Part shown: positions 1-64,000 of the stretch, in pieces
How the letters are laid out: each line of letters starts with the position of its first letter
Position numbering within the stretch: position 1 is the first letter of the stretch
NCBI RefSeq assembly: GCF_000306945.1
Contig: NC_018518.1
Coordinates: 2,046,001-2,110,000, forward strand
From: Bordetella pertussis 18323
Lineage (GTDB): Bacteria > Pseudomonadota > Gammaproteobacteria > Burkholderiales > Burkholderiaceae_B
Direction of reading: 5' to 3'
DNA: 64,000 nt
Translations under genes and position numbers: made by a program
Notes under the pieces: model-generated
Told to the model about the DNA's origin: nothing
Database searches by the model: none
The model's input: only the letters and a program-made list of their open reading frames with translations

Positions 1-3000
1 CCTTCGGCCGACTCCAGCGTATGGCCACGCAGGTCGAGTTCGGGAGCCTTGGGCATCGGCGGCGCAGTGGGAGCCGGCTTGGCCTGGTAGCCCAGGTCGA
101 GGTTCTTCAGCGTATTCACCGACCATTCGGTGTAGGTCTGATACAGCCCCCAAATGTACTCGTAGCGATTCTGGTCCAGCAGATAATCCAGGAGTTCATA
201 CGTGGACTGGAAGTTCCAGGTCGCCGGAGACAAGCCGGCACGATTGTCCAGGGCAGTCAGGCTCACCGGAAGAGGCGTCTTGAAATACTCCATGGCGGAC
301 ACGGTGCGCACCACCGACCGGTTGTCCACGTCGCCGCCGATGTGGCCATGGCCGCCCGCCTGGATCACGCCTTCATTGAGCAGATGGCGATGTTCGTCCT
401 TGCGCGCCCCGGCATTCAGATAGAGATCCTTGCCGACCTCGATGAGCGACTGCTCCGCCGTCAGATCACCGCCATACCACGGCGCGGCGATGGTTCCCGC
501 CTTCTTCCCATTGCCGGCGCGCAACCAGTAGTTGACATAGCCGATACCGCTCCAGCGGCCGTGCTCGCCTCCCCCGACGTCCTGCACGCCTTTGCGTTGC
601 ACCTCGCCGCTCAGTTTCGCGGTGTTCTCGATGCGCGGCGCATCCAGGTGCATGTCCTCGCCCGCGCGAATGCGGCCCAGCTTGTTGAGCAAGGCAACGG
701 CCGCCGTCAGCCGGGCGTTGCCGCCCGCCTCGATCAGCGCGGCCCGTTTATTGGTGATGTTCTGCGCCTTGACGGTCAGCTCCCCGGCGGCCCACAGCAG
801 CGCGTTCGCTTCGTTGGCCACGTTGCCGTGCGCCGAACTCAGCGTCAGGTCCTTGCCGACGACGATGGCCTGCTTGTTGTCGATATTTTCCTGCACCTCG
901 GCGATCAGGCTGCCGGGATTGCCGGTCTCGATTTCGGTGGTCAGCGACTTGGCCTTGACGCGTAACGTCCCCTCCGCCACCGGCAGGATATGATCCTGGT
1001 CCACCACCAGATCGCGCTGCGTGCCTTGCGCAAGCGTCAGCGTCGCGTCATGCTCGGCGTAGAGGGATCCCGTGTTGGTGAAATCCGCCACATCCAGAGC
1101 GATGTCGTTGCGCGCATCCACGCGCCCGGTGTTCTCCAGCTTGGCGCTGTTGATGATATGGATGTCGTGCCCGGCTACGACCTGGCCCGTATTGCGCAGG
1201 TGCGGCGCCTTCAGCGTGGCGTCGTGGCCGGCGGCCATGGTTCCGCTATTGTCGATACGCTGGGCCTGCACCGTGAAATCGTGGCCTGCCTTCAGGCTGC
1301 CCCGGTTGTCCGCCTGCCCGCTCGCCGTGACCGTCAGATCATGCTTGGCGTCGAGAACCCTGCCATTGCTGAACTGTTCCGTCTTGATGACGATGTCCTT
1401 GTTGGACTCCATCTTGCCTTCGTTATCGAATCCTCCGCGCGAGGTAACAGTGATATCCTTGCCGGCCGTGAACGTGCCGGGATTGGAAACGCTGGCGGCA
1501 ACGATCGTGGCGGCCTCCTTGACCTGCATCTTGCCCGCGTTGCGCGCGGCCCCGGAAGTCGTCAGCGTGGCGCTCTTGGCCATGACCTCGGCCCCGGTCT
1601 CGTTGTCGAACGACGCCGCCGTTACGGTCACGCCCTCGCGCACTTTCAGATTGCCGGTATTGGACACCGCGCCGCCGGCGTTGACCTGCAACGGCCCCAT
1701 CAGGCGAATCTTGTTGGAGAAACGGGTGTCGTGCCGCGAGGTCAGGTTCGCGGCGCCTCCGCGCTGGGTGACCTGCGCCGCCAGCGCGATGGCGTCGGCC
1801 GAGACGGTGTAATCGCCCTGTATCGAAACCTCGCCGTGCTCGGCATAGCGCCCGGCCACCGTGACCTGCGCGCCGCCCTTCTTGATATCCAGGCTTCCCG
1901 CGTTGTCCCAGCTTGCCACGTCGACGCTCAGCTTGTTCGCGCTGGTCGTCGCCTTTGCGCCGGCGGTGACGGTCGGAGACCCGCCGCCCTTGCCGGCGAT
2001 CTGCATCTCGCCTTTGGTGGCCATGACGCCGTCGTGCACGATGGCCTCGGCAGCCTTGACCACCAGGGCGCCGGCCGTGCCCGCCGGAGCCTGGCTCTGG
2101 AAGGTGCCCCTGTTCTCGATGCGCTGCGCCTCGATGCGCTGGGTGCCGTCCGAGCCGACCAGGAACTCGTTCGTCAAGGCGCCGCCCACCTCGAGCACGC
2201 CCTGCTTGCCGGCCGAGATGTAGCCCTTGTTGACCAGGTTGCCAGTCGTGCGCACGGTGACGCTGGCGCCATTCTCCTTGTTGCGGCCGTTGCCGATACC
2301 GCCGGCATGGCTGACCAGCTCGCCGGCCTCGACCACGATCGGACCGCCATCGGCCACGAGCGCGGCGTCGGACACAACCGATTCGTCCTTACGCGCTTCG
2401 CCCGTGACCGCGTCGGTGATCTGCGGACGTCCGTCCACGACGTCGATCTGGCGCCCGGACATGGTTTCGTTGTTGTCGTTGACGGCCCGCAACGTACCAT
2501 TGAGAAACAGCTTCTTCGCGACCTTCACCGACACCGCCGGCTTGCCCTTGTCCCCTTTGGCAGCCAGCACGCTCTGGCTGATCTTGCTCTCGATGGTGGA
2601 ATGCTCGAGCACGGCCGAATCGGCCGATATGGTGACCGTCCCGTTCTCGGTCAAGGCATCGTTGCGCAACAGCAAGGTGCCGCCCTTCGCATCCATGATG
2701 ATGTCGCCCTGGGCCAGCACGCCCTGATGCGGATCGCCGCGCCCGACCGTGACATTGCCCTGGGCGCGGACCACCACGCTGCCGGGCGTGAAGAAATCCT
2801 GCCGCAGCGCGCGGCGCGCCCGCCGTGGCGAGGCGGTCTCGACAGCGCCTGCCTTCAGCGCGCCGATGCCGACCGAACCGGTGCTGTCGATGCGTGCCCG
2901 GCTAGCGCTGGCTCTGTCTACGGTGACGCCCTGGCCCGAGAGCTCCAGCGCCCCTGCGACTTCCGCCGCCGCCAGGCTGAGGGCCCCGCCGGCGGCGGCC

Positions 3001-6000
3001 TGAAGGCCGCCATCGCTCTTAACCGACCCGAGCTCCAGCTTCTGCTGCGCGCGCGCCTGCAGATCGCCGGTCGTGTCGACGATACCCAGCGTCATGGAGC
3101 GCCCCGCTTGCAGATCGGCGCCTGCATCGCTCACCAGCTTCGCAACGCGCACGTCTCCCGTGCCATTGACGTCCACCGCCCCTACGGCGGCCAACGTGCC
3201 CAGGTCCAGGTGCTCGCCGCCCTGCACATGCAGCGTGCCGCTAGCCTTGGCCGATTGCAGCGCCACGCCGGCGCCTCCGTCCAGGGCCAGCGCGCCGCGC
3301 GCCTGCACGGCGCCCAGATCGAGCTGGCGGCCGCTCGACACATGCAGACCGCCCCCGCTGGTGGCGGCCGTTACGCGCACCGCATCCTTGCCGCTGACCC
3401 GAACGTCGCGATTGGCGTGCAGCGAGTTCGCCGCCACCGTGGATCCGCCGCGCACGTCGATCGAACCGGCGGCCTCCACCGCGCCCAGCGTGGCGCCGCC
3501 TTCCGCCCCCAGCGAAATGTCGGCAAGACTGCGGGCGTGATCGACCCTGACCGCATCGCGCCCGGACACGCTGATCGCGCCGTCGGAACCGAGGGAGTCC
3601 GCTCCGACCGCGCCCCAGCCTTCGAGCCCGATACCGCTCTTGGCGGAAACCTTGCCTACATCCAGCGCGCCGTGCGCCGAAATGGCGACCCTGGACGCGC
3701 TGTTGACGCTCTGAACCGACACGCGTTCGCCGCCCGTCACGGAGATGTTGTCCAGCGACTTCAACTCGGCCACGGTCGCCGCGCGCGCGGCCGATACCGT
3801 CAGCTCGCCCTTGGCCGCGAGACTGCCCAACGCAGCCTGCCCGTCGCTGGAAACCCGCAATTGCCCGCCCGCGTGCGCGCCATCCAGTCGCACGGCATCG
3901 CGGCCGTTCACGGTCATGGCACCGGCCGATTTCAGGAACCCGGCCTGCAACGCGTCGCCCGCCTGCAGCGCAAGGTCGGCGGCAGCCGCGACGTCTCGCA
4001 CCGTCATGGCGCCCGCGCTGGTGGCGCGGACCTGCCCATCCGACTGGACATCGCCCAGGTTGACGGCGCCGCCGCCGCTGACGGTGACGGCGCCACGGCT
4101 GCGCATATCCTTGGCCGACACGCTGCCGCCTGCCTGGACGCCGATCGCACCGAGGGCCGTCATGCTATCGATCGACAAGGCGCCGTGCGCGGAGACCTTC
4201 ACATCGCTATCGCTGCGCGCACGGCCGATATTGACGCGCCCCTCGCCGGAGATATCCGCGCCGCGCGCTGCGCTCAGGTCGTGCAGATCCACCTGGCCGC
4301 GCCCGCGCACGCGCAATTCCGCGTCGCTGTTCGCGTTGGCCACGCTGACCGCCTCTCCACCCTGTACGCCGATGGCGCCCTTGGACTGCAGGTTGCGGGC
4401 CGCCAGCGCTCCTGCGGCAACCACGGTCATGCCGCGTGCGCTCGAAGCGTCATCCAGCGCGACCTCCCGCTGCCCACGCACCTCAAGTTGGGCACTGGAG
4501 ACCAATTGCTTCGCCCGCAGGTTTCCGCCAGCGCTTACCGACAGCGCACCGTCGCTCGCAACCGAACCCAGCGTGACGGCCTGCTTGCCGTCCACGTCCA
4601 GTCGCCCCGTCGCCGACAGCTTGCCCGCCTTGAGGGCGCCGCCGGCACGCACCGACAGCGCATTGCTGCTGGCCGACCCCAGCGCGACGGCCTGCTTGCC
4701 ATCCACGTCGACCCGTCGCGTCGCCGACAGCTTGTCCGCCTTGAGGGCGCCGCCCGCGTTCACGGACAGCGCCTGACGGCTGCTCGCCGCGCCAAGCTGG
4801 ACGGCCTGGCGGCCCGACACCAGCAACGTCCCCCCGGCATTCAACAGCGTGGCCTGTACCTTGCCGCCGCCTTGCACCGCGAGGTTTCCAACGCTGCTGG
4901 CCGACGCGATCTTCACCGCCCCGCCGCCCGCGACGTTCACCGCCCCCCCCCCGGAGGCCAGTTTGCCGGCCGACACGACCCCCGCGCCCTTGAGGCTGAG
5001 CGGGCCGCGCTGGACCGTGGCGTCGCCCAGCGCGATTTCGCCCTGCGACGACACGGTGATGGCCGATGGCGAGGACAGGCTGCCGAGCTGGCGCACGCCC
5101 AGGCCTGAATCGCTGGACACCAGCGTGATGTGCTTGCCGTACATGGCGCCCGCCGCCGTGCCGTCAATCGCGTAGGCGCCCGCGGCGGCGCCGCGCGCGC
5201 CTGCGGCGATCGGCGTGGCGCGGCGGGTTGCGTGGTCGTACCGGTTGGCGCCGGCGATCACCGCGATGTCGGCCAGGGGCTTGCCCTGCTTGCTCGACAC
5301 GGCACCCTGCAGCTTGACCAGGCGCGCCACCACGTCGAAATAGCCCAGGCCGGTGGCATTGACGCCGCCTCGTTCGATCGTGACGGTGCCCTGTTGGACA
5401 TCAAGGCCGATGCGGCCGCCGTTGACGCTGGGACGCCCCGTCGTGAGCGTCAGGTTGCTGGCGTTGAGCGTGCTCAGGCCGTTGACGCTGATGCCGTTGG
5501 GGTTGGCGATGATGAGGTCGGCGCCCTTGCCATAGACTTCGAGCGTACCGGCCAGGCGGCTGGGCGAAGTGTCCGTGACTTCGGCAAGAATGGCCGAGGC
5601 CTGGCGAGTCAGGTTGGGGTTCTTGGTCAGCGCCCCGCCGATCCTGGACACGCCGTCGGTCAGGCCGTTGTTGAAGACCACGCCAGGGTTGGCGACGTTG
5701 AACTGCTGGAACTTGTTGTGCGAGACGCCGCCGGAATTTGGGTCGGCGATATTGACAACGGGAACCTTGTTCCCGCCCTGCAGCACCTGTGTCTGCCCCT
5801 GAGGAACCAAGCCCTGGGCGTGCGTTACTAACGGAAGACCCGTACACGCCAACATCAGGGCCCAGGCCAGCGCATTGGGCGCTACGGACAGGCTCGTGGC
5901 GCGGGCCCCACTTCGCGCTTGACCACGCGTGCGCCCACAGAAGGTGTTTCCGACGGTGCAATGCTCGCTCACGGGAACAAGCATGCCGCGAACATGGCTG

Positions 6001-6029
6001 AAGACCAGCCTGTACAGGTTCGTGTTCAT
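1..6029 (-). CDS. fhaB: filamentous hemagglutinin FhaB precursor (5' part, runs off window)
   Basis: Large two-partner-secretion adhesin, exported by Sec and then by the outer-membrane transporter FhaC (not in window). The ATG at 6029 gives the known N-terminus MNTNLYRLVF with the very long signal peptide of TpsA proteins. A TPS domain follows, with NPNL and NPNGI motifs. After it come hundreds of residues of beta-helix repeats rich in GAL/AGG/SxG units. A basic PRRARRALRQ stretch precedes an RGD triplet whose Arg codon (2741-2739) is residue 1097, the known FHA cell-binding site, so the frame is intact to there. About 2,009 codons are present of roughly 3,590; the rest, including the C-terminal prodomain, lies left of position 1. 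It is transcribed away from bvgA and is a classic BvgA-activated gene. The identification is near certain. Confidence 0.98.
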   Translation of the reverse strand, partial: MNTNLYRLVFSHVRGMLVPVSEHCTVGNTFCGRTRGQARSGARATSLSVAPNALAWALMLACTGLPLVTHAQGLVPQGQTQVLQGGNKVPVVNIADPNSGGVSHNKFQQFNVANPGVVFNNGLTDGVSRIGGALTKNPNLTRQASAILAEVTDTSPSRLAGTLEVYGKGADLIIANPNGISVNGLSTLNASNLTLTTGRPSVNGGRIGLDVQQGTVTIERGGVNATGLGYFDVVARLVKLQGAVSSKQGKPLADIAVIAGANRYDHATRRATPIAAGARGAAAGAYAIDGTAAGAMYGKHITLVSSDSGLGVRQLGSLSSPSAITVSSQGEIALGDATVQRGPLSLKGAGVVSAGKLASGGGAVNVAGGGAVKIASASSVGNLAVQGGGKVQATLLNAGGTLLVSGRQAVQLGAASSRQALSVNAGGALKADKLSATRRVDVDGKQAVALGSASSNALSVRAGGALKAGKLSATGRLDVDGKQAVTLGSVASDGALSVSAGGNLRAKQLVSSAQLEVRGQREVALDDASSARGMTVVAAGALAARNLQSKGAIGVQGGEAVSVANANSDAELRVRGRGQVDLHDLSAARGADISGEGRVNIGRARSDSDVKVSAHGALSIDSMTALGAIGVQAGGSVSAKDMRSRGAVTVSGGGAVNLGDVQSDGQVRATSAGAMTVRDVAAAADLALQAGDALQAGFLKSAGAMTVNGRDAVRLDGAHAGGQLRVSSDGQAALGSLAAKGELTVSAARAATVAELKSLDNISVTGGERVSVQSVNSASRVAISAHGALDVGKVSAKSGIGLEGWGAVGADSLGSDGAISVSGRDAVRVDHARSLADISLGAEGGATLGAVEAAGSIDVRGGSTVAANSLHANRDVRVSGKDAVRVTAATSGGGLHVSSGRQLDLGAVQARGALALDGGAGVALQSAKASGTLHVQGGEHLDLGTLAAVGAVDVNGTGDVRVAKLVSDAGADLQAGRSMTLGIVDTTGDLQARAQQKLELGSVKSDGGLQAAAGGALSLAAAEVAGALELSGQGVTVDRASASRARIDSTGSVGIGALKAGAVETASPRRARRALRQDFFTPGSVVVRAQGNVTVGRGDPHQGVLAQGDIIMDAKGGTLLLRNDALTENGTVTISADSAVLEHSTIESKISQSVLAAKGDKGKPAVSVKVAKKLFLNGTLRAVNDNNETMSGRQIDVVDGRPQITDAVTGEARKDESVVSDAALVADGGPIVVEAGELVSHAGGIGNGRNKENGASVTVRTTGNLVNKGYISAGKQGVLEVGGALTNEFLVGSDGTQRIEAQRIENRGTFQSQAPAGTAGALVVKAAEAIVHDGVMATKGEMQIAGKGGGSPTVTAGAKATTSANKLSVDVASWDNAGSLDIKKGGAQVTVAGRYAEHGEVSIQGDYTVSADAIALAAQVTQRGGAANLTSRHDTRFSNKIRLMGPLQVNAGGAVSNTGNLKVREGVTVTAASFDNETGAEVMAKSATLTTSGAARNAGKMQVKEAATIVAASVSNPGTFTAGKDITVTSRGGFDNEGKMESNKDIVIKTEQFSNGRVLDAKHDLTVTASGQADNRGSLKAGHDFTVQAQRIDNSGTMAAGHDATLKAPHLRNTGQVVAGHDIHIINSAKLENTGRVDARNDIALDVADFTNTGSLYAEHDATLTLAQGTQRDLVVDQDHILPVAEGTLRVKAKSLTTEIETGNPGSLIAEVQENIDNKQAIVVGKDLTLSSAHGNVANEANALLWAAGELTVKAQNITNKRAALIEAGGNARLTAAVALLNKLGRIRAGEDMHLDAPRIENTAKLSGEVQRKGVQDVGGGEHGRWSGIGYVNYWLRAGNGKKAGTIAAPWYGGDLTAEQSLIEVGKDLYLNAGARKDEHRHLLNEGVIQAGGHGHIGGDVDNRSVVRTVSAMEYFKTPLPVSLTALDNRAGLSPATWNFQSTYELLDYLLDQNRYEYIWGLYQTYTEWSVNTLKNLDLGYQAKPAPTAPPMPKAPELDLRGHTLESAE
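4575..4796 (-). repeat. 111-bp tandem duplication inside the fhaB repeat domain
   Basis: Two adjacent 111-bp units (4575-4685 and 4686-4796) are nearly identical. Each encodes 37 residues around the phrase VDGKQAV plus GGALKA(D/G)KLSAT. The unit length is a multiple of three, so gain or loss by recombination would keep the frame. It lies within the R1-type repeat region of FHA. Confidence 0.75.
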
Positions 6030-6094
6030 ATTCCGACCAGCGAAGTGAAGTAATCGGCAGAATCCGTTATCGGCCTGCTCGTTTTAGGTTTTGA

Positions 6095-6194
6095 AATCCA
6101 GTGCCATAGTCTGGATAAACCTCAGCACTTCGTCAGTCAGTAATGATCCCGTCCATCAATGGATATTTATACAAGACTTGTAGGAAATTTCTTA
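6095..6194 (-). promoter_or_regulatory. fhaB promoter with high-affinity BvgA inverted heptad site
   Basis: On the minus strand 6194-6181 reads TAAGAAATTTCCTA, two heptads in inverted orientation matching the BvgA consensus TTTCCTA. Its centre (6187.5) is about 90 bp upstream of the start expected from a TATGGC -10-like hexamer at 6108-6103. This agrees with my memory of the fhaB promoter: a primary BvgA dimer near -88, with further dimers lining the DNA down to -35. The untranslated leader would be about 70 nt. No TTGACA-type -35 is seen, as expected of an activator-dependent promoter. Confidence 0.8.
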
Positions 6195-6285
6195 GTCAAA
6201 CCATCAAACCCTGTCCGGCACGTATAGGCGTGCGCCGACAACCCGCTCCCCGGCCCGCCGCGGGTGCCAGCGCGGGAATTCAGAC

Positions 6286-6366
6286 TTTTCCTATTTTGGT
6301 ATAGGATACTGTTTAGCAGCACTCATGCCCGTATCGTTGCTTGCTGACGTATAGGAGAATGTGAAA
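6286..6366 (+). promoter_or_regulatory. bvgA autoregulated promoter region (P1-type) with BvgA heptads
   Basis: TTTTCCTAT at 6286-6294 faces TATAGGA at 6300-6306, an inverted repeat of BvgA-type heptads. A -10-like element TATAGGAGAAT (6350-6360) follows, which would start transcription near 6366, about 90 nt before the bvgA ATG. This fits the known positively autoregulated bvgA P1 promoter. The whole 6030-6455 interval is regulatory DNA shared with the divergent fhaB promoter and contains no gene. The exact start site is inferred. Confidence 0.7.
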
Positions 6367-6455
6367 TTTCGCAGCCATTCCTTTGACGCATCAATGACAT
6401 TACGCGTTGCAGGATTTTTTTCTCGCCACGAAACTCAAAGCATATTCTTCTTATC

Positions 6456-7085
6456 ATGTACAACAAAGTCCTCATCATTGACGATCACCCTGTACTGAGA
6501 TTCGCCGTCCGGGTCCTGATGGAAAAGGAAGGATTCGAAGTCATCGGCGAAACCGATAACGGCATTGACGGGCTCAAGATCGCCCGCGAGAAAATTCCCA
6601 ACCTCGTCGTACTCGACATCGGCATTCCCAAGCTGGACGGGCTGGAAGTCATCGCCCGGCTGCAATCGCTGGGGTTGCCGCTGCGCGTGCTGGTGCTGAC
6701 CGGCCAGCCGCCTTCGCTGTTCGCCCGCCGCTGCCTGAACTCCGGCGCCGCAGGCTTCGTGTGCAAACACGAGAACCTGCACGAGGTCATCAATGCCGCC
6801 AAGGCGGTGATGGCCGGCTACACCTACTTCCCCAGCACCACGCTCAGCGAGATGCGCATGGGCGACAACGCCAAGAGCGACAGTACGCTCATCAGCGTGT
6901 TGTCCAACCGCGAACTGACCGTCCTGCAACTGCTGGCGCAAGGCATGTCCAACAAGGACATCGCTGACAGCATGTTCCTCAGCAACAAGACCGTCAGCAC
7001 CTACAAGACGCGCCTGCTGCAGAAGCTGAACGCCACGTCGCTGGTGGAACTGATAGACCTCGCCAAACGCAACAATCTCGCCTAG
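6456..7085 (+). CDS. bvgA: BvgA, virulence response regulator
   Basis: DNA-binding response regulator of the Bordetella master virulence switch. The 209-aa product has an N-terminal receiver domain with acidic pocket IIDD (residues 7-10), phospho-acceptor Asp54 in VVLDIGIP, and conserved Thr/Lys further on (VLTGQ; CKHENL). A LuxR/NarL-type helix-turn-helix follows (about 145-205; LSNRELTVLQLLAQGMSNKDIA). Phosphorylated by BvgS, it activates fhaB, other toxin and adhesin genes, its own promoter and bvgR. It is divergent from fhaB across a 426-bp control region and sits 8 bp before bvgS, so the two are co-transcribed. Length and sequence match the family exactly. Confidence 0.99.
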   Translation: MYNKVLIIDDHPVLRFAVRVLMEKEGFEVIGETDNGIDGLKIAREKIPNLVVLDIGIPKLDGLEVIARLQSLGLPLRVLVLTGQPPSLFARRCLNSGAAGFVCKHENLHEVINAAKAVMAGYTYFPSTTLSEMRMGDNAKSDSTLISVLSNRELTVLQLLAQGMSNKDIADSMFLSNKTVSTYKTRLLQKLNATSLVELIDLAKRNNLA

Positions 7086-7093
7086 CGCCGCGC

Positions 7094-10000
7094 ATGCCCG
7101 CCCCGCACCGCCTGTACCCCCGCAGTCTGATCTGCCTGGCTCAGGCGCTATTGGCATGGGCTTTGCTGGCATGGGCGCCCGCGCAGGCAAGCCAGGAGCT
7201 GACCCTGGTCGGCAAGGCTGCCGTTCCCGACGTCGAGGTCGCGCTCGACGGCGACGACTGGCGTTGGCTGGCCCGCAAGCGGGTACTGACGCTGGGTGTG
7301 TACGCACCGGACATTCCTCCGTTCGACGTCACCTATGGCGAACGCTACGAAGGCCTGACGGCCGACTACATGGCGATCATCGCGCACAACCTGGGGATGC
7401 AGGCGAAAGTGCTGCGATACCCCACGCGCGAACAAGCCCTCAGCGCGCTGGAAAGCGGGCAGACCGACCTCATCGGCACCGTCAATGGCACGGACGGCCG
7501 GCAACAGAGCCTGCGTCTGAGCGTTCCCTACGCCGCCGACCACCCGGTGATCGTCATGCCCATCGGCGCACGCCACGTTCCAGCCTCGAACCTGGCCGGC
7601 CAGCGGCTGGCGGTCGACATCAACTACCTGCCCAAGGAAACGCTCGCACGGGCCTACCCGCAGGCTACGCTGCATTACTTCCCCTCATCCGAGCAGGCGC
7701 TGGCCGCGGTGGCCTATGGGCAGGCCGACGTATTCATCGGCGATGCCCTGACCACCTCGCACCTCGTATCGCAAAGCTATTTCAATGACGTTCGCGTAGT
7801 CGCCCCGGCCCATATCGCGACGGGCGGAGAATCCTTCGGCGTGCGCGCCGACAACACCCGCCTGCTGCGGGTGGTCAACGCCGTACTCGAAGCCATTCCG
7901 CCTTCCGAACACCGCAGCCTGATCTACCGCTGGGGACTGGGCAGCAGCATTTCGCTCGATTTCGCGCACCCCGCGTATTCCGCGCGCGAGCAGCAATGGA
8001 TGGCAGACCACCCCGTCGTCAAGGTGGCGGTCCTGAATCTGTTCGCGCCCTTCACCCTGTTCCGCACCGACGAACAGTTCGGCGGGATCAGCGCCGCCGT
8101 GCTGCAGCTGCTGCAATTGCGCACCGGCCTGGACTTCGAGATCATCGGCGTCGACACGGTCGAGGAACTGATAGCCAAGCTGCGTTCGGGCGAAGCCGAC
8201 ATGGCCGGCGCCCTGTTCGTCAACAGCGCGCGGGAGTCCTTCCTCAGTTTCAGCCGGCCGTATGTGCGCAATGGCATGGTGATCGTCACGCGCCAGGACC
8301 CCGACGCGCCCGTCGACGCCGATCATCTGGACGGCCGCACGGTCGCGTTGGTGCGCAACAGCGCCGCCATTCCCCTGCTGCAGCGGCGCTATCCCCAGGC
8401 GAAGGTGGTGACCGCCGACAACCCGAGCGAGGCGATGCTGATGGTGGCCAATGGACAGGCCGACGCCGTCGTGCAGACGCAGATCAGCGCCAGCTATTAC
8501 GTCAACCGCTACTTCGCCGGCAAGCTGCGCATCGCCTCGGCGCTGGACCTGCCCCCGGCCGAGATCGCGCTGGCGACGACGCGCGGCCAGACCGAACTGA
8601 TGTCCATCCTGAACAAGGCGCTCTACAGCATTTCGAACGACGAGCTCGCCTCCATCATCAGCCGCTGGCGCGGCAGCGACGGCGATCCGCGCACCTGGTA
8701 CGCCTACCGCAACGAGATCTACCTGCTGATCGGGCTGGGCCTGTTGTCGGCCCTGCTGTTCCTGAGCTGGATCGTCTACCTGCGGCGCCAGATCCGCCAG
8801 CGCAAGCGGGCCGAGCGGGCGCTGAACGACCAGCTGGAATTCATGCGCGTGCTCATCGACGGCACGCCTAACCCCATCTATGTGCGCGATAAGGAAGGCC
8901 GCATGCTGTTGTGCAATGACGCCTACCTCGACACCTTTGGCGTGACTGCCGATGCGGTACTGGGCAAGACCATTCCGGAAGCCAACGTGGTGGGCGACCC
9001 GGCGCTGGCCCGCGAAATGCACGAGTTCCTGCTCACGCGCGTGGCCGCCGAGCGCGAGCCGCGCTTCGAGGACCGCGATGTCACGCTGCACGGCCGCACC
9101 CGCCATGTCTACCAGTGGACGATTCCGTACGGCGACTCGCTGGGCGAACTCAAGGGCATCATCGGCGGCTGGATCGACATCACCGAACGCGCCGAGCTGC
9201 TGCGCGAGCTGCACGACGCCAAGGAAAGCGCCGACGCCGCCAACCGGGCCAAGACCACGTTCCTGGCAACGATGAGCCACGAGATCCGCACGCCGATGAA
9301 CGCGATCATCGGCATGCTGGAGCTGGCGCTGCTCCGTCCGACCGACCAGGAGCCGGATCGCCAGTCCATCCAGGTCGCGTACGACTCGGCCCGCAGCCTG
9401 CTGGAGCTGATAGGCGACATCCTGGACATTGCGAAGATCGAGGCGGGAAAATTCGACCTGGCGCCGGTGCGCACGGCGCTGCGCGTCCTGCCCGAAGGGG
9501 CGATCCGCGTCTTCGACGGATTGGCGCGCCAAAAAGGCATAGAGCTGGTATTGAAGACCGACATCGTGGGCGTCGACGATGTATTGATAGACCCCTTGCG
9601 CATGAAGCAAGTGCTCTCGAACCTGGTGGGCAACGCCATCAAGTTCACCACCGAAGGCCAGGTTGTCCTTGCCGTGACCGCACGCCCCGACGGCGACGCC
9701 GCGCACGTGCAGTTCAGCGTGAGCGACACCGGCTGCGGCATCAGCGAGGCCGACCAACGGCAGCTGTTCAAACCGTTCTCGCAAGTGGGTGGCAGCGCCG
9801 AGGCCGGGCCGGCGCCGGGCACCGGCCTGGGCCTGTCCATCAGCCGGCGCCTCGTCGAATTGATGGGGGGAACGCTGGTCATGCGCAGCGCGCCAGGGGT
9901 GGGCACAACGGTTTCGGTGGACCTGAGGCTGACCATGGTCGAAAAATCCGTGCAGGCCGCGCCGCCCGCTGCGGCCACTGCGGCCACGCCGTCCAAGCCG

Positions 10001-10810
10001 CAGGTATCGCTGCGCGTGCTGGTCGTCGATGACCACAAACCCAACCTGATGCTGCTGCGCCAGCAGCTGGACTACCTGGGCCAGCGTGTCATCGCCGCCG
10101 ACTCCGGCGAAGCCGCCCTGGCCCTGTGGCGCGAGCATGCGTTCGACGTCGTGATCACCGATTGCAACATGCCCGGTATCAGCGGCTACGAATTGGCGCG
10201 CCGCATACGCGCCGCCGAGGCCGCGCCCGGTTACGGACGTACGCGGTGCATTCTGTTCGGCTTCACGGCTTCGGCGCAGATGGACGAAGCGCAGCGCTGC
10301 CGCGCCGCCGGCATGGACGACTGCCTGTTCAAGCCGATCGGCGTGGACGCCTTGCGGCAACGCTTGAACGAAGCCGTGGCACGGGCCGCGCTCCCCACGC
10401 CCCCCTCGCCCCAGGCTGCCGCGCCGGCCACGGACGACGCCACCCCGACGGCGTTCTCGGCCGAGTCGATTCTTGCCTTGACGCAGAACGATGAGGCGCT
10501 GATCCGGCAATTGCTCGAAGAAGTGATTCGCACCAACCGGGCGGACGTCGACCAATTGCAAAAGCTGCACCAGCAGGCCGATTGGCCGAAGGTCTCGGAC
10601 ATGGCGCACAGGCTGGCCGGCGGCGCGCGCGTGGTCGATGCCAAGGCCATGATAGACACTGTGCTGGCGCTGGAGAAAAAAGCGCAAGGCCAGGCTGGCC
10701 CCTCACCCGAAATCGACGGCCTGGTACGTACGCTTGCGGCGCAGTCCGCCGCGCTGGAGACGCAACTGCGCGCCTGGCTGGAGCAACGGCCGCATCAAGA
10801 TCAGCCCTGA
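7094..10810 (+). CDS. bvgS: BvgS, unorthodox hybrid sensor kinase
   Basis: Inner-membrane sensor of 1,238 aa that controls BvgA through a His-Asp-His-Asp phosphorelay. Order: signal/anchor (about 1-32), two periplasmic Venus-flytrap domains resembling amino-acid binding proteins (about 50-270 and 290-535), one transmembrane helix (about 540-563), PAS domain (about 580-700) and histidine kinase. The kinase has His729 in MSHEIRTP and ATP-binding motifs DTGCGIS and GTGLGLS. A receiver domain with Asp1023 (TDCNMPG) and an HPt domain with His1172 (MAHRLAGG) follow. Sulfate, nicotinate and low temperature are known to switch it off. Residue 705, in the PAS-kinase linker, is Glu here; I recall this position as polymorphic between strains and linked to modulator sensitivity. 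The frame is open throughout, including the G6 tract, so this copy encodes a Bvg-competent protein. Confidence 0.99.
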   Translation: MPAPHRLYPRSLICLAQALLAWALLAWAPAQASQELTLVGKAAVPDVEVALDGDDWRWLARKRVLTLGVYAPDIPPFDVTYGERYEGLTADYMAIIAHNLGMQAKVLRYPTREQALSALESGQTDLIGTVNGTDGRQQSLRLSVPYAADHPVIVMPIGARHVPASNLAGQRLAVDINYLPKETLARAYPQATLHYFPSSEQALAAVAYGQADVFIGDALTTSHLVSQSYFNDVRVVAPAHIATGGESFGVRADNTRLLRVVNAVLEAIPPSEHRSLIYRWGLGSSISLDFAHPAYSAREQQWMADHPVVKVAVLNLFAPFTLFRTDEQFGGISAAVLQLLQLRTGLDFEIIGVDTVEELIAKLRSGEADMAGALFVNSARESFLSFSRPYVRNGMVIVTRQDPDAPVDADHLDGRTVALVRNSAAIPLLQRRYPQAKVVTADNPSEAMLMVANGQADAVVQTQISASYYVNRYFAGKLRIASALDLPPAEIALATTRGQTELMSILNKALYSISNDELASIISRWRGSDGDPRTWYAYRNEIYLLIGLGLLSALLFLSWIVYLRRQIRQRKRAERALNDQLEFMRVLIDGTPNPIYVRDKEGRMLLCNDAYLDTFGVTADAVLGKTIPEANVVGDPALAREMHEFLLTRVAAEREPRFEDRDVTLHGRTRHVYQWTIPYGDSLGELKGIIGGWIDITERAELLRELHDAKESADAANRAKTTFLATMSHEIRTPMNAIIGMLELALLRPTDQEPDRQSIQVAYDSARSLLELIGDILDIAKIEAGKFDLAPVRTALRVLPEGAIRVFDGLARQKGIELVLKTDIVGVDDVLIDPLRMKQVLSNLVGNAIKFTTEGQVVLAVTARPDGDAAHVQFSVSDTGCGISEADQRQLFKPFSQVGGSAEAGPAPGTGLGLSISRRLVELMGGTLVMRSAPGVGTTVSVDLRLTMVEKSVQAAPPAAATAATPSKPQVSLRVLVVDDHKPNLMLLRQQLDYLGQRVIAADSGEAALALWREHAFDVVITDCNMPGISGYELARRIRAAEAAPGYGRTRCILFGFTASAQMDEAQRCRAAGMDDCLFKPIGVDALRQRLNEAVARAALPTPPSPQAAAPATDDATPTAFSAESILALTQNDEALIRQLLEEVIRTNRADVDQLQKLHQQADWPKVSDMAHRLAGGARVVDAKAMIDTVLALEKKAQGQAGPSPEIDGLVRTLAAQSAALETQLRAWLEQRPHQDQP
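9865..9870 (+). other. homopolymeric G6 tract in bvgS (candidate phase-variation site)
   Basis: Six consecutive G residues lie in the codons for LMGGT just after the GLGLS ATP-binding motif of BvgS. Published avirulent phase variants carry a one-base insertion in a run of six identical bases in bvgS; from memory this is that run. Six bases keep the frame open here. A seventh would remove the end of the kinase, receiver and HPt domains. Confidence 0.6.
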
Positions 10811-10853
10811 AGCCACGAACCCGCCCGAACCGGCATCCCTGCTTGCGCGGACC

Positions 10854-11729
10854 TTACGGATAATTGGGCGGCATCTCGCGGCGGTAGTACCAATACAGGA
10901 AGCGCTGGCCCGTCATGGGCGGGGCCACATGGTCGCCCAGCAGATACCGGCATGGCAGCAGATCGGCGGCCTGGGCCATGGCCTCGTCGACCACGCCGGC
11001 GGCCATGACGGGAATCCGCTGCGCCGAGGCCTGCTGTGCGATGGCACGGCACGCCTCGCCGGCCCTGCCGCCCTGGCGCAGGGCATACATGAGTTCTGGC
11101 ATCAGGGCGATGCCGCAGATTTCCAGCGCGTCCAGGTGCGGCGGCGACTCGGCATCGAACGTGCTGACGGTAAGCACCAGGTTGCATCCGGCCCGGTGCA
11201 GCCGCCGCAGGCTATGCAGGCTTTGCTGGCCATAGGGCGACTGCAGCAGGCTGGGCGAAACGGCCAGCGTCAGCGCAAACGGGGGCAGGCCGCGGTGGTC
11301 CAGATTGCGCAGGACGTCGTCGCTGTAGCTGCGGCTCATGAGGCATATGGGCTCTGGCTGGATGAACAGCCCCACATGGCGGTTGCCGCGGCGCATGGCC
11401 GCGGCCAGGTCGAAAACCTGCGCCAGCAGCTGTTGCGCCAGCGCGATATGCAGGTTGTCGCGCACCAAGGCGGCCATGTAGCAGTGCTCGGGCACCAGCC
11501 CCCAATGCCGGTGCGCCCACTGTATCGTCGTGGCCACGCCGAACAGGCTGCCCGTGCCGGCATCGACCACGGGCTGGAATGCTGGAATGAATTCATCGCG
11601 CTTGAGCGCGGCGCGCAGTTCTGCGACGGTGGGCCCTTCGACGGGCGCCAGCCGGGCGCGCAGGGTGCGCCGGGACGGACTGAGGGAAGCCTCGAAGCTG
11701 CTGCGAGCGCTGTTGGTCCAGTGGATCAT
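10854..11729 (-). CDS. bvgR: BvgR, degenerate EAL-domain repressor of vir-repressed genes
   Basis: A 291-aa protein, convergent with bvgS (43 bp apart). From about residue 40 it follows the EAL phosphodiesterase fold (EFIPAFQPVVDAGTG, GLFIQPEP, VLTVSTFDAE, GIALMPELM). The catalytic signature is missing: no Glu-Ala-Leu triplet and few of the metal-ligand acids, so cyclic-di-GMP hydrolysis is unlikely. BvgR is known to be Bvg-activated and needed for repression of Bvg-minus-phase genes such as the vrg set. The ATG at 11729 is preceded by about 130 bp without a gene, where its promoter must lie. Position and sequence identify it confidently; the biochemical mechanism is inferred. Confidence 0.95.
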   Translation of the reverse strand: MIHWTNSARSSFEASLSPSRRTLRARLAPVEGPTVAELRAALKRDEFIPAFQPVVDAGTGSLFGVATTIQWAHRHWGLVPEHCYMAALVRDNLHIALAQQLLAQVFDLAAAMRRGNRHVGLFIQPEPICLMSRSYSDDVLRNLDHRGLPPFALTLAVSPSLLQSPYGQQSLHSLRRLHRAGCNLVLTVSTFDAESPPHLDALEICGIALMPELMYALRQGGRAGEACRAIAQQASAQRIPVMAAGVVDEAMAQAADLLPCRYLLGDHVAPPMTGQRFLYWYYRREMPPNYP

Positions 11730-11862
11730 GGAGCAGTACTGACGTTGGCGAAATGAACAACGTCATATTGGAATGGACCGATGCCATCCAAGCCATAGGA
11801 TACAACTCACATGTCCGCCGTACTTTTCCCAATCGTACTGCGTGGGCGCGTTCGCCCATCTC

Positions 11863-12657
11863 TTAGAAGGCGGCCAGCCGGCTGTTGAGCAGATCGGTGA
11901 CCAGCATGTGGCCGGGCGCATGGGTGATGCAGAATTCCGGACGCACGGCCGCGACGACCGATTGCGGCGTAACGCCGCAGGCCCAGAAAACCGGTATCTC
12001 GCCGGCGCGGATTTCGACCGCGTCGCCGTAGTCCGGACGGCCGAGGTCGGCGATACCGATCAATGCGGGGTCGCCCAGATGGACGGGCGCGCCATGCACG
12101 GACGGAAAGCGCGACGTGACCTGGATGGCGCGGATTGCGTCCGCGGCCTTCAGCGGCCGCATCGAAACCACCAGCGGCCCCGAGAACGGGCCGGCTGGAT
12201 GCGTGGCGATGTTGGTACGGTACATGGGCACGTTGCAGCCCTGCTCGATGTGGCGGACCGGCAGGCCATTCTCGAGCATGGCCTCCTCGAACGAGAAGGA
12301 GCAGCCGATGAGGAAGGCCACCAGATCGTCGCGCCACAGGCCGCGCACGTCGAGCGGCTCGTCCACCAGCTTGCCGTCGCGCCAGACGCGGTAGCGCGGC
12401 ACATCGGTGCGGATGTCGATATCGAGGCCGAGCTCGGGCAAGGACGGGTCGCCGGGTTCGGAGACCGCCAGCAAGGGGCATGGCTTGGGATTGCGCTGGC
12501 AGAAGCGCAGGAAGTCGCCCGCCACGGCCTGCGGCAGGATGGCCAGGTTGGCCTGTACATGGCCGGGCGCGAGGTTGGCCGTGGGCCCGGTCAGCATCCC
12601 GCCGCGCGCGTCCAGGCGCGCCTGATGGCCCGCGCCGGCCAGGGAAAGAATCGTCAT
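11863..12657 (-). CDS. UPF0317 / DUF1445 putative hydro-lyase
   Basis: A 264-aa soluble protein of the UPF0317 (D-glutamate cyclase-like, putative hydro-lyase) family. Recognisable stretches are [16 protein letters not shown] near the start, the [10 protein letters not shown] block, NVPMYRTNI, and near the C-terminus FWACGVTPQ followed by [16 protein letters not shown] chose the ATG at 12657 (MTILSLAG) because it gives the usual family length; an ORF extension to 12696 adds 13 residues without family character. It is the last gene of a minus-strand cluster with an amidase, a DUF2848 protein and a TRAP transporter, so it probably acts in breakdown of an imported organic acid or amide. The true substrate is unknown. 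Confidence 0.85.
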
Positions 12658-12681
12658 GATGGCAGCAACTCGATGGTAAGG

Positions 12682-12708
12682 GGCGGGCCGGCGCACCGCC
12701 GGCCCGCC
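12682..12708 (-). other. perfect 12-bp GC hairpin between amidase and UPF0317 genes
   Basis: GGCGGGCCGGCG (12682-12693), a 3-nt loop and its exact complement (12697-12708) lie just after the amidase stop. No T-run follows on either strand, so it is not a standard intrinsic terminator. It may tune mRNA stability or partial read-through between the two genes. Confidence 0.6.
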
Positions 12709-12714
12709 GGATGG

Positions 12715-14064
12715 TTACCCGCCCAGCAGGTCTTCGATGGCCATGCCGATGGCGAGCACGCGCCGGTCCGAGCCATTGGCCGCGGCGACCATCAGTCCGA
12801 CCGGGGCGGTGCCGGCCTCGTGGCAAGGCAGGCTGAGCGCGCTGCCGTCGAGGAAGTTGATCAGCGTGGGATTGCGCAGGATCAGCAGGTTGGTGGAGCC
12901 GAACAAGGCATCGGAGGCTTCCAGGTCGGCGATGGCGGGCGCGACGACCGGCACGGTCGGCAGGACCAGGGCATCGTAGCCGGCGATGCGCGCCTCGACC
13001 CCGGCCCGCCAGGCCTGCCGGGCCGCCAGCAGGTCGATGTAGTCGGCCGCGGACATGTCGGCGCCGCGGCGGATACGCGCCACGACGCGCGGGTCGTAGC
13101 GATCGGCGGCGCGTTCGATCAAGTCGCGGTGCCACGCCCAGGCCTCGGCCGCGGTAAAGCCGCCCTTGCTGTTGATGTCGGCCAGTTGCGCGAACTCCGG
13201 CACGGCGATTTCGTCGATACACGCTCCCGCCTCGGCCAGTTTCGCCAGCGTCGCGGCAAAAGTGGCCGACACATGCGCATCCAGGCCGTCGAGCGCCAGC
13301 GTGGTCGGTACTGCCAGGCGCAGGCCGCGCAGCGCGGCCGGCGCGGGCATGTCCGCGTCGTCGCCGCCGGCCAGGATGGCGTCGAGCGTGGCGCAGCACC
13401 GCACCGAGGGCGCGAGCGGGCCAATCGAATCGAGGTTGGCCGACAGCGGCAACACGCCCTGCATGGACACGCGCTGCGCGCTGGGCTTGAAACCCGCGAG
13501 GCCGCACAGCGCGGCCGGGATGCGCACCGATCCGCCGGTGTCCGAACCGATGGCCCCGCTGGCCATGCCGTCGGTCACCGAGACGGCCGCGCCCGAAGAG
13601 GAGCCGCCGGGAATGCGCCCGGTGGCGCGATCCCAGGGGTTGCGGGGCGTGCCGTAGTGCGGGTTCAGGCCCAGGCCCGAATAGGCGAACTCGGTCATGT
13701 TGGTGCGTCCGACGATGACCGCGCCGGCGGCGCGCAGGCGCCGCACCACCACCGCGTCGCGGACCGCGGCTGGCTCGCCCTGGCGCGCGACCGAGCCGGC
13801 CATGGTGGTTTCGCCCGCGACGTCGAACAGATCCTTGATCGAGATGGGCAGGCCGTCGATGGCCGAGCGCGTGACGCCGGCGGCGCGCAGCGCATCGGCC
13901 GCGCGGGCCTCGGCGCGGGCCTGCTCGGCGTACACGCGCGTAAAGACGCGCGCGCCCTCCCCGGCCGGATCGGCGGCGCGCGCCAGGGCGGCTTGCGTCA
14001 GCCCGCTGGAAGTGTCGCGGCCTTCCTGCAAGGCCAGGCTTTGTTGTTTCAACGTCGGTAGCAT
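12715..14064 (-). CDS. amidase-signature hydrolase
   Basis: A 449-aa amidase-signature family enzyme that hydrolyses a C-N amide bond; the substrate cannot be told from sequence. The Ser-cisSer-Lys triad is visible: Lys in GLPISIKDLF (near residue 76), and the Gly/Ser-rich loop GGSSSGAAVS with the downstream DTGGSVRIPA that carries the nucleophile (about 150-180). No signal peptide, so cytoplasmic. The ATG at 14064 is the first in-frame start with full coverage of the family N-terminus. It lies between the broken DUF2848 gene upstream and the UPF0317 gene downstream, in the same operon as a TRAP permease. It may therefore degrade a compound that the now-broken transporter once imported. Confidence 0.9.
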   Translation of the reverse strand: MLPTLKQQSLALQEGRDTSSGLTQAALARAADPAGEGARVFTRVYAEQARAEARAADALRAAGVTRSAIDGLPISIKDLFDVAGETTMAGSVARQGEPAAVRDAVVVRRLRAAGAVIVGRTNMTEFAYSGLGLNPHYGTPRNPWDRATGRIPGGSSSGAAVSVTDGMASGAIGSDTGGSVRIPAALCGLAGFKPSAQRVSMQGVLPLSANLDSIGPLAPSVRCCATLDAILAGGDDADMPAPAALRGLRLAVPTTLALDGLDAHVSATFAATLAKLAEAGACIDEIAVPEFAQLADINSKGGFTAAEAWAWHRDLIERAADRYDPRVVARIRRGADMSAADYIDLLAARQAWRAGVEARIAGYDALVLPTVPVVAPAIADLEASDALFGSTNLLILRNPTLINFLDGSALSLPCHEAGTAPVGLMVAAANGSDRRVLAIGMAIEDLLGG

Positions 14065-14124
14065 GGGAACAATCCGTGTGCCGCGCCGCGGCGGTTGGGG
14101 GTTGAGGAAAGGCCCGCCGGCCGC

Positions 14125-14811
14125 TCAGGCGATTTCCGGCAATACTTCCACATCATAGCGGTGGCGCAGGGTGCGCTGGCGGCGCGGATCGTGCAGCTCC
14201 ATGATGAACGTGGTCGAGGCGCGGATGCCGCCGATGGCGGCCACCGTGCCGCAGGTCATGCCCGTGCCCTCGGGCAGCGATGCCTGGCCCTGCGTGTAGC
14301 CGGCGATCAGGTCCTGCGGCGTGCGCAGCGAGGCCAGCGTCCCTTCCTGGTACAGCACCTCGGCGCCGTTCTCGACGATGTACGAGCGCAGCACCAGTTC
14401 GTCCCAGTGCTCGGCCACGTCGGCATGGCGCCATGCGTCGCTGGCCACCGGCTTGACGCAGACCTGCTTGGACAGGGCGACGCTATGGGCCTCCAGCTTG
14501 CGGTCCGTATGGTCGGAGGCCAGGCTGACGTACAGTTCGCCGCCGACGCTGAAGACGAAGGTTTCGGCCTCGCCCGACGAATCGGGGCCGACGGCCTACA
14601 CGCGGCCGGCCTGGCTCAACTGGTTCTCGGCGATGCGGTAATACAGCGGCACGCTGCTCGGGCGCGGTACGCCCAGTTCCGCGAGCTCCTCGATGTGGTG
14701 TTCGATGGCGGCGCGGTCGCGTCCGGCCCAGCCGGCCACGACCAGGTTGCGGATTTCGGTCTCGACGGTGCGGGTGGCGCCATCGGCCTGGACTTGGAAT
14801 GCGATTTTCAT
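14125..14811 (-). pseudogene. DUF2848 family protein, interrupted by an in-frame TAG
   Basis: One continuous reading frame runs from the ATG at 14811 (MKIAFQVQADG; AAGG ribosome site upstream) to 14125, except for a single TAG codon at 14598-14596 after residue 71. Both sides belong together. Upstream is TEIRNLVVAGWAGRD...IEELAELGVPRPSSVPLYYR; downstream is AVGPDSSGEAETFVFSVGGE, then VALSKQVCVKPVASDAW, ending in YDVEVLPEIA. This is a full-length DUF2848 (fumarylacetoacetate-hydrolase-like) protein of about 228 aa. A CAG-to-TAG or TAC-to-TAG change would explain it. Without suppression only a 71-residue fragment is made. It sits in the amidase/TRAP cluster, which shows two other lesions. Confidence 0.85.
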
Positions 14812-14866
14812 TTGATACCTTGCAGTAAAGCGCGCGGCCGCCATGGCCGCGCCTGTCCCTAGACGA

Positions 14867-16084
14867 TTACCCGAACACGCGCGGCAGCCATAGCGCCAGG
14901 TCGGGGAAGAAGGCCAGCAGCGCCAACATGACGAACATGGCCAGCACGAACGGCAGCGCGCCGTTGATGACCGCCGTCATCGAACCGCTCTTGCGCAGGC
15001 TTTGCACCACGAACAGGTTCAGGCCGACGGGCGGCGTGATGAGGGCGGCCTCGACCAGCACGATGATCAGGATGCCCAGCCAGATCGGGTCATAGCCCAG
15101 CGCGATCATGATGGGCGCCACGATCGGGATCGTGGTGATCATCATGGACAGCGTTTCCATGAAGCAGCCCAGCACCAGGTAGAAAATCACCACGATCAGC
15201 AGCATCCAGCCCGGCGACAGCCCCAGCCCCGTGATGGACTGCACCAGCGCATCGGTCAGGCCGGTGGCCGACATGACGAAGTTCAGGAAGCTGGCCGCCA
15301 GCACGATCAGCATGATCATGGCGGTCGAGCGCATGGTGCCTTCGATCGCCTCGCGCAGCATGGTCCAGGTCAGGCGGCGGAACCAGGCGGCCAGGATCAG
15401 CGCGCCCAGCACGCCGAGCGCGGCAGCCTCGGTCGGCGTGGCCAGGCCGGCGTAGATCGATCCGACCACCAGGAAGAAGATCCCCATGGGCGGCCCGAGG
15501 TGCACCAGGCTGGCGATGCGCTCGGCCCAGGAGGCCTGGATGCGGTGTCCGCCCCATGACGGCTTGGCGACGCAGGCCACCACGACCGTCATCATGAACA
15601 GGGCCGCCATCGCGAAGCCGGGGATGATGCCGGCCAGGTACAGCTTGGGTACCGACGAGTTGGTCAGCACGCCGTAGATCACCAGGTTGATGGACGGCGG
15701 GATGAGGATGCCCAGCGTGCCGCCGGCGGCCAGGCTGCCGAGGAACAGCGGCTCGTTGTAGCCGTACTTCTTGATCTGCGGGATCGCTACCGTGCCCACC
15801 GTGGCGGCGGTGGCCACGCTGGAGCCGGATGTGGCGGAGAACAGCGTGGAGGCGCCGATGTTGGCGTGCATCAGCCCGCCCGGCAGCCAGGACAGCTACA
15901 GGCTCATGGCGGCATACATGCGTTCGGCAAAACCGGCGCGCAGCAGCACCTCGCCCAGCATGATGAACAGCGGGATGGCGACCAGCAGGAATTCGTTGTT
16001 GGCGCTCCAGGTCACCTCGCCGATGGCGCGCGTCAGCGGCAGCATCGAGAAAAGCGGATCGAGGATCAGGCCCAGCACGCCTAG
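14867..16084 (-). pseudogene. TRAP transporter large permease (DctM), nonsense codon and IS481 truncation
   Basis: Membrane subunit of a tripartite periplasmic transporter. The frame from 16084 to 14867 encodes many hydrophobic helices with DctM hallmarks: FLLVAIPLFIMLGE, GLMHANIGASTLFSATSGSS, and the C-terminal VEAALITPPVGLNLFVVQ. Two lesions are visible. A TAG at 15898-15896 replaces what should be Trp in SL-W-LSWLPGGL. The first roughly 30-40 codons are absent because the gene runs directly into IS481 at CTAG 16081-16084. The sequence on the far side of the IS does not supply the missing N-terminus, so this is more than a simple insertion. The small permease DctQ and binding protein DctP of this system are also absent here. 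Transport function is certainly lost. Confidence 0.92.
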
Positions 16085-17031
16085 CTGTGAACTGTCAATA
16101 GGTTGTATTCGTCCAGGTTGAGTCTGGAGATGGGTACAGCGCGCCCGATGCCTTGGTGGGGTCGATGCCAGTTGTAGTGGTGTAGCCAGGATTTCATGGC
16201 ATCGGCTCGGTGTTGGGAGTTCTGGTAGGTGTGAGCGTAAGCCCACTCACGCAAGGCCGACTGGATGAAGCGTTCGGCCTTGCCATTGGTCTGTGGGCGG
16301 TAAGGTCGGGTAAAGCGGTGCTTGATGCCCAGCTCATGGCACAGCGCGGCGAAGGCGCGGCTGCGAAAGGCCGAGCCATTGTCGGTGAGCAAGCGCTGGA
16401 TGGTCACGCCCAGGCGCTGGTAGTAGGCCACTGCGTCCTTGAGGAACTGGACGGCGCTGGGGAAGCGCTCGTCGGGGTGGATGTCGGTGAAGGCCACGCG
16501 GGCGTGGTCATCGATGGCCACGAAGACGAAGTCCCAGCCGGCCCCCTCAACGGTATCGCGTCGGTTGCCCGTGACCCGGTGGCCAGGGCGCTGGATACGT
16601 CCCAGCTTCTTGATGTCGATGTGCAGCAGATCGCCGGGGGCCTGATGCTCGTAGCGCACCACCGGCTCGGCCGGCTCCAGGTCGGCCAGGTGCGACAGAC
16701 CGGCGCGGGCCAGGACGCGGCTGACGGTGCTGGCTGACACGCCCAGCGCCTGGGCGATGCGCGCTTGGGTCAGCCGCTTGCGGCGCAGCTCCACGATAGC
16801 CAGCGCCTTGGCCGGCGCAATCGCTCGGGGCGAGACCGTCGGGCGCGAGGACGCATCGGCCAAGCCCGCCTGGCCCTGAGCCAGGAAGCGGCCCAGCCAT
16901 TTGCGCACAGTCGGCGCGGTGACCCCATAGGCGCGGGCCGCTTCAGGCACACAAACTTGATGGGCGATCAATTGCTGGACCATTTCGAGTCGACGTAGGA
17001 AGGTCAATCGGGCATGCTTATGGGTGTTCAT
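16081..17031 (-). CDS. IS481 transposase (copy 1)
   Basis: DDE integrase-type transposase of 316 aa. The N-terminal 110 residues form paired helix-turn-helix modules (LEMVQQLIAHQVCVPEAARAYG; ALGVSASTVSRVLARAG). The rve catalytic core follows: Asp in FVFVAIDDHARVAF, Asp in LLTDNGSAF and Glu in PQTNGKAERFIQ. The reading frame is intact, so the element should be able to transpose. The stop codon TAG (16083-16081) is not inside the element proper. It is formed by the flanking CTAG target duplication. The same arrangement is seen in copy 2. Confidence 0.96.
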   Translation of the reverse strand: MNTHKHARLTFLRRLEMVQQLIAHQVCVPEAARAYGVTAPTVRKWLGRFLAQGQAGLADASSRPTVSPRAIAPAKALAIVELRRKRLTQARIAQALGVSASTVSRVLARAGLSHLADLEPAEPVVRYEHQAPGDLLHIDIKKLGRIQRPGHRVTGNRRDTVEGAGWDFVFVAIDDHARVAFTDIHPDERFPSAVQFLKDAVAYYQRLGVTIQRLLTDNGSAFRSRAFAALCHELGIKHRFTRPYRPQTNGKAERFIQSALREWAYAHTYQNSQHRADAMKSWLHHYNWHRPHQGIGRAVPISRLNLDEYNLLTVHS

Positions 17032-17133
17032 CCGGCCGGGCTCCTTGAGTGAACTGGGGGATCGGCGATTTCCAGTTTCTCAAATCCGGTTCGGATGAAC
17101 CATGCATACAACCTATTGAATCTTCACAGCTAG
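16081..17133 (-). mobile_element. IS481: IS481 copy 1
   Basis: A 1,053-bp unit including a CTAG at each end (16081-16084 and 17130-17133), the known IS481 target sequence. Terminal inverted repeats are CTGTGAACTGTCAATAGG on the left and, reading inward on the other strand, CTGTGAAGATTCAATAGG on the right. It contains one transposase gene. Compared with copy 2 at 35427-36479 (same orientation, 19,346 bp away) I find only three base differences: 16498, 17061 and 17063. It truncates dctM on its left side and a different gene on its right side. Confidence 0.97.
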
Positions 17134-17472
17134 CGAGCCGGAAGGGCTGCCGGGCCGGACCGGGGCAGGCCTGCTCGACGGCGCCAACCATTGGTCCAGG
17201 CCGCCGGCGCTCAGCGAGCCGAAGCCTGCCATGCCCGCGGCCGCTGCCTGCTTCCCCGGCGGCGAGACCTCGGGCGTCTTTCGGCTGGGCGGGGCCAACC
17301 ATTGGCGCAGGTCGTCCTGGCCCGCGCCAGTGGCCCAGGCGGGCGCCGCGCATATCGCGCCCGAACCCGCCAGCGCGGCGAGCCGCCAACGCCAGCAATG
17401 GCGCCCAGAAGCCGGAACGCGATGCACGCGCCGGCCGACGCGCACGCGATGCGATTTTCGATGGATGAACAT
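17134..17472 (-). pseudogene. 5' fragment of an exported repeat-containing protein, cut by IS481
   Basis: From an ATG at 17472 the minus strand encodes MFIHRKSHRV, then a hydrophobic stretch ending in ICAAPAWA, which looks like a signal peptide and cleavage site. A Pro-rich segment follows with the motif QWLAPPSR and, about 40 residues later, QWLAPSSR. The frame then enters IS481, giving LAVKIQ and stop, so the protein is truncated at about 113 residues. Whether this is a real gene is uncertain; the signal-like start and internal repeat argue for it. I do not recognise the family. The remaining interval 17473-17714 shows no convincing gene. Confidence 0.4.
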
Positions 17473-17714
17473 AGGCTAGGACTTGTCTTACGCACACCCA
17501 CATGAATGAGCATGCCGTTTATCAAGAATGATCTGCACACTTGCGAAAATGAAAGCACTCGACTAAGCATTTCCATACACAAGCACACAACCAAGTCTCC
17601 TATCGGCATCGCCCATCCGACCATAGGCAAGTGTTTGCGGATGGTGTCGCATCGGCCTTTCTCCGAGCCGAAGGCACCGCGAGGCCACCCTGAAATCGCG
17701 ATGCGAGCGAACAG

Positions 17715-17746
17715 AAAAAACCCCTGGTCCATTGGATCCAGGGGTT
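17715..17746 (-). terminator. rho-independent terminator of clpB
   Basis: AACCCCTGG (17719-17727) pairs with CCAGGGGTT (17738-17746) across a 10-nt loop. On the minus strand the hairpin is followed by six T residues (17720-17715). It lies about 40 bp after the clpB stop codon. Confidence 0.9.
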
Positions 17747-17787
17747 GAGAGACGCGGCGCCGCGCGTGGCGGCGCCTGTCGGCGGCG

Positions 17788-20385
17788 TTATTGCAAAGTG
17801 CGCGTGAAGACGAACTTGCCGTCCTGCCAGTCGACCGGCACCACATCGCGCGGTCCGAACACGCCTTCGAGAATCAGCTTGGCGACCGGATTCTCGATCT
17901 GCTGCTGGATGGCTCGCTTGAGCGGCCGGGCGCCGAACACCGGGTCGAAGCCCGAACGTGCGATTTCCGCCAGCGCCGCATCGGACACGTCCAGGCGCAT
18001 CTCCTGCTTCTCGAGACGCTCGCCCAGCCGCTTGAGCTGGATCCGGGCGATGGACTCGATGTGCTGGGCTTCCAGGCCATGGAAGACCACGACTTCATCG
18101 ATACGGTTCAGGAACTCGGGGCGGAACGTGTGCTTGAGCTCGTCCCACACGACTTCCTTGATGACCTCGTACGGCTTGCCCGCCATGCTTTGTATGTGCT
18201 GCGACCCAAGGTTGGACGTCATGACGATGACCGTGTTGCGGAAGTCCACCGTGCGCCCCTGACCATCGGTCAGGCGGCCGTCGTCGAGCACCTGCAGCAG
18301 CACGTTGAACACGTCGGGGTGCGCCTTTTCGACCTCGTCGAGCAGGATCACGCTGTACGGCTTGCGGCGCACCGCCTCGGTCAGGTAGCCCCCTTCTTCG
18401 TAGCCCACGTATCCCGGCGGCGCGCCGATCAGCCGCGCCACGGAATGCTTCTCCATGAATTCGCTCATGTCGATGCGGATCATGTGCTCTTCGGAATCGA
18501 ACAGGAAATCCGCCAGGGCACGGGTCAGCTCGGTCTTGCCCACGCCGGTGGGCCCGAGGAACAGGAACGAACCGTACGGGCGCGACGGATCCGCCAGGCC
18601 CGCGCGCGAACGCCGGATGGCATCGGAAACCAGCCGCACGGCTTCGTCCTGGCCCACGACGCGCTTGTGCAGGAAATCTTCCATGCGCAGCAGCTTGTCG
18701 CGTTCGCCCTGCATCATCTTGGCCACCGGGATGCCGGTGGCGCGCGAGACGACCTCGGCGATTTCCTCGGCGCCCACCTGGGTGCGCAACAGGCGCGGCT
18801 TGCCGCTGTCGGATTCGCCGGCTTCACGCTCGGCGCTGTCGGCGGCCTTCAGGCGCGCCTCGAGCTCGGGCAGCTTGCCGTATTGCAGCTCGGCCAGCTT
18901 GTCGAACTGGCCCTTGCGCTGCAGTTCGGCCATCTCGGCGCGCACGCGGTCGATCTCTTCCTTGATGGCCTGCGTGCCCTGCACGGCGGCCTTCTCGGCT
19001 TTCCAGATTTCCTCGTAGTCGTTGTATTCGCGCTGCAGCTTCTCCAGCTCTTCCTCGATCACGGCCAGGCGGCGCATGGAGGCGTCGTCGGTTTCCTTCT
19101 TGACGGCTTCGCGTTCGATCTTGAGCTGGATGATGCGCCGGTCCAGCCGGTCCATCACTTCGGGCTTGGAGTCGATTTCCATGCGGATACGTGCGCCGGC
19201 CTCGTCGATCAGGTCGATTGCCTTGTCGGGCAGGAACCGGTCGGTGATGTAGCGGTGCGACAGCTCGGCCGCCGCCACGATGGCCGGATCGGTGATCTCG
19301 ACGCCGTGGTGCAGCTCATAGCGCTCCTGCAGCCCGCGCAGGATGGCGATGGTGGACTCCACGTCGGGCTCGCCGACCAGCACTTTCTGGAAGCGGCGCT
19401 CGAGCGCGGCATCCTTTTCGATGTACTTGCGGTATTCGTCCAGCGTGGTGGCGCCGATGCAATGCAGCTCGCCGCGCGCCAGCGCCGGCTTGAGCATGTT
19501 GCCGGCGTCCATGGCGCCTTCGGCCTTGCCCGCCCCGACCATGGTGTGCAGTTCGTCGATGAAGACGATGTTCTGGCCGTCGTCCTGGGCCAGCTCCTTG
19601 AGCACGGCCTTCAGGCGTTCCTCGAACTCGCCACGGAACTTGGCGCCGGCAAGCAGCGCCGCCAGGTCCAGCGAGAGCACGCGCTTGCCGCGCAGCGTCT
19701 CGGGCACCTCGTCGTTGACGATGCGTTGCGCCAGCCCTTCGACGATGGCGGTCTTGCCGACGCCGGGTTCGCCGATCAGCACGGGGTTGTTCTTGGTGCG
19801 GCGCTGCAGGATCTGTATGGTGCGGCGGATTTCGTCGTCGCGGCCGATGACCGGATCCAGCTTGCCCTGGCGGGCGCGCTCGGTGAGGTCCAGCGTGTAC
19901 TTGGACAGCGCCTCGCGGTTGGACTCGCCTTCGGCGCCCGAGACGTTCTCGCCGCCGCGCACGGCGTCGATGGCCGCTTCCAGGGCCTTCTTCTGCAGGC
20001 CCGCCTCGCGCAGGATGCGGCCGGCGTCGCCCTTGTCGTCGGCCAGCGCCAGCAGGAACAGCTCGCTGGCGATGTAGGTGTCGCCGCGCCGCGCGGCCTC
20101 CTTGTCGGTGCGCACGAGCACGCTTTGCAGCTCGCGCCCGACCTGGACATTGTCGTCGCCCTGCACCTGCGGCAGGCCTTTCAGGGCGCTGTCGATGGCC
20201 GGCTGCACGCGGTTGACGGCGACGCCGGCGCGCGCCAGCAGGCTGGCCGCGCCGCTGTCGGGGTCGCCCAACAGGGCCGCCAGCACATGGACGGGCTCGA
20301 TATAGGGATGATCGTTACGGGCGGCCAGGCTTTGCGCGTCCGCCAGGGCCTGCTGGAACTTGGTGGTAAGTTTGTCGAATCGCAT
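17788..20385 (-). CDS. clpB: ATP-dependent disaggregase ClpB
   Basis: Cytoplasmic AAA+ chaperone of 865 aa that works with DnaK to pull proteins out of aggregates. It has an N-terminal Clp repeat domain ([13 protein letters not shown]), a first AAA+ module with Walker A GEPGVGKT (about residue 205) and Walker B IVFIDELH, a long coiled-coil middle domain (about 400-530), and a second AAA+ module with GPTGVGKT (about 605) and [11 protein letters not shown]. The C-terminal small domain ends in [11 protein letters not shown]. Full family length. Transcribed alone: a sigma-32-type promoter lies upstream, an intrinsic terminator downstream, and the divergent neighbour is fnr. Confidence 0.98.
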
Positions 20386-20444
20386 AATGTACGGTTAGCA
20401 GATGAGAGAGCCCGACCGGGGTCGCGGTCAGCCCGATGATCTGA

Positions 20445-20472
20445 AAATGCGGGCAATGCAGGGCATTTCAAG
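20445..20472 (-). promoter_or_regulatory. sigma-32 (heat-shock) promoter of clpB
   Basis: Minus strand: CTTGAAA (20472-20466), 13-bp spacer, CCGCATTT (20452-20445). This closely matches the RpoH consensus CTTGAAA-N13/14-CCCCATNT. Transcription would start near 20438, giving a leader of about 50 nt before the ATG at 20385. The rest of 20386-20722 is the divergent clpB-fnr spacer; a TACAAT (20651-20656) could be the -10 of fnr, without a clear -35. Confidence 0.8.
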
Positions 20473-20722
20473 ACCTTGCGCCCGCCCCTGTTGCCGTTAT
20501 GACGACTTGCTCGTTACAACACCTTGTCCCGCCAGCATATACGCATTCGTCCAAGCCGCGCCATGCGGCCGGCCGGGCCGGCCCCGGGCGCAGCGACGAT
20601 GGCGCGCAATGTTGTAACCACTCCGTCAAACTGCCGCGCACGGTCCGGTCTACAATGTAACGATTCCTAGCGTGCCGGGCGCTCGCGGCGCACCGGCCCT
20701 TACGCATTGCCAGAGGTATCAC

Positions 20723-21451
20723 ATGCAAAGACGGGTTCCCCTTTCACCGGATGCGGCACACTGTTCCAGCTGCATGCTGGGGCACGTCTGCGTCCCCGTA
20801 GGCATGCCTGCCAACGAAGTCGAGAAACTGGACGAACTCGTCAAGGAGCGCGTGCGCGTGGAGCGCGGCAAAACGCTCTACGAACTCGACGATCCCCTGG
20901 ACGCCGTCTACGGCGTGCGCTTCGGCTCGCTCAAGACGCAGCTCGAGGATTCCAGCGGGCAGCTGCAGATCACCGGTTTTCATCTGCCCGGCGAAATCGT
21001 CGGCCTGGACGGCATGATCGAGAGCAAGCACGTCTCGAGCGCCGTCGCCCTTGAAGACTCCGAGGTCTGCGTCATTCGCCTGCCGGAGATCGACCGCGTC
21101 TCGACCCAGCTGCCATCGCTGCAGCAGCAATTCCGCCGCCTGATGAGCCGCGAGATCACCCGCTCGCACCAGATGCTGGCGACGGTGGGCGCGATGCGCT
21201 CGGAACAGCGGCTGGCCGCCTTCCTGCTGAATCTGTCGCAGCGCTACGCGGCGCTCGGCTATTCGTCGACCGAATTCGTGCTGCGCATGAGCCGCGAGGA
21301 GATCGGCAACTACCTCGGCCTGACGCTGGAGACCGTAAGCCGATTATTCTCGCGCTTCGGCCGCGAGGGCTTGATCCGCATCAATCAACGCGAAGTCCGC
21401 CTGATCGACCTGCCCGGCCTGAAGCAGTTGATCGGCCAAGAAAGCTGTTGA
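20723..21451 (+). CDS. fnr: FNR-type oxygen-responsive regulator (Btr/Fnr)
   Basis: Crp/Fnr family transcription factor of 242 aa. The N-terminal cysteine cluster CSSCMLGHVC (residues 14-23), together with a later Cys in the sensor domain, fits ligation of an oxygen-labile 4Fe-4S cluster. A cyclic-nucleotide-binding-like beta-roll (about 30-150), a dimer helix and a C-terminal HTH follow; the recognition helix is LGLTLETVSRLFSRF, with the E-SR pattern of FNR proteins. I chose the ATG at 20723 because AGAGG lies 6 nt upstream. The longer frame from 20672 lacks such a site. It is known in B. pertussis as btr. It overlaps no gene and is followed at 21 bp by an exported hydrolase. Confidence 0.93.
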   Translation: MQRRVPLSPDAAHCSSCMLGHVCVPVGMPANEVEKLDELVKERVRVERGKTLYELDDPLDAVYGVRFGSLKTQLEDSSGQLQITGFHLPGEIVGLDGMIESKHVSSAVALEDSEVCVIRLPEIDRVSTQLPSLQQQFRRLMSREITRSHQMLATVGAMRSEQRLAAFLLNLSQRYAALGYSSTEFVLRMSREEIGNYLGLTLETVSRLFSRFGREGLIRINQREVRLIDLPGLKQLIGQESC

Positions 21452-21471
21452 CCGGCACGCCGCGGGCGCCC

Positions 21472-22602
21472 ATGGTATCCGGCCTTTTCCGCATAGGCGC
21501 GCTGCTGGCCGCCGGACTGCTGTGCGGGGGCGCATGGGCGCAGGACGCCGAGGCCGACCCCTACGGCGATCCCATCGTGGCGCCGCGCGCCGCGCCGCCG
21601 CAGTGGAAGCCGCTGAAGATCGGCCCGCCCGGGCACCGCTATGCCTTCCCCCTCTACAGCAGCAAGAACCTGGAGCGCGACGACCTGCGCGGCATCCGGC
21701 GCCTGGTGATCGTCCTGCACGGGGTCAAGCGCAACGCGGCTTCCATCCACGGCACGGTGACGGCGCTGTTCGCGGCCAATCCCGAGCGCGCCGAAGACAC
21801 CCTGGTCATCGCGCCCAAGTTCGCCAGCGCCATCGACGCGGGCTTTGCCGCCATGCCGGCCTGGCGCCGCGCCTCCTGGGAGGACGGCGAGCTCAGCATG
21901 CAGGCCAGGGGGCGTCCGGCGCCGGTCAGCTCGCTGCAGGTGCTCGACGACCTGTTGCGCGAGCTGAGCGATTCGTCCCGCCTGCCGGCCCTGCGCACCA
22001 TCGTGCTGGCCGGCCATTCGGGCGGGGCCCAGCTGGTGCAGCGCTACGCGGTGCTCAACAGCCTGGACGAGACCCTGCGCCGCGAAGGCCTGACGCTGCA
22101 ATACGTGGTCGCCAATCCGTCCTCGTACCTGTACCTGTCGCCGGAGCGCCCACGCGCCGACGGCAAGGGGCATGCCCCTTACGAGCGCGGCATCTGCCCC
22201 ACCTACAACCAATACAAGTACGGCCTGGATCACCTGCCCGCCTATGCGCGCGGCCTGGACCCGGCCAGCCTGCCGGCGCGCTATGCCCAGCGGCACGTCA
22301 CCTATCTGCTGGGATCGGCCGACAACAACCCCGAGCATCAGCTGCTGGACAAGAGCTGCGGCGCCGAGGCGCAAGGCGCCACGCGGCTGGCGCGGGGGCT
22401 GGGGTATTGGCGCTACGAAGCCGGCGTGCTGGCGCCGCGCCTGCCCAGGTCGGTGGCGTGGCACCACGACGCCCAGGAAGTGGTGGATGCCGGCCATGAC
22501 GCCGCGCAGATGTTCAGCTCCAGCTGCGGTGCGCGCGCGCTGCTGGGCGATCGCAGCGCGCCGCTGCCCGACGGTCCGGCCTGCCTGCCCGCCCGGCGCT
22601 GA
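21472..22602 (+). CDS. exported alpha/beta-hydrolase-like protein
   Basis: A 376-aa protein with a clear signal peptide (MVSGLFRIGALLAAGLLCGG...AWAQDAEA), so periplasmic or secreted. The mature part has an alpha/beta-hydrolase layout: RRLVIVLHGVKRNA (oxyanion strand), a nucleophile elbow GHSGGAQ, a candidate Asp in the GSADNN region and a histidine in AGHDAAQM near the C-terminus. Cys pairs in the C-terminal half could form disulfides. The substrate is unknown. I chose the ATG at 21472 over a TTG at 21448 that overlaps the fnr stop, because only the former starts directly with the signal peptide. It lies 21 bp after fnr and may be co-transcribed with it. Confidence 0.75.
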   Translation: MVSGLFRIGALLAAGLLCGGAWAQDAEADPYGDPIVAPRAAPPQWKPLKIGPPGHRYAFPLYSSKNLERDDLRGIRRLVIVLHGVKRNAASIHGTVTALFAANPERAEDTLVIAPKFASAIDAGFAAMPAWRRASWEDGELSMQARGRPAPVSSLQVLDDLLRELSDSSRLPALRTIVLAGHSGGAQLVQRYAVLNSLDETLRREGLTLQYVVANPSSYLYLSPERPRADGKGHAPYERGICPTYNQYKYGLDHLPAYARGLDPASLPARYAQRHVTYLLGSADNNPEHQLLDKSCGAEAQGATRLARGLGYWRYEAGVLAPRLPRSVAWHHDAQEVVDAGHDAAQMFSSSCGARALLGDRSAPLPDGPACLPARR

Positions 22603-22635
22603 AGCGCGGCCCCGGGGCCCGGGCTGTCCGCCCCG

Positions 22636-22977
22636 TCAGGCCCGCCTGGCGCCTGTCAACAGCGTGGAAGGCGGCGGCTTGGGCGGCAAGGGCGTTGCCT
22701 GCGGCGCCTCGATGGCCACCGGCGCAAGCGCCTGCGCCACGCAAGGCAGGATCCAGCCCTGCGCCTTCTCGTCGGCGCTGACGCCCGGCCATTCGACCAG
22801 ATAGGCGACTTCGCCCGCGACCAGGCGGCAAAGACAGGTGCGGCAGGTTCCGTTGCGACAGGAACTGGGCAACCGGATGCCGGCGCGCGCGGCAGCCCGC
22901 AACAAGGACTCGCCGGGACGCGCGTCGAACCGCCAGCCCTGCGGGCGGACCTCTACCTCGTGGCCCGCCGGATTCAT
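22636..22977 (-). CDS. plant-type 2Fe-2S ferredoxin
   Basis: A 113-aa small electron carrier. The cluster motif is SSCRNGTCRTCLC (Cys40, Cys45, Cys48 and a distal Cys79 in WILPCVAQ), the C-x4-C-x2-C...C spacing of [2Fe-2S] ferredoxins, within GESLLRAAARAGIRLP. The tail after residue 90 is Pro-rich and probably unstructured. Its ATG at 22977 overlaps the TGA of the upstream Nudix gene (ATGA), implying translational coupling. The redox partner is not evident in the neighbourhood. Confidence 0.85.
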   Translation of the reverse strand: MNPAGHEVEVRPQGWRFDARPGESLLRAAARAGIRLPSSCRNGTCRTCLCRLVAGEVAYLVEWPGVSADEKAQGWILPCVAQALAPVAIEAPQATPLPPKPPPSTLLTGARRA

Positions 22978-23561
22978 GCGGGCTGCCAGTCCAGCGGCCA
23001 GTCGCCAGCCAGCACATTCTGCAGCCACAGCACGCAGGTCAGCGTCTTGGCGTCGGTGACGCGCCCTTCGCGGCAGGCTTGCAGCAGCTCGGGCACGGTC
23101 GCGCTGTGCACATCGAGGAATTCGTCTTCGTCCAGCTGGCGCGTGCCGGCCCGCAGCTGGCGCGCGAAGAAAATGTGGATGATTTCGGTGGAATACGCGA
23201 TGGCCAGGTGCAGCGCGCCGGCGCTGGCCCACTGCCCTGCCGTATAGCCGGTTTCCTCGAGCAGTTCGCGCCTGGCGCAAGCCAGCGGGTCTTCGCCCGG
23301 ATCCAACTTGCCGGCCGGGAACTCGGTCATGACCTGGCCGATGGGGTAGCGGAACTGCCGCTCGAGCAGCACCCGTCCGTCATCGAGCAGCGGCACCACC
23401 ACCACCGCACCGGGATGCACGATGTATTCGCGCGTGGCGTTGCGGCCGCTGGGCAGGCGCACGGTGTCGCGGCGCGCCTTGAGGAACCCGCCATCGCACA
23501 GCGTTTCGCTGCTGACCAGGGTTTCGACGAGATGGGAGGAATCGGACGGATCGGCGCTCAT
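22974..23561 (-). CDS. Nudix hydrolase, ADP-ribose pyrophosphatase type
   Basis: A 195-aa enzyme of the NudF/ADP-ribose pyrophosphatase group, which cleaves ADP-ribose or related nucleoside diphosphates. The full Nudix box is present as GKLDPGEDPLACARRELLEETGY (Gx5Ex7REUxEExGU) near residue 100. Upstream features typical of ADPRases are REYIVHPGAVVVVPL and QFRYPIGQVMTEFPAG. I chose MSADPSDSS at 23561; an ORF extension to 23591 adds 10 residues. It overlaps the ferredoxin ATG downstream. Confidence 0.9.
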   Translation of the reverse strand: MSADPSDSSHLVETLVSSETLCDGGFLKARRDTVRLPSGRNATREYIVHPGAVVVVPLLDDGRVLLERQFRYPIGQVMTEFPAGKLDPGEDPLACARRELLEETGYTAGQWASAGALHLAIAYSTEIIHIFFARQLRAGTRQLDEDEFLDVHSATVPELLQACREGRVTDAKTLTCVLWLQNVLAGDWPLDWQPA

Positions 23562-23640
23562 GGCATTCGCGGGCATGCGGGCGGCCGACACGGCCGCGCG
23601 GAAAAGAGCCAGCTTACCATCGCCGGCGCGGCGCAGAAGG

Positions 23641-23859
23641 TCAGGCGCGCCCGCCGCGCAAGGGCTTGAGCAGGTCGCGCAGGCCGTTGTGATCCAGCTC
23701 GTGCATCAGCGCCAGCAGGCGGCCGATCTCGCCGGCCGGAAAACCGTTGCGCGCGAACCAGGCCAGGTAATGGCCCGGCAGGTCGGCCATCAGACGGCCC
23801 TTGTACTTGCCGTAGGGCATTTCGCGCTCGACCAGCAGCGCCAGCAATTGTGGATTCAT
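23641..23859 (-). CDS. DUF3820 family small protein
   Basis: A 72-aa protein with the DUF3820 signature MPYGKYKGRLMADLPGHYLAWF followed by FPAGEIGRLLALMHEL. Members are short, often annotated as putative quorum-sensing-regulated virulence factors; no function is established. No signal peptide. It lies 80 bp upstream of nothing convergent and 80 bp after the Nudix start on the same strand, so it may share that transcript. Confidence 0.8.
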   Translation of the reverse strand: MNPQLLALLVEREMPYGKYKGRLMADLPGHYLAWFARNGFPAGEIGRLLALMHELDHNGLRDLLKPLRGGRA

Positions 23860-23883
23860 GGACGCCGCCTGATGTACCCGGTC

Positions 23884-24210
23884 TCAGCCCGCCTGCCGGC
23901 GCGCCTCCAGCTCTTTCAGGCATTGCGCCACGCCGGCACGCATTTGCTCGTTGGACACGGCGGCGCGGTCCGAGACGTCGCGGCAACGCTGGTACTCGCG
24001 CACGCTCTCGGGGGTGTCGCGAATGGGAACGGCCGCGGCGCCCGGCGTCTCGGTGATGCGCAACGTCGAGGGCGGGGACTGGCTGCCATCCTTGGACGGC
24101 GCGCTGGGATACTGGTATTGCTGCTGCACGGCCTGCGCCTGGGCCGCCGAGGCGGCGGCGCACAAGGCCGCCAGCAGGCCGGCGGCAAGAATGCGGTGGG
24201 TGGTCTTCAT
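23884..24210 (-). CDS. small exported hypothetical protein
   Basis: A 108-aa product with a good signal peptide (MKTTHRILAAGLLAALCAAASAAQAQA) and a short Gln/Pro/Ser-rich mature chain. Its C-terminal half, YQRCRDVSDRAAVS...VAQCLKELEARRQ, has two cysteines that may form a disulfide in a helical pair. I do not recognise the family. It stands 24 bp upstream of the DUF3820 gene on the same strand, so the two may be one transcript. Confidence 0.7.
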   Translation of the reverse strand: MKTTHRILAAGLLAALCAAASAAQAQAVQQQYQYPSAPSKDGSQSPPSTLRITETPGAAAVPIRDTPESVREYQRCRDVSDRAAVSNEQMRAGVAQCLKELEARRQAG

Positions 24211-24354
24211 GGTTACCTCGTGACGATACGGTGCGCCGGGCGGCCGATGGCGGCCGCCGGATGGCTGCGCCTATGGTAGCCCGGCGCGGCCGCGCCCGTG
24301 CGTGCCAATCGGCAACAAGGGCAACAAGAGCGCACGCCTGCCCGCCCCGGCGGA

Positions 24355-25260
24355 TCAGCCGGTGAATCGGGCCAGGTGCGCCAGCTTGTCGGGGTTGCGC
24401 ATGATGTAGACGCGGACGATGCGCCCGCCGCACACGCCCAGCGAAATCGTGCGCGGCAGCCCGTCGCGCTCGATGCCGTAGATGGCCGGCATGCCGTTGA
24501 GCTGCACGATGCGCACCGACGACAGGTCGCTCTGGCCCTTGCGTGCCAGGCCGGCGAAGGCGCGCACGATATTGGCGCGGCCCTGTATGGGGCGCATGAA
24601 CGCCAGTTTCTTGCCGCCGCCGTCGCTGTGCAGCACCGCGTCATCGGCCAGCAATTGGCGCAGGATGTCCACGTCGCCATGCTGCGCGGCGTCGATGAAG
24701 GCGCGCGCCAGCCGGATGCCCTCGCTTTCTTCCACGGCAAAGCGCGGCCGCGACTCGCGCACGCGGTTGCGGGCGCGCGCGGCCAACTGGCGGCAGCCTG
24801 CCTCGGTGCGGCCCAGCGTGCCGGCGATCTCGGCGAACGGCACATCGAACACATCGTGCAGCAGGAAGGCGGCGCGCTCGGATGCGGACAGCCGTTCCAG
24901 CGCCAGCATCAGCGCCACCGATACGTCATGCGCGATCTCGCCCGGGGCCGCACCGGCATAGGCCTGCGCGTCCGGCAGGGGCTCGGGCAGCCAGGGGCCG
25001 ACATAGACCTGGCGGCGAACGCGCGCCGATTTGAGCACATCCAGGCACAGGCGGGTCGCGATGCGCGAGAGAAACGCGCGCGCATTGTCCAGCGTGGCCG
25101 GATCGATCTCGCGCCAGCGCAGCCAGGTTTCCTGCACGATGTCCTCGGCCTCGGACCAGGAGCCCAGCATCCGGTACGCCAGTCCGTACAGGTGGCGCCG
25201 GTGCGGCTCGAAATCGTCCGCGCCCGGCGTATCGATCGTAATGGCGGCGGTTTTACTCAT
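24355..25260 (-). CDS. ECF41-type extracytoplasmic-function sigma factor
   Basis: A 301-aa sigma factor with regions 2 (LAYRMLGSWSEAEDIVQETWLRW) and 4 (ERLSASERAAFLLHDVFDVPFAEIA...GRTEAGCRQL), plus an extra C-terminal SnoaL-like domain of about 110 aa that ordinary ECF factors lack. All three ECF41 landmarks are present: WLPEP in the linker (90-94), DGGGK (213-217) and NPDKL (289-293). In this group the fused C-terminal domain replaces an anti-sigma factor and modulates activity. The gene overlaps the stop of the upstream carboxymuconolactone-decarboxylase-family gene by 8 bp, the diagnostic ECF41 pairing. A matching promoter precedes that gene, predicting autoregulation. Confidence 0.93.
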   Translation of the reverse strand: MSKTAAITIDTPGADDFEPHRRHLYGLAYRMLGSWSEAEDIVQETWLRWREIDPATLDNARAFLSRIATRLCLDVLKSARVRRQVYVGPWLPEPLPDAQAYAGAAPGEIAHDVSVALMLALERLSASERAAFLLHDVFDVPFAEIAGTLGRTEAGCRQLAARARNRVRESRPRFAVEESEGIRLARAFIDAAQHGDVDILRQLLADDAVLHSDGGGKKLAFMRPIQGRANIVRAFAGLARKGQSDLSSVRIVQLNGMPAIYGIERDGLPRTISLGVCGGRIVRVYIMRNPDKLAHLARFTG

Positions 25261-25699
25261 TGACGGGATGCAGGCTGCGGAACCCCACGGCGATCCGGTT
25301 CCACGCGTTGATGGTATTGATGGCCATCGTCAGGTTAACCCGTTCCAGTTCGTCGAAGTGGGTCGCCAGCTCGGCATAGTCCGCGTCGGGCGCCCGGGTC
25401 TGCGCCAGCAGCGTGAGCGCTTCGGTCCAGGCCAGCGCGGCGCGCTCGCGCGCCGTATACAGCGGCGATTCGCGCCAGGCATTGAGCAATTGCAGGCGCA
25501 GCTCGCTCTCGCCCTGCCTGCGCGCCTCGGTATAGTGCAGGTTCAGGCAGAACGCGCAGCCGTTGATCTGCGAGGCGCGCATCTTCACCAGTTCGAGCAG
25601 GCTGTGCTCCAGGCCGCAATCGTTGACGTACGACTGCAGGGCCATCAGCGCCTGCATGGTCCGAGGGGCGACGGTGTAGGGATTCATGCGGGGCTTCAT
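25253..25699 (-). CDS. carboxymuconolactone decarboxylase / AhpD-family protein, ECF41 partner
   Basis: A 148-aa alkylhydroperoxidase-like protein. The redox motif is C48-x-x-C51-x3-H55 (GCAFCLNLH), as in AhpD; further along come YTARERAALAWTEALT and NLTMAINTINAWNR. Start at 25699 (MKPRMNPYT) because GGAG lies about 8 nt upstream; an ORF extension upstream is GC-noise. It is translationally coupled to the ECF41 sigma gene, and such genes are the usual sole target of ECF41 factors. Function is probably peroxide or related redox stress defence, but its substrate is not established. Confidence 0.9.
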   Translation of the reverse strand: MKPRMNPYTVAPRTMQALMALQSYVNDCGLEHSLLELVKMRASQINGCAFCLNLHYTEARRQGESELRLQLLNAWRESPLYTARERAALAWTEALTLLAQTRAPDADYAELATHFDELERVNLTMAINTINAWNRIAVGFRSLHPVNE

Positions 25700-25747
25700 T
25701 GCGGTTTCTCCGAGGCGGCCCCCCACCATGGCGGACCATGCAGACAA

Positions 25748-25774
25748 GACGAGGCGGCCCCGGCCCGCGTGACA
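25748..25774 (-). promoter_or_regulatory. ECF41-dependent promoter
   Basis: Minus strand: TGTCACG (25774-25768), 16-bp spacer, CGTC (25751-25748). From memory the ECF41 consensus is TGTCACA, then about 16 bp, then CGTC. The start point would fall near 25742, with a 40-nt leader to the ATG at 25699. It predicts that the downstream sigma factor drives its own two-gene operon. Confidence 0.75.
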
Positions 25775-25926
25775 GGCGGCGCCATCAAAGATGAAACAAA
25801 AAATTTCAACCTGCCGCGTGGATGCCCGCTGATTGCGCCGGCGAGGCATGGGCAGTCAATATCCGGTTACCCCGCCAACCGCAACGCCAGCTATGGTTGG
25901 CGTTGATCAGCAAAAAGGAGCGCATC

Positions 25927-26355
25927 TTGAAAACCCTGCTACCCGTATTGGCGCTTGCCGCCCTGCTGTCGGCCTGCAACGCGAACGCCCCCTCGGATAC
26001 GCCCGAGGGCGCGCCGCCGCCCGATACGCATACCTCGCGCAATTCGCTGGACTGGCAAGGCACGTACCAGGGCGTGCTGCCGTGCGCCGACTGCCCCGGC
26101 ATCCGCACGGTGCTGACCCTGCGCGCCGACAACACCTACCAGTTGCAGACCCAGTACCTGGAGCGCCAGCCCCGCCCGGACACGGTGCAAGGCAGATTCG
26201 GCTGGCTGACGGGCGACAACGCCATCGAGCTCGACAGCGCCGGCGATCACTACCGTTACCAGGTCGGCGAAAACCGGCTGACCATGATGTCGCAAGACGG
26301 CACCCTGCCCAGCGGCCCGTTGGCCGAGCACTACGTGCTCAAGCGCAGCCAGTGA
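25927..26355 (+). CDS. NlpE-like envelope-stress lipoprotein
   Basis: A 142-aa lipoprotein with the N-terminal domain of NlpE, which senses envelope and copper stress in enterobacteria. The signal sequence LKTLLPVLALAALLSACN ends in a lipobox LSAC with Cys as the lipidation site. The mature part has WQGTYQGVLPCADCPGIRT (the NlpE CxxC), TLRADNTYQL and the terminal HYVLKR. I chose the TTG at 25927 because AAGGAG stands 8 nt upstream and the lipoprotein signal begins there; an upstream ATG at 25822 would add 35 unsuitable residues. It is divergent from the ECF41 operon. Confidence 0.85.
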   Translation: MKTLLPVLALAALLSACNANAPSDTPEGAPPPDTHTSRNSLDWQGTYQGVLPCADCPGIRTVLTLRADNTYQLQTQYLERQPRPDTVQGRFGWLTGDNAIELDSAGDHYRYQVGENRLTMMSQDGTLPSGPLAEHYVLKRSQ

Positions 26356-26362
26356 CGGCGGG

Positions 26363-26563
26363 TCAGGCGTCGCCGCCGCCTGCCGCCTCGGGATGGCGCG
26401 CGCGCCAGGCGCGCAGCGCTTCCTGGTAGCGCTCGCGCGCCTCGTCGTAGAGATCGTAGACGCACGGAATGCAGCCGCTCTGGCAGCAATCGGAGGGCTC
26501 GGGCGGCTCGGGCGGCTGCGGCCTGGGGTCGCCGGCCACGGCCTGGTCGGGAAGTCTTTGCAT
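26363..26563 (-). CDS. oxidoreductase-like (OXLD1-type) Cys-rich small protein
   Basis: A 66-aa protein whose core DCCQSGCIPCVYDLYDEA matches the Pfam oxidoreductase-like N-terminal domain found in eukaryotic OXLD1 and many proteobacterial small proteins. Four cysteines (CC, C, C) could bind metal or act in redox. The N-terminus is Pro/Glu-rich. The ATG at 26563 gives the usual size. Convergent with the NlpE-like gene. Biochemical role unknown. Confidence 0.75.
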   Translation of the reverse strand: MQRLPDQAVAGDPRPQPPEPPEPSDCCQSGCIPCVYDLYDEARERYQEALRAWRARHPEAAGGGDA

Positions 26564-26592
26564 AGCCCTAGGATACGCCATGCGCCGCGGCG

Positions 26593-27477
26593 CTATGCCT
26601 GCGCATCCAGGGCGGCCGCGCCGATCCAGTGGCCGCTGAGCAGCGGCCCGAAGCAACGCGCGGCGGCGACCCGCGCCGAATCGGGCCAGGCATCGACGCG
26701 CACCCGCAGCCCGGCGTACACGCCGTGCCCCTCGCCGGCCTCGATGCGCCCGCCCGCCTCCAGGCCTTCGCCCGAGCGGATCGCGCCGTCGGCCACGATA
26801 TCGTGGCCGGCAATCATGCCCCAGCCCGTTTCCACGTGGCCGCCGGCCAGGATGGAGCCGCCGGCCTGGATGCCGCTGACCACGTTGATGTCGTATTCGG
26901 CCTGTACGTCCTGCCCCGCGCGGATGCCTTGCTCGCATTTCAGAATGCCGCCGCTGACCACCGCGTCGCCCGCCCGGATGGGCCCGGCCACGTTCAGGTC
27001 GCCGCCGGTGCGGATGTCCCAGCCGGCGCGCAACTGTCCGCCCACCGTCAGGCGCTTGCCCACCTGGACGCCCCAGGTGGTCTGGATATCGCCGCCGGCC
27101 TGGACGTCGCCGTCGCAGACGATGCTGCCGCGCGCGTCGATGCCTTCGCCGGCCTGCACCAGCGTGCCGGCGCGAATGCCGGCGCCGCAGACGATATTGC
27201 GTCCCGCGCGCAGCACCCCGTCGACGGTGATCCCGCGCCGCACCGTCACGGTGCCGGCGAACACCAGGGCCGGCGCGTCCAGCGTATCCAGGTTCAGCAC
27301 CTGGTCGGTGGGGCCGAACTGGTCGATCAGCCACATGGCGTCGTCGATGCGGCCGGCCTCCACCAGCGCGTCGAGCACGGGCTGGTACTCGCCATGGCCG
27401 TTGTGGTCGCGCAGGAACCACCGGTATCCGGCCGTGCAGGGGTTCTTGGCTTTGACGAAATTCTTGGTAAGTTGCAT
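26593..27477 (-). CDS. beta-helix / bactofilin-like repeat protein of unknown function
   Basis: A 294-aa protein. Residues 1-60 look like an ordered N-terminal module (NPCTAGYRWFLRDHNGHGEYQ, then VLDALVEAGRIDDAMWLIDQ). From about 70 to 260 it consists of short repeats of the form GxIxAGxxVxxxGxI: GVLRAGRNIVCG, GIDARGSIVCDGDVQAGG, GIQAGGSILAGGHVETG. These should wind into a left- or right-handed beta-helix, as in polymer-forming bactofilins. No signal peptide or membrane helix. The last 35 residues (VRVDAWPDSARVAAARCFG) form a cap. The DNA starts with ATG at 27477. No neighbour suggests a job; a cytoskeletal or scaffold role is only an analogy. Confidence 0.7.
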   Translation of the reverse strand: MQLTKNFVKAKNPCTAGYRWFLRDHNGHGEYQPVLDALVEAGRIDDAMWLIDQFGPTDQVLNLDTLDAPALVFAGTVTVRRGITVDGVLRAGRNIVCGAGIRAGTLVQAGEGIDARGSIVCDGDVQAGGDIQTTWGVQVGKRLTVGGQLRAGWDIRTGGDLNVAGPIRAGDAVVSGGILKCEQGIRAGQDVQAEYDINVVSGIQAGGSILAGGHVETGWGMIAGHDIVADGAIRSGEGLEAGGRIEAGEGHGVYAGLRVRVDAWPDSARVAAARCFGPLLSGHWIGAAALDAQA

Positions 27478-27633
27478 AACGCTATCGGACAGGACGAGAC
27501 ATGGCGCGCCACGCAGGCTCGAGGCCGGTCCGGCCCGCGCATCCGCCAGGGATGCGCGCGAGCGGGCCGGGCCGCCGCGTGGCGCAATGCGCCGCCGCGG
27601 GCGGTGTGGCGGGGAAATGGCGTGCTTGTCTGC

Positions 27634-27828
27634 TCAGCCGGGTTTGGCGCGCGCATAAGCCGAACGCGCGGCCACCTCGTACGAGGCCAGCAGCATGGCC
27701 CGGCGTGCGAGATCGAGCGCGTCGATGGCGCCCAGGCCATGCGCCGCCCGCGGCGCGCAACGTTGCGCCCACCGACGGGCGGGCCCGGCGGAAAGCGTGG
27801 TGCGGCTGGCAGGAGCTGTGGCGTTCAT
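27634..27828 (-). CDS. hypothetical short protein
   Basis: A possible 64-aa ORF (MNATAPASRTT...ASYEVAARSAYARAKPG) on the minus strand, rich in Ala and Arg, with a helical middle (IDALDLARRAMLLASYEVAAR). No clear ribosome site, no recognised family. It may simply be a chance open frame in high-GC DNA. Confidence 0.3.
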   Translation of the reverse strand: MNATAPASRTTLSAGPARRWAQRCAPRAAHGLGAIDALDLARRAMLLASYEVAARSAYARAKPG

Positions 27829-27995
27829 GACCGTCGATAGCAAGCGGCGCGCCTGCTCCAGCCCTTTCGGGAACAGTACGCGCCGACCAAAAGAAGACCG
27901 CCTCGACAGGCGGTCGCGCCCATACTACCAGCCCGGGCGGCGACGTCAAGCCAGGCGGCGGGCCCGGCGCGGCGGCACGAATAAGGGTTTACCCG

Positions 27996-28031
27996 TACAA
28001 TAGCCATGCACGAATTAATTTCGTGCATGGC
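27996..28031 (+). promoter_or_regulatory. perfect 12-bp inverted repeat at a candidate promoter (operator)
   Basis: GCCATGCACGAA (28003-28014) and TTCGTGCATGGC (28020-28031) form a perfect palindrome with a 5-nt centre. It sits immediately after TACAAT (27996-28001), a good -10 hexamer. A repressor bound there would cover the start site of the RraA-aminotransferase-transporter operon. The family of the regulator is unknown; GntR-type or similar is a guess. No intrinsic-terminator T-run follows. Confidence 0.6.
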
Positions 28032-28113
28032 GTGGAATTTATATCGTTTTGAGGAATGCGCACCGACGTCTTGTAATGCAAGCCTGTTCCGTGACGTATC
28101 TGGTTCCATTCCC

Positions 28114-28794
28114 ATGAGTTCTATCGGTTTCCGTATCCTTCCCCTGCCCGAGCCGCCCGCGGCCGATGAGGTGCTGGCTGGCTTCGCCCAGATCGGCACG
28201 GCCCAGATCAGCGATTGCATGGGCCGCCTGTACGGCGTGCAGGGCCTGCGCCCGCTGCATGCCGGCGCTGCCCGCATCGTCGGCCGCGCCATCACGGTCA
28301 AGACGCGCCCGGGCGACAACCTGATGATCCACAAGGCCATTTCGCTGGCCGGCCCGGGCGACGTGATCGTCGTCGATGGCGCCGGCGAGACGGCCAACGC
28401 CCTGGTCGGCGAACTGATGATGATGGACGCGCAGTCGCGCGGCGTGGCCGCCTTCGTCATCGACGGGGCGGTGCGCGACCTGGATGTGTTCCAGCAAGGC
28501 GCGTTCGGCTGTTTTGCCCGCGCCGTGTCGCACAAGGGGCCCTACAAGGACGGCCCCGGCGAGATCAACGTGCCGGTGAGCATCGGCGGCCAGGTCGTGG
28601 CGGCCGGCGACGTCATCGTGGGCGACGCCGACGGCGTGGTTGCCATACCGCTGGCCCAGGCCGGGGCAGTCCTGGCGGCGGCCCGCAGGAAAGAGGACGC
28701 CGAGCTGGCAGCCAAGGAGAAGCTGCGCGCCGGCACCTATGCCAAGCCCTGGGTGGACCGCATCATCGCCGAGAAGACCGGGGACGCGCAATGA
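28114..28794 (+). CDS. RraA-family aldolase (HMG/CHA aldolase type)
   Basis: A 226-aa member of the RraA / 4-hydroxy-4-methyl-2-oxoglutarate aldolase family, which releases pyruvate from 4-hydroxy-2-oxo acids. Motifs: IGTAQISDCMGR near residue 30, GRAITVKTRPGDNLM, and the active-site segment VVDGAGETANALVGELM followed by GVAAFVIDGAVRDLDVF with the catalytic Arg-Asp. I chose the ATG at 28114 (MSSIGFRI); the frame is open from 28006 but that start lies within the palindromic operator. Its stop overlaps the aminotransferase ATG (ATGA), so the genes are coupled. Transport genes follow in the same direction. Confidence 0.85.
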   Translation: MSSIGFRILPLPEPPAADEVLAGFAQIGTAQISDCMGRLYGVQGLRPLHAGAARIVGRAITVKTRPGDNLMIHKAISLAGPGDVIVVDGAGETANALVGELMMMDAQSRGVAAFVIDGAVRDLDVFQQGAFGCFARAVSHKGPYKDGPGEINVPVSIGGQVVAAGDVIVGDADGVVAIPLAQAGAVLAAARRKEDAELAAKEKLRAGTYAKPWVDRIIAEKTGDAQ

Positions 28795-29993
28795 GCATCG
28801 TCGCCGACAAGATCAAGCGCATCAAACTGTCGCCCAGCGTCGCCACGCGCGCCATCGTGGCCCAGCTGCGCGAGGAAGGCCGCCGCGTCATCGACCTGAC
28901 GGTGGGCGAGCCGGATTTCTCGACCCCCGCGCATATCTGCGAGGCTGCCATCGCGGCCATGCAGCGCGGCGAAACCAAGTATCCGCCGGCCCAGGGGACG
29001 ATGCCGCTGCGCAAGGCGGTACGCGCCCGGCTGCGGGAAGAAACCGGCGTCGACTACCCCGAAGGCCGCATCATCGTGGGCACCGGCGCCAAGCAGGTGC
29101 TCTACAACGGCCTGGCGGCCACGCTGAACGAGGGCGACGAGGTCATCATTCCGGCCCCCTACTGGGTGTCGTACCCGGACATGGTGCTGGTCAACGGCGG
29201 CGTGCCCGTGGCGGTGACCGCGACGCCGGCCACCCAGTACAAGCTGACGCCGCAGGCGCTGGAGGCGGCCATCACGCCACGCACCAAGTGGCTGATGATG
29301 AACGCGCCCAGCAACCCCACCGGCGCCATCTACACCGCCGACGAATGGCGCGGCCTGGCCGAGGTGCTGCGCCGCCACCCGCACGTCTGGCTCATGACCG
29401 ACGACATCTACGCACGGCTGAACTTCACCGCGACGCCGACGGTGCATCCGCTGCAGGTCGCGCCCGAACTGGCCGAGCGCACGCTGGTGGTCAACGGCGT
29501 GTCCAAGGCCTATGCGATGACGGGCTGGCGCATCGGTTATGGTGCGGGTCCGGAGGCGTTGATCAAGGCCATAGCCATCCTGCAATCGCAGAGCACCTCC
29601 GGCGCCTGCTCGATCAGCCAGGCGGCGGCGCGCGAAGCGTTGGCCGGCCCGCAGGATTGCGTGGCCGAATTCGCCCGCACCTTCAAGGCCCGGCGCGACG
29701 CCGCGGTGGCGGCCCTGCAGGGCGCGCCCGGCCTGTCCGTGGTGATGCCCGAGGGGGCCTTCTACGTGTTCCCGGACTGCGCCGGCGTGCTGGGCAAGAC
29801 CACGCCCGACGGCCGCGTCCTGGAGACGGATACCGACTTCGTGCACTACCTGCTGCGCGAAGCCGGCGTGGCGGTGATCGACGGCACGCCGTATGGCGTG
29901 CCCGGCACCTTCCGGCTTTCTTTCGCAGCGGCGCTGGAGGATATCCAGCAAGGCTGCGCGGCCATCCGCGCGGCGTGCGAACGCCTGGCCTGA
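28791..29993 (+). CDS. class I/II PLP aminotransferase
   Basis: A 400-aa aspartate-aminotransferase-fold enzyme. Seen: TVGEPDFSTPAHI, the substrate loop PAPYWVSYPDM, NAPSNPTGAIY (Asn binding PLP), DDIYARLNF (Asp to the pyridine nitrogen), the Schiff-base Lys in VVNGVSKAYAMTGWRIGYG, and the C-terminal Arg in GTFRLSFA that binds the substrate carboxylate. It overlaps the RraA gene by 4 bp. Together the two could convert an imported 4-substituted glutamate to a 4-hydroxy-2-oxo acid and cleave it, but the actual substrate is inferred only from context. Confidence 0.9.
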   Translation: MSIVADKIKRIKLSPSVATRAIVAQLREEGRRVIDLTVGEPDFSTPAHICEAAIAAMQRGETKYPPAQGTMPLRKAVRARLREETGVDYPEGRIIVGTGAKQVLYNGLAATLNEGDEVIIPAPYWVSYPDMVLVNGGVPVAVTATPATQYKLTPQALEAAITPRTKWLMMNAPSNPTGAIYTADEWRGLAEVLRRHPHVWLMTDDIYARLNFTATPTVHPLQVAPELAERTLVVNGVSKAYAMTGWRIGYGAGPEALIKAIAILQSQSTSGACSISQAAAREALAGPQDCVAEFARTFKARRDAAVAALQGAPGLSVVMPEGAFYVFPDCAGVLGKTTPDGRVLETDTDFVHYLLREAGVAVIDGTPYGVPGTFRLSFAAALEDIQQGCAAIRAACERLA

Positions 29994-30058
29994 GCGCAAC
30001 CCGATCGGCGGCGGGCCCGCGCCCGCCGCGGCTTTTTCGACAACCAACAAGGGGATCG

Positions 30059-30872
30059 ATGATGAAACGCAATGTTCTTGCCGTGCTGACGATAAGCCTG
30101 CTCGGCCTGGCCGGCCCACGCCGACCAGCTCGACGATATCAAGGCGCGCGGCGAATTGCTGTGCGGCACGCTGGGCACCTCCCAGCCGTTCAGCTACCAG
30201 GACGCCGCCACCCGCACCGTGGTGGGCTACGACGTGGATATGTGCAAGCTGGTGGCCGACAAGCTGGGCGTGAAGGTCAACTACAAGCTGCTGTCGGTGG
30301 CCGCGCGGGTGCCCGAACTCAACGAAAGCCGCGTGGACATCCTGGCCGCCAACCTGGGCTACTCGCCCGAGCGGGCCGAGCAGATCGCCTTCAGCCACAC
30401 CTATTACGTCAGCCCGCAGAAGCTGCTGGTGCGCAAGGACTCGAACCTGCAGACCATCGAGTCGGTCAACGGCCGCCGCGTGGCCGCCACCAAGGGTTCC
30501 AGCTCGGAGCGCGAGATCAAGCGCATCCTGGACAAGTCTCAGGTGCTCGGTTTCACCGACAGCTCGGCCTCGTACCTGGCCCTGCAGCAGAAAAAGGTCG
30601 ACGCGCAATTCGCCTCCGAACTGGTGCTGGTGCGCCTGATGCTGCAAAGCCCGCCCACCGCGCCCGTCTCGATCATCGACAAGGCGGTGTTCGACGAGCC
30701 GTGGGGCCTGGGCATGCGCAAGTCCGAAACCCGCTTCATCGCCAAGGTGAACGAGATCCTGGACCAGGCCGAAGCCTCCGGCGAGGCGCAGCGCCTGTTC
30801 GAGAAGTGGTTCGGCGCGCAGACCCCGTACAAGCTGCAGCGCTCGTTCAAGATCGGGCCCATCGCGGGATGA
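30059..30872 (+). pseudogene. polar amino-acid ABC transporter binding protein, frameshifted in signal peptide
   Basis: Translation from ATG 30059 gives a signal peptide MMKRNVLAVLTISLLGLAG and then runs out of frame (PRRPARRYQG). One base over, the sequence continues correctly as AHADQLDDIKARGELLCGTLG and on through a complete family 3 solute-binding protein: GYDVDMCKLVADKLG, then NVDILAANLGYS-like text RVDILAANLGYSPERAEQIAF, ending SFKIGPIAG at 30872. The break lies in GGCCTGGCCGGCCCACG near 30112-30120 and is explained by one extra G (ancestral reading LGLAAHADQ). A protein started inside the gene would lack export. The rest of the operon is intact. Confidence 0.85.
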
Positions 30873-30975
30873 CGCCCCGGCGCGCCGGCCTCCGCCCGGA
30901 CCTTGGCGCGCCATCCTGCCGCGGCGTGCGCCCCCACCAAGGCGCCGCCGTGCAGTCGTTTCCGGAGTTCTACGC

Positions 30976-31665
30976 GTGTTTTTTCTAGACGCCCATTATC
31001 TGTCCCAGCTCGCCGATGGCATGATGACCACGGTGCAGCTGTTCCTGGTGGCCTGGGTGCTGGCCTTCACACTGGCCGTGCTGCTGGTCGTGATACGCAC
31101 CACCAACCTGGCGCCGTGCCGCTGGTTCGTGGACGCCTACGTCGAATACCACCGCAACGTGCCGCTGCTGGTGCAGGTGCTGTTCTGGTACTTCGGCATG
31201 CCCGAACTGCTGCCCGAAGGCGTGCGCGGCTGGCTCTACCAGCACAACGCGGAGCTCTCGCTGGCCGCCATCGCACTGGGCCTGGGCTCTGCCGCCTATA
31301 TCGCCGAAGACATACGCAGCGGCCTGCGCGCGATCCCCGGCACCCAGTTCGAGGCGGCCCGCGCGCTGGGCTCGTCGTACCTGCAATGCATGCGCCACGT
31401 CATCGTGCCGCAGGCGCTGCGCATTTCGATCCCGCCGCTGGTCGGCCGGGCCCTGCTGCTGTTCAAGAACACCAGCGTGGCCATGGCGATCGGCGTGGTC
31501 GAGCTGACCTACCAGGCGCGCGAGATCGAGAACGAGACCTACCGCACCTTCGCCACCTTCGGCGCCGCCACCCTCATGTACCTGCTCGGATCGTTCCTGC
31601 TGATGTTCATCGGCTCGCGCGTGTACGCCCGCTACAACATCGGAAGCGGAGGCCGCCGTGCTTGA
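30976..31665 (+). CDS. polar amino-acid ABC transporter permease 1
   Basis: A 229-aa inner-membrane permease of the His/Glu/Gln/Arg family. It has about five hydrophobic segments, the conserved RNVPLLVQVLFWYFGMPEL block, and the EAA loop EAARALGSSYLQCMRHVIVPQALR that contacts the ATPase. The start is GTG at 30976 with CCGGAG 9 nt upstream. It overlaps the GTG start of the second permease by 8 bp. With that permease and the ATPase at 32367 it forms the transporter whose binding protein (30059) is frameshifted. Confidence 0.92.
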   Translation: MFFLDAHYLSQLADGMMTTVQLFLVAWVLAFTLAVLLVVIRTTNLAPCRWFVDAYVEYHRNVPLLVQVLFWYFGMPELLPEGVRGWLYQHNAELSLAAIALGLGSAAYIAEDIRSGLRAIPGTQFEAARALGSSYLQCMRHVIVPQALRISIPPLVGRALLLFKNTSVAMAIGVVELTYQAREIENETYRTFATFGAATLMYLLGSFLLMFIGSRVYARYNIGSGGRRA

Positions 31666-32347
31666 TATCCTGCATGACTACTGGCCCATGCTGCTGGTGG
31701 GCCAATATCCCAACGGCCCGCTGGGCGGCCTGGCGCTCACCCTGATACTGGCGCTGCTGGGCCTGCTGCTGTCCATGCCGCTGGCCCTGCTGATCGCCAT
31801 CGCCCGGGTCAGCCCGTTTCGCGGCCTGCGGGTGGCCAGCCGCCTGCTGGTCAACACCGTGCGCGGCATGCCGCTGCTGATGCTGATCTTCTGGGCCTAC
31901 TTCGCCGTGCCCAAGCTGACGGGCGGAAGCATCAGCGGCTTCTGGACCCTGGTCACCGCGCTGGTGATCTACGAAAGCGCCTATCTGTCCGAGGTCATCC
32001 GCTCCGGCATCGAGGCCATTCCCAAGGGCCAGATCGAAGCGTCGCGCTCGCTGGGCGTGGGCTACTGGACGACCATGCGCAAAGTGGTGCTGCCGCAGGC
32101 GCTGTTCAACGTGCTGCCCAGCATGACCAGCCAGTTCGTCTCCACCATCAAGGAGACCTCGCTGGGCTATGTGATCAGCGTCAATGAGCTGACCTTCGCG
32201 GCCAACCAGGTCAACAACCTGGTGCTGACCCAGCCGCTGCAGGTGTTCGGCATCCTGGCCATTATTTACTTCCTGGTGTGTTTCAGCCTGAGCCGCAGCG
32301 TGGCCTGGCTGGACAGCTGGGTACGCCGCAGCCGCAGCATGGCGTGA
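31658..32347 (+). CDS. polar amino-acid ABC transporter permease 2
   Basis: A 229-aa partner permease of the same family, with the motifs [19 protein letters not shown] and the EAA loop [25 protein letters not shown], plus five predicted membrane helices. It starts with GTG at 31658, overlapping the preceding gene, so translation is coupled. The two permeases would form the heterodimeric membrane channel. Confidence 0.92.
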
Positions 32348-32366
32348 CGGCGGGAGGAATCACAAC

Positions 32367-33104
<738 letters not shown>

Positions 33105-33216
33105 TGCGCAGCGACACCTTGCATGGCGCCGCGGCGCCATGAACCGGCGCATGGCGGCGGCGCCGTGGGGCGATGGTATGGTTGGGCTTTCCGATCAACA
33201 GCCCGCCTACTCTGCC

Positions 33217-34152
33217 ATGTACACCCTGAAGCAACTCGAGGCGTTCTACTGGAGCGCCGTGCTGGGCAGCTTCAGTGCGTCCTCGCGCAAGCTGCACACC
33301 ACCCAATCGGCCGTGGCCAAGCGGGTCGGAGAGCTGGAAGGGTTCGCGGGCACGCCGCTGTTCGAGCGGCGCGCCAAATCGCTGGTCCTGACCCAGCCAG
33401 GCCGCAAGCTGTTCGAGGGCGCGCGCGAGATGCTCGAGCTCAACAGCCGCATGGTGCTGGACATGGCCGACCCGTCGCGCTTCGAAGGCAGCGTGCGCCT
33501 GGGCGTGACCGAGCTGGTGGCGCTCACTTCGCTGGCCGGGGTCATAGAACGGCTCAACCAGCGCTATCCGAAGATCCAGCTGGTGCCCGAGATCGAGGCC
33601 GGCATCACGATGTACCAGCAGCTCGAGCGCGACGAACTGGACCTGGCCATCATGCCCGGCCCCTTCTGGAGCTACGAGTACGACTGCGTACAGCTCGGCT
33701 CGGTGACCAACGTCTGGATGGCCAGCCCTGCGCTGGCGCTGGATGCGGCGCGCGCACTGACGCCGCACGACCTGGCGCCCTTCCCCGTCATCAGCCAGCC
33801 GCAGAACTCGGCGCTGTCGCACCTGTACGATGCATGGTTCGCGCAGCAAGGCCTGTCGGTCAAGCGCGTGCTGACCTGCAACAGCCTGGCCATGATGGCG
33901 CAGCTGACCATGCTGGGGCTGGGCATCAGCCACCTGCCTTCGGCCTACTTCGACCCGCTGGTGGCGCGCGGCGCGCTGTGCCGGCTGCGCGTCCAGCCCG
34001 ACCTGCCCACCATCCACTATTACGCCGTCTACAAGAAGAGCCTGATCAATCCGGTCGTCAGCACGGTCATCGACATCGCGCGCGAGACCTGCAACTTCGA
34101 GGTCGAGGGCGCGTTCCTGCCGCTGCCTCCCGGCGGCCTGCGGTCCGGTTGA
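33217..34152 (+). CDS. LysR-family regulator
   Basis: A 311-aa transcription factor with an N-terminal winged HTH (LKQLEAFYWSAVLGSFSASSRKLHTTQSAVAKRVGELEGF) and a C-terminal substrate-binding domain (EGSVRLGVTELVALTSLAG; MAQLTMLGLGISHLP). I chose the ATG at 33217 (MYTLKQLEAF) since the HTH begins right there; the frame is open from 33139. It follows the ABC transporter operon on the same strand at 112 bp and may regulate it. The ligand is unknown. Confidence 0.9.
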   Translation: MYTLKQLEAFYWSAVLGSFSASSRKLHTTQSAVAKRVGELEGFAGTPLFERRAKSLVLTQPGRKLFEGAREMLELNSRMVLDMADPSRFEGSVRLGVTELVALTSLAGVIERLNQRYPKIQLVPEIEAGITMYQQLERDELDLAIMPGPFWSYEYDCVQLGSVTNVWMASPALALDAARALTPHDLAPFPVISQPQNSALSHLYDAWFAQQGLSVKRVLTCNSLAMMAQLTMLGLGISHLPSAYFDPLVARGALCRLRVQPDLPTIHYYAVYKKSLINPVVSTVIDIARETCNFEVEGAFLPLPPGGLRSG

Positions 34153-34497
34153 CGCCGCCGGCGTCCCTGTGTAGTGTATAGGGTTCCTGCGTCCCACCAC
34201 CTGGGTGCCTCCATGATCCGCTTCGGTCTGCCTTGCCCGCCCGCCGCCGCCTTTGCCGGCGGCCTGCCGCGCGCGCGCACGACCCTGGCGGGCCTGCAGG
34301 CCCCGCCGCCTGTCGTCTCGCCGCCAGCCGGCCAGCTGTGCGGCGCCCCGCCGTCGCCCCGGCACGCCCAGGGCTGATCCGCAGCCCTCCCGGCCCTTTT
34401 CCGTCGCCGCTGCACCGCGGCCGCCTTGCGCGGCCATGGCGCGCGCGCCCGCGCGTGCGCCGGCGGCCCGTGCGTTATTCGACACAGGTGATTCGAC
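34153..34497. other. 345-bp gap without recognisable gene
   Basis: Between the LysR gene and the DMT transporter. The short open frames here have Pro/Arg/Ala-rich, low-complexity translations with no ribosome site or family resemblance. A TAGTGTATAGGGT stretch near 34173 is AT-richer and might hold a promoter. Nothing else seen. Confidence 0.4.
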
Positions 34498-35361
34498 ATG
34501 CCATTCAATCAAACCGTCTGGGCCGCACGCGGCTCGACGGCGCTTTTCGTGCTGCTGTGGAGCAGCGGCGCGATCTTCGCCAAATGGGGGCTGGACTATG
34601 CCTCGCCCTTTGCCTTCCTGGTGCTGCGCTTCGCCCTGGCGCTGGCCGTCCTGACAGCCCTGGGCCTGCGCGCGGGGCGCTGCCTGCCCGCGCCTGGCAC
34701 GCGCCTGCGCACCGCCGCCACCGGCGCGCTGCTGCTGGGCGGCTATTCGATCTGCTATCTGCTGGCGCTGCAGCACGGCGTGACGCCGGGCGTGCTGGCC
34801 ACGGTGCTGGGCGTGCAGCCGCTGCTGACGCTGCTATGGCTGGAGCGCGACCTGCCGGCACGCCGGCTGGCCGGGCTGACGCTGGCCCTGGCGGGCCTGG
34901 TGCTGGTGGTGTGGCGCAACATCGATGTGGCACGCCTGAACCACGCCGGCATGGCCTACGCCCTGGCCGCGCTGGGCTGCATGACGGCGGGCGCCCTGCT
35001 GCAGAAAGGGTCGCGCCAGGCGCCCGGCGAGGTCTTGCCGCTGCAGTACGCGACAAGCCTGGCGCTGTGCCTGGCGCTCGCGCCCGGACAGCCCTGGCAG
35101 GTGCAGTGGAGCCCCGGTTTCGTGGCGGCCTGGCTGTGGCTCGCGCTGGTGATATCGGTGGCGGCCACGCTGCTGCTGTACCGCCTGATCCAGGGCGGCA
35201 ACCTGGTCAACGTGACCAGCCTGTTCTACCTGGTGCCCCCCGGCACGGCGCTGCTGGATTACCTGCTGCTAGGCAACCGGCCAGCGTCGGCCAGCCTGGC
35301 CGGCATGGCGGCCATCGTTGCCGGGCTGGGGCTGGTGTTCGGGCGCCGGCGCGCGCATTGA
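34498..35361 (+). CDS. EamA/DMT-superfamily transporter
   Basis: A 287-aa inner-membrane protein of about ten hydrophobic helices in two EamA repeats. Repeat one has SSGAIFAKWGLDYASPFAFLVLRF; repeat two has a matching YALAALGCMTAGALLQK segment and LFYLVPPGTALLDYLLLGNRP. Such proteins commonly export amino acids or metabolites. The direction and substrate cannot be told from sequence. It reads in the same direction as the LysR gene, 345 bp upstream, and IS481 begins 65 bp after its stop. Confidence 0.9.
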   Translation: MPFNQTVWAARGSTALFVLLWSSGAIFAKWGLDYASPFAFLVLRFALALAVLTALGLRAGRCLPAPGTRLRTAATGALLLGGYSICYLLALQHGVTPGVLATVLGVQPLLTLLWLERDLPARRLAGLTLALAGLVLVVWRNIDVARLNHAGMAYALAALGCMTAGALLQKGSRQAPGEVLPLQYATSLALCLALAPGQPWQVQWSPGFVAAWLWLALVISVAATLLLYRLIQGGNLVNVTSLFYLVPPGTALLDYLLLGNRPASASLAGMAAIVAGLGLVFGRRRAH

Positions 35362-35426
35362 GCATGCCGGACAGGATGCCTTGGCAACGAGCCGGCGCGG
35401 CGCTATGGTATGCGGATAGCGCCGCG

Positions 35427-36377
35427 CTAGCTGTGAACTGTCAATAGGTTGTATTCGTCCAGGTTGAGTCTGGAGATGGGTACAGCGCGCCCGATGCCTT
35501 GGTGGGGTCGATGCCAGTTGTAGTGGTGTAGCCAGGATTTCATGGCATCGGCTCGGTGTTGGGAGTTCTGGTAGGTGTGAGCGTAAGCCCACTCACGCAA
35601 GGCCGACTGGATGAAGCGTTCGGCCTTGCCATTGGTCTGTGGGCGGTAAGGTCGGGTAAAGCGGTGCTTGATGCCCAGCTCATGGCACAGCGCGGCGAAG
35701 GCGCGGCTGCGAAAGGCCGAGCCATTGTCGGTGAGCAAGCGCTGGATGGTCACGCCCAGGCGCTGGTAGTAGGCCACTGCGTCCTTGAGGAACTGGACGG
35801 CGCTGGGGAAGCGCTCGTCGGGGTGGATGTCGGTGAAGGCCACACGGGCGTGGTCATCGATGGCCACGAAGACGAAGTCCCAGCCGGCCCCCTCAACGGT
35901 ATCGCGTCGGTTGCCCGTGACCCGGTGGCCAGGGCGCTGGATACGTCCCAGCTTCTTGATGTCGATGTGCAGCAGATCGCCGGGGGCCTGATGCTCGTAG
36001 CGCACCACCGGCTCGGCCGGCTCCAGGTCGGCCAGGTGCGACAGACCGGCGCGGGCCAGGACGCGGCTGACGGTGCTGGCTGACACGCCCAGCGCCTGGG
36101 CGATGCGCGCTTGGGTCAGCCGCTTGCGGCGCAGCTCCACGATAGCCAGCGCCTTGGCCGGCGCAATCGCTCGGGGCGAGACCGTCGGGCGCGAGGACGC
36201 ATCGGCCAAGCCCGCCTGGCCCTGAGCCAGGAAGCGGCCCAGCCATTTGCGCACAGTCGGCGCGGTGACCCCATAGGCGCGGGCCGCTTCAGGCACACAA
36301 ACTTGATGGGCGATCAATTGCTGGACCATTTCGAGTCGACGTAGGAAGGTCAATCGGGCATGCTTATGGGTGTTCAT
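35427..36377 (-). CDS. IS481 transposase (copy 2)
   Basis: The 316-aa DDE transposase is identical in protein sequence to copy 1; the one coding difference (35844 versus 16498) is a silent Arg codon change. It likewise ends in LLTVHS with a stop codon supplied by the CTAG target duplication (35429-35427). HTH modules occupy the first 110 residues and the rve core with its Asp-Asp-Glu the rest. The frame is intact. Confidence 0.96.
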   Translation of the reverse strand: MNTHKHARLTFLRRLEMVQQLIAHQVCVPEAARAYGVTAPTVRKWLGRFLAQGQAGLADASSRPTVSPRAIAPAKALAIVELRRKRLTQARIAQALGVSASTVSRVLARAGLSHLADLEPAEPVVRYEHQAPGDLLHIDIKKLGRIQRPGHRVTGNRRDTVEGAGWDFVFVAIDDHARVAFTDIHPDERFPSAVQFLKDAVAYYQRLGVTIQRLLTDNGSAFRSRAFAALCHELGIKHRFTRPYRPQTNGKAERFIQSALREWAYAHTYQNSQHRADAMKSWLHHYNWHRPHQGIGRAVPISRLNLDEYNLLTVHS

Positions 36378-36479
36378 CCGGCCGGGCTCCTTGAGTGAAC
36401 TGGGGGGTTGGCGATTTCCAGTTTCTCAAATCCGGTTCGGATGAACCATGCATACAACCTATTGAATCTTCACAGCTAG
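35427..36479 (-). mobile_element. IS481: IS481 copy 2
   Basis: A 1,053-bp element bounded by CTAG at 35427-35430 and 36476-36479, with the same inverted ends as copy 1 and the same orientation. It differs from copy 1 by three bases. The right-hand CTAG contains the TAG stop codon of recR. The left flank is the short spacer after the DMT gene, so no gene is broken by this insertion. Confidence 0.97.
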
Positions 36480-37084
36480 GTCGAACGGCGCTCCATCAAG
36501 GCCCAGGCAATGGTGCCGGCATCGACATACTCGAGCTCGCTGCCGGCCGGCACGCCGCGCGCCAGCCGGGTGACTTTCAGGCCGCGCTCGCTCAGGGCAT
36601 CGTCCAGGAAGTGGGCCGTCGTCTCGCCCTCGGCGGTGAAATTGGTGGCCAGGATGACCTCCTGGACCACGCCGTCGCAGGCGCGCTCGATGACGCGCTG
36701 GAAGTCGAGCTCGCGCGGCCCCACCCCTTCCAGCGGCGCGATGCGTCCCATCAGCACGTAGTACAGCCCGCGGTAGCCGTGGCTGGACTCGATCATGTTC
36801 TGGTCGGCCGGCGTCTCGACGATGCACAGCAGGCCGGGATCGCGCTTGGGATTGGCACAGGTCGCGCAGACCTCGTCTTCGGTGAAGCTGTTGCAGCGCG
36901 CGCAATGGCGCAGGTGCTGCACGGCGGCGGAAAGCGCGCGGCCCAGCATGTCGGCCCCCTGCAGGTCGTGCTGCAGCAGGTGATAGGCCATGCGGCGGGC
37001 CGAGCGCACGCCCACGCCAGGCAGGCGGCGCAACGCCTCGATCAGGGCGATCAGCGGTTCGGGTTCGGGTAGTTGGGGATCCAT
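36476..37084 (-). CDS. recR: recombination mediator RecR
   Basis: A 202-aa cytoplasmic DNA-repair protein that with RecO/RecF loads RecA at gaps. It has an N-terminal helix-hairpin-helix ([20 protein letters not shown]), the C4 zinc finger [16 protein letters not shown] (about 56-71), and a Toprim domain ([15 protein letters not shown]). The C-terminal Walker-like segment is [17 protein letters not shown]481 copy 2 abuts its stop codon; because the duplicated target CTAG includes TAG, the protein ends normally (MERRST). It lies in the conserved order dnaX-ybaB-recR. Confidence 0.97.
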
Positions 37085-37134
37085 CGCGCAGACAGCAGCG
37101 CGCCCGGCGGCCCGGCTGGGCCGCCAAGGCGATA

Positions 37135-37461
37135 TCAGAACGGCAGCTTCATGCCCGGGGGCAGCGGCATGCCGGCGGTCACCGACGCCATTTTTTCCTG
37201 CGAAGTGGCCTCGGCCTTGCGCAGCGCGTCGTTGAACGCCGCGGCCACCAGGTCTTCGAGCATGTCCTTGTCCTCGCCCAGCAGGCTGGCGTCGATGGCC
37301 ACCCGCTTGACGTCGTGGCGGCAGGTCATGGTGACCTTGACCAGGCCGCCGCCCGCTGCGCCTTCGACCTGGATCTCGGCCAGCGCGTCCTGCGCCTTCT
37401 TCATGTTTTCCTGCATTTGCTGCGCCTGGCGCATCAGGCCGGCGAGTTGTCCTTTCATCAT
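37135..37461 (-). CDS. ybaB: YbaB/EbfC nucleoid-associated protein
   Basis: A 108-aa small DNA-binding protein. The family signature is visible: [20 protein letters not shown] at the N-terminus, then [26 protein letters not shown] and [21 protein letters not shown]. It forms dimers that bind DNA. The start is ATG 37461 with AGGAAG upstream. It sits between dnaX (46 bp) and recR (50 bp) in their usual operon. Confidence 0.95.
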
Positions 37462-37507
37462 GATCGATGCTTCCTCGGATTAGGGGATTGAGTCTGACCG
37501 GCGCCGC

Positions 37508-39598
37508 TCAGGCGGCCGGCGGATTGTCTACATGGCGGATCGAGCCGGGCACGACGCGGCCGCCGAAATCGGCGACCAGCGCCTGCACGAAGGGATCGAC
37601 CGCCACCGCGTCTTCGGCGGCCTGCTGGCGCGCCGCGCGTTCGATCTGGGCCACCGCATGCGCGGTGCCGTCTCCGGTGACGCCGACTTCGATCTCCAGC
37701 CGCAGGCCCTGGCCGAAATGTTCGCACAGCACGGTCTGCAGGCGCACGCGGCTTTCGCTTTCGGCCAGCGTGCGCACGGCCACGCGCAACAACACCGCGT
37801 CGCCCTGCACACCGGCCCACTCGCTCTGGCGCGCCAGTTCGGCGGCAAGGCCGGTGACCGGCAAGCGCGCGGCCAGCTCGGGCCAGCCGGTCGGCGACAT
37901 GTCCGCAAGGCGCGACCGCGCCGCGCGGCCACGGCCGCCGGATTCGCGGCGCGGCGTCGGCGCCCGTGGCGCCGGCATGGCCGCGGCAGCGGGCGCCAGC
38001 GTTTCGAATTCGTCGTCCGGATCGGCGGTGAAGCTGTGCTCGGGCACGAAGCCGCCGCCAGCCTCGTCGGGAATGGCCTCGTCGACCCAGGCCGGCGGAC
38101 CGTCGTCGTCCGCCGCGACCGGCGCCGGCGCGGCCGCGGGCTGGGCCGGCGCGGGGGCGGCCACGGCCTCGGGCAGGTCCTCCCAGGGCGGCACTGGCGC
38201 CGGCGCGGGCTCGGCGGCGCGGGCCTGGGCCGCCGGCGCCGCCACGGGTTCGGGTTCGGCGACAGCCGGCGGCGTCGCCGCAACCGGCGTGGCCGCGGGC
38301 CGGGGCGCTGGCTCAGGCTCGGGTTCAGGCTCGGGCGCGGGCTGCGGCTTTGATTCGGATCGGGCTACGGCGCGCGGAGCCGCGGCGGCCTGCGGCGCAA
38401 GCGCGGGCGCAGGCGTTGGTTCGGGCCGGGTTTCGGCCGGCGCCGCGGCGGCGGGCGCCGCGGCCCGCGGCGTCGTGTCGGCGCGCGGCGCCTGCACGGC
38501 CGTTGCCGGGCCGGCCTCGCCATTGAGCGCCAGCATGCGCAGGCAGGCCATCACGAAACCGGCATACTCGTCGGGCGACAGCGTCAGCTCGCCACGGCTG
38601 TGCACGGCCACCGAATAGAACAGTTGCACCGCATCGGGATGCAGGGCGGCGGCCAGGCGCGTAATGTCCTCGGTCAGCGGATCGTCCTGCGGCAAGGCGC
38701 CGCGCACGCGCTGCTCGATGGCCACCCGCGACAACAGCACCGCCAGGTCGGCCAGCGCGCCGGCATACGACAGGCCGCGCACCGCCAGCTCATCGGCCAC
38801 CGCCAGCACCCCGGCGGCGTCGCCCGAGGCCAGCGCATCCAGCAGGCGTACCAGATGGCGCTGGTCGATCGTGCCCAGCATGCCGCGCACCGCTTCTTCG
38901 CTGAGATTGCCGGCGCTATAGGCAATGGCCTGGTCGGTCAGCGACAGCGCGTCGCGCATGGAACCGCCGGCCGCCTGGCCGATCAGGCGCAGCGCCGGCA
39001 CTTCGAAGCCGATCTGCTCTTCGCCCAGCACTGCCTGCAGATGCCCCACGATCGCGTCGGGCGGCATCTGCTTGAGATTGAACTGCAGGCAGCGCGACAA
39101 CACCGTGACCGGGATTTTCTGCGGATCGGTGGTCGCCAGGATGAACTTGACGTGCGGCGGCGGCTCTTCCAGCGTCTTGAGCATGGCGTTGAAGGCATGC
39201 CCGGTCAGCATGTGCACTTCGTCGATCATGTAGACCTTGAAGCGGCCGGCCCCCGGCGCGTAGACCGCCTGCTCGAGCAGCTGGGTCATTTCCTCGACGC
39301 CGCGGTTGGAGGCGGCATCGAGCTCGAGGTAGTCGACGAAGCGGCCCGCATCGATTTCGGTGCAGGCGCGGCATTGGCCGCAAGGCTTGGACGTGATGCC
39401 GTTCTCGCAATTGAGCGACTTGGCCAGGATGCGCGACAGGGTGGTCTTGCCGACCCCGCGCGTACCGGTGAACAGCCAGGCATGATGCAGGCGCTGCGTG
39501 TCCAGCGCGTGCGTGAGGGCTCGCACCACGTGATCCTGCCCGATCAGGGTATCGAAGGATCGCGGGCGCCACTTGCGGGCCAGTACCAGATAAGTCAT
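37508..39598 (-). CDS. dnaX: DNA polymerase III subunits tau/gamma
   Basis: A 696-aa clamp-loader subunit. N-terminal AAA+ core: ARKWRPRSFDTLIGQDHVV, Walker A FTGTRGVGKTTLSR, the zinc finger C...CGQCRACTEIDAG, Walker B VYMIDEVHMLTGHAFNAMLKTLEEPP. Residues from about 360 to 560 form a Pro/Ala/Glu-rich linker typical of tau, and a C-terminal domain follows (WPELAARLPVTGLAAELARQS). I chose the ATG at 39598 (MTYLVLARKW), the conserved start; the frame is open upstream but enters the 4.5S terminator. First gene of the dnaX-ybaB-recR operon. Confidence 0.97.
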   Translation of the reverse strand: MTYLVLARKWRPRSFDTLIGQDHVVRALTHALDTQRLHHAWLFTGTRGVGKTTLSRILAKSLNCENGITSKPCGQCRACTEIDAGRFVDYLELDAASNRGVEEMTQLLEQAVYAPGAGRFKVYMIDEVHMLTGHAFNAMLKTLEEPPPHVKFILATTDPQKIPVTVLSRCLQFNLKQMPPDAIVGHLQAVLGEEQIGFEVPALRLIGQAAGGSMRDALSLTDQAIAYSAGNLSEEAVRGMLGTIDQRHLVRLLDALASGDAAGVLAVADELAVRGLSYAGALADLAVLLSRVAIEQRVRGALPQDDPLTEDITRLAAALHPDAVQLFYSVAVHSRGELTLSPDEYAGFVMACLRMLALNGEAGPATAVQAPRADTTPRAAAPAAAAPAETRPEPTPAPALAPQAAAAPRAVARSESKPQPAPEPEPEPEPAPRPAATPVAATPPAVAEPEPVAAPAAQARAAEPAPAPVPPWEDLPEAVAAPAPAQPAAAPAPVAADDDGPPAWVDEAIPDEAGGGFVPEHSFTADPDDEFETLAPAAAAMPAPRAPTPRRESGGRGRAARSRLADMSPTGWPELAARLPVTGLAAELARQSEWAGVQGDAVLLRVAVRTLAESESRVRLQTVLCEHFGQGLRLEIEVGVTGDGTAHAVAQIERAARQQAAEDAVAVDPFVQALVADFGGRVVPGSIRHVDNPPAA

Positions 39599-39681
39599 GG
39601 GCGGATTGTAGAGCCAGTTGCGCGCGCCCGGCACGGCGCGCTGGTTCACTGACCGGCGCGCGAACGCGCCCGCCGGAATGC

Positions 39682-39753
39682 AAAAGGGGCGCCGCAACCA
39701 GGAATGATGCGATCCGCCTGGATCGCGATACATTCCGGTCACGGCGCCCCTTT
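39682..39753 (-). terminator. long hairpin terminator after the 4.5S RNA gene
   Basis: AAAGGGGCGCCG (39683-39694) pairs perfectly with CGGCGCCCCTTT (39742-39753). The loop contains a second, imperfect hairpin (GGAATG..CGATCC / GGATCG..CATTCC). On the minus strand the arm ends in CCCCTTTT. It lies 15 bp after the 4.5S RNA gene and about 85 bp before the dnaX start. Confidence 0.8.
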
Positions 39754-39767
39754 CAGGGATACCGGTA

Positions 39768-39862
39768 GGCGAGCCTTACTCCGGCACTGGTTCTGAACGA
39801 CTATGGCTGCTTCGTTCCCGACCTGACCAGATTCACCGCCGAACCATGCGAAGGGGCCCGCC
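39768..39862 (-). ncRNA. ffs: 4.5S signal recognition particle RNA
   Basis: Minus strand contains the universally conserved SRP core GGTCAGGTCGGGAACGAAGC followed by AGCC (39820s-39790s), with a GGAA-type tetraloop and the asymmetric AGCAGCC loop. The ends pair: 5' GGCGGGCC (39862-39855) with 3' GGCTCGCC (39775-39768), with one G-U pair, giving 95 nt. The RNA binds Ffh and guides inner-membrane proteins to FtsY. A -10-like TAGAAT at 39876-39871 is suitably placed. The ends are inferred from pairing. Confidence 0.93.
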
Positions 39863-39893
39863 AGCTACGCATTCTAACAGAATGCGTAGCTGG
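39861..39893. repeat. 15-bp perfect palindrome upstream of ffs
   Basis: CCAGCTACGCATTCT (39861-39875), loop AAC, AGAATGCGTAGCTGG (39879-39893). With the flanks GGGC and GCCC the inverted repeat extends to about 22 bp with one mismatch. It overlaps the expected ffs promoter and 5' end. Confidence 0.75.
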
Positions 39894-39896
39894 CGA

Positions 39897-40400
39897 GCCC
39901 CGGCCCGACCGGACCCATCAGGGTCCGGTCGGGCCGTCGGGGCAAAGGGGTGGGCCCCCTCCCCAGCCCTCCCCCCGAGGGGGAGGGGGTGGTGGGAGGG
40001 TAGTGTGGAGCGACGGTTTGCGTGTCTGGCTGCGGTGGGGTGCTGCTTGGGGCGGCCTGCGCCTATCCCCTGGCGGGGATGGCGCGGCCTTGCACCGGTG
40101 CCCGTCCCGCATGAGGACTGCCGCCTGCCCATGCGTGTGCCTGTCCCCGCAGGGACAGGCACACGCAGCAGCGGTTCAGCGCGACGGTTCGTGTGCCTGG
40201 CTGCGGTGGGGTGCTGCTTGGGGCGGCCTACGCCTATCCCCTGTCGGGGATGGCGTGGCCTTGCACCGGTGCCTGTCCCGCATGAGGACTGCCGCCTGCC
40301 GTGCGTGTGCCTGTCCCAGCGGGGACAGGCACCCCGCAGTACGCCATCGACGCTTCGCCGCCAAGACGGTATCTGCCCCCGCGAGGACAGGCTCCCGACG
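39897..40400. repeat. gene-free repeat region: 171-bp tandem repeat with hairpins
   Basis: About 500 bp between ffs and addA. Two copies of a roughly 160-bp unit start at 40011 and 40182 (period 171), sharing CTGCGGTGGGGTGCTGCTTG and the following text. Each ends in a hairpin: GCGTGTGCCTGTCCC / complement at 40133-40166 (15-bp perfect stem, 4-nt loop) and GTGCCTGTCCC / complement at 40307-40332 (11-bp stem). The same hairpin family recurs at 48221 and 56351. The open frames here are repetitive and not believable as genes. The second hairpin lies just after the addA stop and could act in 3'-end formation. Confidence 0.75.
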
Positions 40401-43400
40401 CTACAGGTCGATCCAGGCGCGGGCGCGGGGGAAGTAGAGGGCGGCGCGGGCGGGGCGGCCGTCCAGGGCGGTGACCTGGGCGCAGTAGCGCATCAGTTGC
40501 TCGCCATGGCGCTGGCGCATGCGGATCGCGAATTGTTCGGGCGTCTCGTGTTCATGCGGACGGCCGGTCTTGTAGTCGACGATGAGCCAGCCATCTTCGG
40601 TGCTCAGCGCCAGGTCGATGACCGATACGCGGCCGGCGGCGTCGATGAGGGGCCATTCGCGGCGCGCGCGGGCCTGGCCGAGCAGCCAGCGGCCGCGCTC
40701 GTCGTCCAGCGTGGACTGCAGCGTATCCAGCACGGCCTGCGCGGCGGCGTCGGCCTGCCCGGCCGGGATGCCGGCGCGGGTCAGCTGGCGCCGCATGGCC
40801 GGCAGGCGTACGGCCAGCGCATCGGCCGACCAGTGCTGCGGGCCGTCGCCGCCGATGCGCGCCAGCCAGGCATGCGCCAGCGTGCCGACCGCCGCGTCAT
40901 AGCCCGCTTCCAGTTGCCAGGACGGATGCTCGGCGCCTTGCCCGCCGCCGTATACGCCCGCCGCGGCCTCGCGCGGCAAGGTCCGGGCCGCCAGGCTCGC
41001 CAGCCCGGCGCCGGCCAGGCGGCGCAGCGGCTCGCCCACGAGCGCCGGCTGCTCGCCCGTGGCCGCCGCCTGGTCTTGCGCCACGTCGGGCGGCTGCGGC
41101 ACCGACAGGTGCGGCCACAGCCGGCCCAGCAGGCTGGCCGACGCGGGCGTGCGGGCCTGGCCGCTGGCCGCGTCGACCGCCACGTGCGCCACCAGGTGCA
41201 GGCGCTGGCGCGCGCGCGTGGCCGCCACGTAAAACAGGCGGTCGGTTTCGTAGGCGGCGCGGCGCGCCTCGCGCGCGCCCAGGTAGCGCGACACCGGGTC
41301 GGCCTCGGTTTCGGCGCGCGGCTTGATCGGACCGAGCAGCACCCTGCCCCTGCTTTGCTCGAAACGCACCAGCGGCGCCTGGTCGCCGCGCGGCGCCCGA
41401 TGCAGGCCGTACAGGATGACGGTATCGAACTGCAGCCCCTTGGATTTGTGCATGGTCATGATTTCGACCGTGCCCTGCTCGCCGGTGGCCTGCGGCGCGG
41501 CGAACAGGCGCGCCACCGCGGTGTCCAGCAAGCCGGCGTCCAGTCCGCCGTGCGGCGCCAGCCGCTCGATCAGCTGGAACAGGCTTTCGGCATCGCTGGC
41601 CGCGCTGGATCCCGCATACAGGCCAGGCCCGCCCAGGCGCCGCCACAATTGCTCCAGCCAGGCGGCCAGCGGCAGCAGGCCGGCGTCATTGGCGCGATCC
41701 AGCAGGATCGCCGCCACGGCGCGCAGGCGCCGGTATTCGTCGGGCGCCAGCGCCTGCTCGGCCAGACAGCCCGGCGCCGGCGCATCGAACAGGCTGCCCT
41801 GCCCGCCCTCGGAGCGCGCCGCGCCGCGCAGCGCGCGTTCGAGCAGCGTGGGCACCGGCGTCAGTTGATCGGCGCCGAACAGGCGTTGCAGCGAAGTCAG
41901 GGTCAGGCCGCACCATGGCGCGCGCAGCACCGACAGCCAGGCCAGCCGGTCGCCCGGATGCGCCAGCGCGCGCGCCAGCTGCACCAGATCGGCCACCACG
42001 GGGCGCAGCCCCAGCGGCACCAGCTCGACGGCGCGGCAGGGAATTCCTTCCTGCGCCAGGCGGCGCGTCAGGCTGCCCAGGTGGCTGCGGGCGCGCACCA
42101 GGATCGCGACGGGATGGCGGCTGCCTTCGTGCTCGGCCAACGCCGCGCGCACCAGGCCGACCGCGATGTCCTCGGCCTGCCTCTCGGCGCTGGCGGCGTC
42201 GCCGCATTCCCAGGCGGGGTGGAACAGCACCGCCTCGCCCGGCGCCGTCTCGTGGAACGCGGTCGAGGGGCTGTAGGCAATGGCGCCGGAATCCGCGTCA
42301 TTGGCGCGCGGCAGCAATTGCGCGAACACGCGGTTGACCCAATCCACCACGCCGCCTTGCGAACGGAAGTTGTCGGTCAGCTGCAGGAAGCCCGGCCGGA
42401 TCTGGCCCACGCCCCGCTCGGCCACCTGCAGGAACAGGCCGACCTCGGCCTTGCGGAAACGGTAGATGGACTGCATCGGGTCGCCCACCAGGAACAGCGT
42501 GCGGCCATCGCCGTCCTGCCAGCCGGCGGTCAGCGTGGCCAACAGGTCGATCTGGCCCTGGCTGGTGTCCTGGAATTCGTCGATCAGCAGATGGCGGATC
42601 GACGCGTCCAGCTTGAGCAGCAATTCGCCGGGATCGTCGCCGCTGCCCAGCGCGTAGGCCGCGCGCTGGGCGATCTCGATGAAGTCGACTTCGCCGGCCC
42701 GCGCGAACTGCACGCGCAGCTGCGCCACCGACAGCGCCAGCGTGGTCAGCTGCGCGCTCAGCACATCCCATTGCGCGTCCGAGAAATGCGCATCAGGCAT
42801 GTCGCGCACCGCCGCCAGCGCGCGCACCCAGGGCGCGCCGCCATCGCAGGCGGCCAGCCAGGCGGTGAACGGCTCCTTGTGGTCGCAGCCGGCCGGAAAC
42901 CCCAGGTTCTTGTTCACGCCCTTGGGGCTGCGCAAGGCGCCCGTGCCGGTCAGCAGCAGATGCGCCAGCGCGCGCCATTGGTCCAGCGCCTCGGCCATGG
43001 GCGGCAAGGGAGCGTCCCAATCCTGCAAGGCCGCCAGCCGCGCATCGCCGCTGCCCGCCAGCGCCGCCGCGGCCAGGCGCGCCGGCCCGCACAAGGCCTG
43101 GCTCCAGCCGCGCGGCAATTGCCCGCACAGGCTGTCCAGCTCGTGTTCGAGCGCCTCGGCCAGCGATGCTTCCAGGCCATCGCGGTCCAGCCCGAACTGC
43201 AGCAGCGGCATCCATTGGTCGCGCTGGCCCAGCATCGCGGCGATGGCGTCCTTGGCGGCCTGCACGTCGACGTCCAGGTGCGCCAGCAAGGCGCGCACCG
43301 CGTCGTGCTCGTCGGCCAGTTCCAGCGTGGCGCGCGCCGCCGCCTCGTAGTGCGCGCGCGCGTCGTCGGCGATATCGGGCATGCCACCCAGTTCCGACAG

Positions 43401-43805
43401 CCAGGGCATGCCGCGCACCAGGCCGGCGCAGAACGAGTCGATGGTGCGGATGGCCAGCCGCGCCGGGTGATCGAGCAGGTGCCAGCCCTGCTCCTGGTCG
43501 CGCGCCAGGGCGGCGCGCGCCAGTTCCCAGCTGCGCCGCTCGTGCGCCGAGCGCGGCGGCTCGCCGGCGCCCAGGCTCAGCTTGTGCAGCACGCGCGCGT
43601 GCATCTCGGAGGCGGCCTTGCGCGTGAAAGTGATGGCGACGATTTCCTCGGGCCGCGTCACGGTGGCCAGCAAGGCAAGAATGCGGTCGGTCAGCAGTTC
43701 GGTCTTGCCCGAACCCGCCGGCGCCTGCACCAGGAACGAGCGCGACGGGTCCAGCGCCTGGCGGCGCGCGGCGTGGTCATGCGGCAAGCGTTCGGGTTCG
43801 GTCAT
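40401..43805 (-). CDS. addA: AddA-type UvrD helicase-nuclease
   Basis: A 1,134-aa superfamily 1 helicase for double-strand break end processing. N-terminal Walker A QAPAGSGKTELLTD (residues 28-40), motif Ia AITFTRKAASEM, Walker B LLIDEFQDTSQGQ, motif III FLVGDPMQSIYRFRKAEV, motif V MTMHKSKGLQFDTVIL and motif VI VAATRARQRLHLV. The C-terminus carries a RecB-like nuclease with RVSVIDLALSTEDGWLIVDYKTGRP (the Asp and DYKT catalytic residues). It starts 12 bp after the stop of the addB-like gene. Together they should form the beta-proteobacterial AddAB complex. Confidence 0.93.
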   Translation of the reverse strand: MTEPERLPHDHAARRQALDPSRSFLVQAPAGSGKTELLTDRILALLATVTRPEEIVAITFTRKAASEMHARVLHKLSLGAGEPPRSAHERRSWELARAALARDQEQGWHLLDHPARLAIRTIDSFCAGLVRGMPWLSELGGMPDIADDARAHYEAAARATLELADEHDAVRALLAHLDVDVQAAKDAIAAMLGQRDQWMPLLQFGLDRDGLEASLAEALEHELDSLCGQLPRGWSQALCGPARLAAAALAGSGDARLAALQDWDAPLPPMAEALDQWRALAHLLLTGTGALRSPKGVNKNLGFPAGCDHKEPFTAWLAACDGGAPWVRALAAVRDMPDAHFSDAQWDVLSAQLTTLALSVAQLRVQFARAGEVDFIEIAQRAAYALGSGDDPGELLLKLDASIRHLLIDEFQDTSQGQIDLLATLTAGWQDGDGRTLFLVGDPMQSIYRFRKAEVGLFLQVAERGVGQIRPGFLQLTDNFRSQGGVVDWVNRVFAQLLPRANDADSGAIAYSPSTAFHETAPGEAVLFHPAWECGDAASAERQAEDIAVGLVRAALAEHEGSRHPVAILVRARSHLGSLTRRLAQEGIPCRAVELVPLGLRPVVADLVQLARALAHPGDRLAWLSVLRAPWCGLTLTSLQRLFGADQLTPVPTLLERALRGAARSEGGQGSLFDAPAPGCLAEQALAPDEYRRLRAVAAILLDRANDAGLLPLAAWLEQLWRRLGGPGLYAGSSAASDAESLFQLIERLAPHGGLDAGLLDTAVARLFAAPQATGEQGTVEIMTMHKSKGLQFDTVILYGLHRAPRGDQAPLVRFEQSRGRVLLGPIKPRAETEADPVSRYLGAREARRAAYETDRLFYVAATRARQRLHLVAHVAVDAASGQARTPASASLLGRLWPHLSVPQPPDVAQDQAAATGEQPALVGEPLRRLAGAGLASLAARTLPREAAAGVYGGGQGAEHPSWQLEAGYDAAVGTLAHAWLARIGGDGPQHWSADALAVRLPAMRRQLTRAGIPAGQADAAAQAVLDTLQSTLDDERGRWLLGQARARREWPLIDAAGRVSVIDLALSTEDGWLIVDYKTGRPHEHETPEQFAIRMRQRHGEQLMRYCAQVTALDGRPARAALYFPRARAWIDL

Positions 43806-43817
43806 GGCTGGCGGCCC

Positions 43818-46478
43818 TCAGGCATCCTCGTCGTCCAGGTGCAGGCGCAGGAACGGCATCGCGTCGCAGAACTTCAGGTCGTCCTGGCGCAGCGCCACGT
43901 TGGCCGCGTATCCATTGGCGTATTCGTCGGCCAGCATCTCGACCGCCGCGCGCCAGCGCTGCAGGATGCGCGGCCATGGCTGCCCCTCGAACGCCTTGCT
44001 CTGCTCGACCGGCGTGACGCCTTCGATGCCCAGGTCGTCGGCCGCCAGGCCTTGCGCGCTGACCTGGCGCGCATGGATCTGCGCCAGCATCAGTCCGGCC
44101 ACCTCGGTGTCCGCGCCATCGGCCAGTACCGAGGCGTAGAACGGCAATTGCAGGTTGACCGGGCGCGCCCGCGCCCAATCGGATTCGGGCCGGCCCGGCG
44201 CCGCGCCGGTCTTGTAGTCGACGATGAGCGCGCGGCCGTCGGCCAGGCGATCCATGCGGTCCAGCCGCACCTTGAGCGCCAGCGCGCCGCGCTGCCAGCT
44301 GTGCTCCTGTTCGATCTGCGCCACCTCGAACGGCTGGCGCTGCGCCTCGCTGTCGAACCAGTTGGCCAGCACCGCGGCCGCGCGCGCGCACTCGAGTTCG
44401 CGCAGCGCCGCCGGATAGCCGGCCAGTTCGGTACGCGCCGCCTCGCCGATGGCCTGCTCGACCAGCGCCGCCAGACGGCCTTCGGCCATCGCGGCGTGCA
44501 AGGCCTCCTGGTCGGGCAGCATGCGCCACACCAGTTCGAGCGCGCGGTGCAGGAACTGGCCGCGCACGCTGACCGTGGCCGCATCGGCATAGGGCGCCAT
44601 GGCGCGTCCGCCCAGGCGATGGCGCACGAAGGCCCACAGGGGATTGCGCGCCTGGGTATCCAGCACGTCCAGGCCGCCGCGGCTTTGCCGCTCGGCCTGC
44701 AGCGGCGGCCCCTGGCTGTCGTCCAGGATCTCCTGCTCCAGCGCGGCGACTTGCGCGTCGGTGCCGGGCTGCCAATCGGCCGGCGCCGCGCGCACGATCA
44801 GCGGCGAGGGCCGCAGCTCGCGCTCGCCATCCATGGCGGCGTGGCTGGCGATCATCTCCGGCGCGCAGCGGCGCAAGGCCATGAACATGCCTTCGGCCCA
44901 CTCGCGCTCGCGCTCGGGCGTGGCGCGCGGCGCGCCGACCTGGCGCAGCACGGCCAGCGGCAGCAGGGGATTGGGCTTGGGCGAGGCAGGCAGGACGTCG
45001 TCGGTCAGGCCCAGCACCCAGATGCCATCCCAGGCGCCGCCCTCGGCCTCGAGCAGGCCCAGCACGTCCAGCCGCGCCGACGGATCGCGCTGCGGCTGGA
45101 ACGAGCCGGCGCGCGCCGCGCTGGCCAGCAGGCGCACCGCGGCGCGCCCATCCAGGCGGCCGGCGGCCGGCGCCAGCGCCGTGAATTCGGCCAGCAGGTC
45201 GCCCAGCGCCCCCATGACCTGATAGGCCACGCTGTCGAGCGCGCGTTCGCCCGGAAAGCCCAGCGCCGTCAGCGCGGCCTTGAAGCGCGGCGCCCAGGCG
45301 TCGCAGGTATCGCTGCGCTGGCCGGCTTGCCAGATTGCCATGGCCTGCGACCACCCCTCGGCCAGGCGCGGGCACTCCTCCAGGCCGCGCTGCCAGTCGG
45401 CCGGCCCCACATGGGCCAGCGCCTGGCGGCGCCAGCGCGCATCGAGCGCCGCATGGCGCGGCCCTTCCTGCAGGTCGCCGGCGCAATGGCCGGCCAGCAG
45501 GGCCGCGCCGAACAGCGCGGGCTCGCCCGCGCCGCACGCGGCCACCTCGGCCAGCAGCGCCAGCCAGGCCAGGGCGGCGCGCACCGCCGGCCACTCGTCC
45601 AGCGCCCGGCCCACCGCCACGTTGAAGGGCAAGGGCGCGTCCTGGCCGGCCAGCGCCTGGCCCAGCACGCGGCGCGCGAACGGCGCCTCGGCCTCCAGCT
45701 GCGGCGACACGATGGCGTAGCGGCCGCGCGGATCGGCGCGCAGGCGGTCGGCCGCCCAGCGCGCCGCCGCGCGCCATTCGGCGCCGCGATCGGCGGCCTC
45801 GAAGCGTTGCGGCCATGCCGGCTCGCGCACGGCGTCGCGCCACGCCACCACGTCGGCGCCGCCATCGGCCAGCGCGCGCAGCAGGCGTGCGAAGCGCGGC
45901 GAGATATCGACGAAGCCCGCCAGCGCCACGTGGCGCGGCGCGCGCAAGGCGCCCTGCCGCAGCGCCTCGAGCACGCGCTCGTAGCCCTGGTTGGCATCCT
46001 CGGCGTCCAGCTCGCCGAGCATGGCGCGATAGCGCGCGCGCCAGCGCGAAAACCCGCGGTACTCGTCGGTCTCGGCGCCGGCCGGCACATGCGCCTGCCA
46101 CTCGTCGACCAGCAGGTCCGCGTCCAGCGCCAGCCGCGCGGCCTGGTCGGCGTCCAGCAGCGCGCGATCGGCCTCTTCCAGGCGGATCGCCTCGCGCCAC
46201 ACCAATTGGGTCGCGAAGCTGGACAGACGGTAGGCCGGCACTTCGTAGCGCTCGTCGAACGCGAGCTCGGCGACGCAATCGGCCAGCCAGGCCGACAGCG
46301 GCATGATGCGCGGCAGCTCGCTGACCTGGCGTTCGCTGCTCAGCTGCGCGGCCAGGTCCAGCGTGAGCCGGCGCGAAAGCCGATTGTTGACGGTCAGCAC
46401 CAGCGTGTCGATCGCGGGCAGTTCGCCGAGATCGCGCAGCGTGCAGGATGGAAAATCAGTGCGGAAGTCGTCCGACAT
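43818..46478 (-). CDS. addB: AddB-type PD-(D/E)XK nuclease / DNA repair protein
   Basis: An 886-aa partner of AddA, of the group often called probable DNA repair protein (TIGR03623 type). The N-terminal half is a degenerate helicase fold (DTLVLTVNNRLSRRLTLDLA; WVLGLTDDVLPASPKPNPLLP). The C-terminal nuclease has KVRLDRMDRLADGRALIVDYKTG and QLPFYASVLAD, the Asp-x-DYKT and Q-x3-Y motifs. A conserved Walker A is not seen, as usual for AddB. It precedes addA by 12 bp and follows a 48-aa membrane peptide gene. Chi-like recognition in Bordetella cannot be judged here. Confidence 0.9.
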   Translation of the reverse strand: MSDDFRTDFPSCTLRDLGELPAIDTLVLTVNNRLSRRLTLDLAAQLSSERQVSELPRIMPLSAWLADCVAELAFDERYEVPAYRLSSFATQLVWREAIRLEEADRALLDADQAARLALDADLLVDEWQAHVPAGAETDEYRGFSRWRARYRAMLGELDAEDANQGYERVLEALRQGALRAPRHVALAGFVDISPRFARLLRALADGGADVVAWRDAVREPAWPQRFEAADRGAEWRAAARWAADRLRADPRGRYAIVSPQLEAEAPFARRVLGQALAGQDAPLPFNVAVGRALDEWPAVRAALAWLALLAEVAACGAGEPALFGAALLAGHCAGDLQEGPRHAALDARWRRQALAHVGPADWQRGLEECPRLAEGWSQAMAIWQAGQRSDTCDAWAPRFKAALTALGFPGERALDSVAYQVMGALGDLLAEFTALAPAAGRLDGRAAVRLLASAARAGSFQPQRDPSARLDVLGLLEAEGGAWDGIWVLGLTDDVLPASPKPNPLLPLAVLRQVGAPRATPEREREWAEGMFMALRRCAPEMIASHAAMDGERELRPSPLIVRAAPADWQPGTDAQVAALEQEILDDSQGPPLQAERQSRGGLDVLDTQARNPLWAFVRHRLGGRAMAPYADAATVSVRGQFLHRALELVWRMLPDQEALHAAMAEGRLAALVEQAIGEAARTELAGYPAALRELECARAAAVLANWFDSEAQRQPFEVAQIEQEHSWQRGALALKVRLDRMDRLADGRALIVDYKTGAAPGRPESDWARARPVNLQLPFYASVLADGADTEVAGLMLAQIHARQVSAQGLAADDLGIEGVTPVEQSKAFEGQPWPRILQRWRAAVEMLADEYANGYAANVALRQDDLKFCDAMPFLRLHLDDEDA

Positions 46479-46499
46479 GGGCCCAGGGCGGCGCGCGGC

Positions 46500-46646
46500 C
46501 TAGAAGCCGCACAGCGCGGCGATGTTTTCCCAGTTGATGGCCATGTCGGGGCTCAGGTAGCTCCAGAATCCCAGGGCCAGCACGGCCGACAGGACCAGCC
46601 AGCCGGCAATGCGCCAGCGGCGCGAAACAGAAACGGACGTAGGCAT
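46500..46646 (-). CDS. 48-aa single-pass membrane peptide
   Basis: ATG at 46646 encodes MPTSVSVSRRWRIAGWLVLS and on to YLSPDMAINWENIAALCGF. It has a basic cytoplasmic start, one hydrophobic helix (about residues 13-30) and a short outer tail. It sits alone between the MFS gene (35 bp upstream) and addB (21 bp downstream), all on the minus strand. The well-formed basic-hydrophobic-polar layout and the tight fit argue for a real gene. I do not recognise a family. Confidence 0.6.
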   Translation of the reverse strand: MPTSVSVSRRWRIAGWLVLSAVLALGFWSYLSPDMAINWENIAALCGF

Positions 46647-46681
46647 GGCGGCAGGCAGTACGGTTGCGGAAACTCCGTGGC

Positions 46682-47884
46682 TCAGGCGCGCGCCGCGGCG
46701 GGCTGCGCCAGCGGCTGCTCGCGCACCGGCAGGCACAGCAGCGCCGCGACGACCGCCAGCGCCACGCCCGTCCACCATACCAGATCGTAGTTGCCCGTGC
46801 GCGCATACACGGCCCCGCCCATCCACACGCCGATGAAGCTGCCGACCTGGTGGCCCAGGAAGGCGATGCCCGACAGCGTCGCCGCATAGCGCAGCCCGTA
46901 GATCTGGCCGATCAGGCCTTGCGTGAGCGGCACCGTGCCCAGCCAGAACAGGCCCATCCAGCCGGCGAACACATACAGCACCAGCGGCGTCAGCGGCACG
47001 GCCAGCAGCAACAGCATGCCGAAGGCGCGCAAACCGTAAATCGCGGCCAGCAGCAGGCGCTTGCTGTAGACCCCGCCCAGCTTGCCGGCATAGAACGAGC
47101 CGATCACGTTGCACAGGCCGATCAGCGCGATGGCGGTGGCGCCATGGCTGGCCTTCATGCCGGCGTCGACCACGTAGGCCGGCAGGTGCAGCGTGATGAA
47201 CGCGGTGTGAAAACCGCAGACGAAATAGCTCCACGACAGGAAGTGGAACGACGGATGCGCCATCGCCTGGCGCACCGCTGCGCCCAGCGATTGCTGCACG
47301 CCGCCGTGCACGCCGGGCTTGCCGCGCAGGAAATACGCCAGGGGCGCGCCCACGGCCACCAGCAGCGACAGCACCCACAACGCGCCGGGCCAGTCCAGCC
47401 CGGTAATCAGCTGCTGCCCGGCCGGCACCACCAGGAACTGGCCCAGCGAACCGCCTGCGCTGGCGATGCCCATGGCCGTGCTGCGATAGGCCGCCGGCAC
47501 CGAGCGCGCCACCACCGGCAGGATCACGGGGAAGGTGGTCCCCGCCTGGCCCAGCCCCACCAGCACCCCGGCCGTCAGGTACAGGGTGGCCTCGTCGGTG
47601 GCGAAACGCGTGCCTATCATGCCCAGCGCATACAGCACGGCGCCCAGCACGATGGTGCGGCCCGATCCGTAGCGGTCGGCCAGGATGCCCATGCCGATAC
47701 AGGCGGCGCCCCAGACCAGGTTCTGCAAGGCGAACGCCATCGAGAACACTTCGCGCCCCCAGCCGTGCGCCAGGTCCATGGGCTGCATGAACAACCCGAA
47801 CGTGGCGCGCACCCCCATGGCCAGCAGCACCACGCCGGTGCCGATGAACAGGATGCGCAGGGAGGGTTTCTCGGATGTTGACAT
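46682..47884 (-). CDS. major facilitator superfamily transporter
   Basis: A 400-aa inner-membrane protein with about 12 hydrophobic helices. The first helix TGVVLLAMGVRATFGLFMQPM and the loop GILADRYGSGRTIVLGAVLYA (MFS motif A between helices 2 and 3) identify the family; the general look is of the monocarboxylate/oxalate-formate antiporter group. Substrate unknown. The ATG at 47884 gives a normal N-terminus (MSTSEKPSLRILF). First gene of a minus-strand set leading into the 48-aa peptide and addB/addA; the link may be only positional. Confidence 0.9.
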   Translation of the reverse strand: MSTSEKPSLRILFIGTGVVLLAMGVRATFGLFMQPMDLAHGWGREVFSMAFALQNLVWGAACIGMGILADRYGSGRTIVLGAVLYALGMIGTRFATDEATLYLTAGVLVGLGQAGTTFPVILPVVARSVPAAYRSTAMGIASAGGSLGQFLVVPAGQQLITGLDWPGALWVLSLLVAVGAPLAYFLRGKPGVHGGVQQSLGAAVRQAMAHPSFHFLSWSYFVCGFHTAFITLHLPAYVVDAGMKASHGATAIALIGLCNVIGSFYAGKLGGVYSKRLLLAAIYGLRAFGMLLLLAVPLTPLVLYVFAGWMGLFWLGTVPLTQGLIGQIYGLRYAATLSGIAFLGHQVGSFIGVWMGGAVYARTGNYDLVWWTGVALAVVAALLCLPVREQPLAQPAAARA

Positions 47885-48130
47885 GGAACGTCGTCTGCCT
47901 TCGGAGGTAGTAATCGGTCACCCCGCGGCGGGGGCGGATCCGCGATCATATACAAATCCTCGCGATGCCATCGAGGAATACCCCGATACCGTCCGCCATC
48001 CGCACTGCTCGCCAGCCGTTTCGCCAGGCGCCGTGCGAGCGCCGGCTACGTCCGCCAAGGTGCTAGAATCCTGCTCGGCCGGCGCACCGATACGCGCACG
48101 CGCATCCGCGACCACGCACCGCCCGCCCGT

Positions 48131-48205
48131 CTCGCCGTAGTTAAATGGATATAACCGGCCCCTCCTAAGGGTCAATTGGTGGTTCGATTCCACCCGGCGA
48201 GGCCA
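48131..48205 (+). tRNA. tRNA-Arg (anticodon CCU)
   Basis: Cloverleaf: acceptor CTCGCCG (48131-48137) with CGGCGAG (48195-48201), discriminator G and an encoded CCA (48203-48205). The anticodon stem GGCCC/GGGTC surrounds loop CTCCTAA, anticodon CCU at 48164-48166. The T-arm is GTGG-TTCGATT-CCAC. It reads AGG codons. Confidence 0.97.
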
Positions 48206-48570
48206 GCCCCTTTTCCCGGCGTGCCTGTCCCGCATGAGGACAGGCGCCTGCCCGTGCGGGTGCCTGTCCCCGCTGGGACAGGCACACCGTCGTCTCCGTC
48301 CCCGCCGCGACCGGCACCTCCCGCGCCGCGCCGTTCAGCCGATTGCAGGGAAAACCGGTATACGCTGCGACCTCGGCGCGCGGCAATACTCCGCGGCCAG
48401 GATGGCCGGCAATACGTCCCTAAATTTAATTCACGCAAACTCTTGCGCATCAGTTCAAATTGCTGTTTAAGTTTGGCGCGTAACTCCCTAATTCACCTGG
48501 ATTTTTTCCGCCCCGACCAAATCCGGCGATTGCAACAATCCCATACAGCCAGACAAGGTTTGCTTACATC
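48206..48570. repeat. hairpin repeats and AT-rich leader before pbpG
   Basis: Gene-free interval after the tRNA. GCCTGTCC/GGACAGGC (48223-48245) and GTGCCTGTCCC/GGGACAGGCAC (48260-48285, 4-nt loop) are two members of the same hairpin family as at 40133 and 56352. They could end the tRNA transcript. From 48418 to 48560 the base composition turns AT-rich (TAAATTTAATTC, AATTGCTGTTTAAG), which probably holds the pbpG promoter. Confidence 0.7.
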
Positions 48571-49683
48571 ATGGCATTTCACTGGACGCGCGCGGTAGCG
48601 AGAGCATTGGCGCCCCTGGCGCTGGCGATAGGCGCGCTGCTTCCCTACGCCGCGCACGCCGCCAAAGCCGACCCGTGCAGGACCAACGCCAAGTCGGCCG
48701 CCTGCAAGTCCCAGCAGGCCAAGAAGGCCTCGGCCAAGAAAGCCCCCGCCAAGACCGCCTCCAGCAAGAAATCCGCCAGCACCGCCAAGAAGAAATCCGC
48801 CAACAGCAAGAAAACCGCCAGCGCCAAGAAGGGCAGCACGCGCAAATCGACCATCCGCGCCCGCACGCGCACCGCGCGCGCCAGCGCCGCGGCCACGGCC
48901 GCCATGCCGCCGGCGGCGGCCTCCCCGGCCGCCGAAGCGGCCGCGCTGCGTTCCAGCACCGCCTACGTACAGGACCTGGAAACCTCCACGGTGCTGTTCG
49001 CCAAGAACGAAAACGTGGTGCGCCCGATCGCCTCGATCTCCAAGCTGATGACGGCCCTGGTGGTGGTGGACGCCAACCTGCCGATGGACGAGATGATCGA
49101 GATCACCGACGATGATGTCGATACGCTCAAGCACACCACTTCGCGCCTGCGCGTGGGCACGGTGCTCAGCCGCGGCGACATGCTGCACCTGGCGCTGATG
49201 TCCTCGGAAAACCGCGCCGCCCACGCGCTGGGCCGCAACTATCCGGGCGGCATGCCGGCCTTCGTCGCCGCCATGAACGCCAAGGCGCGTTCGCTGGGCA
49301 TGCTGAACACGCGCTTCGTCGAGCCCACCGGCCTGTCCAGCGAGAACGTGTCCTCGCCGCGCGACCTGGCCCGCATGCTGCGCGCCGCCTCGCAGCGCCC
49401 GCTGATCCACCGCTATTCGACCGACACCGAGTACGAGGTCGAGATCAACAACCGCACCCAGACGTTCCGCAACACCAACCTGCTGGTGCGCAAGCCCGAC
49501 TGGGACATCAAGGTCTCGAAGACCGGCTTCATCAACGAGGCCGGCGAATGCCTGGTCATGCTGGCGCGCATCAATGGCCGCGACATGGCCATCGTGCTGC
49601 TGGATTCGCAAGGCAAGCTGTCGCGCATCGGCGATGCCGTGCGCATACGCCGCATCGTGCAAAACGATGTGGCGATGCTCTGA
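48571..49683 (+). CDS. pbpG: D-alanyl-D-alanine endopeptidase (PBP7 type)
   Basis: A 370-aa periplasmic serine peptidase of family S11 that trims peptidoglycan cross-links. Signal peptide to AHAAKA, then an unusual 90-residue Lys/Ala/Ser-rich linker (KKSASTAKKKSANSKKTASA), probably flexible and wall-binding by charge. The catalytic domain has SxxK as SISKLM, SxN as SSEN and KTG as KTGF. The ATG at 48571 directly begins the signal peptide. It is transcribed alone; its 3' neighbour is convergent. Confidence 0.92.
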   Translation: MAFHWTRAVARALAPLALAIGALLPYAAHAAKADPCRTNAKSAACKSQQAKKASAKKAPAKTASSKKSASTAKKKSANSKKTASAKKGSTRKSTIRARTRTARASAAATAAMPPAAASPAAEAAALRSSTAYVQDLETSTVLFAKNENVVRPIASISKLMTALVVVDANLPMDEMIEITDDDVDTLKHTTSRLRVGTVLSRGDMLHLALMSSENRAAHALGRNYPGGMPAFVAAMNAKARSLGMLNTRFVEPTGLSSENVSSPRDLARMLRAASQRPLIHRYSTDTEYEVEINNRTQTFRNTNLLVRKPDWDIKVSKTGFINEAGECLVMLARINGRDMAIVLLDSQGKLSRIGDAVRIRRIVQNDVAML

Positions 49684-49689
49684 ATACCG

Positions 49690-50058
49690 CTAGCCCAGCG
49701 GCCGGCTGTCGTAGAGGTTGGCGGGCAGGCCGCGCAATACGGCCTGCGCATCCAGCGACCGGATCGGCACCGTGGCATCGGCCGGAATGCGGCCCTCGGC
49801 CTGCAGCACCTGGTAGCGCAGGCAGCACACGCGCAGGAACGACGTGAAGTTGGCGGCCTCGCCGCGATACTGCACCAGTTCGTCGTACAGCCGCTCGATC
49901 AGCTGCGTGACGCGCATGCCGTCGCGCGCGGCGATTTCCTCCAGCACGTCCCAGAACAGTTGCTCCAGCCGCACGCTGGTGGCCACGCCGTGCAGGCGCA
50001 GCGAACGGGCCTGCACGGAATACGAGCGCTGGTTGGCGCGGATGAAGATTTCGCACAT
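49690..50058 (-). CDS. ribbon-helix-helix domain protein
   Basis: A 122-aa protein matching the RHH_4 ribbon-helix-helix group: SLRLHGVATSVRLEQLFWDVLEEIAARDGMRVTQLIERLYDEL, in which the first strand and two helices form the DNA-binding fold. The C-terminal half continues FTSFLRVCCLRYQVLQAEG. I chose the ATG at 50058 (MCEIFIRANQ) with GGGGA upstream. It could be a small regulator or a component of another system; the target is unknown. Convergent with pbpG, 6 bp apart. Confidence 0.8.
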   Translation of the reverse strand: MCEIFIRANQRSYSVQARSLRLHGVATSVRLEQLFWDVLEEIAARDGMRVTQLIERLYDELVQYRGEAANFTSFLRVCCLRYQVLQAEGRIPADATVPIRSLDAQAVLRGLPANLYDSRPLG

Positions 50059-50163
50059 GAGGATCCCCGGCACGCGGTTGGTGCATGACACCCCCACTGT
50101 ACGGCCAGCGGCCGGCAGGCGACAAGCGCGCGCCGGCCGGCGGCCGTACAGCCCGTATTGGGG

Positions 50164-50742
50164 TCAGTGCGAAATGCGGGTGCCCAGCACCGCCAGGAAC
50201 TGCGCCAGCCATGCCGGATGCGCGGGCCACGCCGGGGCGGTGACCAGGTTGCCGTCGGTATGGGCCTGGTCGATGCCGATCTCGGCGTAGGTCCCGCCGG
50301 CCAGCCGCACCTCGGGCGCGCAGGCCGGATAGGCCGAGCAGGTGCGCCCCTGCAGGATGCCCGCAGCCGCCAGCAATTGCGCGCCATGGCAGACGGCGGC
50401 GATGGGCTTGCCGGCCTGGTCGAAGTGGCGCACGATGTCCAGCACCCGCTCGTCCAGGCGCAGGTACTCGGGCGCCCTGCCCCCGGGAATCACCAACCCG
50501 TCGTAGTGCTGCGGCTCGACCTTGGCGAAGTCATGGTTGAGGGTGAAATTGTGGCCGCGCTTTTCGCTGTAGGTCTGCGCGCCCTCGAAGTCGTGGATGG
50601 CCGTGGCGACCGTGTCGCCCGCCTTCTTGTCGGGGCAGACGGCATGCACCGTGTGCCCGACCGCCAGCAGCGTCTGGAACGGCACCATGGTTTCATAGTC
50701 CTCGGCGTAATCGCCCACCAGCATCAGCAGCTTCTTGCTCAT
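50164..50742 (-). CDS. DJ-1/PfpI family protein
   Basis: A 192-aa protein of the class I glutamine-amidotransferase-like DJ-1/PfpI/YhbO superfamily. The nucleophile elbow is [14 protein letters not shown] (Cys-His), and the Glu partner lies in the N-terminal [13 protein letters not shown]. Members act as deglycases, chaperones or hydratases. The ATG at 50742 (MSKKLLML) has GGAG upstream; an upstream ATG at 50754 has no such site. It follows ybaK on the same strand at 117 bp. Confidence 0.88.
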
Positions 50743-50859
50743 CGTCGTCTCCATGGAAAGGAGCCGGCCGCCGTAACGCGCCGGCCTGGTCATGCGACGA
50801 TTGTGGACGCGCGCGCCGGCGCGGGTGGTAAGGGGATACCGCGCCCGGATGCGGCGCCG

Positions 50860-51348
50860 TTACGGCAAGGCCACCTGCACGGCGCGCGCGCCCAGCAGGT
50901 CGACCAGCGCCTGCGGCGCGATGCCGACCAGGTAGCCGCGGCGCCCGCCATTGACGTAGATCTGCGGAAAATCCAGCACGCTGGCCTCGACCCACACCGG
51001 CATGCGCTTGCGCGTGCCGAAGGGCGAGGTGCCGCCGACCTGGTAGCCGGAGTGGCGCTGCGCCACCTCGGGCTGGCATGGCGCGACCTTTTTCAGGCCG
51101 GCCTGGCGCTCCAGGTTCTTGGTGGACACCTCGCGATCGCCGTGCATCAGCACCACCAGCGGATGGCCGCCCTCGTCTTCCATGATGAGCGTCTTGACCA
51201 CGGCGTGCGGATCCAGGCCCAGCTGGCGCGCCGCCTCGCCGGCGCCGCCATGGTCGACGTAATCGTAGGTATGTTCGGTGAACGCCACCTTGCGCTGGCG
51301 CAGCAGCTGGGTGGCGGGCGTTTCGGAAACGTGGCGGTTCTTGCTCAT
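50860..51348 (-). CDS. ybaK: Cys-tRNA(Pro) deacylase YbaK/EbsC
   Basis: A 162-aa trans-editing enzyme that hydrolyses Cys mischarged on tRNA-Pro. Family motifs: TPATQLLRQRKVAFTEHTYDYV, PHAVVKTLIM (with the conserved Lys), DREVSTKNLE and GGTSPFGTRKRMPV (GxxSP and Thr/Lys). I chose MSKNRHVSE at 51348; the longer ORF reads into xerD. It begins 13 bp after the xerD stop and is likely co-transcribed with it. Confidence 0.93.
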   Translation of the reverse strand: MSKNRHVSETPATQLLRQRKVAFTEHTYDYVDHGGAGEAARQLGLDPHAVVKTLIMEDEGGHPLVVLMHGDREVSTKNLERQAGLKKVAPCQPEVAQRHSGYQVGGTSPFGTRKRMPVWVEASVLDFPQIYVNGGRRGYLVGIAPQALVDLLGARAVQVALP

Positions 51349-51361
51349 GGCGGATGGACGC

Positions 51362-52294
51362 TCAGGCGCGCGGATGATGGGCGGCATGCAGCGCCTTCAG
51401 GCGTTCGCGCGCCACATGCGTGTAGATCTGGGTGGTGGAAATGTCGGCATGGCCCAGCAGCATCTGCACCACGCGCAGGTCGGCGCCGTGATTGAGCAGA
51501 TGCGTGGCGAACGCATGGCGCAGCACGTGCGGCGACAGCGGCGCGTGGATATCGGCCGCCAGCGCGTATTTCTTGACGAGCTGCCAGAAGGCCTGGCGCG
51601 ACATCGGCTCGGCGCGCGCCGTCACGAACAGCGCATCGGCCACGCGCGCGCCCAGCAGCTCCGGGCGGGCGCTGCCGGCATAGCGCTCGATCCAGTGCGC
51701 GGCTTCCGCGCCCAGCGGCACCAGGCGGTCCTTGCCGCCCTTGCCCATGACGACCCGCACCACGCCTTCGTTGAGGCTGACGTCCAGCGCCTTGACCGAG
51801 ACCAGCTCGGACACCCGCAATCCGGTGGCGTACAGGGTTTCGAGCATGGCGCGATCGCGCAGGCCGCGCGCGGTGTCCAGGTCCGGCGCCTGCAGCAGCG
51901 CGTCGACCTGCGCCTCGGACAGGGTCTTGGGCAGGCGCGGCGGCTGCTTGGCGGTGACCAGCGTCAGGCAGGGATCGCTCGGGGTCAGGCGCTCGCGCAA
52001 TGCCCAAGCGTAGAAGCGCCGCAGCGCCGCCAGCCGCCGGTTGGCCGTGGTGGCGCGGCTTTCCGCGTGGCGCGCGGCGAACCAGGCCTCGATGTCGCCC
52101 TTGCCCGCCTCGCGCAGGCTGGCGCCGGTGGCCAGGCCCGGATGGCAGGCGAGGTTCTCCAGCCATTGCGCGAACGCGCTCAGGTCGCGCCGGTAGGCCG
52201 CCAGCGTGTTGGCGGCCAGGCCGTCCTCCAGCCAGACGGCATCGATGAAAGCGTCGAGGTCAGCCTGCGAGGCCAGCGGGGCGGAGGAACTCAT
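51362..52294 (-). CDS. xerD: site-specific tyrosine recombinase XerD
   Basis: A 310-aa recombinase that with XerC resolves chromosome dimers at dif. N-terminal SAM-like core-binding domain (FIDAVWLEDGLAANTLAAYRRDL). The catalytic domain has Arg in ATGLRVSELV, Lys in GKGGKDRLVPL, HxxR in LSPHVLRHAFATHLL, His in LLGHADISTTQIYTHV and the nucleophile Tyr in that last motif. Full family length. No dif site is seen in the window. Leads ybaK downstream. Confidence 0.96.
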   Translation of the reverse strand: MSSSAPLASQADLDAFIDAVWLEDGLAANTLAAYRRDLSAFAQWLENLACHPGLATGASLREAGKGDIEAWFAARHAESRATTANRRLAALRRFYAWALRERLTPSDPCLTLVTAKQPPRLPKTLSEAQVDALLQAPDLDTARGLRDRAMLETLYATGLRVSELVSVKALDVSLNEGVVRVVMGKGGKDRLVPLGAEAAHWIERYAGSARPELLGARVADALFVTARAEPMSRQAFWQLVKKYALAADIHAPLSPHVLRHAFATHLLNHGADLRVVQMLLGHADISTTQIYTHVARERLKALHAAHHPRA

Positions 52295-52331
52295 GGCGGC
52301 AGTGTACGCAGGGGCATCCTGGCCGGCGGCG

Positions 52332-53219
52332 TCATACCGCGCTCTTGAGCCACACCTCGAAGGCCTTGAGCGCGCCGGAGCGCTCGCTGCGCTGCGGATA
52401 GCCGAAGTAGTAGCCCTGGCTGACCGACAGCGCCTGCGGCACGGGCATCACCAGCGTGCCCGCGTCCAGCGCGTCCTGCACCAGGAAGCGCGGCATCAGC
52501 CCCACGCCCAGTCCGGCCTGCACCGCGGCCAGCATCATGGTGAACAGATCGTAGCGCGGGCCGCCGGCGGCCTGCGGCCCGTAGGCGTACTGGTTGGCGG
52601 CGTACCACTGGCACCAGGCGTCCGGGCGCGAATACAGGTACAGGTGCATCATGCCGCCCAGCGCGCCGTCGTCGCGCCCGGGCGCGCGCTCGGCCAGCTC
52701 CGGCGCGCACACCGGCACCAGCTCGCGCTCGGGAAACAGCAGCACCCCCTGCGTGCCCGGCCAGATGCCGTCGCCATGGTAGAGCGCGCCGTCGAAGGGC
52801 TGGTCCTTGAACTGGAACGGCAGCGTGCGCACCGACAGGCTGACGGTGATGTCGGGCTGGACGCGCTGGAAATCGGCCAGGCGGGGGATCAGCCAGGTGG
52901 TGGCCAGCGTGGGCACCACCGCGATGTGGATACTGCGGCCCATGCCCGTGCGGCTGACCAGCCCGAACGTGTCCTTCTCGATCTGGTCCAGGTGGTGGCG
53001 GATGCGGCCGGCATACTCGGCGCCGTGGTCGGTCAGCACGATGCGGCGGCGCACGCGCGTGAACAGCTGCACGCCCAGGCGGTCCTCCAGGCTGGCCACC
53101 TGGCGATAGACCGCGCTGTGCGTCAGCGACAGCTCTTCGGCGGCGCGCGAGAAGCTGCCCAGCCGCGCCGTGGCCTCGAAGGCCTGCAAGGCGCTCAAAT
53201 TAGGGATACCGTTACGCAT
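52332..53219 (-). CDS. LysR-family regulator (GcvA-like)
   Basis: A 295-aa factor with HTH LSALQAFEATARLGSFSRAAEELSLTHSAVYRQVASLEDRLG and a periplasmic-binding-protein-like effector domain (HIAVVPTLATTWLIPRLADF; MMLAAVQAGLGVGLMPRFL), typical of the GcvA branch. ATG at 53219 (MRNGIPNLSALQ). Divergent from the ThDP-enzyme/gcdH operon across 157 bp, which contains a symmetric repeat; it should regulate that operon and itself. Ligand unknown, plausibly an organic acid. Confidence 0.92.
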   Translation of the reverse strand: MRNGIPNLSALQAFEATARLGSFSRAAEELSLTHSAVYRQVASLEDRLGVQLFTRVRRRIVLTDHGAEYAGRIRHHLDQIEKDTFGLVSRTGMGRSIHIAVVPTLATTWLIPRLADFQRVQPDITVSLSVRTLPFQFKDQPFDGALYHGDGIWPGTQGVLLFPERELVPVCAPELAERAPGRDDGALGGMMHLYLYSRPDAWCQWYAANQYAYGPQAAGGPRYDLFTMMLAAVQAGLGVGLMPRFLVQDALDAGTLVMPVPQALSVSQGYYFGYPQRSERSGALKAFEVWLKSAV

Positions 53220-53305
53220 TGGGCTCTGTCCTGGAAGCCGGTCGCCGAAAAAGAGCGGCGCTTGGTGCAATGCAACACGCAACAACTTTCCGGCACGTCA
53301 ATAGA

Positions 53306-53335
53306 TTGTGCAATTTTATCAATTGCTTTGTGCAA
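53306..53335 (+). promoter_or_regulatory. candidate LysR operator between the regulator and the ThDP/gcdH operon
   Basis: TTGTGCAA occurs twice, at 53306-53313 and 53328-53335, exactly 22 bp (two helical turns) apart. Between them lies a palindrome GCAATT-TTATC-AATTGC (53310-53326). It is 42 bp before the ATG at 53377 in the divergent spacer, the expected place for the LysR site. Confidence 0.6.
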
Positions 53336-53376
53336 GTGAGGAACATTATGCTCAGCGATCACACCCCCGGCGAATC

Positions 53377-55071
53377 ATGACTACTGCTAATCACTCCACC
53401 CCCGCATCCCGCCTCGGCGGCCATATCCTGGTCGACCAGCTGGCCGCCCATGGCGTCAAGCATGTGTTCTGCGTGCCGGGCGAAAGCTACTTGGCCGTGC
53501 TCGACGGCCTGCACGACGCCAGCATCGACGTCACCGTGTGCCGCCAGGAAGGCGGCGCGGCCATGATGGCCGACGCCCACGGCAAGCTGACCGGCGAGCC
53601 GGGCATCTGTATGGTCACGCGCGGCCCCGGCGCCTCCAACGCGCTGGCCGGCGTGCACATCGCCAAGCAGGACTCCACGCCCATGATCCTGTTCGTGGGC
53701 CAGATCGAGCGCGGCATGCGCGAGCGCGAAGCCTTCCAGGAAATGGACTATCGCGCCGTGTTCGGCACCCAGGCCAAGTGGGTGACCGAAATCGACCAGG
53801 TCGAGCGCATTCCCGAACTGATTTCGCGCGCCTTCCACGTGGCGACCTCCGGACGTCCGGGGCCGGTGGTTATCGCGCTGCCCGAGGACGTCCTGGTCGA
53901 AACCGCCAGCGTGCCCGATGCGCCGCGCTATGAGGTGATCGACGCCGCGCCGGCCGCCGGCCAGATGGACCAGCTGGCGCAAATGCTGGCGCAGGCCAAG
54001 GCGCCGGTGGCGATCCTGGGCGGCTCGCGCTGGAATGCCCAGGCGGTGCAGCAGTTCGCCGATTTCGCGCAGCGCCACGCCTTGCCGACCGCGGTGTCGT
54101 TCCGCCGCCAGATGCTGTTCCCGGCCGACCACCCCTGCTTCATCGGCGACGTCGGGCTGGGCATCAATCCGGCGCTGCTCAAGCGCATCGAACAGGCCGA
54201 CCTGGTGCTGATGGTGGGCGGCCGCATGTCGGAAAACCCCAGCCAGGCCTACACCCTGCTGGATATCCCGGTGCCGCGCCAGAAGCTGGTGCACGTGCAT
54301 CCGGACAGCGCCGAGCTGGGCCGCGTCTACCGCGCCAACCTGGCGATCAACACCTCGCCGGCGGCGTTCTGCGCCGCGCTGGCGCAAGCGAACGGACCGT
54401 CCCAGCCGGCCTGGGCCGACGATACGCAGGCCATGCGCGCGAGCTATCTGCAATGGAGCGACCCCGCCGCCATCCGCACGCCCGGCGCGCTGCAACTGGG
54501 CGAAGTGATGGCGTTCCTGGAAAAGACCTTGCCGGCCGACGCCATCATGGCCAACGGCGCGGGCAACTACGCCACCTGGCTGCACCGTTTCCACCGTTAC
54601 ACGCGCTACGGCACGCAACTGGCCCCGACCTCCGGCTCGATGGGCTATGGCCTGCCCGCCGCGGTGGGCGCCAAGCGCATCTGGCCGCAGAAGACCGTGG
54701 TCTGCTTCGCCGGCGACGGCTGCTTCCTGATGCATGGCCAGGAATTCGCCACGGCGGTGCAGTACGACCTGCCCATCGTGGTCGTGCTGATCGACAACGG
54801 TATGTACGGCACGATCCGCATGCACCAGGAGAAGCACTACCCCGGCCGCATTTCGGCCACGAGCCTGAAGAACCCCGACTTCGCCGAGTACGCGCGCGCC
54901 TTCGGCGGCCACGGCGAACGCGTCGAGACCACCGAACAGTTCGCGCCGGCCTTCGAGCGTGCGCTGGCCAGCGGCAAGCCCGCCATCCTGCACTGCCTGA
55001 TCGACCCGGAAACCATCACGCCGTCGACCACGCTGGAGAAAATCCGCGCCGCGGCCCTCAAGGCACAGTAA
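53377..55071 (+). CDS. ThDP-dependent enzyme, acetolactate-synthase-like
   Basis: A 564-aa protein with the three-domain ThDP fold. The activating Glu is in [15 protein letters not shown], followed by [17 protein letters not shown]; the ThDP/Mg motif is [21 protein letters not shown] with the closing Asn in [10 protein letters not shown]. No FAD-specific feature decides between a synthase and a decarboxylase. I chose the ATG at 53377 (MTTANHSTP); the frame is open upstream into the operator. It precedes gcdH by 79 bp; the substrate may be a 2-oxo acid feeding that branch. Confidence 0.88.
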
Positions 55072-55150
55072 GCGTGCGGACGCGGCGATGCCGCGCCCGC
55101 ATATCCACGATCCGGATTTGAGTTTTTCGTATCTACACTGGAGTACCCGC

Positions 55151-56344
<1,194 letters not shown>

Positions 56345-56350
56345 ACCCCG

Positions 56351-56446
56351 CGTGCCTGTCCCCGCAAGGGGGACTGGCACCGGCAAACTTCCCCGCGTGC
56401 CTGTCCCAATCCGCGAAGTGCCTGTCCCCGCACGGGGACTGGCACC
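56351..56446. repeat. hairpin repeats after gcdH
   Basis: GTGCC-T-GTCCCC...GGGGAC-T-GGCAC occurs at 56352-56380 and again at 56418-56445, each a stem with a single T/T mismatch and a short loop; a further half-site GTGCCTGTCCC lies between. Same family as at 40133, 40307, 48223 and 48260. They lie between the convergent ends of gcdH and the MaoC gene and may serve as bidirectional 3'-end structures. Confidence 0.75.
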
Positions 56447-56481
56447 GGCCGACCCGCGGCCCTTGCGCGAAGGCTGCCCCC

Positions 56482-56925
56482 CTACGAATCCCCGCTCAGG
56501 TCGAACAGGCTGGTGGCGTCGAGTTCGAGCACGGTTTCGCCGTGCTGGTTGTCCACCACCCAGGCCCAGTTGACGATGCCCAGGTCGTTGCGCGAAGCGG
56601 AAACGCGCGCGCCCTGCACGCGCGCGTGCAGGGTCAGGGTGTCGCCGGGGCGCACCGGCACGCGCCAGCTGACCTCGCCCAGGCCGGGCGAGCCGAACGA
56701 TTCGGAGTCGTGCAGGATGGCGTCGACCGCCATGCGCATGGCCAGCGCGCAGGTGTGCCAGCCGCTGGCGATCAGGCCGCCCCAACGGCCTTCGGCGGCG
56801 CGCTGGACGTCGGTGTGGAACCATTGGGGATCGAACTTGCGCGCGAACTCCAGGATCTCTGCCTCGGTCACCTGGAGCGGGCCGCCGGTGATCACCATAC
56901 CGGCACGCAGATCTGCGAATTTCAT
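56482..56925 (-). CDS. MaoC-family (R)-specific enoyl-CoA hydratase-like protein
   Basis: A 147-aa hot-dog fold protein. Signature FADLRAGMVI...VTEAEILEFARKFDPQWFHTD, with the Asp-x4-His catalytic dyad (D and H in FDPQWFHTD), then GLIASGWHTCALAMRM. The C-terminal half has RPGDTLTLHARVQGARVS. Probably hydrates an enoyl-CoA. I chose the ATG at 56925; the ORF upstream is GC noise. On the minus strand, 133 bp after the ThDP enzyme gene and convergent with gcdH. Confidence 0.88.
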   Translation of the reverse strand: MKFADLRAGMVITGGPLQVTEAEILEFARKFDPQWFHTDVQRAAEGRWGGLIASGWHTCALAMRMAVDAILHDSESFGSPGLGEVSWRVPVRPGDTLTLHARVQGARVSASRNDLGIVNWAWVVDNQHGETVLELDATSLFDLSGDS

Positions 56926-57058
56926 GGAACGTCCTTGCTGAAAGGCAGCGGGCAGCCCGTTGCTGCCGAGCCGCGCCAATGCAGCAGGATAGACCAAACG
57001 CGCCGCCCGCGTGTTGCGCGGCGGCATCGCGCCCGGCGTGCCGGGCGCGATGCGTGGA

Positions 57059-58618
57059 TCAGATCACGGCTTCGATCAGGAAGGGCCCCTTGCGGGCCAG
57101 CGCCGCGCGCATCGCCTGGGTGAAGCCTTCGACCGTATCGACCCGCACGGCCTCCACGCCCAGGCCCTGCGAGACCTGCACCCAGTCGATGTGGGGGTCG
57201 ACCAGGTCCAGCATGCGCTTGGCGTTCTCGCCCGGCTGGATCACGCCGACGTTCTTCATTTCGCCATGCAGCGTGGCGTAGGTGCGGTTGGCGTAGATGA
57301 TGGTCAGGCAGTCCAGCCGTTCGCGCGCCTGCGTCCACAGCGCCTGCACCGTGTACATGCCGCTGCCGTCGGCCTGCAACAGCACGACCTTGCGGTCCGG
57401 GCAGGCCACGGCCGCGCCGGTGGCCAGCGGCAGGCCGATGCCGATGGCGCCGCCGGTCAGCTGCAGCCAATCGTGCGGCGCGGAATGCACGCTGTAGATG
57501 CCGAACTCGCGCCCCTGGGTGATCGATTCGTCGCAGACAATGGCGTTGTCCGGCAGCAGCGCGGCCGCCACGCGGTTGACGGCGGCGCTGGTCAGGCGGC
57601 CCTCGGCGGGCACGGCCTCGGTCAGCGCGGCCGGCCGGGTCTGCGGCGCATCGGCGGGAATGCCCAGCTCGTCGGCCAGCCATTCCAGCGCGTGGTGCAG
57701 GTCCTGCTCCGGTTCGGCCAGCACGATCTGGTCGTACTCCTGCGGCGCCAGCAGGCTGGGCTTGCCCGGGTAGGCGAAAAAGGCCACCGGCGAGCGCGAG
57801 CCGACCAGGACCAGATGGCGCACGTCCTTGAGAAAGGCCACGGCCAGGTCGACCGGGTACGGCAGGCGGACCACGGGCGGACGATTGGCGCCGCGCTCGA
57901 TGCGGCGGCTGGAGGTTTCGGCGGCCAGCCGCACGCCGGTGGCGTGCGCGATGCGGCCGGCTGCGGCCAGCGCGCGGCCACGCAGCGCGGCCCCGCCCAG
58001 CAGCAAGGTGGTGGCCTGGCCGCTGCGGATGGCCTGGGCGGCGGCGCGGATGGCCTGGGCGTCGACCTGCGCCTGCGGCGCCTGGCGCACCGGCTGCGGC
58101 GCGGGCGTATCGTCGGGCAGGTCGGTCCAGGCGGCGTCGGCCGGCAGGATCAGGGTCGATACGTTGCCCGGCTCCTGGCGCGCCACCTGGATGGCCTCGC
58201 TGGTCTGCGCGGCCACCGAGGCGGCATCGCGGATGCGTCCCACCCAGTGCGACATCGGCTGCGCCACGGCTTCGACGTCGCTGGTCAGCGGCGCGTCGTA
58301 CTGCACATGGTAGGTGGCATGGTCGCCCACCACGTTGACCATGGGCGTACGGGCGCGCTTGGCGTTGTGCAGGTTGGCCAGCCCGTTGCCCAGGCCCGGC
58401 CCCAGGTGCAGCAGCGTCGCCGCCGGCTTGTCGGCCATGCGCGCGTAGCCGTCGGCGGCGCCGGTCACGACCCCTTCGAACAGCCCGAGCACGCAACGCA
58501 TGCGCGGCTTGCGGTCCAGCGCGGCCACGAAGTGCATTTCGGACGTGCCGGGATTGGCAAAACAGACATCGATGTCATTGGCAAGCAGTGTGTCGCAAAG
58601 GCTGTCGGCGCCGTTCAT
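57059..58618 (-). CDS. ThDP-dependent decarboxylase-like enzyme (acetolactate-synthase-like)
   Basis: A 519-aa ThDP enzyme: N-terminal Pyr domain CFANPGTSEMHFVAAL with activating Glu in LFEGVVTGAADGYAR; C-terminal PP domain LLQADGSGMYTVQALWTQARERL with closing Asn in TIIYANRTYATLHGE. The middle domain has a Rossmann-like TTLLLGGAALRG. It resembles benzoylformate decarboxylase and the arginine-pathway 2-ketoarginine decarboxylase in layout. Downstream of an amino-acid ABC transporter and a ureohydrolase-family gene on the same strand, so it may decarboxylate the 2-oxo acid of a guanidino amino acid; this is inference. Confidence 0.82.
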   Translation of the reverse strand: MNGADSLCDTLLANDIDVCFANPGTSEMHFVAALDRKPRMRCVLGLFEGVVTGAADGYARMADKPAATLLHLGPGLGNGLANLHNAKRARTPMVNVVGDHATYHVQYDAPLTSDVEAVAQPMSHWVGRIRDAASVAAQTSEAIQVARQEPGNVSTLILPADAAWTDLPDDTPAPQPVRQAPQAQVDAQAIRAAAQAIRSGQATTLLLGGAALRGRALAAAGRIAHATGVRLAAETSSRRIERGANRPPVVRLPYPVDLAVAFLKDVRHLVLVGSRSPVAFFAYPGKPSLLAPQEYDQIVLAEPEQDLHHALEWLADELGIPADAPQTRPAALTEAVPAEGRLTSAAVNRVAAALLPDNAIVCDESITQGREFGIYSVHSAPHDWLQLTGGAIGIGLPLATGAAVACPDRKVVLLQADGSGMYTVQALWTQARERLDCLTIIYANRTYATLHGEMKNVGVIQPGENAKRMLDLVDPHIDWVQVSQGLGVEAVRVDTVEGFTQAMRAALARKGPFLIEAVI

Positions 58619-58746
58619 AGTCTACGCAGAGGAAAAGGGTCAATGGGAAGAGGGACATCATAGGCATAGAGCGCGCCAGGGGCTAGAACCATTTGCCGCC
58701 CCGGCCATGGAACCACTGCCGCGCGGGCGCGCGCGGCAGGCCGGGC

Positions 58747-59499
58747 TCAACCCAGGATCTGTCCCAGGAATGCCTGCGCCCGGCTGCTGCGCGGCGCGCT
58801 GAAGAAACGCTCGGGCGTATCGGACTCGACGATGCTGCCGCCGTCCATGAACACGACCCGGTCGCCGACTTCGCGGGCGAAACCCATTTCGTGCGTGACG
58901 CAGATCATGGTCATGCCGTCGCGCGCCAGCTCGACCATGGTGTCGAGTACTTCCTTGACCATCTCGGGATCCAGCGCCGACGTGGGCTCGTCGAACAGCA
59001 TGATGCGCGGCTGCATGCACAGCGCGCGCGCGATGGCCACGCGCTGCTTCTGCCCGCCCGACAGCTGCCCCGGATACTTGTCGGCCAACTGCGCGATGCG
59101 CACCCGTTCGAGGAACTGCATGGCGCGCCGCGCCGCTTCGCCTTCGTCCAGCCCCTTGACGCGCATCGGCGCCAGGGTGCAGTTCTCCAGCACGGTCAGG
59201 TGCGGGAACAGGTTGAAGTGCTGGAACACCATGCCGACGTCGGCGCGGATGCGCTCGATATTGCGCAGTTCGCCGTCGAGCGTGATGCCGTTGACGACGA
59301 TCTCGCCTTTCTCGTGCTCTTCCAGGCGGTTGAGCAGCCGGATGGTGGTGGACTTGCCCGATTCCGACGGGCCGCACAGGATGACCCGTTCGCCCTGGTA
59401 GACATCGAGATCCAGGTCCCGCAGCACCTGGAAATCGCCATACCACTTCGAAACGCCGCGCAGCGTGATGACCGGCGCCGGCTGGTTGCATGCATCCAT
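58747..59499 (-). CDS. amino-acid ABC transporter ATP-binding protein
   Basis: A 250-aa ABC ATPase. Walker [21 protein letters not shown] (with the variant Glu in GPSESGKST), Q-loop [17 protein letters not shown], signature [16 protein letters not shown], Walker [16 protein letters not shown], switch [12 protein letters not shown]. Polar amino-acid type. ATG at 59499, 21 bp after the permease stop. Confidence 0.95.
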
Positions 59500-59520
59500 C
59501 GTTCTGATCCTGTTAATGCG

Positions 59521-60213
59521 CTATGCCTTGGAGATGTCGTGGTTCTCGCCCGCCCCGCTCCAGTAGCCCGGCACCGTCAGGCGCTTCTCCGAGCGGCGGA
59601 ACAGGTGCGCCAGCACGCTGCACATGGCGAAGTAGATGGCGCCGACCATCGTGTAGACCGTCAGGGCCTGGAAGGTGGCGCCCGCCAGCATCTCGCCGGC
59701 GCGCATCAGCTCGTACACGCTGATCACGGCCACCAGCGAGGTTTCCTTGATCAGCACCAGCGCGTAGTTGCCCAGCGCCGGAAACACCGTGCGCACGGCC
59801 TGCGGCAGCACCACGCGGCGCAGGCGGTCGACCTTGTTCAGGCCCAGCGCGCGCGCCGCCTCGTACTGGCCGGAATCGACCGACTGGATGCCGCTGCGAA
59901 ACAGCTCGGCCAGGTAGGCGCCGAAGTTCAGCGTCAGGCCCAGCACGCCGGCCACGAACGCATTGATCACCACCCCCAGCTCCGGCATGCCGTAGTAGAT
60001 GTAGAACAGCTGCAGCAGCAGCGGGGTGCCCCGGATGATGTCGATGTACAGGCGCGCGCCGCGGCTGAGCACGCGCGACTTGGACAAGCGGCACAGGCAG
60101 ACCAGCAGGCCCAGGGCGACGGCCAGCACCGCCGAACAGAAGAACAGCGCCAGCATCCACATCGTGCCTTCGGCCAGCGGCGTCAGGTACATGCGCAAGG
60201 TTTCGAGATTCAT
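59521..60213 (-). CDS. amino-acid ABC transporter permease
   Basis: A 230-aa membrane subunit with five predicted helices, RGTPLLLQLFYIYYGMPEL, and the EAA loop EAARALGLNKVDRLRRVVLPQAVRT. I chose the ATG at 60213 (MNLETLRMYL), the start of the first helix region; the frame upstream overlaps the binding-protein gene. A single permease gene, so it would act as a homodimer, unlike the two-permease system at 30976-32347. Confidence 0.93.
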   Translation of the reverse strand: MNLETLRMYLTPLAEGTMWMLALFFCSAVLAVALGLLVCLCRLSKSRVLSRGARLYIDIIRGTPLLLQLFYIYYGMPELGVVINAFVAGVLGLTLNFGAYLAELFRSGIQSVDSGQYEAARALGLNKVDRLRRVVLPQAVRTVFPALGNYALVLIKETSLVAVISVYELMRAGEMLAGATFQALTVYTMVGAIYFAMCSVLAHLFRRSEKRLTVPGYWSGAGENHDISKA

Positions 60214-60235
60214 CGTCGCCTCCTGCCGCGCGCGC

Positions 60236-61027
60236 TTATTTGCTGATGAGGTCGGCCACACCCCACTTGCGCCCGATCTCGGCCAGTTCGCCATTGCGCT
60301 TCATCTCGGCCAGCGCGACATTGACCGCGTCCAGCAGCGCCTTGTTGTCCTTCTGCACCGCCAGGCCCACGTGCCACTTTTTCTGCGGCTGGTACTGCGT
60401 GGCCAGCTTCACGCCGGGAATCTTCTTGGTGCGGATCTGGTAGATGATGCTGGGCGGGTCGATGATGCCCAGCTCGATGCGGCCGGCGCGCACATCGGCC
60501 AGCAGGGTCGAGTAGTCCTGGTAGGTGGAGACCTTGGTGTCCGGCATGTCCTTGATCATGTTGAACTGCACCGAATCCACCAGCACGCCGATGCGCCGGC
60601 CCTGCAGGTCCTCGAAGCGCTTGATGTCGTCGGGGTTCTGCTCGCGCAACACCAGGCCCTCGCCCCATTCGTACACGGGCGCCGAGAAGTCGATCACCTT
60701 GGCGCGCTCGGGCGTGACGAACAACGGCGCCGACATCACATCCGCGCGGCCGGACGTCAGCGTGGGGATCAGGCCCGAGAACGGCACGTCCTTCAGGTTC
60801 ATGGCCACGCCCAGGTGCTTGGCGACGGCGGTGCCCACGTCGACCATGATGCCTTCGAGCTGGTTGCTGGCCGGGTTCTTGAAGCCGTGCGGCGGCGCCG
60901 ACGCGGTGGTCACGACATTGGCGGACTTGGCGGCGCGCACTTCGTCCAGCGTGCGGGCCGCGGCGCTGCCCGCGTGCGCCAGCATGCCCACGGTCGCCAG
61001 GATGCCCAGAGCGGCTTTGATCTTCAT
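60236..61027 (-). CDS. amino-acid ABC transporter substrate-binding protein
   Basis: A 263-aa family 3 periplasmic binding protein. Signal peptide MKIKAALGILATVGMLAHAGSAAARTL; mature signature GIMVDVGTAVAKHLGVAMNLKDVPFSGLIPTLTSGRADVM, then DFSAPVYEWGEGLV and IELGIIDPPSIIYQI. ATG at 61027. It is 26 bp downstream of the ureohydrolase gene and 22 bp upstream of the permease, so one transcript. Ligand is probably a polar or basic amino acid or guanidino compound. Confidence 0.93.
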   Translation of the reverse strand: MKIKAALGILATVGMLAHAGSAAARTLDEVRAAKSANVVTTASAPPHGFKNPASNQLEGIMVDVGTAVAKHLGVAMNLKDVPFSGLIPTLTSGRADVMSAPLFVTPERAKVIDFSAPVYEWGEGLVLREQNPDDIKRFEDLQGRRIGVLVDSVQFNMIKDMPDTKVSTYQDYSTLLADVRAGRIELGIIDPPSIIYQIRTKKIPGVKLATQYQPQKKWHVGLAVQKDNKALLDAVNVALAEMKRNGELAEIGRKWGVADLISK

Positions 61028-61053
61028 GTGTATTCCCCTTGTAGCGTGGCGGC

Positions 61054-61959
61054 TCAGTCCGGCCGCCCTTGCGGATAGGCCTGTACCGCCGCGGCGGCCA
61101 GGGCGCAGAATTCTTGCATCACGGAGGCCGCCAGGAACGCCGTCGCGCCGCCCACGTCCTGCGGCGGCGATACGGTATTGACGTCGAAGGCGACGAAGTT
61201 CAGGCCGCTCAGGGCCCGCAGCAGGTTCAGGCCCTCCTTGGGCGAGAGGCCGCCCCACTCCGGCGTGCACACGCCCGGCGCGCAGGAGGGATCGAAGATA
61301 TCCATGTCGAAGCACAGGTAGACCGGCCGGTCGCCCAATTGGCCGCGCAGGCGCGCCAGCGTGCCGGCCTGGTCGCGGTCGAAGTCGTCGTACGGGATCA
61401 CCGTGTAGCCGACTTCGCGGCCGTACTCGATGACGCCGCCCATGAACGAATTGCCGCGCGTGCCCACGTGGAAACTGTGCGAGAGATCGATCAGCCCTTC
61501 CTCGGCGGCGCGCGTGAAGGTGGTGGCGGTGTTGTAGCCGGCGATGGGATAGGTGTCGGTGTGCGAATCGAAATGCAGCACGGCCACGCCCGGCCAGCGG
61601 CGCGCCACCGCGCGCAGCTGCGGCAGCGTGACCGCGCCGTCGCCGCCCATGGTGATGGGAATGGCGCCGGCTTGCAGCACCTGCGCGACGGCCTGCTCGA
61701 TGGCCGGATAGGAAGCCTGCGGATCGCCCGGCACGCAGGCCACGTTGCCCAGGTCCAGCAGGCGCAGGAACTCCACCGGGTTGTCCACCCCGGCGCGGCG
61801 CGCCAGGTCGTACGGGCGCAGCAGGCGCGATTGCTCGCGTATCGCGTCCGGCCCCTGCCGCGCGCCCACCCGGAACGGATGCGTGCCGCAGTCGAACGGA
61901 ATGCCCAGCACACAGGCCAACGCGGCCTCTCCGGCGGGGCGCCGCGCCGGCACACCCAT
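61054..61959 (-). CDS. ureohydrolase (arginase/agmatinase) family enzyme with altered metal site
   Basis: A 301-aa arginase-fold protein that would hydrolyse a guanidino or amidino compound to urea or a related product. Metal motifs: DSHTD (about 131-135, for the usual DAHxD) and CFDMDIFDPSCAPGVCTPE (about 218-224). The first site, normally GGDH, is GGDG (about 105-108), so one Mn-ligand His is missing. I chose the ATG at 61959 with AGGTGGGGG upstream; a TTG at 62061 would add 34 residues. First gene of an operon with the ABC transporter and ThDP enzyme, beside an IclR gene. Substrate unproven. Confidence 0.85.
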   Translation of the reverse strand: MGVPARRPAGEAALACVLGIPFDCGTHPFRVGARQGPDAIREQSRLLRPYDLARRAGVDNPVEFLRLLDLGNVACVPGDPQASYPAIEQAVAQVLQAGAIPITMGGDGAVTLPQLRAVARRWPGVAVLHFDSHTDTYPIAGYNTATTFTRAAEEGLIDLSHSFHVGTRGNSFMGGVIEYGREVGYTVIPYDDFDRDQAGTLARLRGQLGDRPVYLCFDMDIFDPSCAPGVCTPEWGGLSPKEGLNLLRALSGLNFVAFDVNTVSPPQDVGGATAFLAASVMQEFCALAAAAVQAYPQGRPD

Positions 61960-62151
61960 GAATCCCCCACCTGCCTGGACCACTGCTTCTGTACCCTGCT
62001 GCACGACGAGCTCCCGGCTTGCGCCATCAGATAATTTCACACCAGCTGCATCGACTGTCAATACGATTATGTCGCAAATAGATTATCAATGCGCGAAAGA
62101 TCCGGAAAGCTAGGGTATTCCCCTTGCTCTCCCATCAAATACCCGAGTGAT

Positions 62152-62988
62152 TCAGTCTGAATTCAGCGCGGATGGCGGGGCCATCCGATAGAACGGCGGC
62201 AGCACGCCCAGCGTGCGCGAGGCGCTGATCGCATGCGCGGTCTCCAGCACTTGCGGACCGAAAACCGCCTGCGCTTCCTCGAAGCTCCAGCGGCTCGACG
62301 GCACCGAGATATTGACCGAGCCGGCCGGGGTGCCGGCGTTGTCCAGGACGGCGGCGCTGATGGTGATGTCGCCGGGATAGTACTCGCCGTTGGAGCGGGC
62401 ATAGCCATGCTCGCGCGTGAACGCCAGCTCGGCCATCAGGGCGTCCAGGTCGGTCAGCGTCGTGGCGGTGCGCGCCGCCCGCGGGCTTTGCTGCAGCAGG
62501 CGGCGCGCGCGGTCGGGCTCGAGCCGGGCCAGCACGGCGCGGCCGGCGGCGGCGCAATACATCGGGATGCGCATGCCCACCGGCATGTGCACGAACATCT
62601 GCTTGTGGGTGGCGAAACGCGCCACGTACACCATGTCCAGGCCGTCCGGCTCGGCCAGGCTGCAGGTTTCCTGGCTGGTGCGGTTCAGCGAATGCAGGAA
62701 CGGGTTGCCGCCCAGCACCAGCGGGCTGGTCTGGGCATATTGCATGCCCAGTTGCAGCGACTGCGGCGACAGCGAGAATTTCTTGCTGTCCGGATTCTTG
62801 CGCAGGTAGCCCAGCGTCCACAACGTGTGCGCAAAGCGCTGCGCCGCGCTCTTGGTCAGGCCTGTCGCCTCGGCCAGCTCGGGCAGCGTCATGGCCGGCC
62901 GGCCTTCGCTGAACGCCGCGAGCAGCGTCAGGCCGCGCGCCAGCGCGGCCACGAACAGGGGCGAGTCTTCGGGTGCAACGGTGGTCAT
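62152..62988 (-). CDS. IclR-family regulator
   Basis: A 278-aa transcription factor: N-terminal winged HTH (LARGLTLLAAFSEGRPAMTLPELAEATGLTKSAAQRFAHTLWTLGYL) and the IclR effector domain (DGLDMVYVARFATHKQMFVHMPVG; IPMYCAAAGRAVLARL; HGYARSNGEYYPGDITISAAV). The ATG at 62988 (MTTVAPED) is the natural start; the longer frame is GC noise. It lies upstream of and in the same direction as the ureohydrolase/transporter operon (192 bp away), which it probably controls. Confidence 0.92.
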   Translation of the reverse strand: MTTVAPEDSPLFVAALARGLTLLAAFSEGRPAMTLPELAEATGLTKSAAQRFAHTLWTLGYLRKNPDSKKFSLSPQSLQLGMQYAQTSPLVLGGNPFLHSLNRTSQETCSLAEPDGLDMVYVARFATHKQMFVHMPVGMRIPMYCAAAGRAVLARLEPDRARRLLQQSPRAARTATTLTDLDALMAELAFTREHGYARSNGEYYPGDITISAAVLDNAGTPAGSVNISVPSSRWSFEEAQAVFGPQVLETAHAISASRTLGVLPPFYRMAPPSALNSD

Positions 62989-63079
62989 GGCGGCGGGCAG
63001 GAGGCGGAAAGCGCATAGCGTACCGCAATACGGGACAGGCGTATCGCTTGGCGATCTTGCCCGCCCCGCCGCCCTCGCC

Positions 63080-64000
63080 CTAGCGTATCGGCCAGGGATA
63101 CATGGCGCCGCCCTGGCTCCAGAGCGCGTTGACGCCGCGCTGCAGGCCCAGCCGGCTGTCCTTGCCGACATTGCGCTCGAAGATCTGGCTGTAGTTGCCC
63201 ACCGCCTTGATGGCGTTATAGGCCCACTTCTCGTCCAGCCCCATGTTCTTGCCGGCGCCGGGCGTCACGCCCAGGATGCGCAGCACGTTGGGGTTCTTGC
63301 TCTTGAGCATCTCGTCGACGTTTTGCTGGGTGATGCCGTATTCCTCGGCCTCCATCAGCGCGAACAGGGTCCAGCGCACGATGCCCAGCCAGTTCTCGTC
63401 GCCCTGGCGCACCATGGGGCCGAGCGGCTCTTTCGAGAAGCGCTCGGGCAGGATCTCGAAATCGTCGGGCTTGGCCACTTGCGTGGCGCGCACGGCCGCC
63501 AGCTGGGAAGCGTCGTCGGTGAACGCGTCGCAGCGGCCCGACTCGAACGCCCGCACCACCTCCGTGACCTTGTCGATCACGACCGGCGTGAACTTGATGC
63601 CATTGGCGCGGAACCAATCGGCCAGGTTGAGCTCGGTGGTGGTGCCCGGCTGCACGCAAATGGTGGCCTCGTCGAGCTCCTTGGCGGATTTCACGCCCAG
63701 CGCCTTGCGCACCAGCACGCCCTGGCCATCGTAGAAACTGGCCGCCACGGCCGCCAGGCCGAGCGAGGTGTCGCGCGTCTGCGTCAGCGTCACGGTACGC
63801 AGCAGCACATCGACCTCGCCCGACTGCAGCGCGGTGAAGCGTTGCTGGGTGGACAGCGCCGTGCCCTTGAATTTGCCGGCGTCGCCGAACACCGCGGCGG
63901 CGACGGCGCGGCAGATGTCGACATCCATGCCCTCCCATTCGCCCTTGCTGTTGGTGGCGCTGAACCCGGCCACGCCATCGGTCAGCCCGCATTGGACGAA
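63080..64000 (-). CDS. general amino-acid ABC transporter binding protein, 5' end outside window
   Basis: Solute-binding protein of the AapJ/BztA type, at least 306 residues here; the signal peptide and about 30-40 residues lie beyond the right edge. Seen: CGLTDGVAGFSATNSKGEWE, GMDVDICRAVAAAVFGD, VDVLLRTVTLTQTRD, ICVQPGTTTELNLADWF, CDAFTDDASQLAA, then LPERFSKEPLGP. It ends in GGAMYPWPIR at 63080. Unrelated in size to the 263-aa binding protein nearby. Its permease and ATPase genes, if clustered, would lie downstream on the minus strand, but an IclR gene is there instead. Confidence 0.9.
   Translation of the reverse strand, partial: FVQCGLTDGVAGFSATNSKGEWEGMDVDICRAVAAAVFGDAGKFKGTALSTQQRFTALQSGEVDVLLRTVTLTQTRDTSLGLAAVAASFYDGQGVLVRKALGVKSAKELDEATICVQPGTTTELNLADWFRANGIKFTPVVIDKVTEVVRAFESGRCDAFTDDASQLAAVRATQVAKPDDFEILPERFSKEPLGPMVRQGDENWLGIVRWTLFALMEAEEYGITQQNVDEMLKSKNPNVLRILGVTPGAGKNMGLDEKWAYNAIKAVGNYSQIFERNVGKDSRLGLQRGVNALWSQGGAMYPWPIR

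Follow-up and report, generated by a model that had tools for sequence, protein, structure and literature searches.

The window, by which we mean the whole 64,000-nucleotide stretch of Bordetella pertussis 18323 DNA that was analysed, carries on its minus strand two overlapping genes, an AhpD-like gene, which is likely the first gene of an operon, and the gene of a sigma factor of the ECF41 type. The end of the first and the start of the second share 8 bp (25253-25260, ATGAGTAA). The features of the locus, with those of the sigma factor by residue, are as follows.

25927..26355, plus strand: NlpE-like lipoprotein gene with a TTG start, divergent (PF04170, 97.1 bits)
25748..25774, minus strand: predicted ECF41 promoter, TGTCACG-N16-CGTC, with CCGCCTCGTC on its -10 side
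25708..25711, minus strand: GGAG, the likely ribosome-binding site of the AhpD-like gene, 8 bases before the ATG (by reading)
25253..25699, minus strand: AhpD-like gene of the carboxymuconolactone decarboxylase (CMD) family, 148 aa (open reading frame read directly)
24355..25260, minus strand: ECF41 sigma factor gene, 301 aa (open reading frame read directly)
Residues 17-80: sigma region 2
Residues 90-94: WLPEP linker, between sigma regions 2 and 4
Residues 115-166: sigma region 4
From about residue 178: SnoaL-like C-terminal domain
Residues 213-217: DGGGK, within the SnoaL-like domain
Residues 289-293: NPDKL, within the SnoaL-like domain
23884..24210, minus strand: downstream neighbour, a 108-aa protein with a signal-peptide-like start (by eye)

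The sigma factor scores above the Pfam cut-offs for sigma regions 2 and 4 (PF04542 and PF08281), and its C-terminus matches SnoaL_2 (PF12680) at 28.1 bits against a cut-off of 27. These matches, and the residues located above, confirm the sigma factor with a fused SnoaL-like domain and the motifs WLPEP, DGGGK and NPDKL that the original prediction had described. Among the NCBIfam models, the SigJ subfamily (NF007214) gives 380.2 bits at a cut-off of 271 and SigX4 (TIGR02957) gives 319.6 bits, below its cut-off of 323.25. A structural model with a mean pLDDT of 86.1, built on an alignment of 43 of the 112 relatives, finds SigJ and ketosteroid-isomerase-fold chains among its matches and follows the SigJ entry 5xe7 over nearly its whole length; in this model the last sigma-4 helix ends at residue 170 and the SnoaL domain starts at 178, with a first helix spanning 178-194. 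For comparison we used 113 loci, namely the window, 32 best-scoring loci drawn from those of 76 among 268 matching genomes, and the 80 best of 283 relatives. Counting the window, exact WLPEP occurs in 93 of the 113, exact DGGGK in 74 and exact NPDKL in 98. WLPEP is the motif named for ECF41 in PMC3426412; the words DGGGK and NPDKL have no hits in the accessible text of that paper, and both names are those of the original prediction. Judged by its domains, WLPEP, the adjoining CMD-family gene and the promoter motif, the protein is an ECF41 member, which supports the earlier assignment. We saw no second ECF41 factor in the genome, the only two further matches having E 7.0e-5 and 2.0e-4 at 28-29% identity.

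The AhpD-like protein matches PF02627 at 69.6 bits and the AhpD core model TIGR00778 at 47.2 bits (cut-off 27.8); on the model for AhpD proper, TIGR00777, it reaches 19.8 bits against a cut-off of 191.95. Both the CxxCxxxH (C48, C51 and H55) and the 8-bp overlap that had been predicted for this gene are indeed there, and E36 is present as well. We take E-x11-C-x2-C-x3-H to be the catalytic motif of AhpD-like proteins, so that E36, C48, C51 and H55 are the expected active residues. Among the 56 loci with a match, window included, C48 and C51 are each conserved in 55, H55 in 53 and E36 in 45. The reading frame stays open upstream of the ATG at 25699 (25253-25849 in all). Alignment with Atu0492 (PDB 2gmy; E 3.3e-48) starts at residue 1 of the 148-aa protein, that is, at this ATG.

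The gene had been called a redox partner. Of this description the homology to AhpD stands, and the redox role fares less well. Wecke et al. 2012 (PMC3426412), in the accessible part of their paper, report no significant difference between strains of Rhodobacter sphaeroides and Bacillus licheniformis exposed to H2O2, cumene hydroperoxide, t-butyl hydroperoxide or paraquat, and they cite a Mycobacterium tuberculosis sigJ mutant as slightly H2O2-sensitive. Since its basis is homology, and since two ECF41 systems gave no significant peroxide phenotype, we would treat a redox role of the protein as inferred. A carboxymuconolactone decarboxylase of B. bronchiseptica, BB0458, is described in partly accessible reports as up in blood and serum and also stands in a Bvg profiling table; it adjoins BB0457, an enoyl-CoA hydratase, and is probably a different gene from the one in the window.

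The TGTCACG-N16-CGTC placed upstream of the AhpD-like gene by the original prediction stands 49-75 bp upstream of 25699. It is the sole match to TGTCACR-N16-CGTC in the window, at least one match being found in 3 of 100 shuffles, and the sole exact match in the 4.04 Mb genome; since the reversed control pattern also matches once there, genome-wide uniqueness proves little alone. Its conservation says more. At 54 of the 113 loci an AhpD-like gene directly precedes the sigma gene in the same orientation. At 50 of these 54, window included, TGTCAC-N16-18-CGTC occurs within 160 bp upstream of the AhpD-like gene, whereas 200 scrambled motifs were found on average at 0.03, and never at more than 1, of the same 54 loci. 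At this position the motif is far beyond chance. Four loci have no motif within 160 bp: in L041 and L048 it lies farther up, before one extra gene (of the NmrA family in L048 and, by eye, AhpD-like again in L041), and L084 and L107 are actinobacterial, with AhpD-like matches of 31-32% identity. Among the 59 other loci, 16 relatives have the motif no more than 1.5 kb ahead of the sigma gene.

Measured against the published ECF41 motif, TGTCACA-N16-CGTC (PMC3426412), the window promoter has one difference, G for A at position 7. Among 46 promoters of relatives with a 16-base spacer, this G recurs in 5 and A is found in 41. The window's bases farther along are shared to varying extents by the same 46 promoters (C at column 18 by 41, C at 19 by 12, G at 20 by 32, C at 21 by 3, C at 22 by 40 and T at 23 by 45), so that the window promoter agrees with its relatives in the most conserved of the non-fixed columns and has a base other than the commonest in columns 7, 19 and 21.

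With the AhpD-like gene adjacent and a predicted promoter of its own, the unit is likely an operon with one predicted target, in line with what had been proposed. A genome-wide search for a second TGTCACR-N16-CGTC promoter had also been suggested, and none stands out: one-mismatch matches number 72 (true site included) against 82 for the reversed pattern, and TGTCAC-N16-18-CGTC has 4 sites against 4, so that we read the three extra sites as chance. This operon is thus the predicted sole target of the sigma factor. Single-operon regulons were reported for the ECF41 factors of B. licheniformis and R. sphaeroides (PMC3426412). A partly accessible source credits an Azospirillum ECF41 factor with control of motility, and single-target regulons may therefore not be general.

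How would such a unit work? Gene order, overlap, domains, motifs, and the promoter motif with its conservation are direct observations. Our main reading, to which we give a probability of about 0.88, is that the ECF41-type promoter, the AhpD-like gene and the SnoaL-fused sigma factor make up a self-activating operon. As long as no signal is present, the sigma factor would show weak activity, restrained by its C-terminal domain. The signal might be a small molecule that occupies the SnoaL pocket; it would cause a conformational change of the sigma factor, upon which the holoenzyme would transcribe the AhpD-like gene, and read-through together with translational coupling would yield more sigma factor. 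An anti-sigma factor would not be needed. Because the promoter precedes the first gene, activation would raise both proteins.

Family precedent suggests that the SnoaL-like domain restrains the sigma factor and that part of the domain is needed for activity. In PMC3426412, truncation to 204 residues made Ecf41Bli ~20-fold more active, and truncation to 206 residues made Ecf41Rsp ~120-fold more active; cuts at 167 and 169 were dead and a cut at 192 was weakened, the 204/206 cuts alone being hyperactive. The original prediction expected hyperactivity on truncation after residue 180, which on this record is probably wrong: with the sigma-4 helix ending at 170 and the SnoaL domain starting at 178, such a cut should be weak or dead if the numbering corresponds. 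On the manner of restraint the sources differ: a review, accessible in part, has the ECF41 C-terminal domain contacting the linker and preventing binding to core polymerase, whereas in co-purification with polymerase full-length Ecf41Bli did better than its hyperactive truncation (PMC3426412).

The surroundings bear on the history of the operon. The NlpE-like gene is a conserved neighbour and not part of the operon. The 108-aa protein has no match in Pfam or NCBIfam; of the 15 genomes compared within the genus (own included), 14 have its gene, whether or not they also have the operon, and this makes the protein unlikely to be an anti-sigma factor. Scanned with Pfam and NCBIfam, four neighbours besides the AhpD-like gene gave no anti-sigma family match. 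An ECF41 factor at E 1e-40 or better is found in 6 of the 15 genomes, own included, the other five factors being 42-50% identical to that of the window. A midpoint-rooted tree built from all 113 sequences places the window with 11 sequences from other genera of the family at a support of 1.0, ten of these close orthologues being 65-70% identical and one 59%. Of the 11, six were compared together with their surroundings: five have an nlpE homologue at a distance of 0.3-1.5 kb from the operon and four have the 108-aa gene, and for this reason horizontal gain of the operon is not favoured.

In the own genus we compared 12 corresponding regions, picked by presence of the 108-aa gene. Eleven have nlpE and none has either operon gene, which bears out the earlier remark that this genome keeps the system intact, here against sampled species without the operon at the site. 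Five regions have there an open reading frame of 577-620 aa, alike by eye (L146 3922-5655; L147 4389-6251; L148 4860-6629; L151 4974-6782; L157 4630-6438), and the one scanned, that of L146, has no Pfam match; in L152-L154 the site is just 0.25-0.41 kb, and L149, L150, L155 and L156 are arranged otherwise. The simplest reading is that the operon is old and has persisted in this lineage, its sisters having lost it from the site or had it replaced there. That the genome has lost many such systems, as was also claimed, holds moderately: it has 11 Sigma70_r2 matches (all sigma-70 types) against 8-43 in the other 14 genomes of the genus, yet five of these have fewer.

Some further observations concern gene content around these loci. 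Window positions 26593-27477 (minus strand) encode a repetitive-looking protein of 294 aa, whose MinC_C score of 27.5 bits is below the cut-off of 33.2 and which has a 60% identical match at L140 10593-11459. At L137, a close orthologous operon in another genus, an OsmC-like gene lies upstream and a GNAT acetyltransferase gene and an isochorismatase-family gene lie downstream (positions of note 4738-5301 and 7404-8575); none of these genes is found directly beside the window operon. In many alphaproteobacterial ECF41 loci, at L059 for instance (2544-3471), a protein of ~181 aa replaces the AhpD-like gene and is often preceded by a membrane-like protein of ~129 aa. The ~181-aa protein of L059 contains CGPC and has relatives at 19 other loci that reach E 1e-20 or better; neither L059 protein has a Pfam match. 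From a weak match to the AhpD-like gene of L038 (19%, E 8e-5), the 181-aa protein may be a distant AhpD-like relative.

Could the operon be a relic, intact yet out of use? B. pertussis has many IS481 copies in its genome, and here we counted at least 150 integrase-core matches, mostly of one 332-aa frame, with 150 of 249 candidates scored, so that the operon sits in an insertion-sequence-laden genome. Moreover, the literature searched, start-site maps included, gave no expression data for the locus and no description of an ECF41 operon in this organism; it includes PMC8999054, PMC6137168 and PMC1965479, accessible in part, and subscription papers were mostly outside its scope. A Leptospira comparison is the one paper found there that mentions both ECF41 and Bordetella. 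However, neither frame is interrupted, the promoter motif is intact, and the conserved columns are kept (31 of 32 and 40 of 41, the AhpD-like count being based on the 52 of 55 sequences above 100 bits), and the window branch, at 0.386 from the clade node, is no longer than those of its sisters (0.341-0.536, 12 sequences). We consider disuse improbable. About as improbable, in our view, is an arrangement where the AhpD-like protein is itself the sensor or an anti-sigma partner, its CxxC sensing an oxidant and controlling the sigma factor. The frequent linkage of the genes and the conservation of C48, C51 and H55 noted above would suit it, but co-expression of YdfG with Ecf41Bli left promoter activity unchanged (PMC3426412), and 59 of the 113 loci lack such a gene directly ahead of the sigma gene, although some of these have an AhpD-like gene elsewhere or another partner. 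It is scarcely credible, finally, that the sigma factor falls into a different SnoaL-bearing group such as ECF56 (SigG1): the sequence favours SigJ (5xe7 at E 1.4e-47, 7qh5 at E 3.4e-10), the protein contains WLPEP, and the locus has an AhpD-like gene and an ECF41 promoter motif.

We retain the self-activating operon as the likely reading. A tentative and rather unlikely elaboration is a switch of one protein and one target with a feedback loop, in which the compound bound in the SnoaL pocket, whether an endogenous metabolite or one from the host, is also what the AhpD-like protein removes; a host-restricted pathogen would have kept this loop, and sister species would have lost it from the site. 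The 2012 study, as far as its accessible text goes, had yet to find the signal to which ECF41 factors respond (PMC3426412). While the module itself is as in ECF41 systems already described, and the family is known, one ECF41 factor with one predicted promoter and one partner gene offers a simple place to seek that signal.

The comparison with known systems places the locus within this family. Relatives of the partner protein in the PDB are Atu0492 (2gmy), matching over residues 1-147 of its 148, and PA0269 (2o4d), over residues 8-140, both hypothetical proteins whose function the entries do not name. SigJ of M. tuberculosis (5xe7) has the same domain order and fold as the window's sigma factor, with 36% identity in the structural alignment and DSNGK-like letters where the latter has DGGGK. 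According to the accessible part of PMC3426412, ECF41 factors have a C-terminal extension of about 100 aa and adjoin a carboxymuconolactone decarboxylase, oxidoreductase or epimerase gene, with no obvious anti-sigma gene. The window shares with Ecf41Rsp/RSP_0606 of R. sphaeroides and Ecf41Bli/YdfG of B. licheniformis an adjoining CMD-family target gene, a fused C-terminal extension, WLPEP and the lack of an obvious anti-sigma gene, and its promoter is of the same type as theirs, which have TGTCACA at -35 with CGTC or TGTT at -10 (PMC3426412). Unlike in those two systems, the two genes of the window overlap by 8 bp and the predicted -35 element ends in G. These differences apart, the unit is an ordinary ECF41 operon, matching what Wecke et al. 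2012 describe in the accessible part of their paper (PMC3426412).
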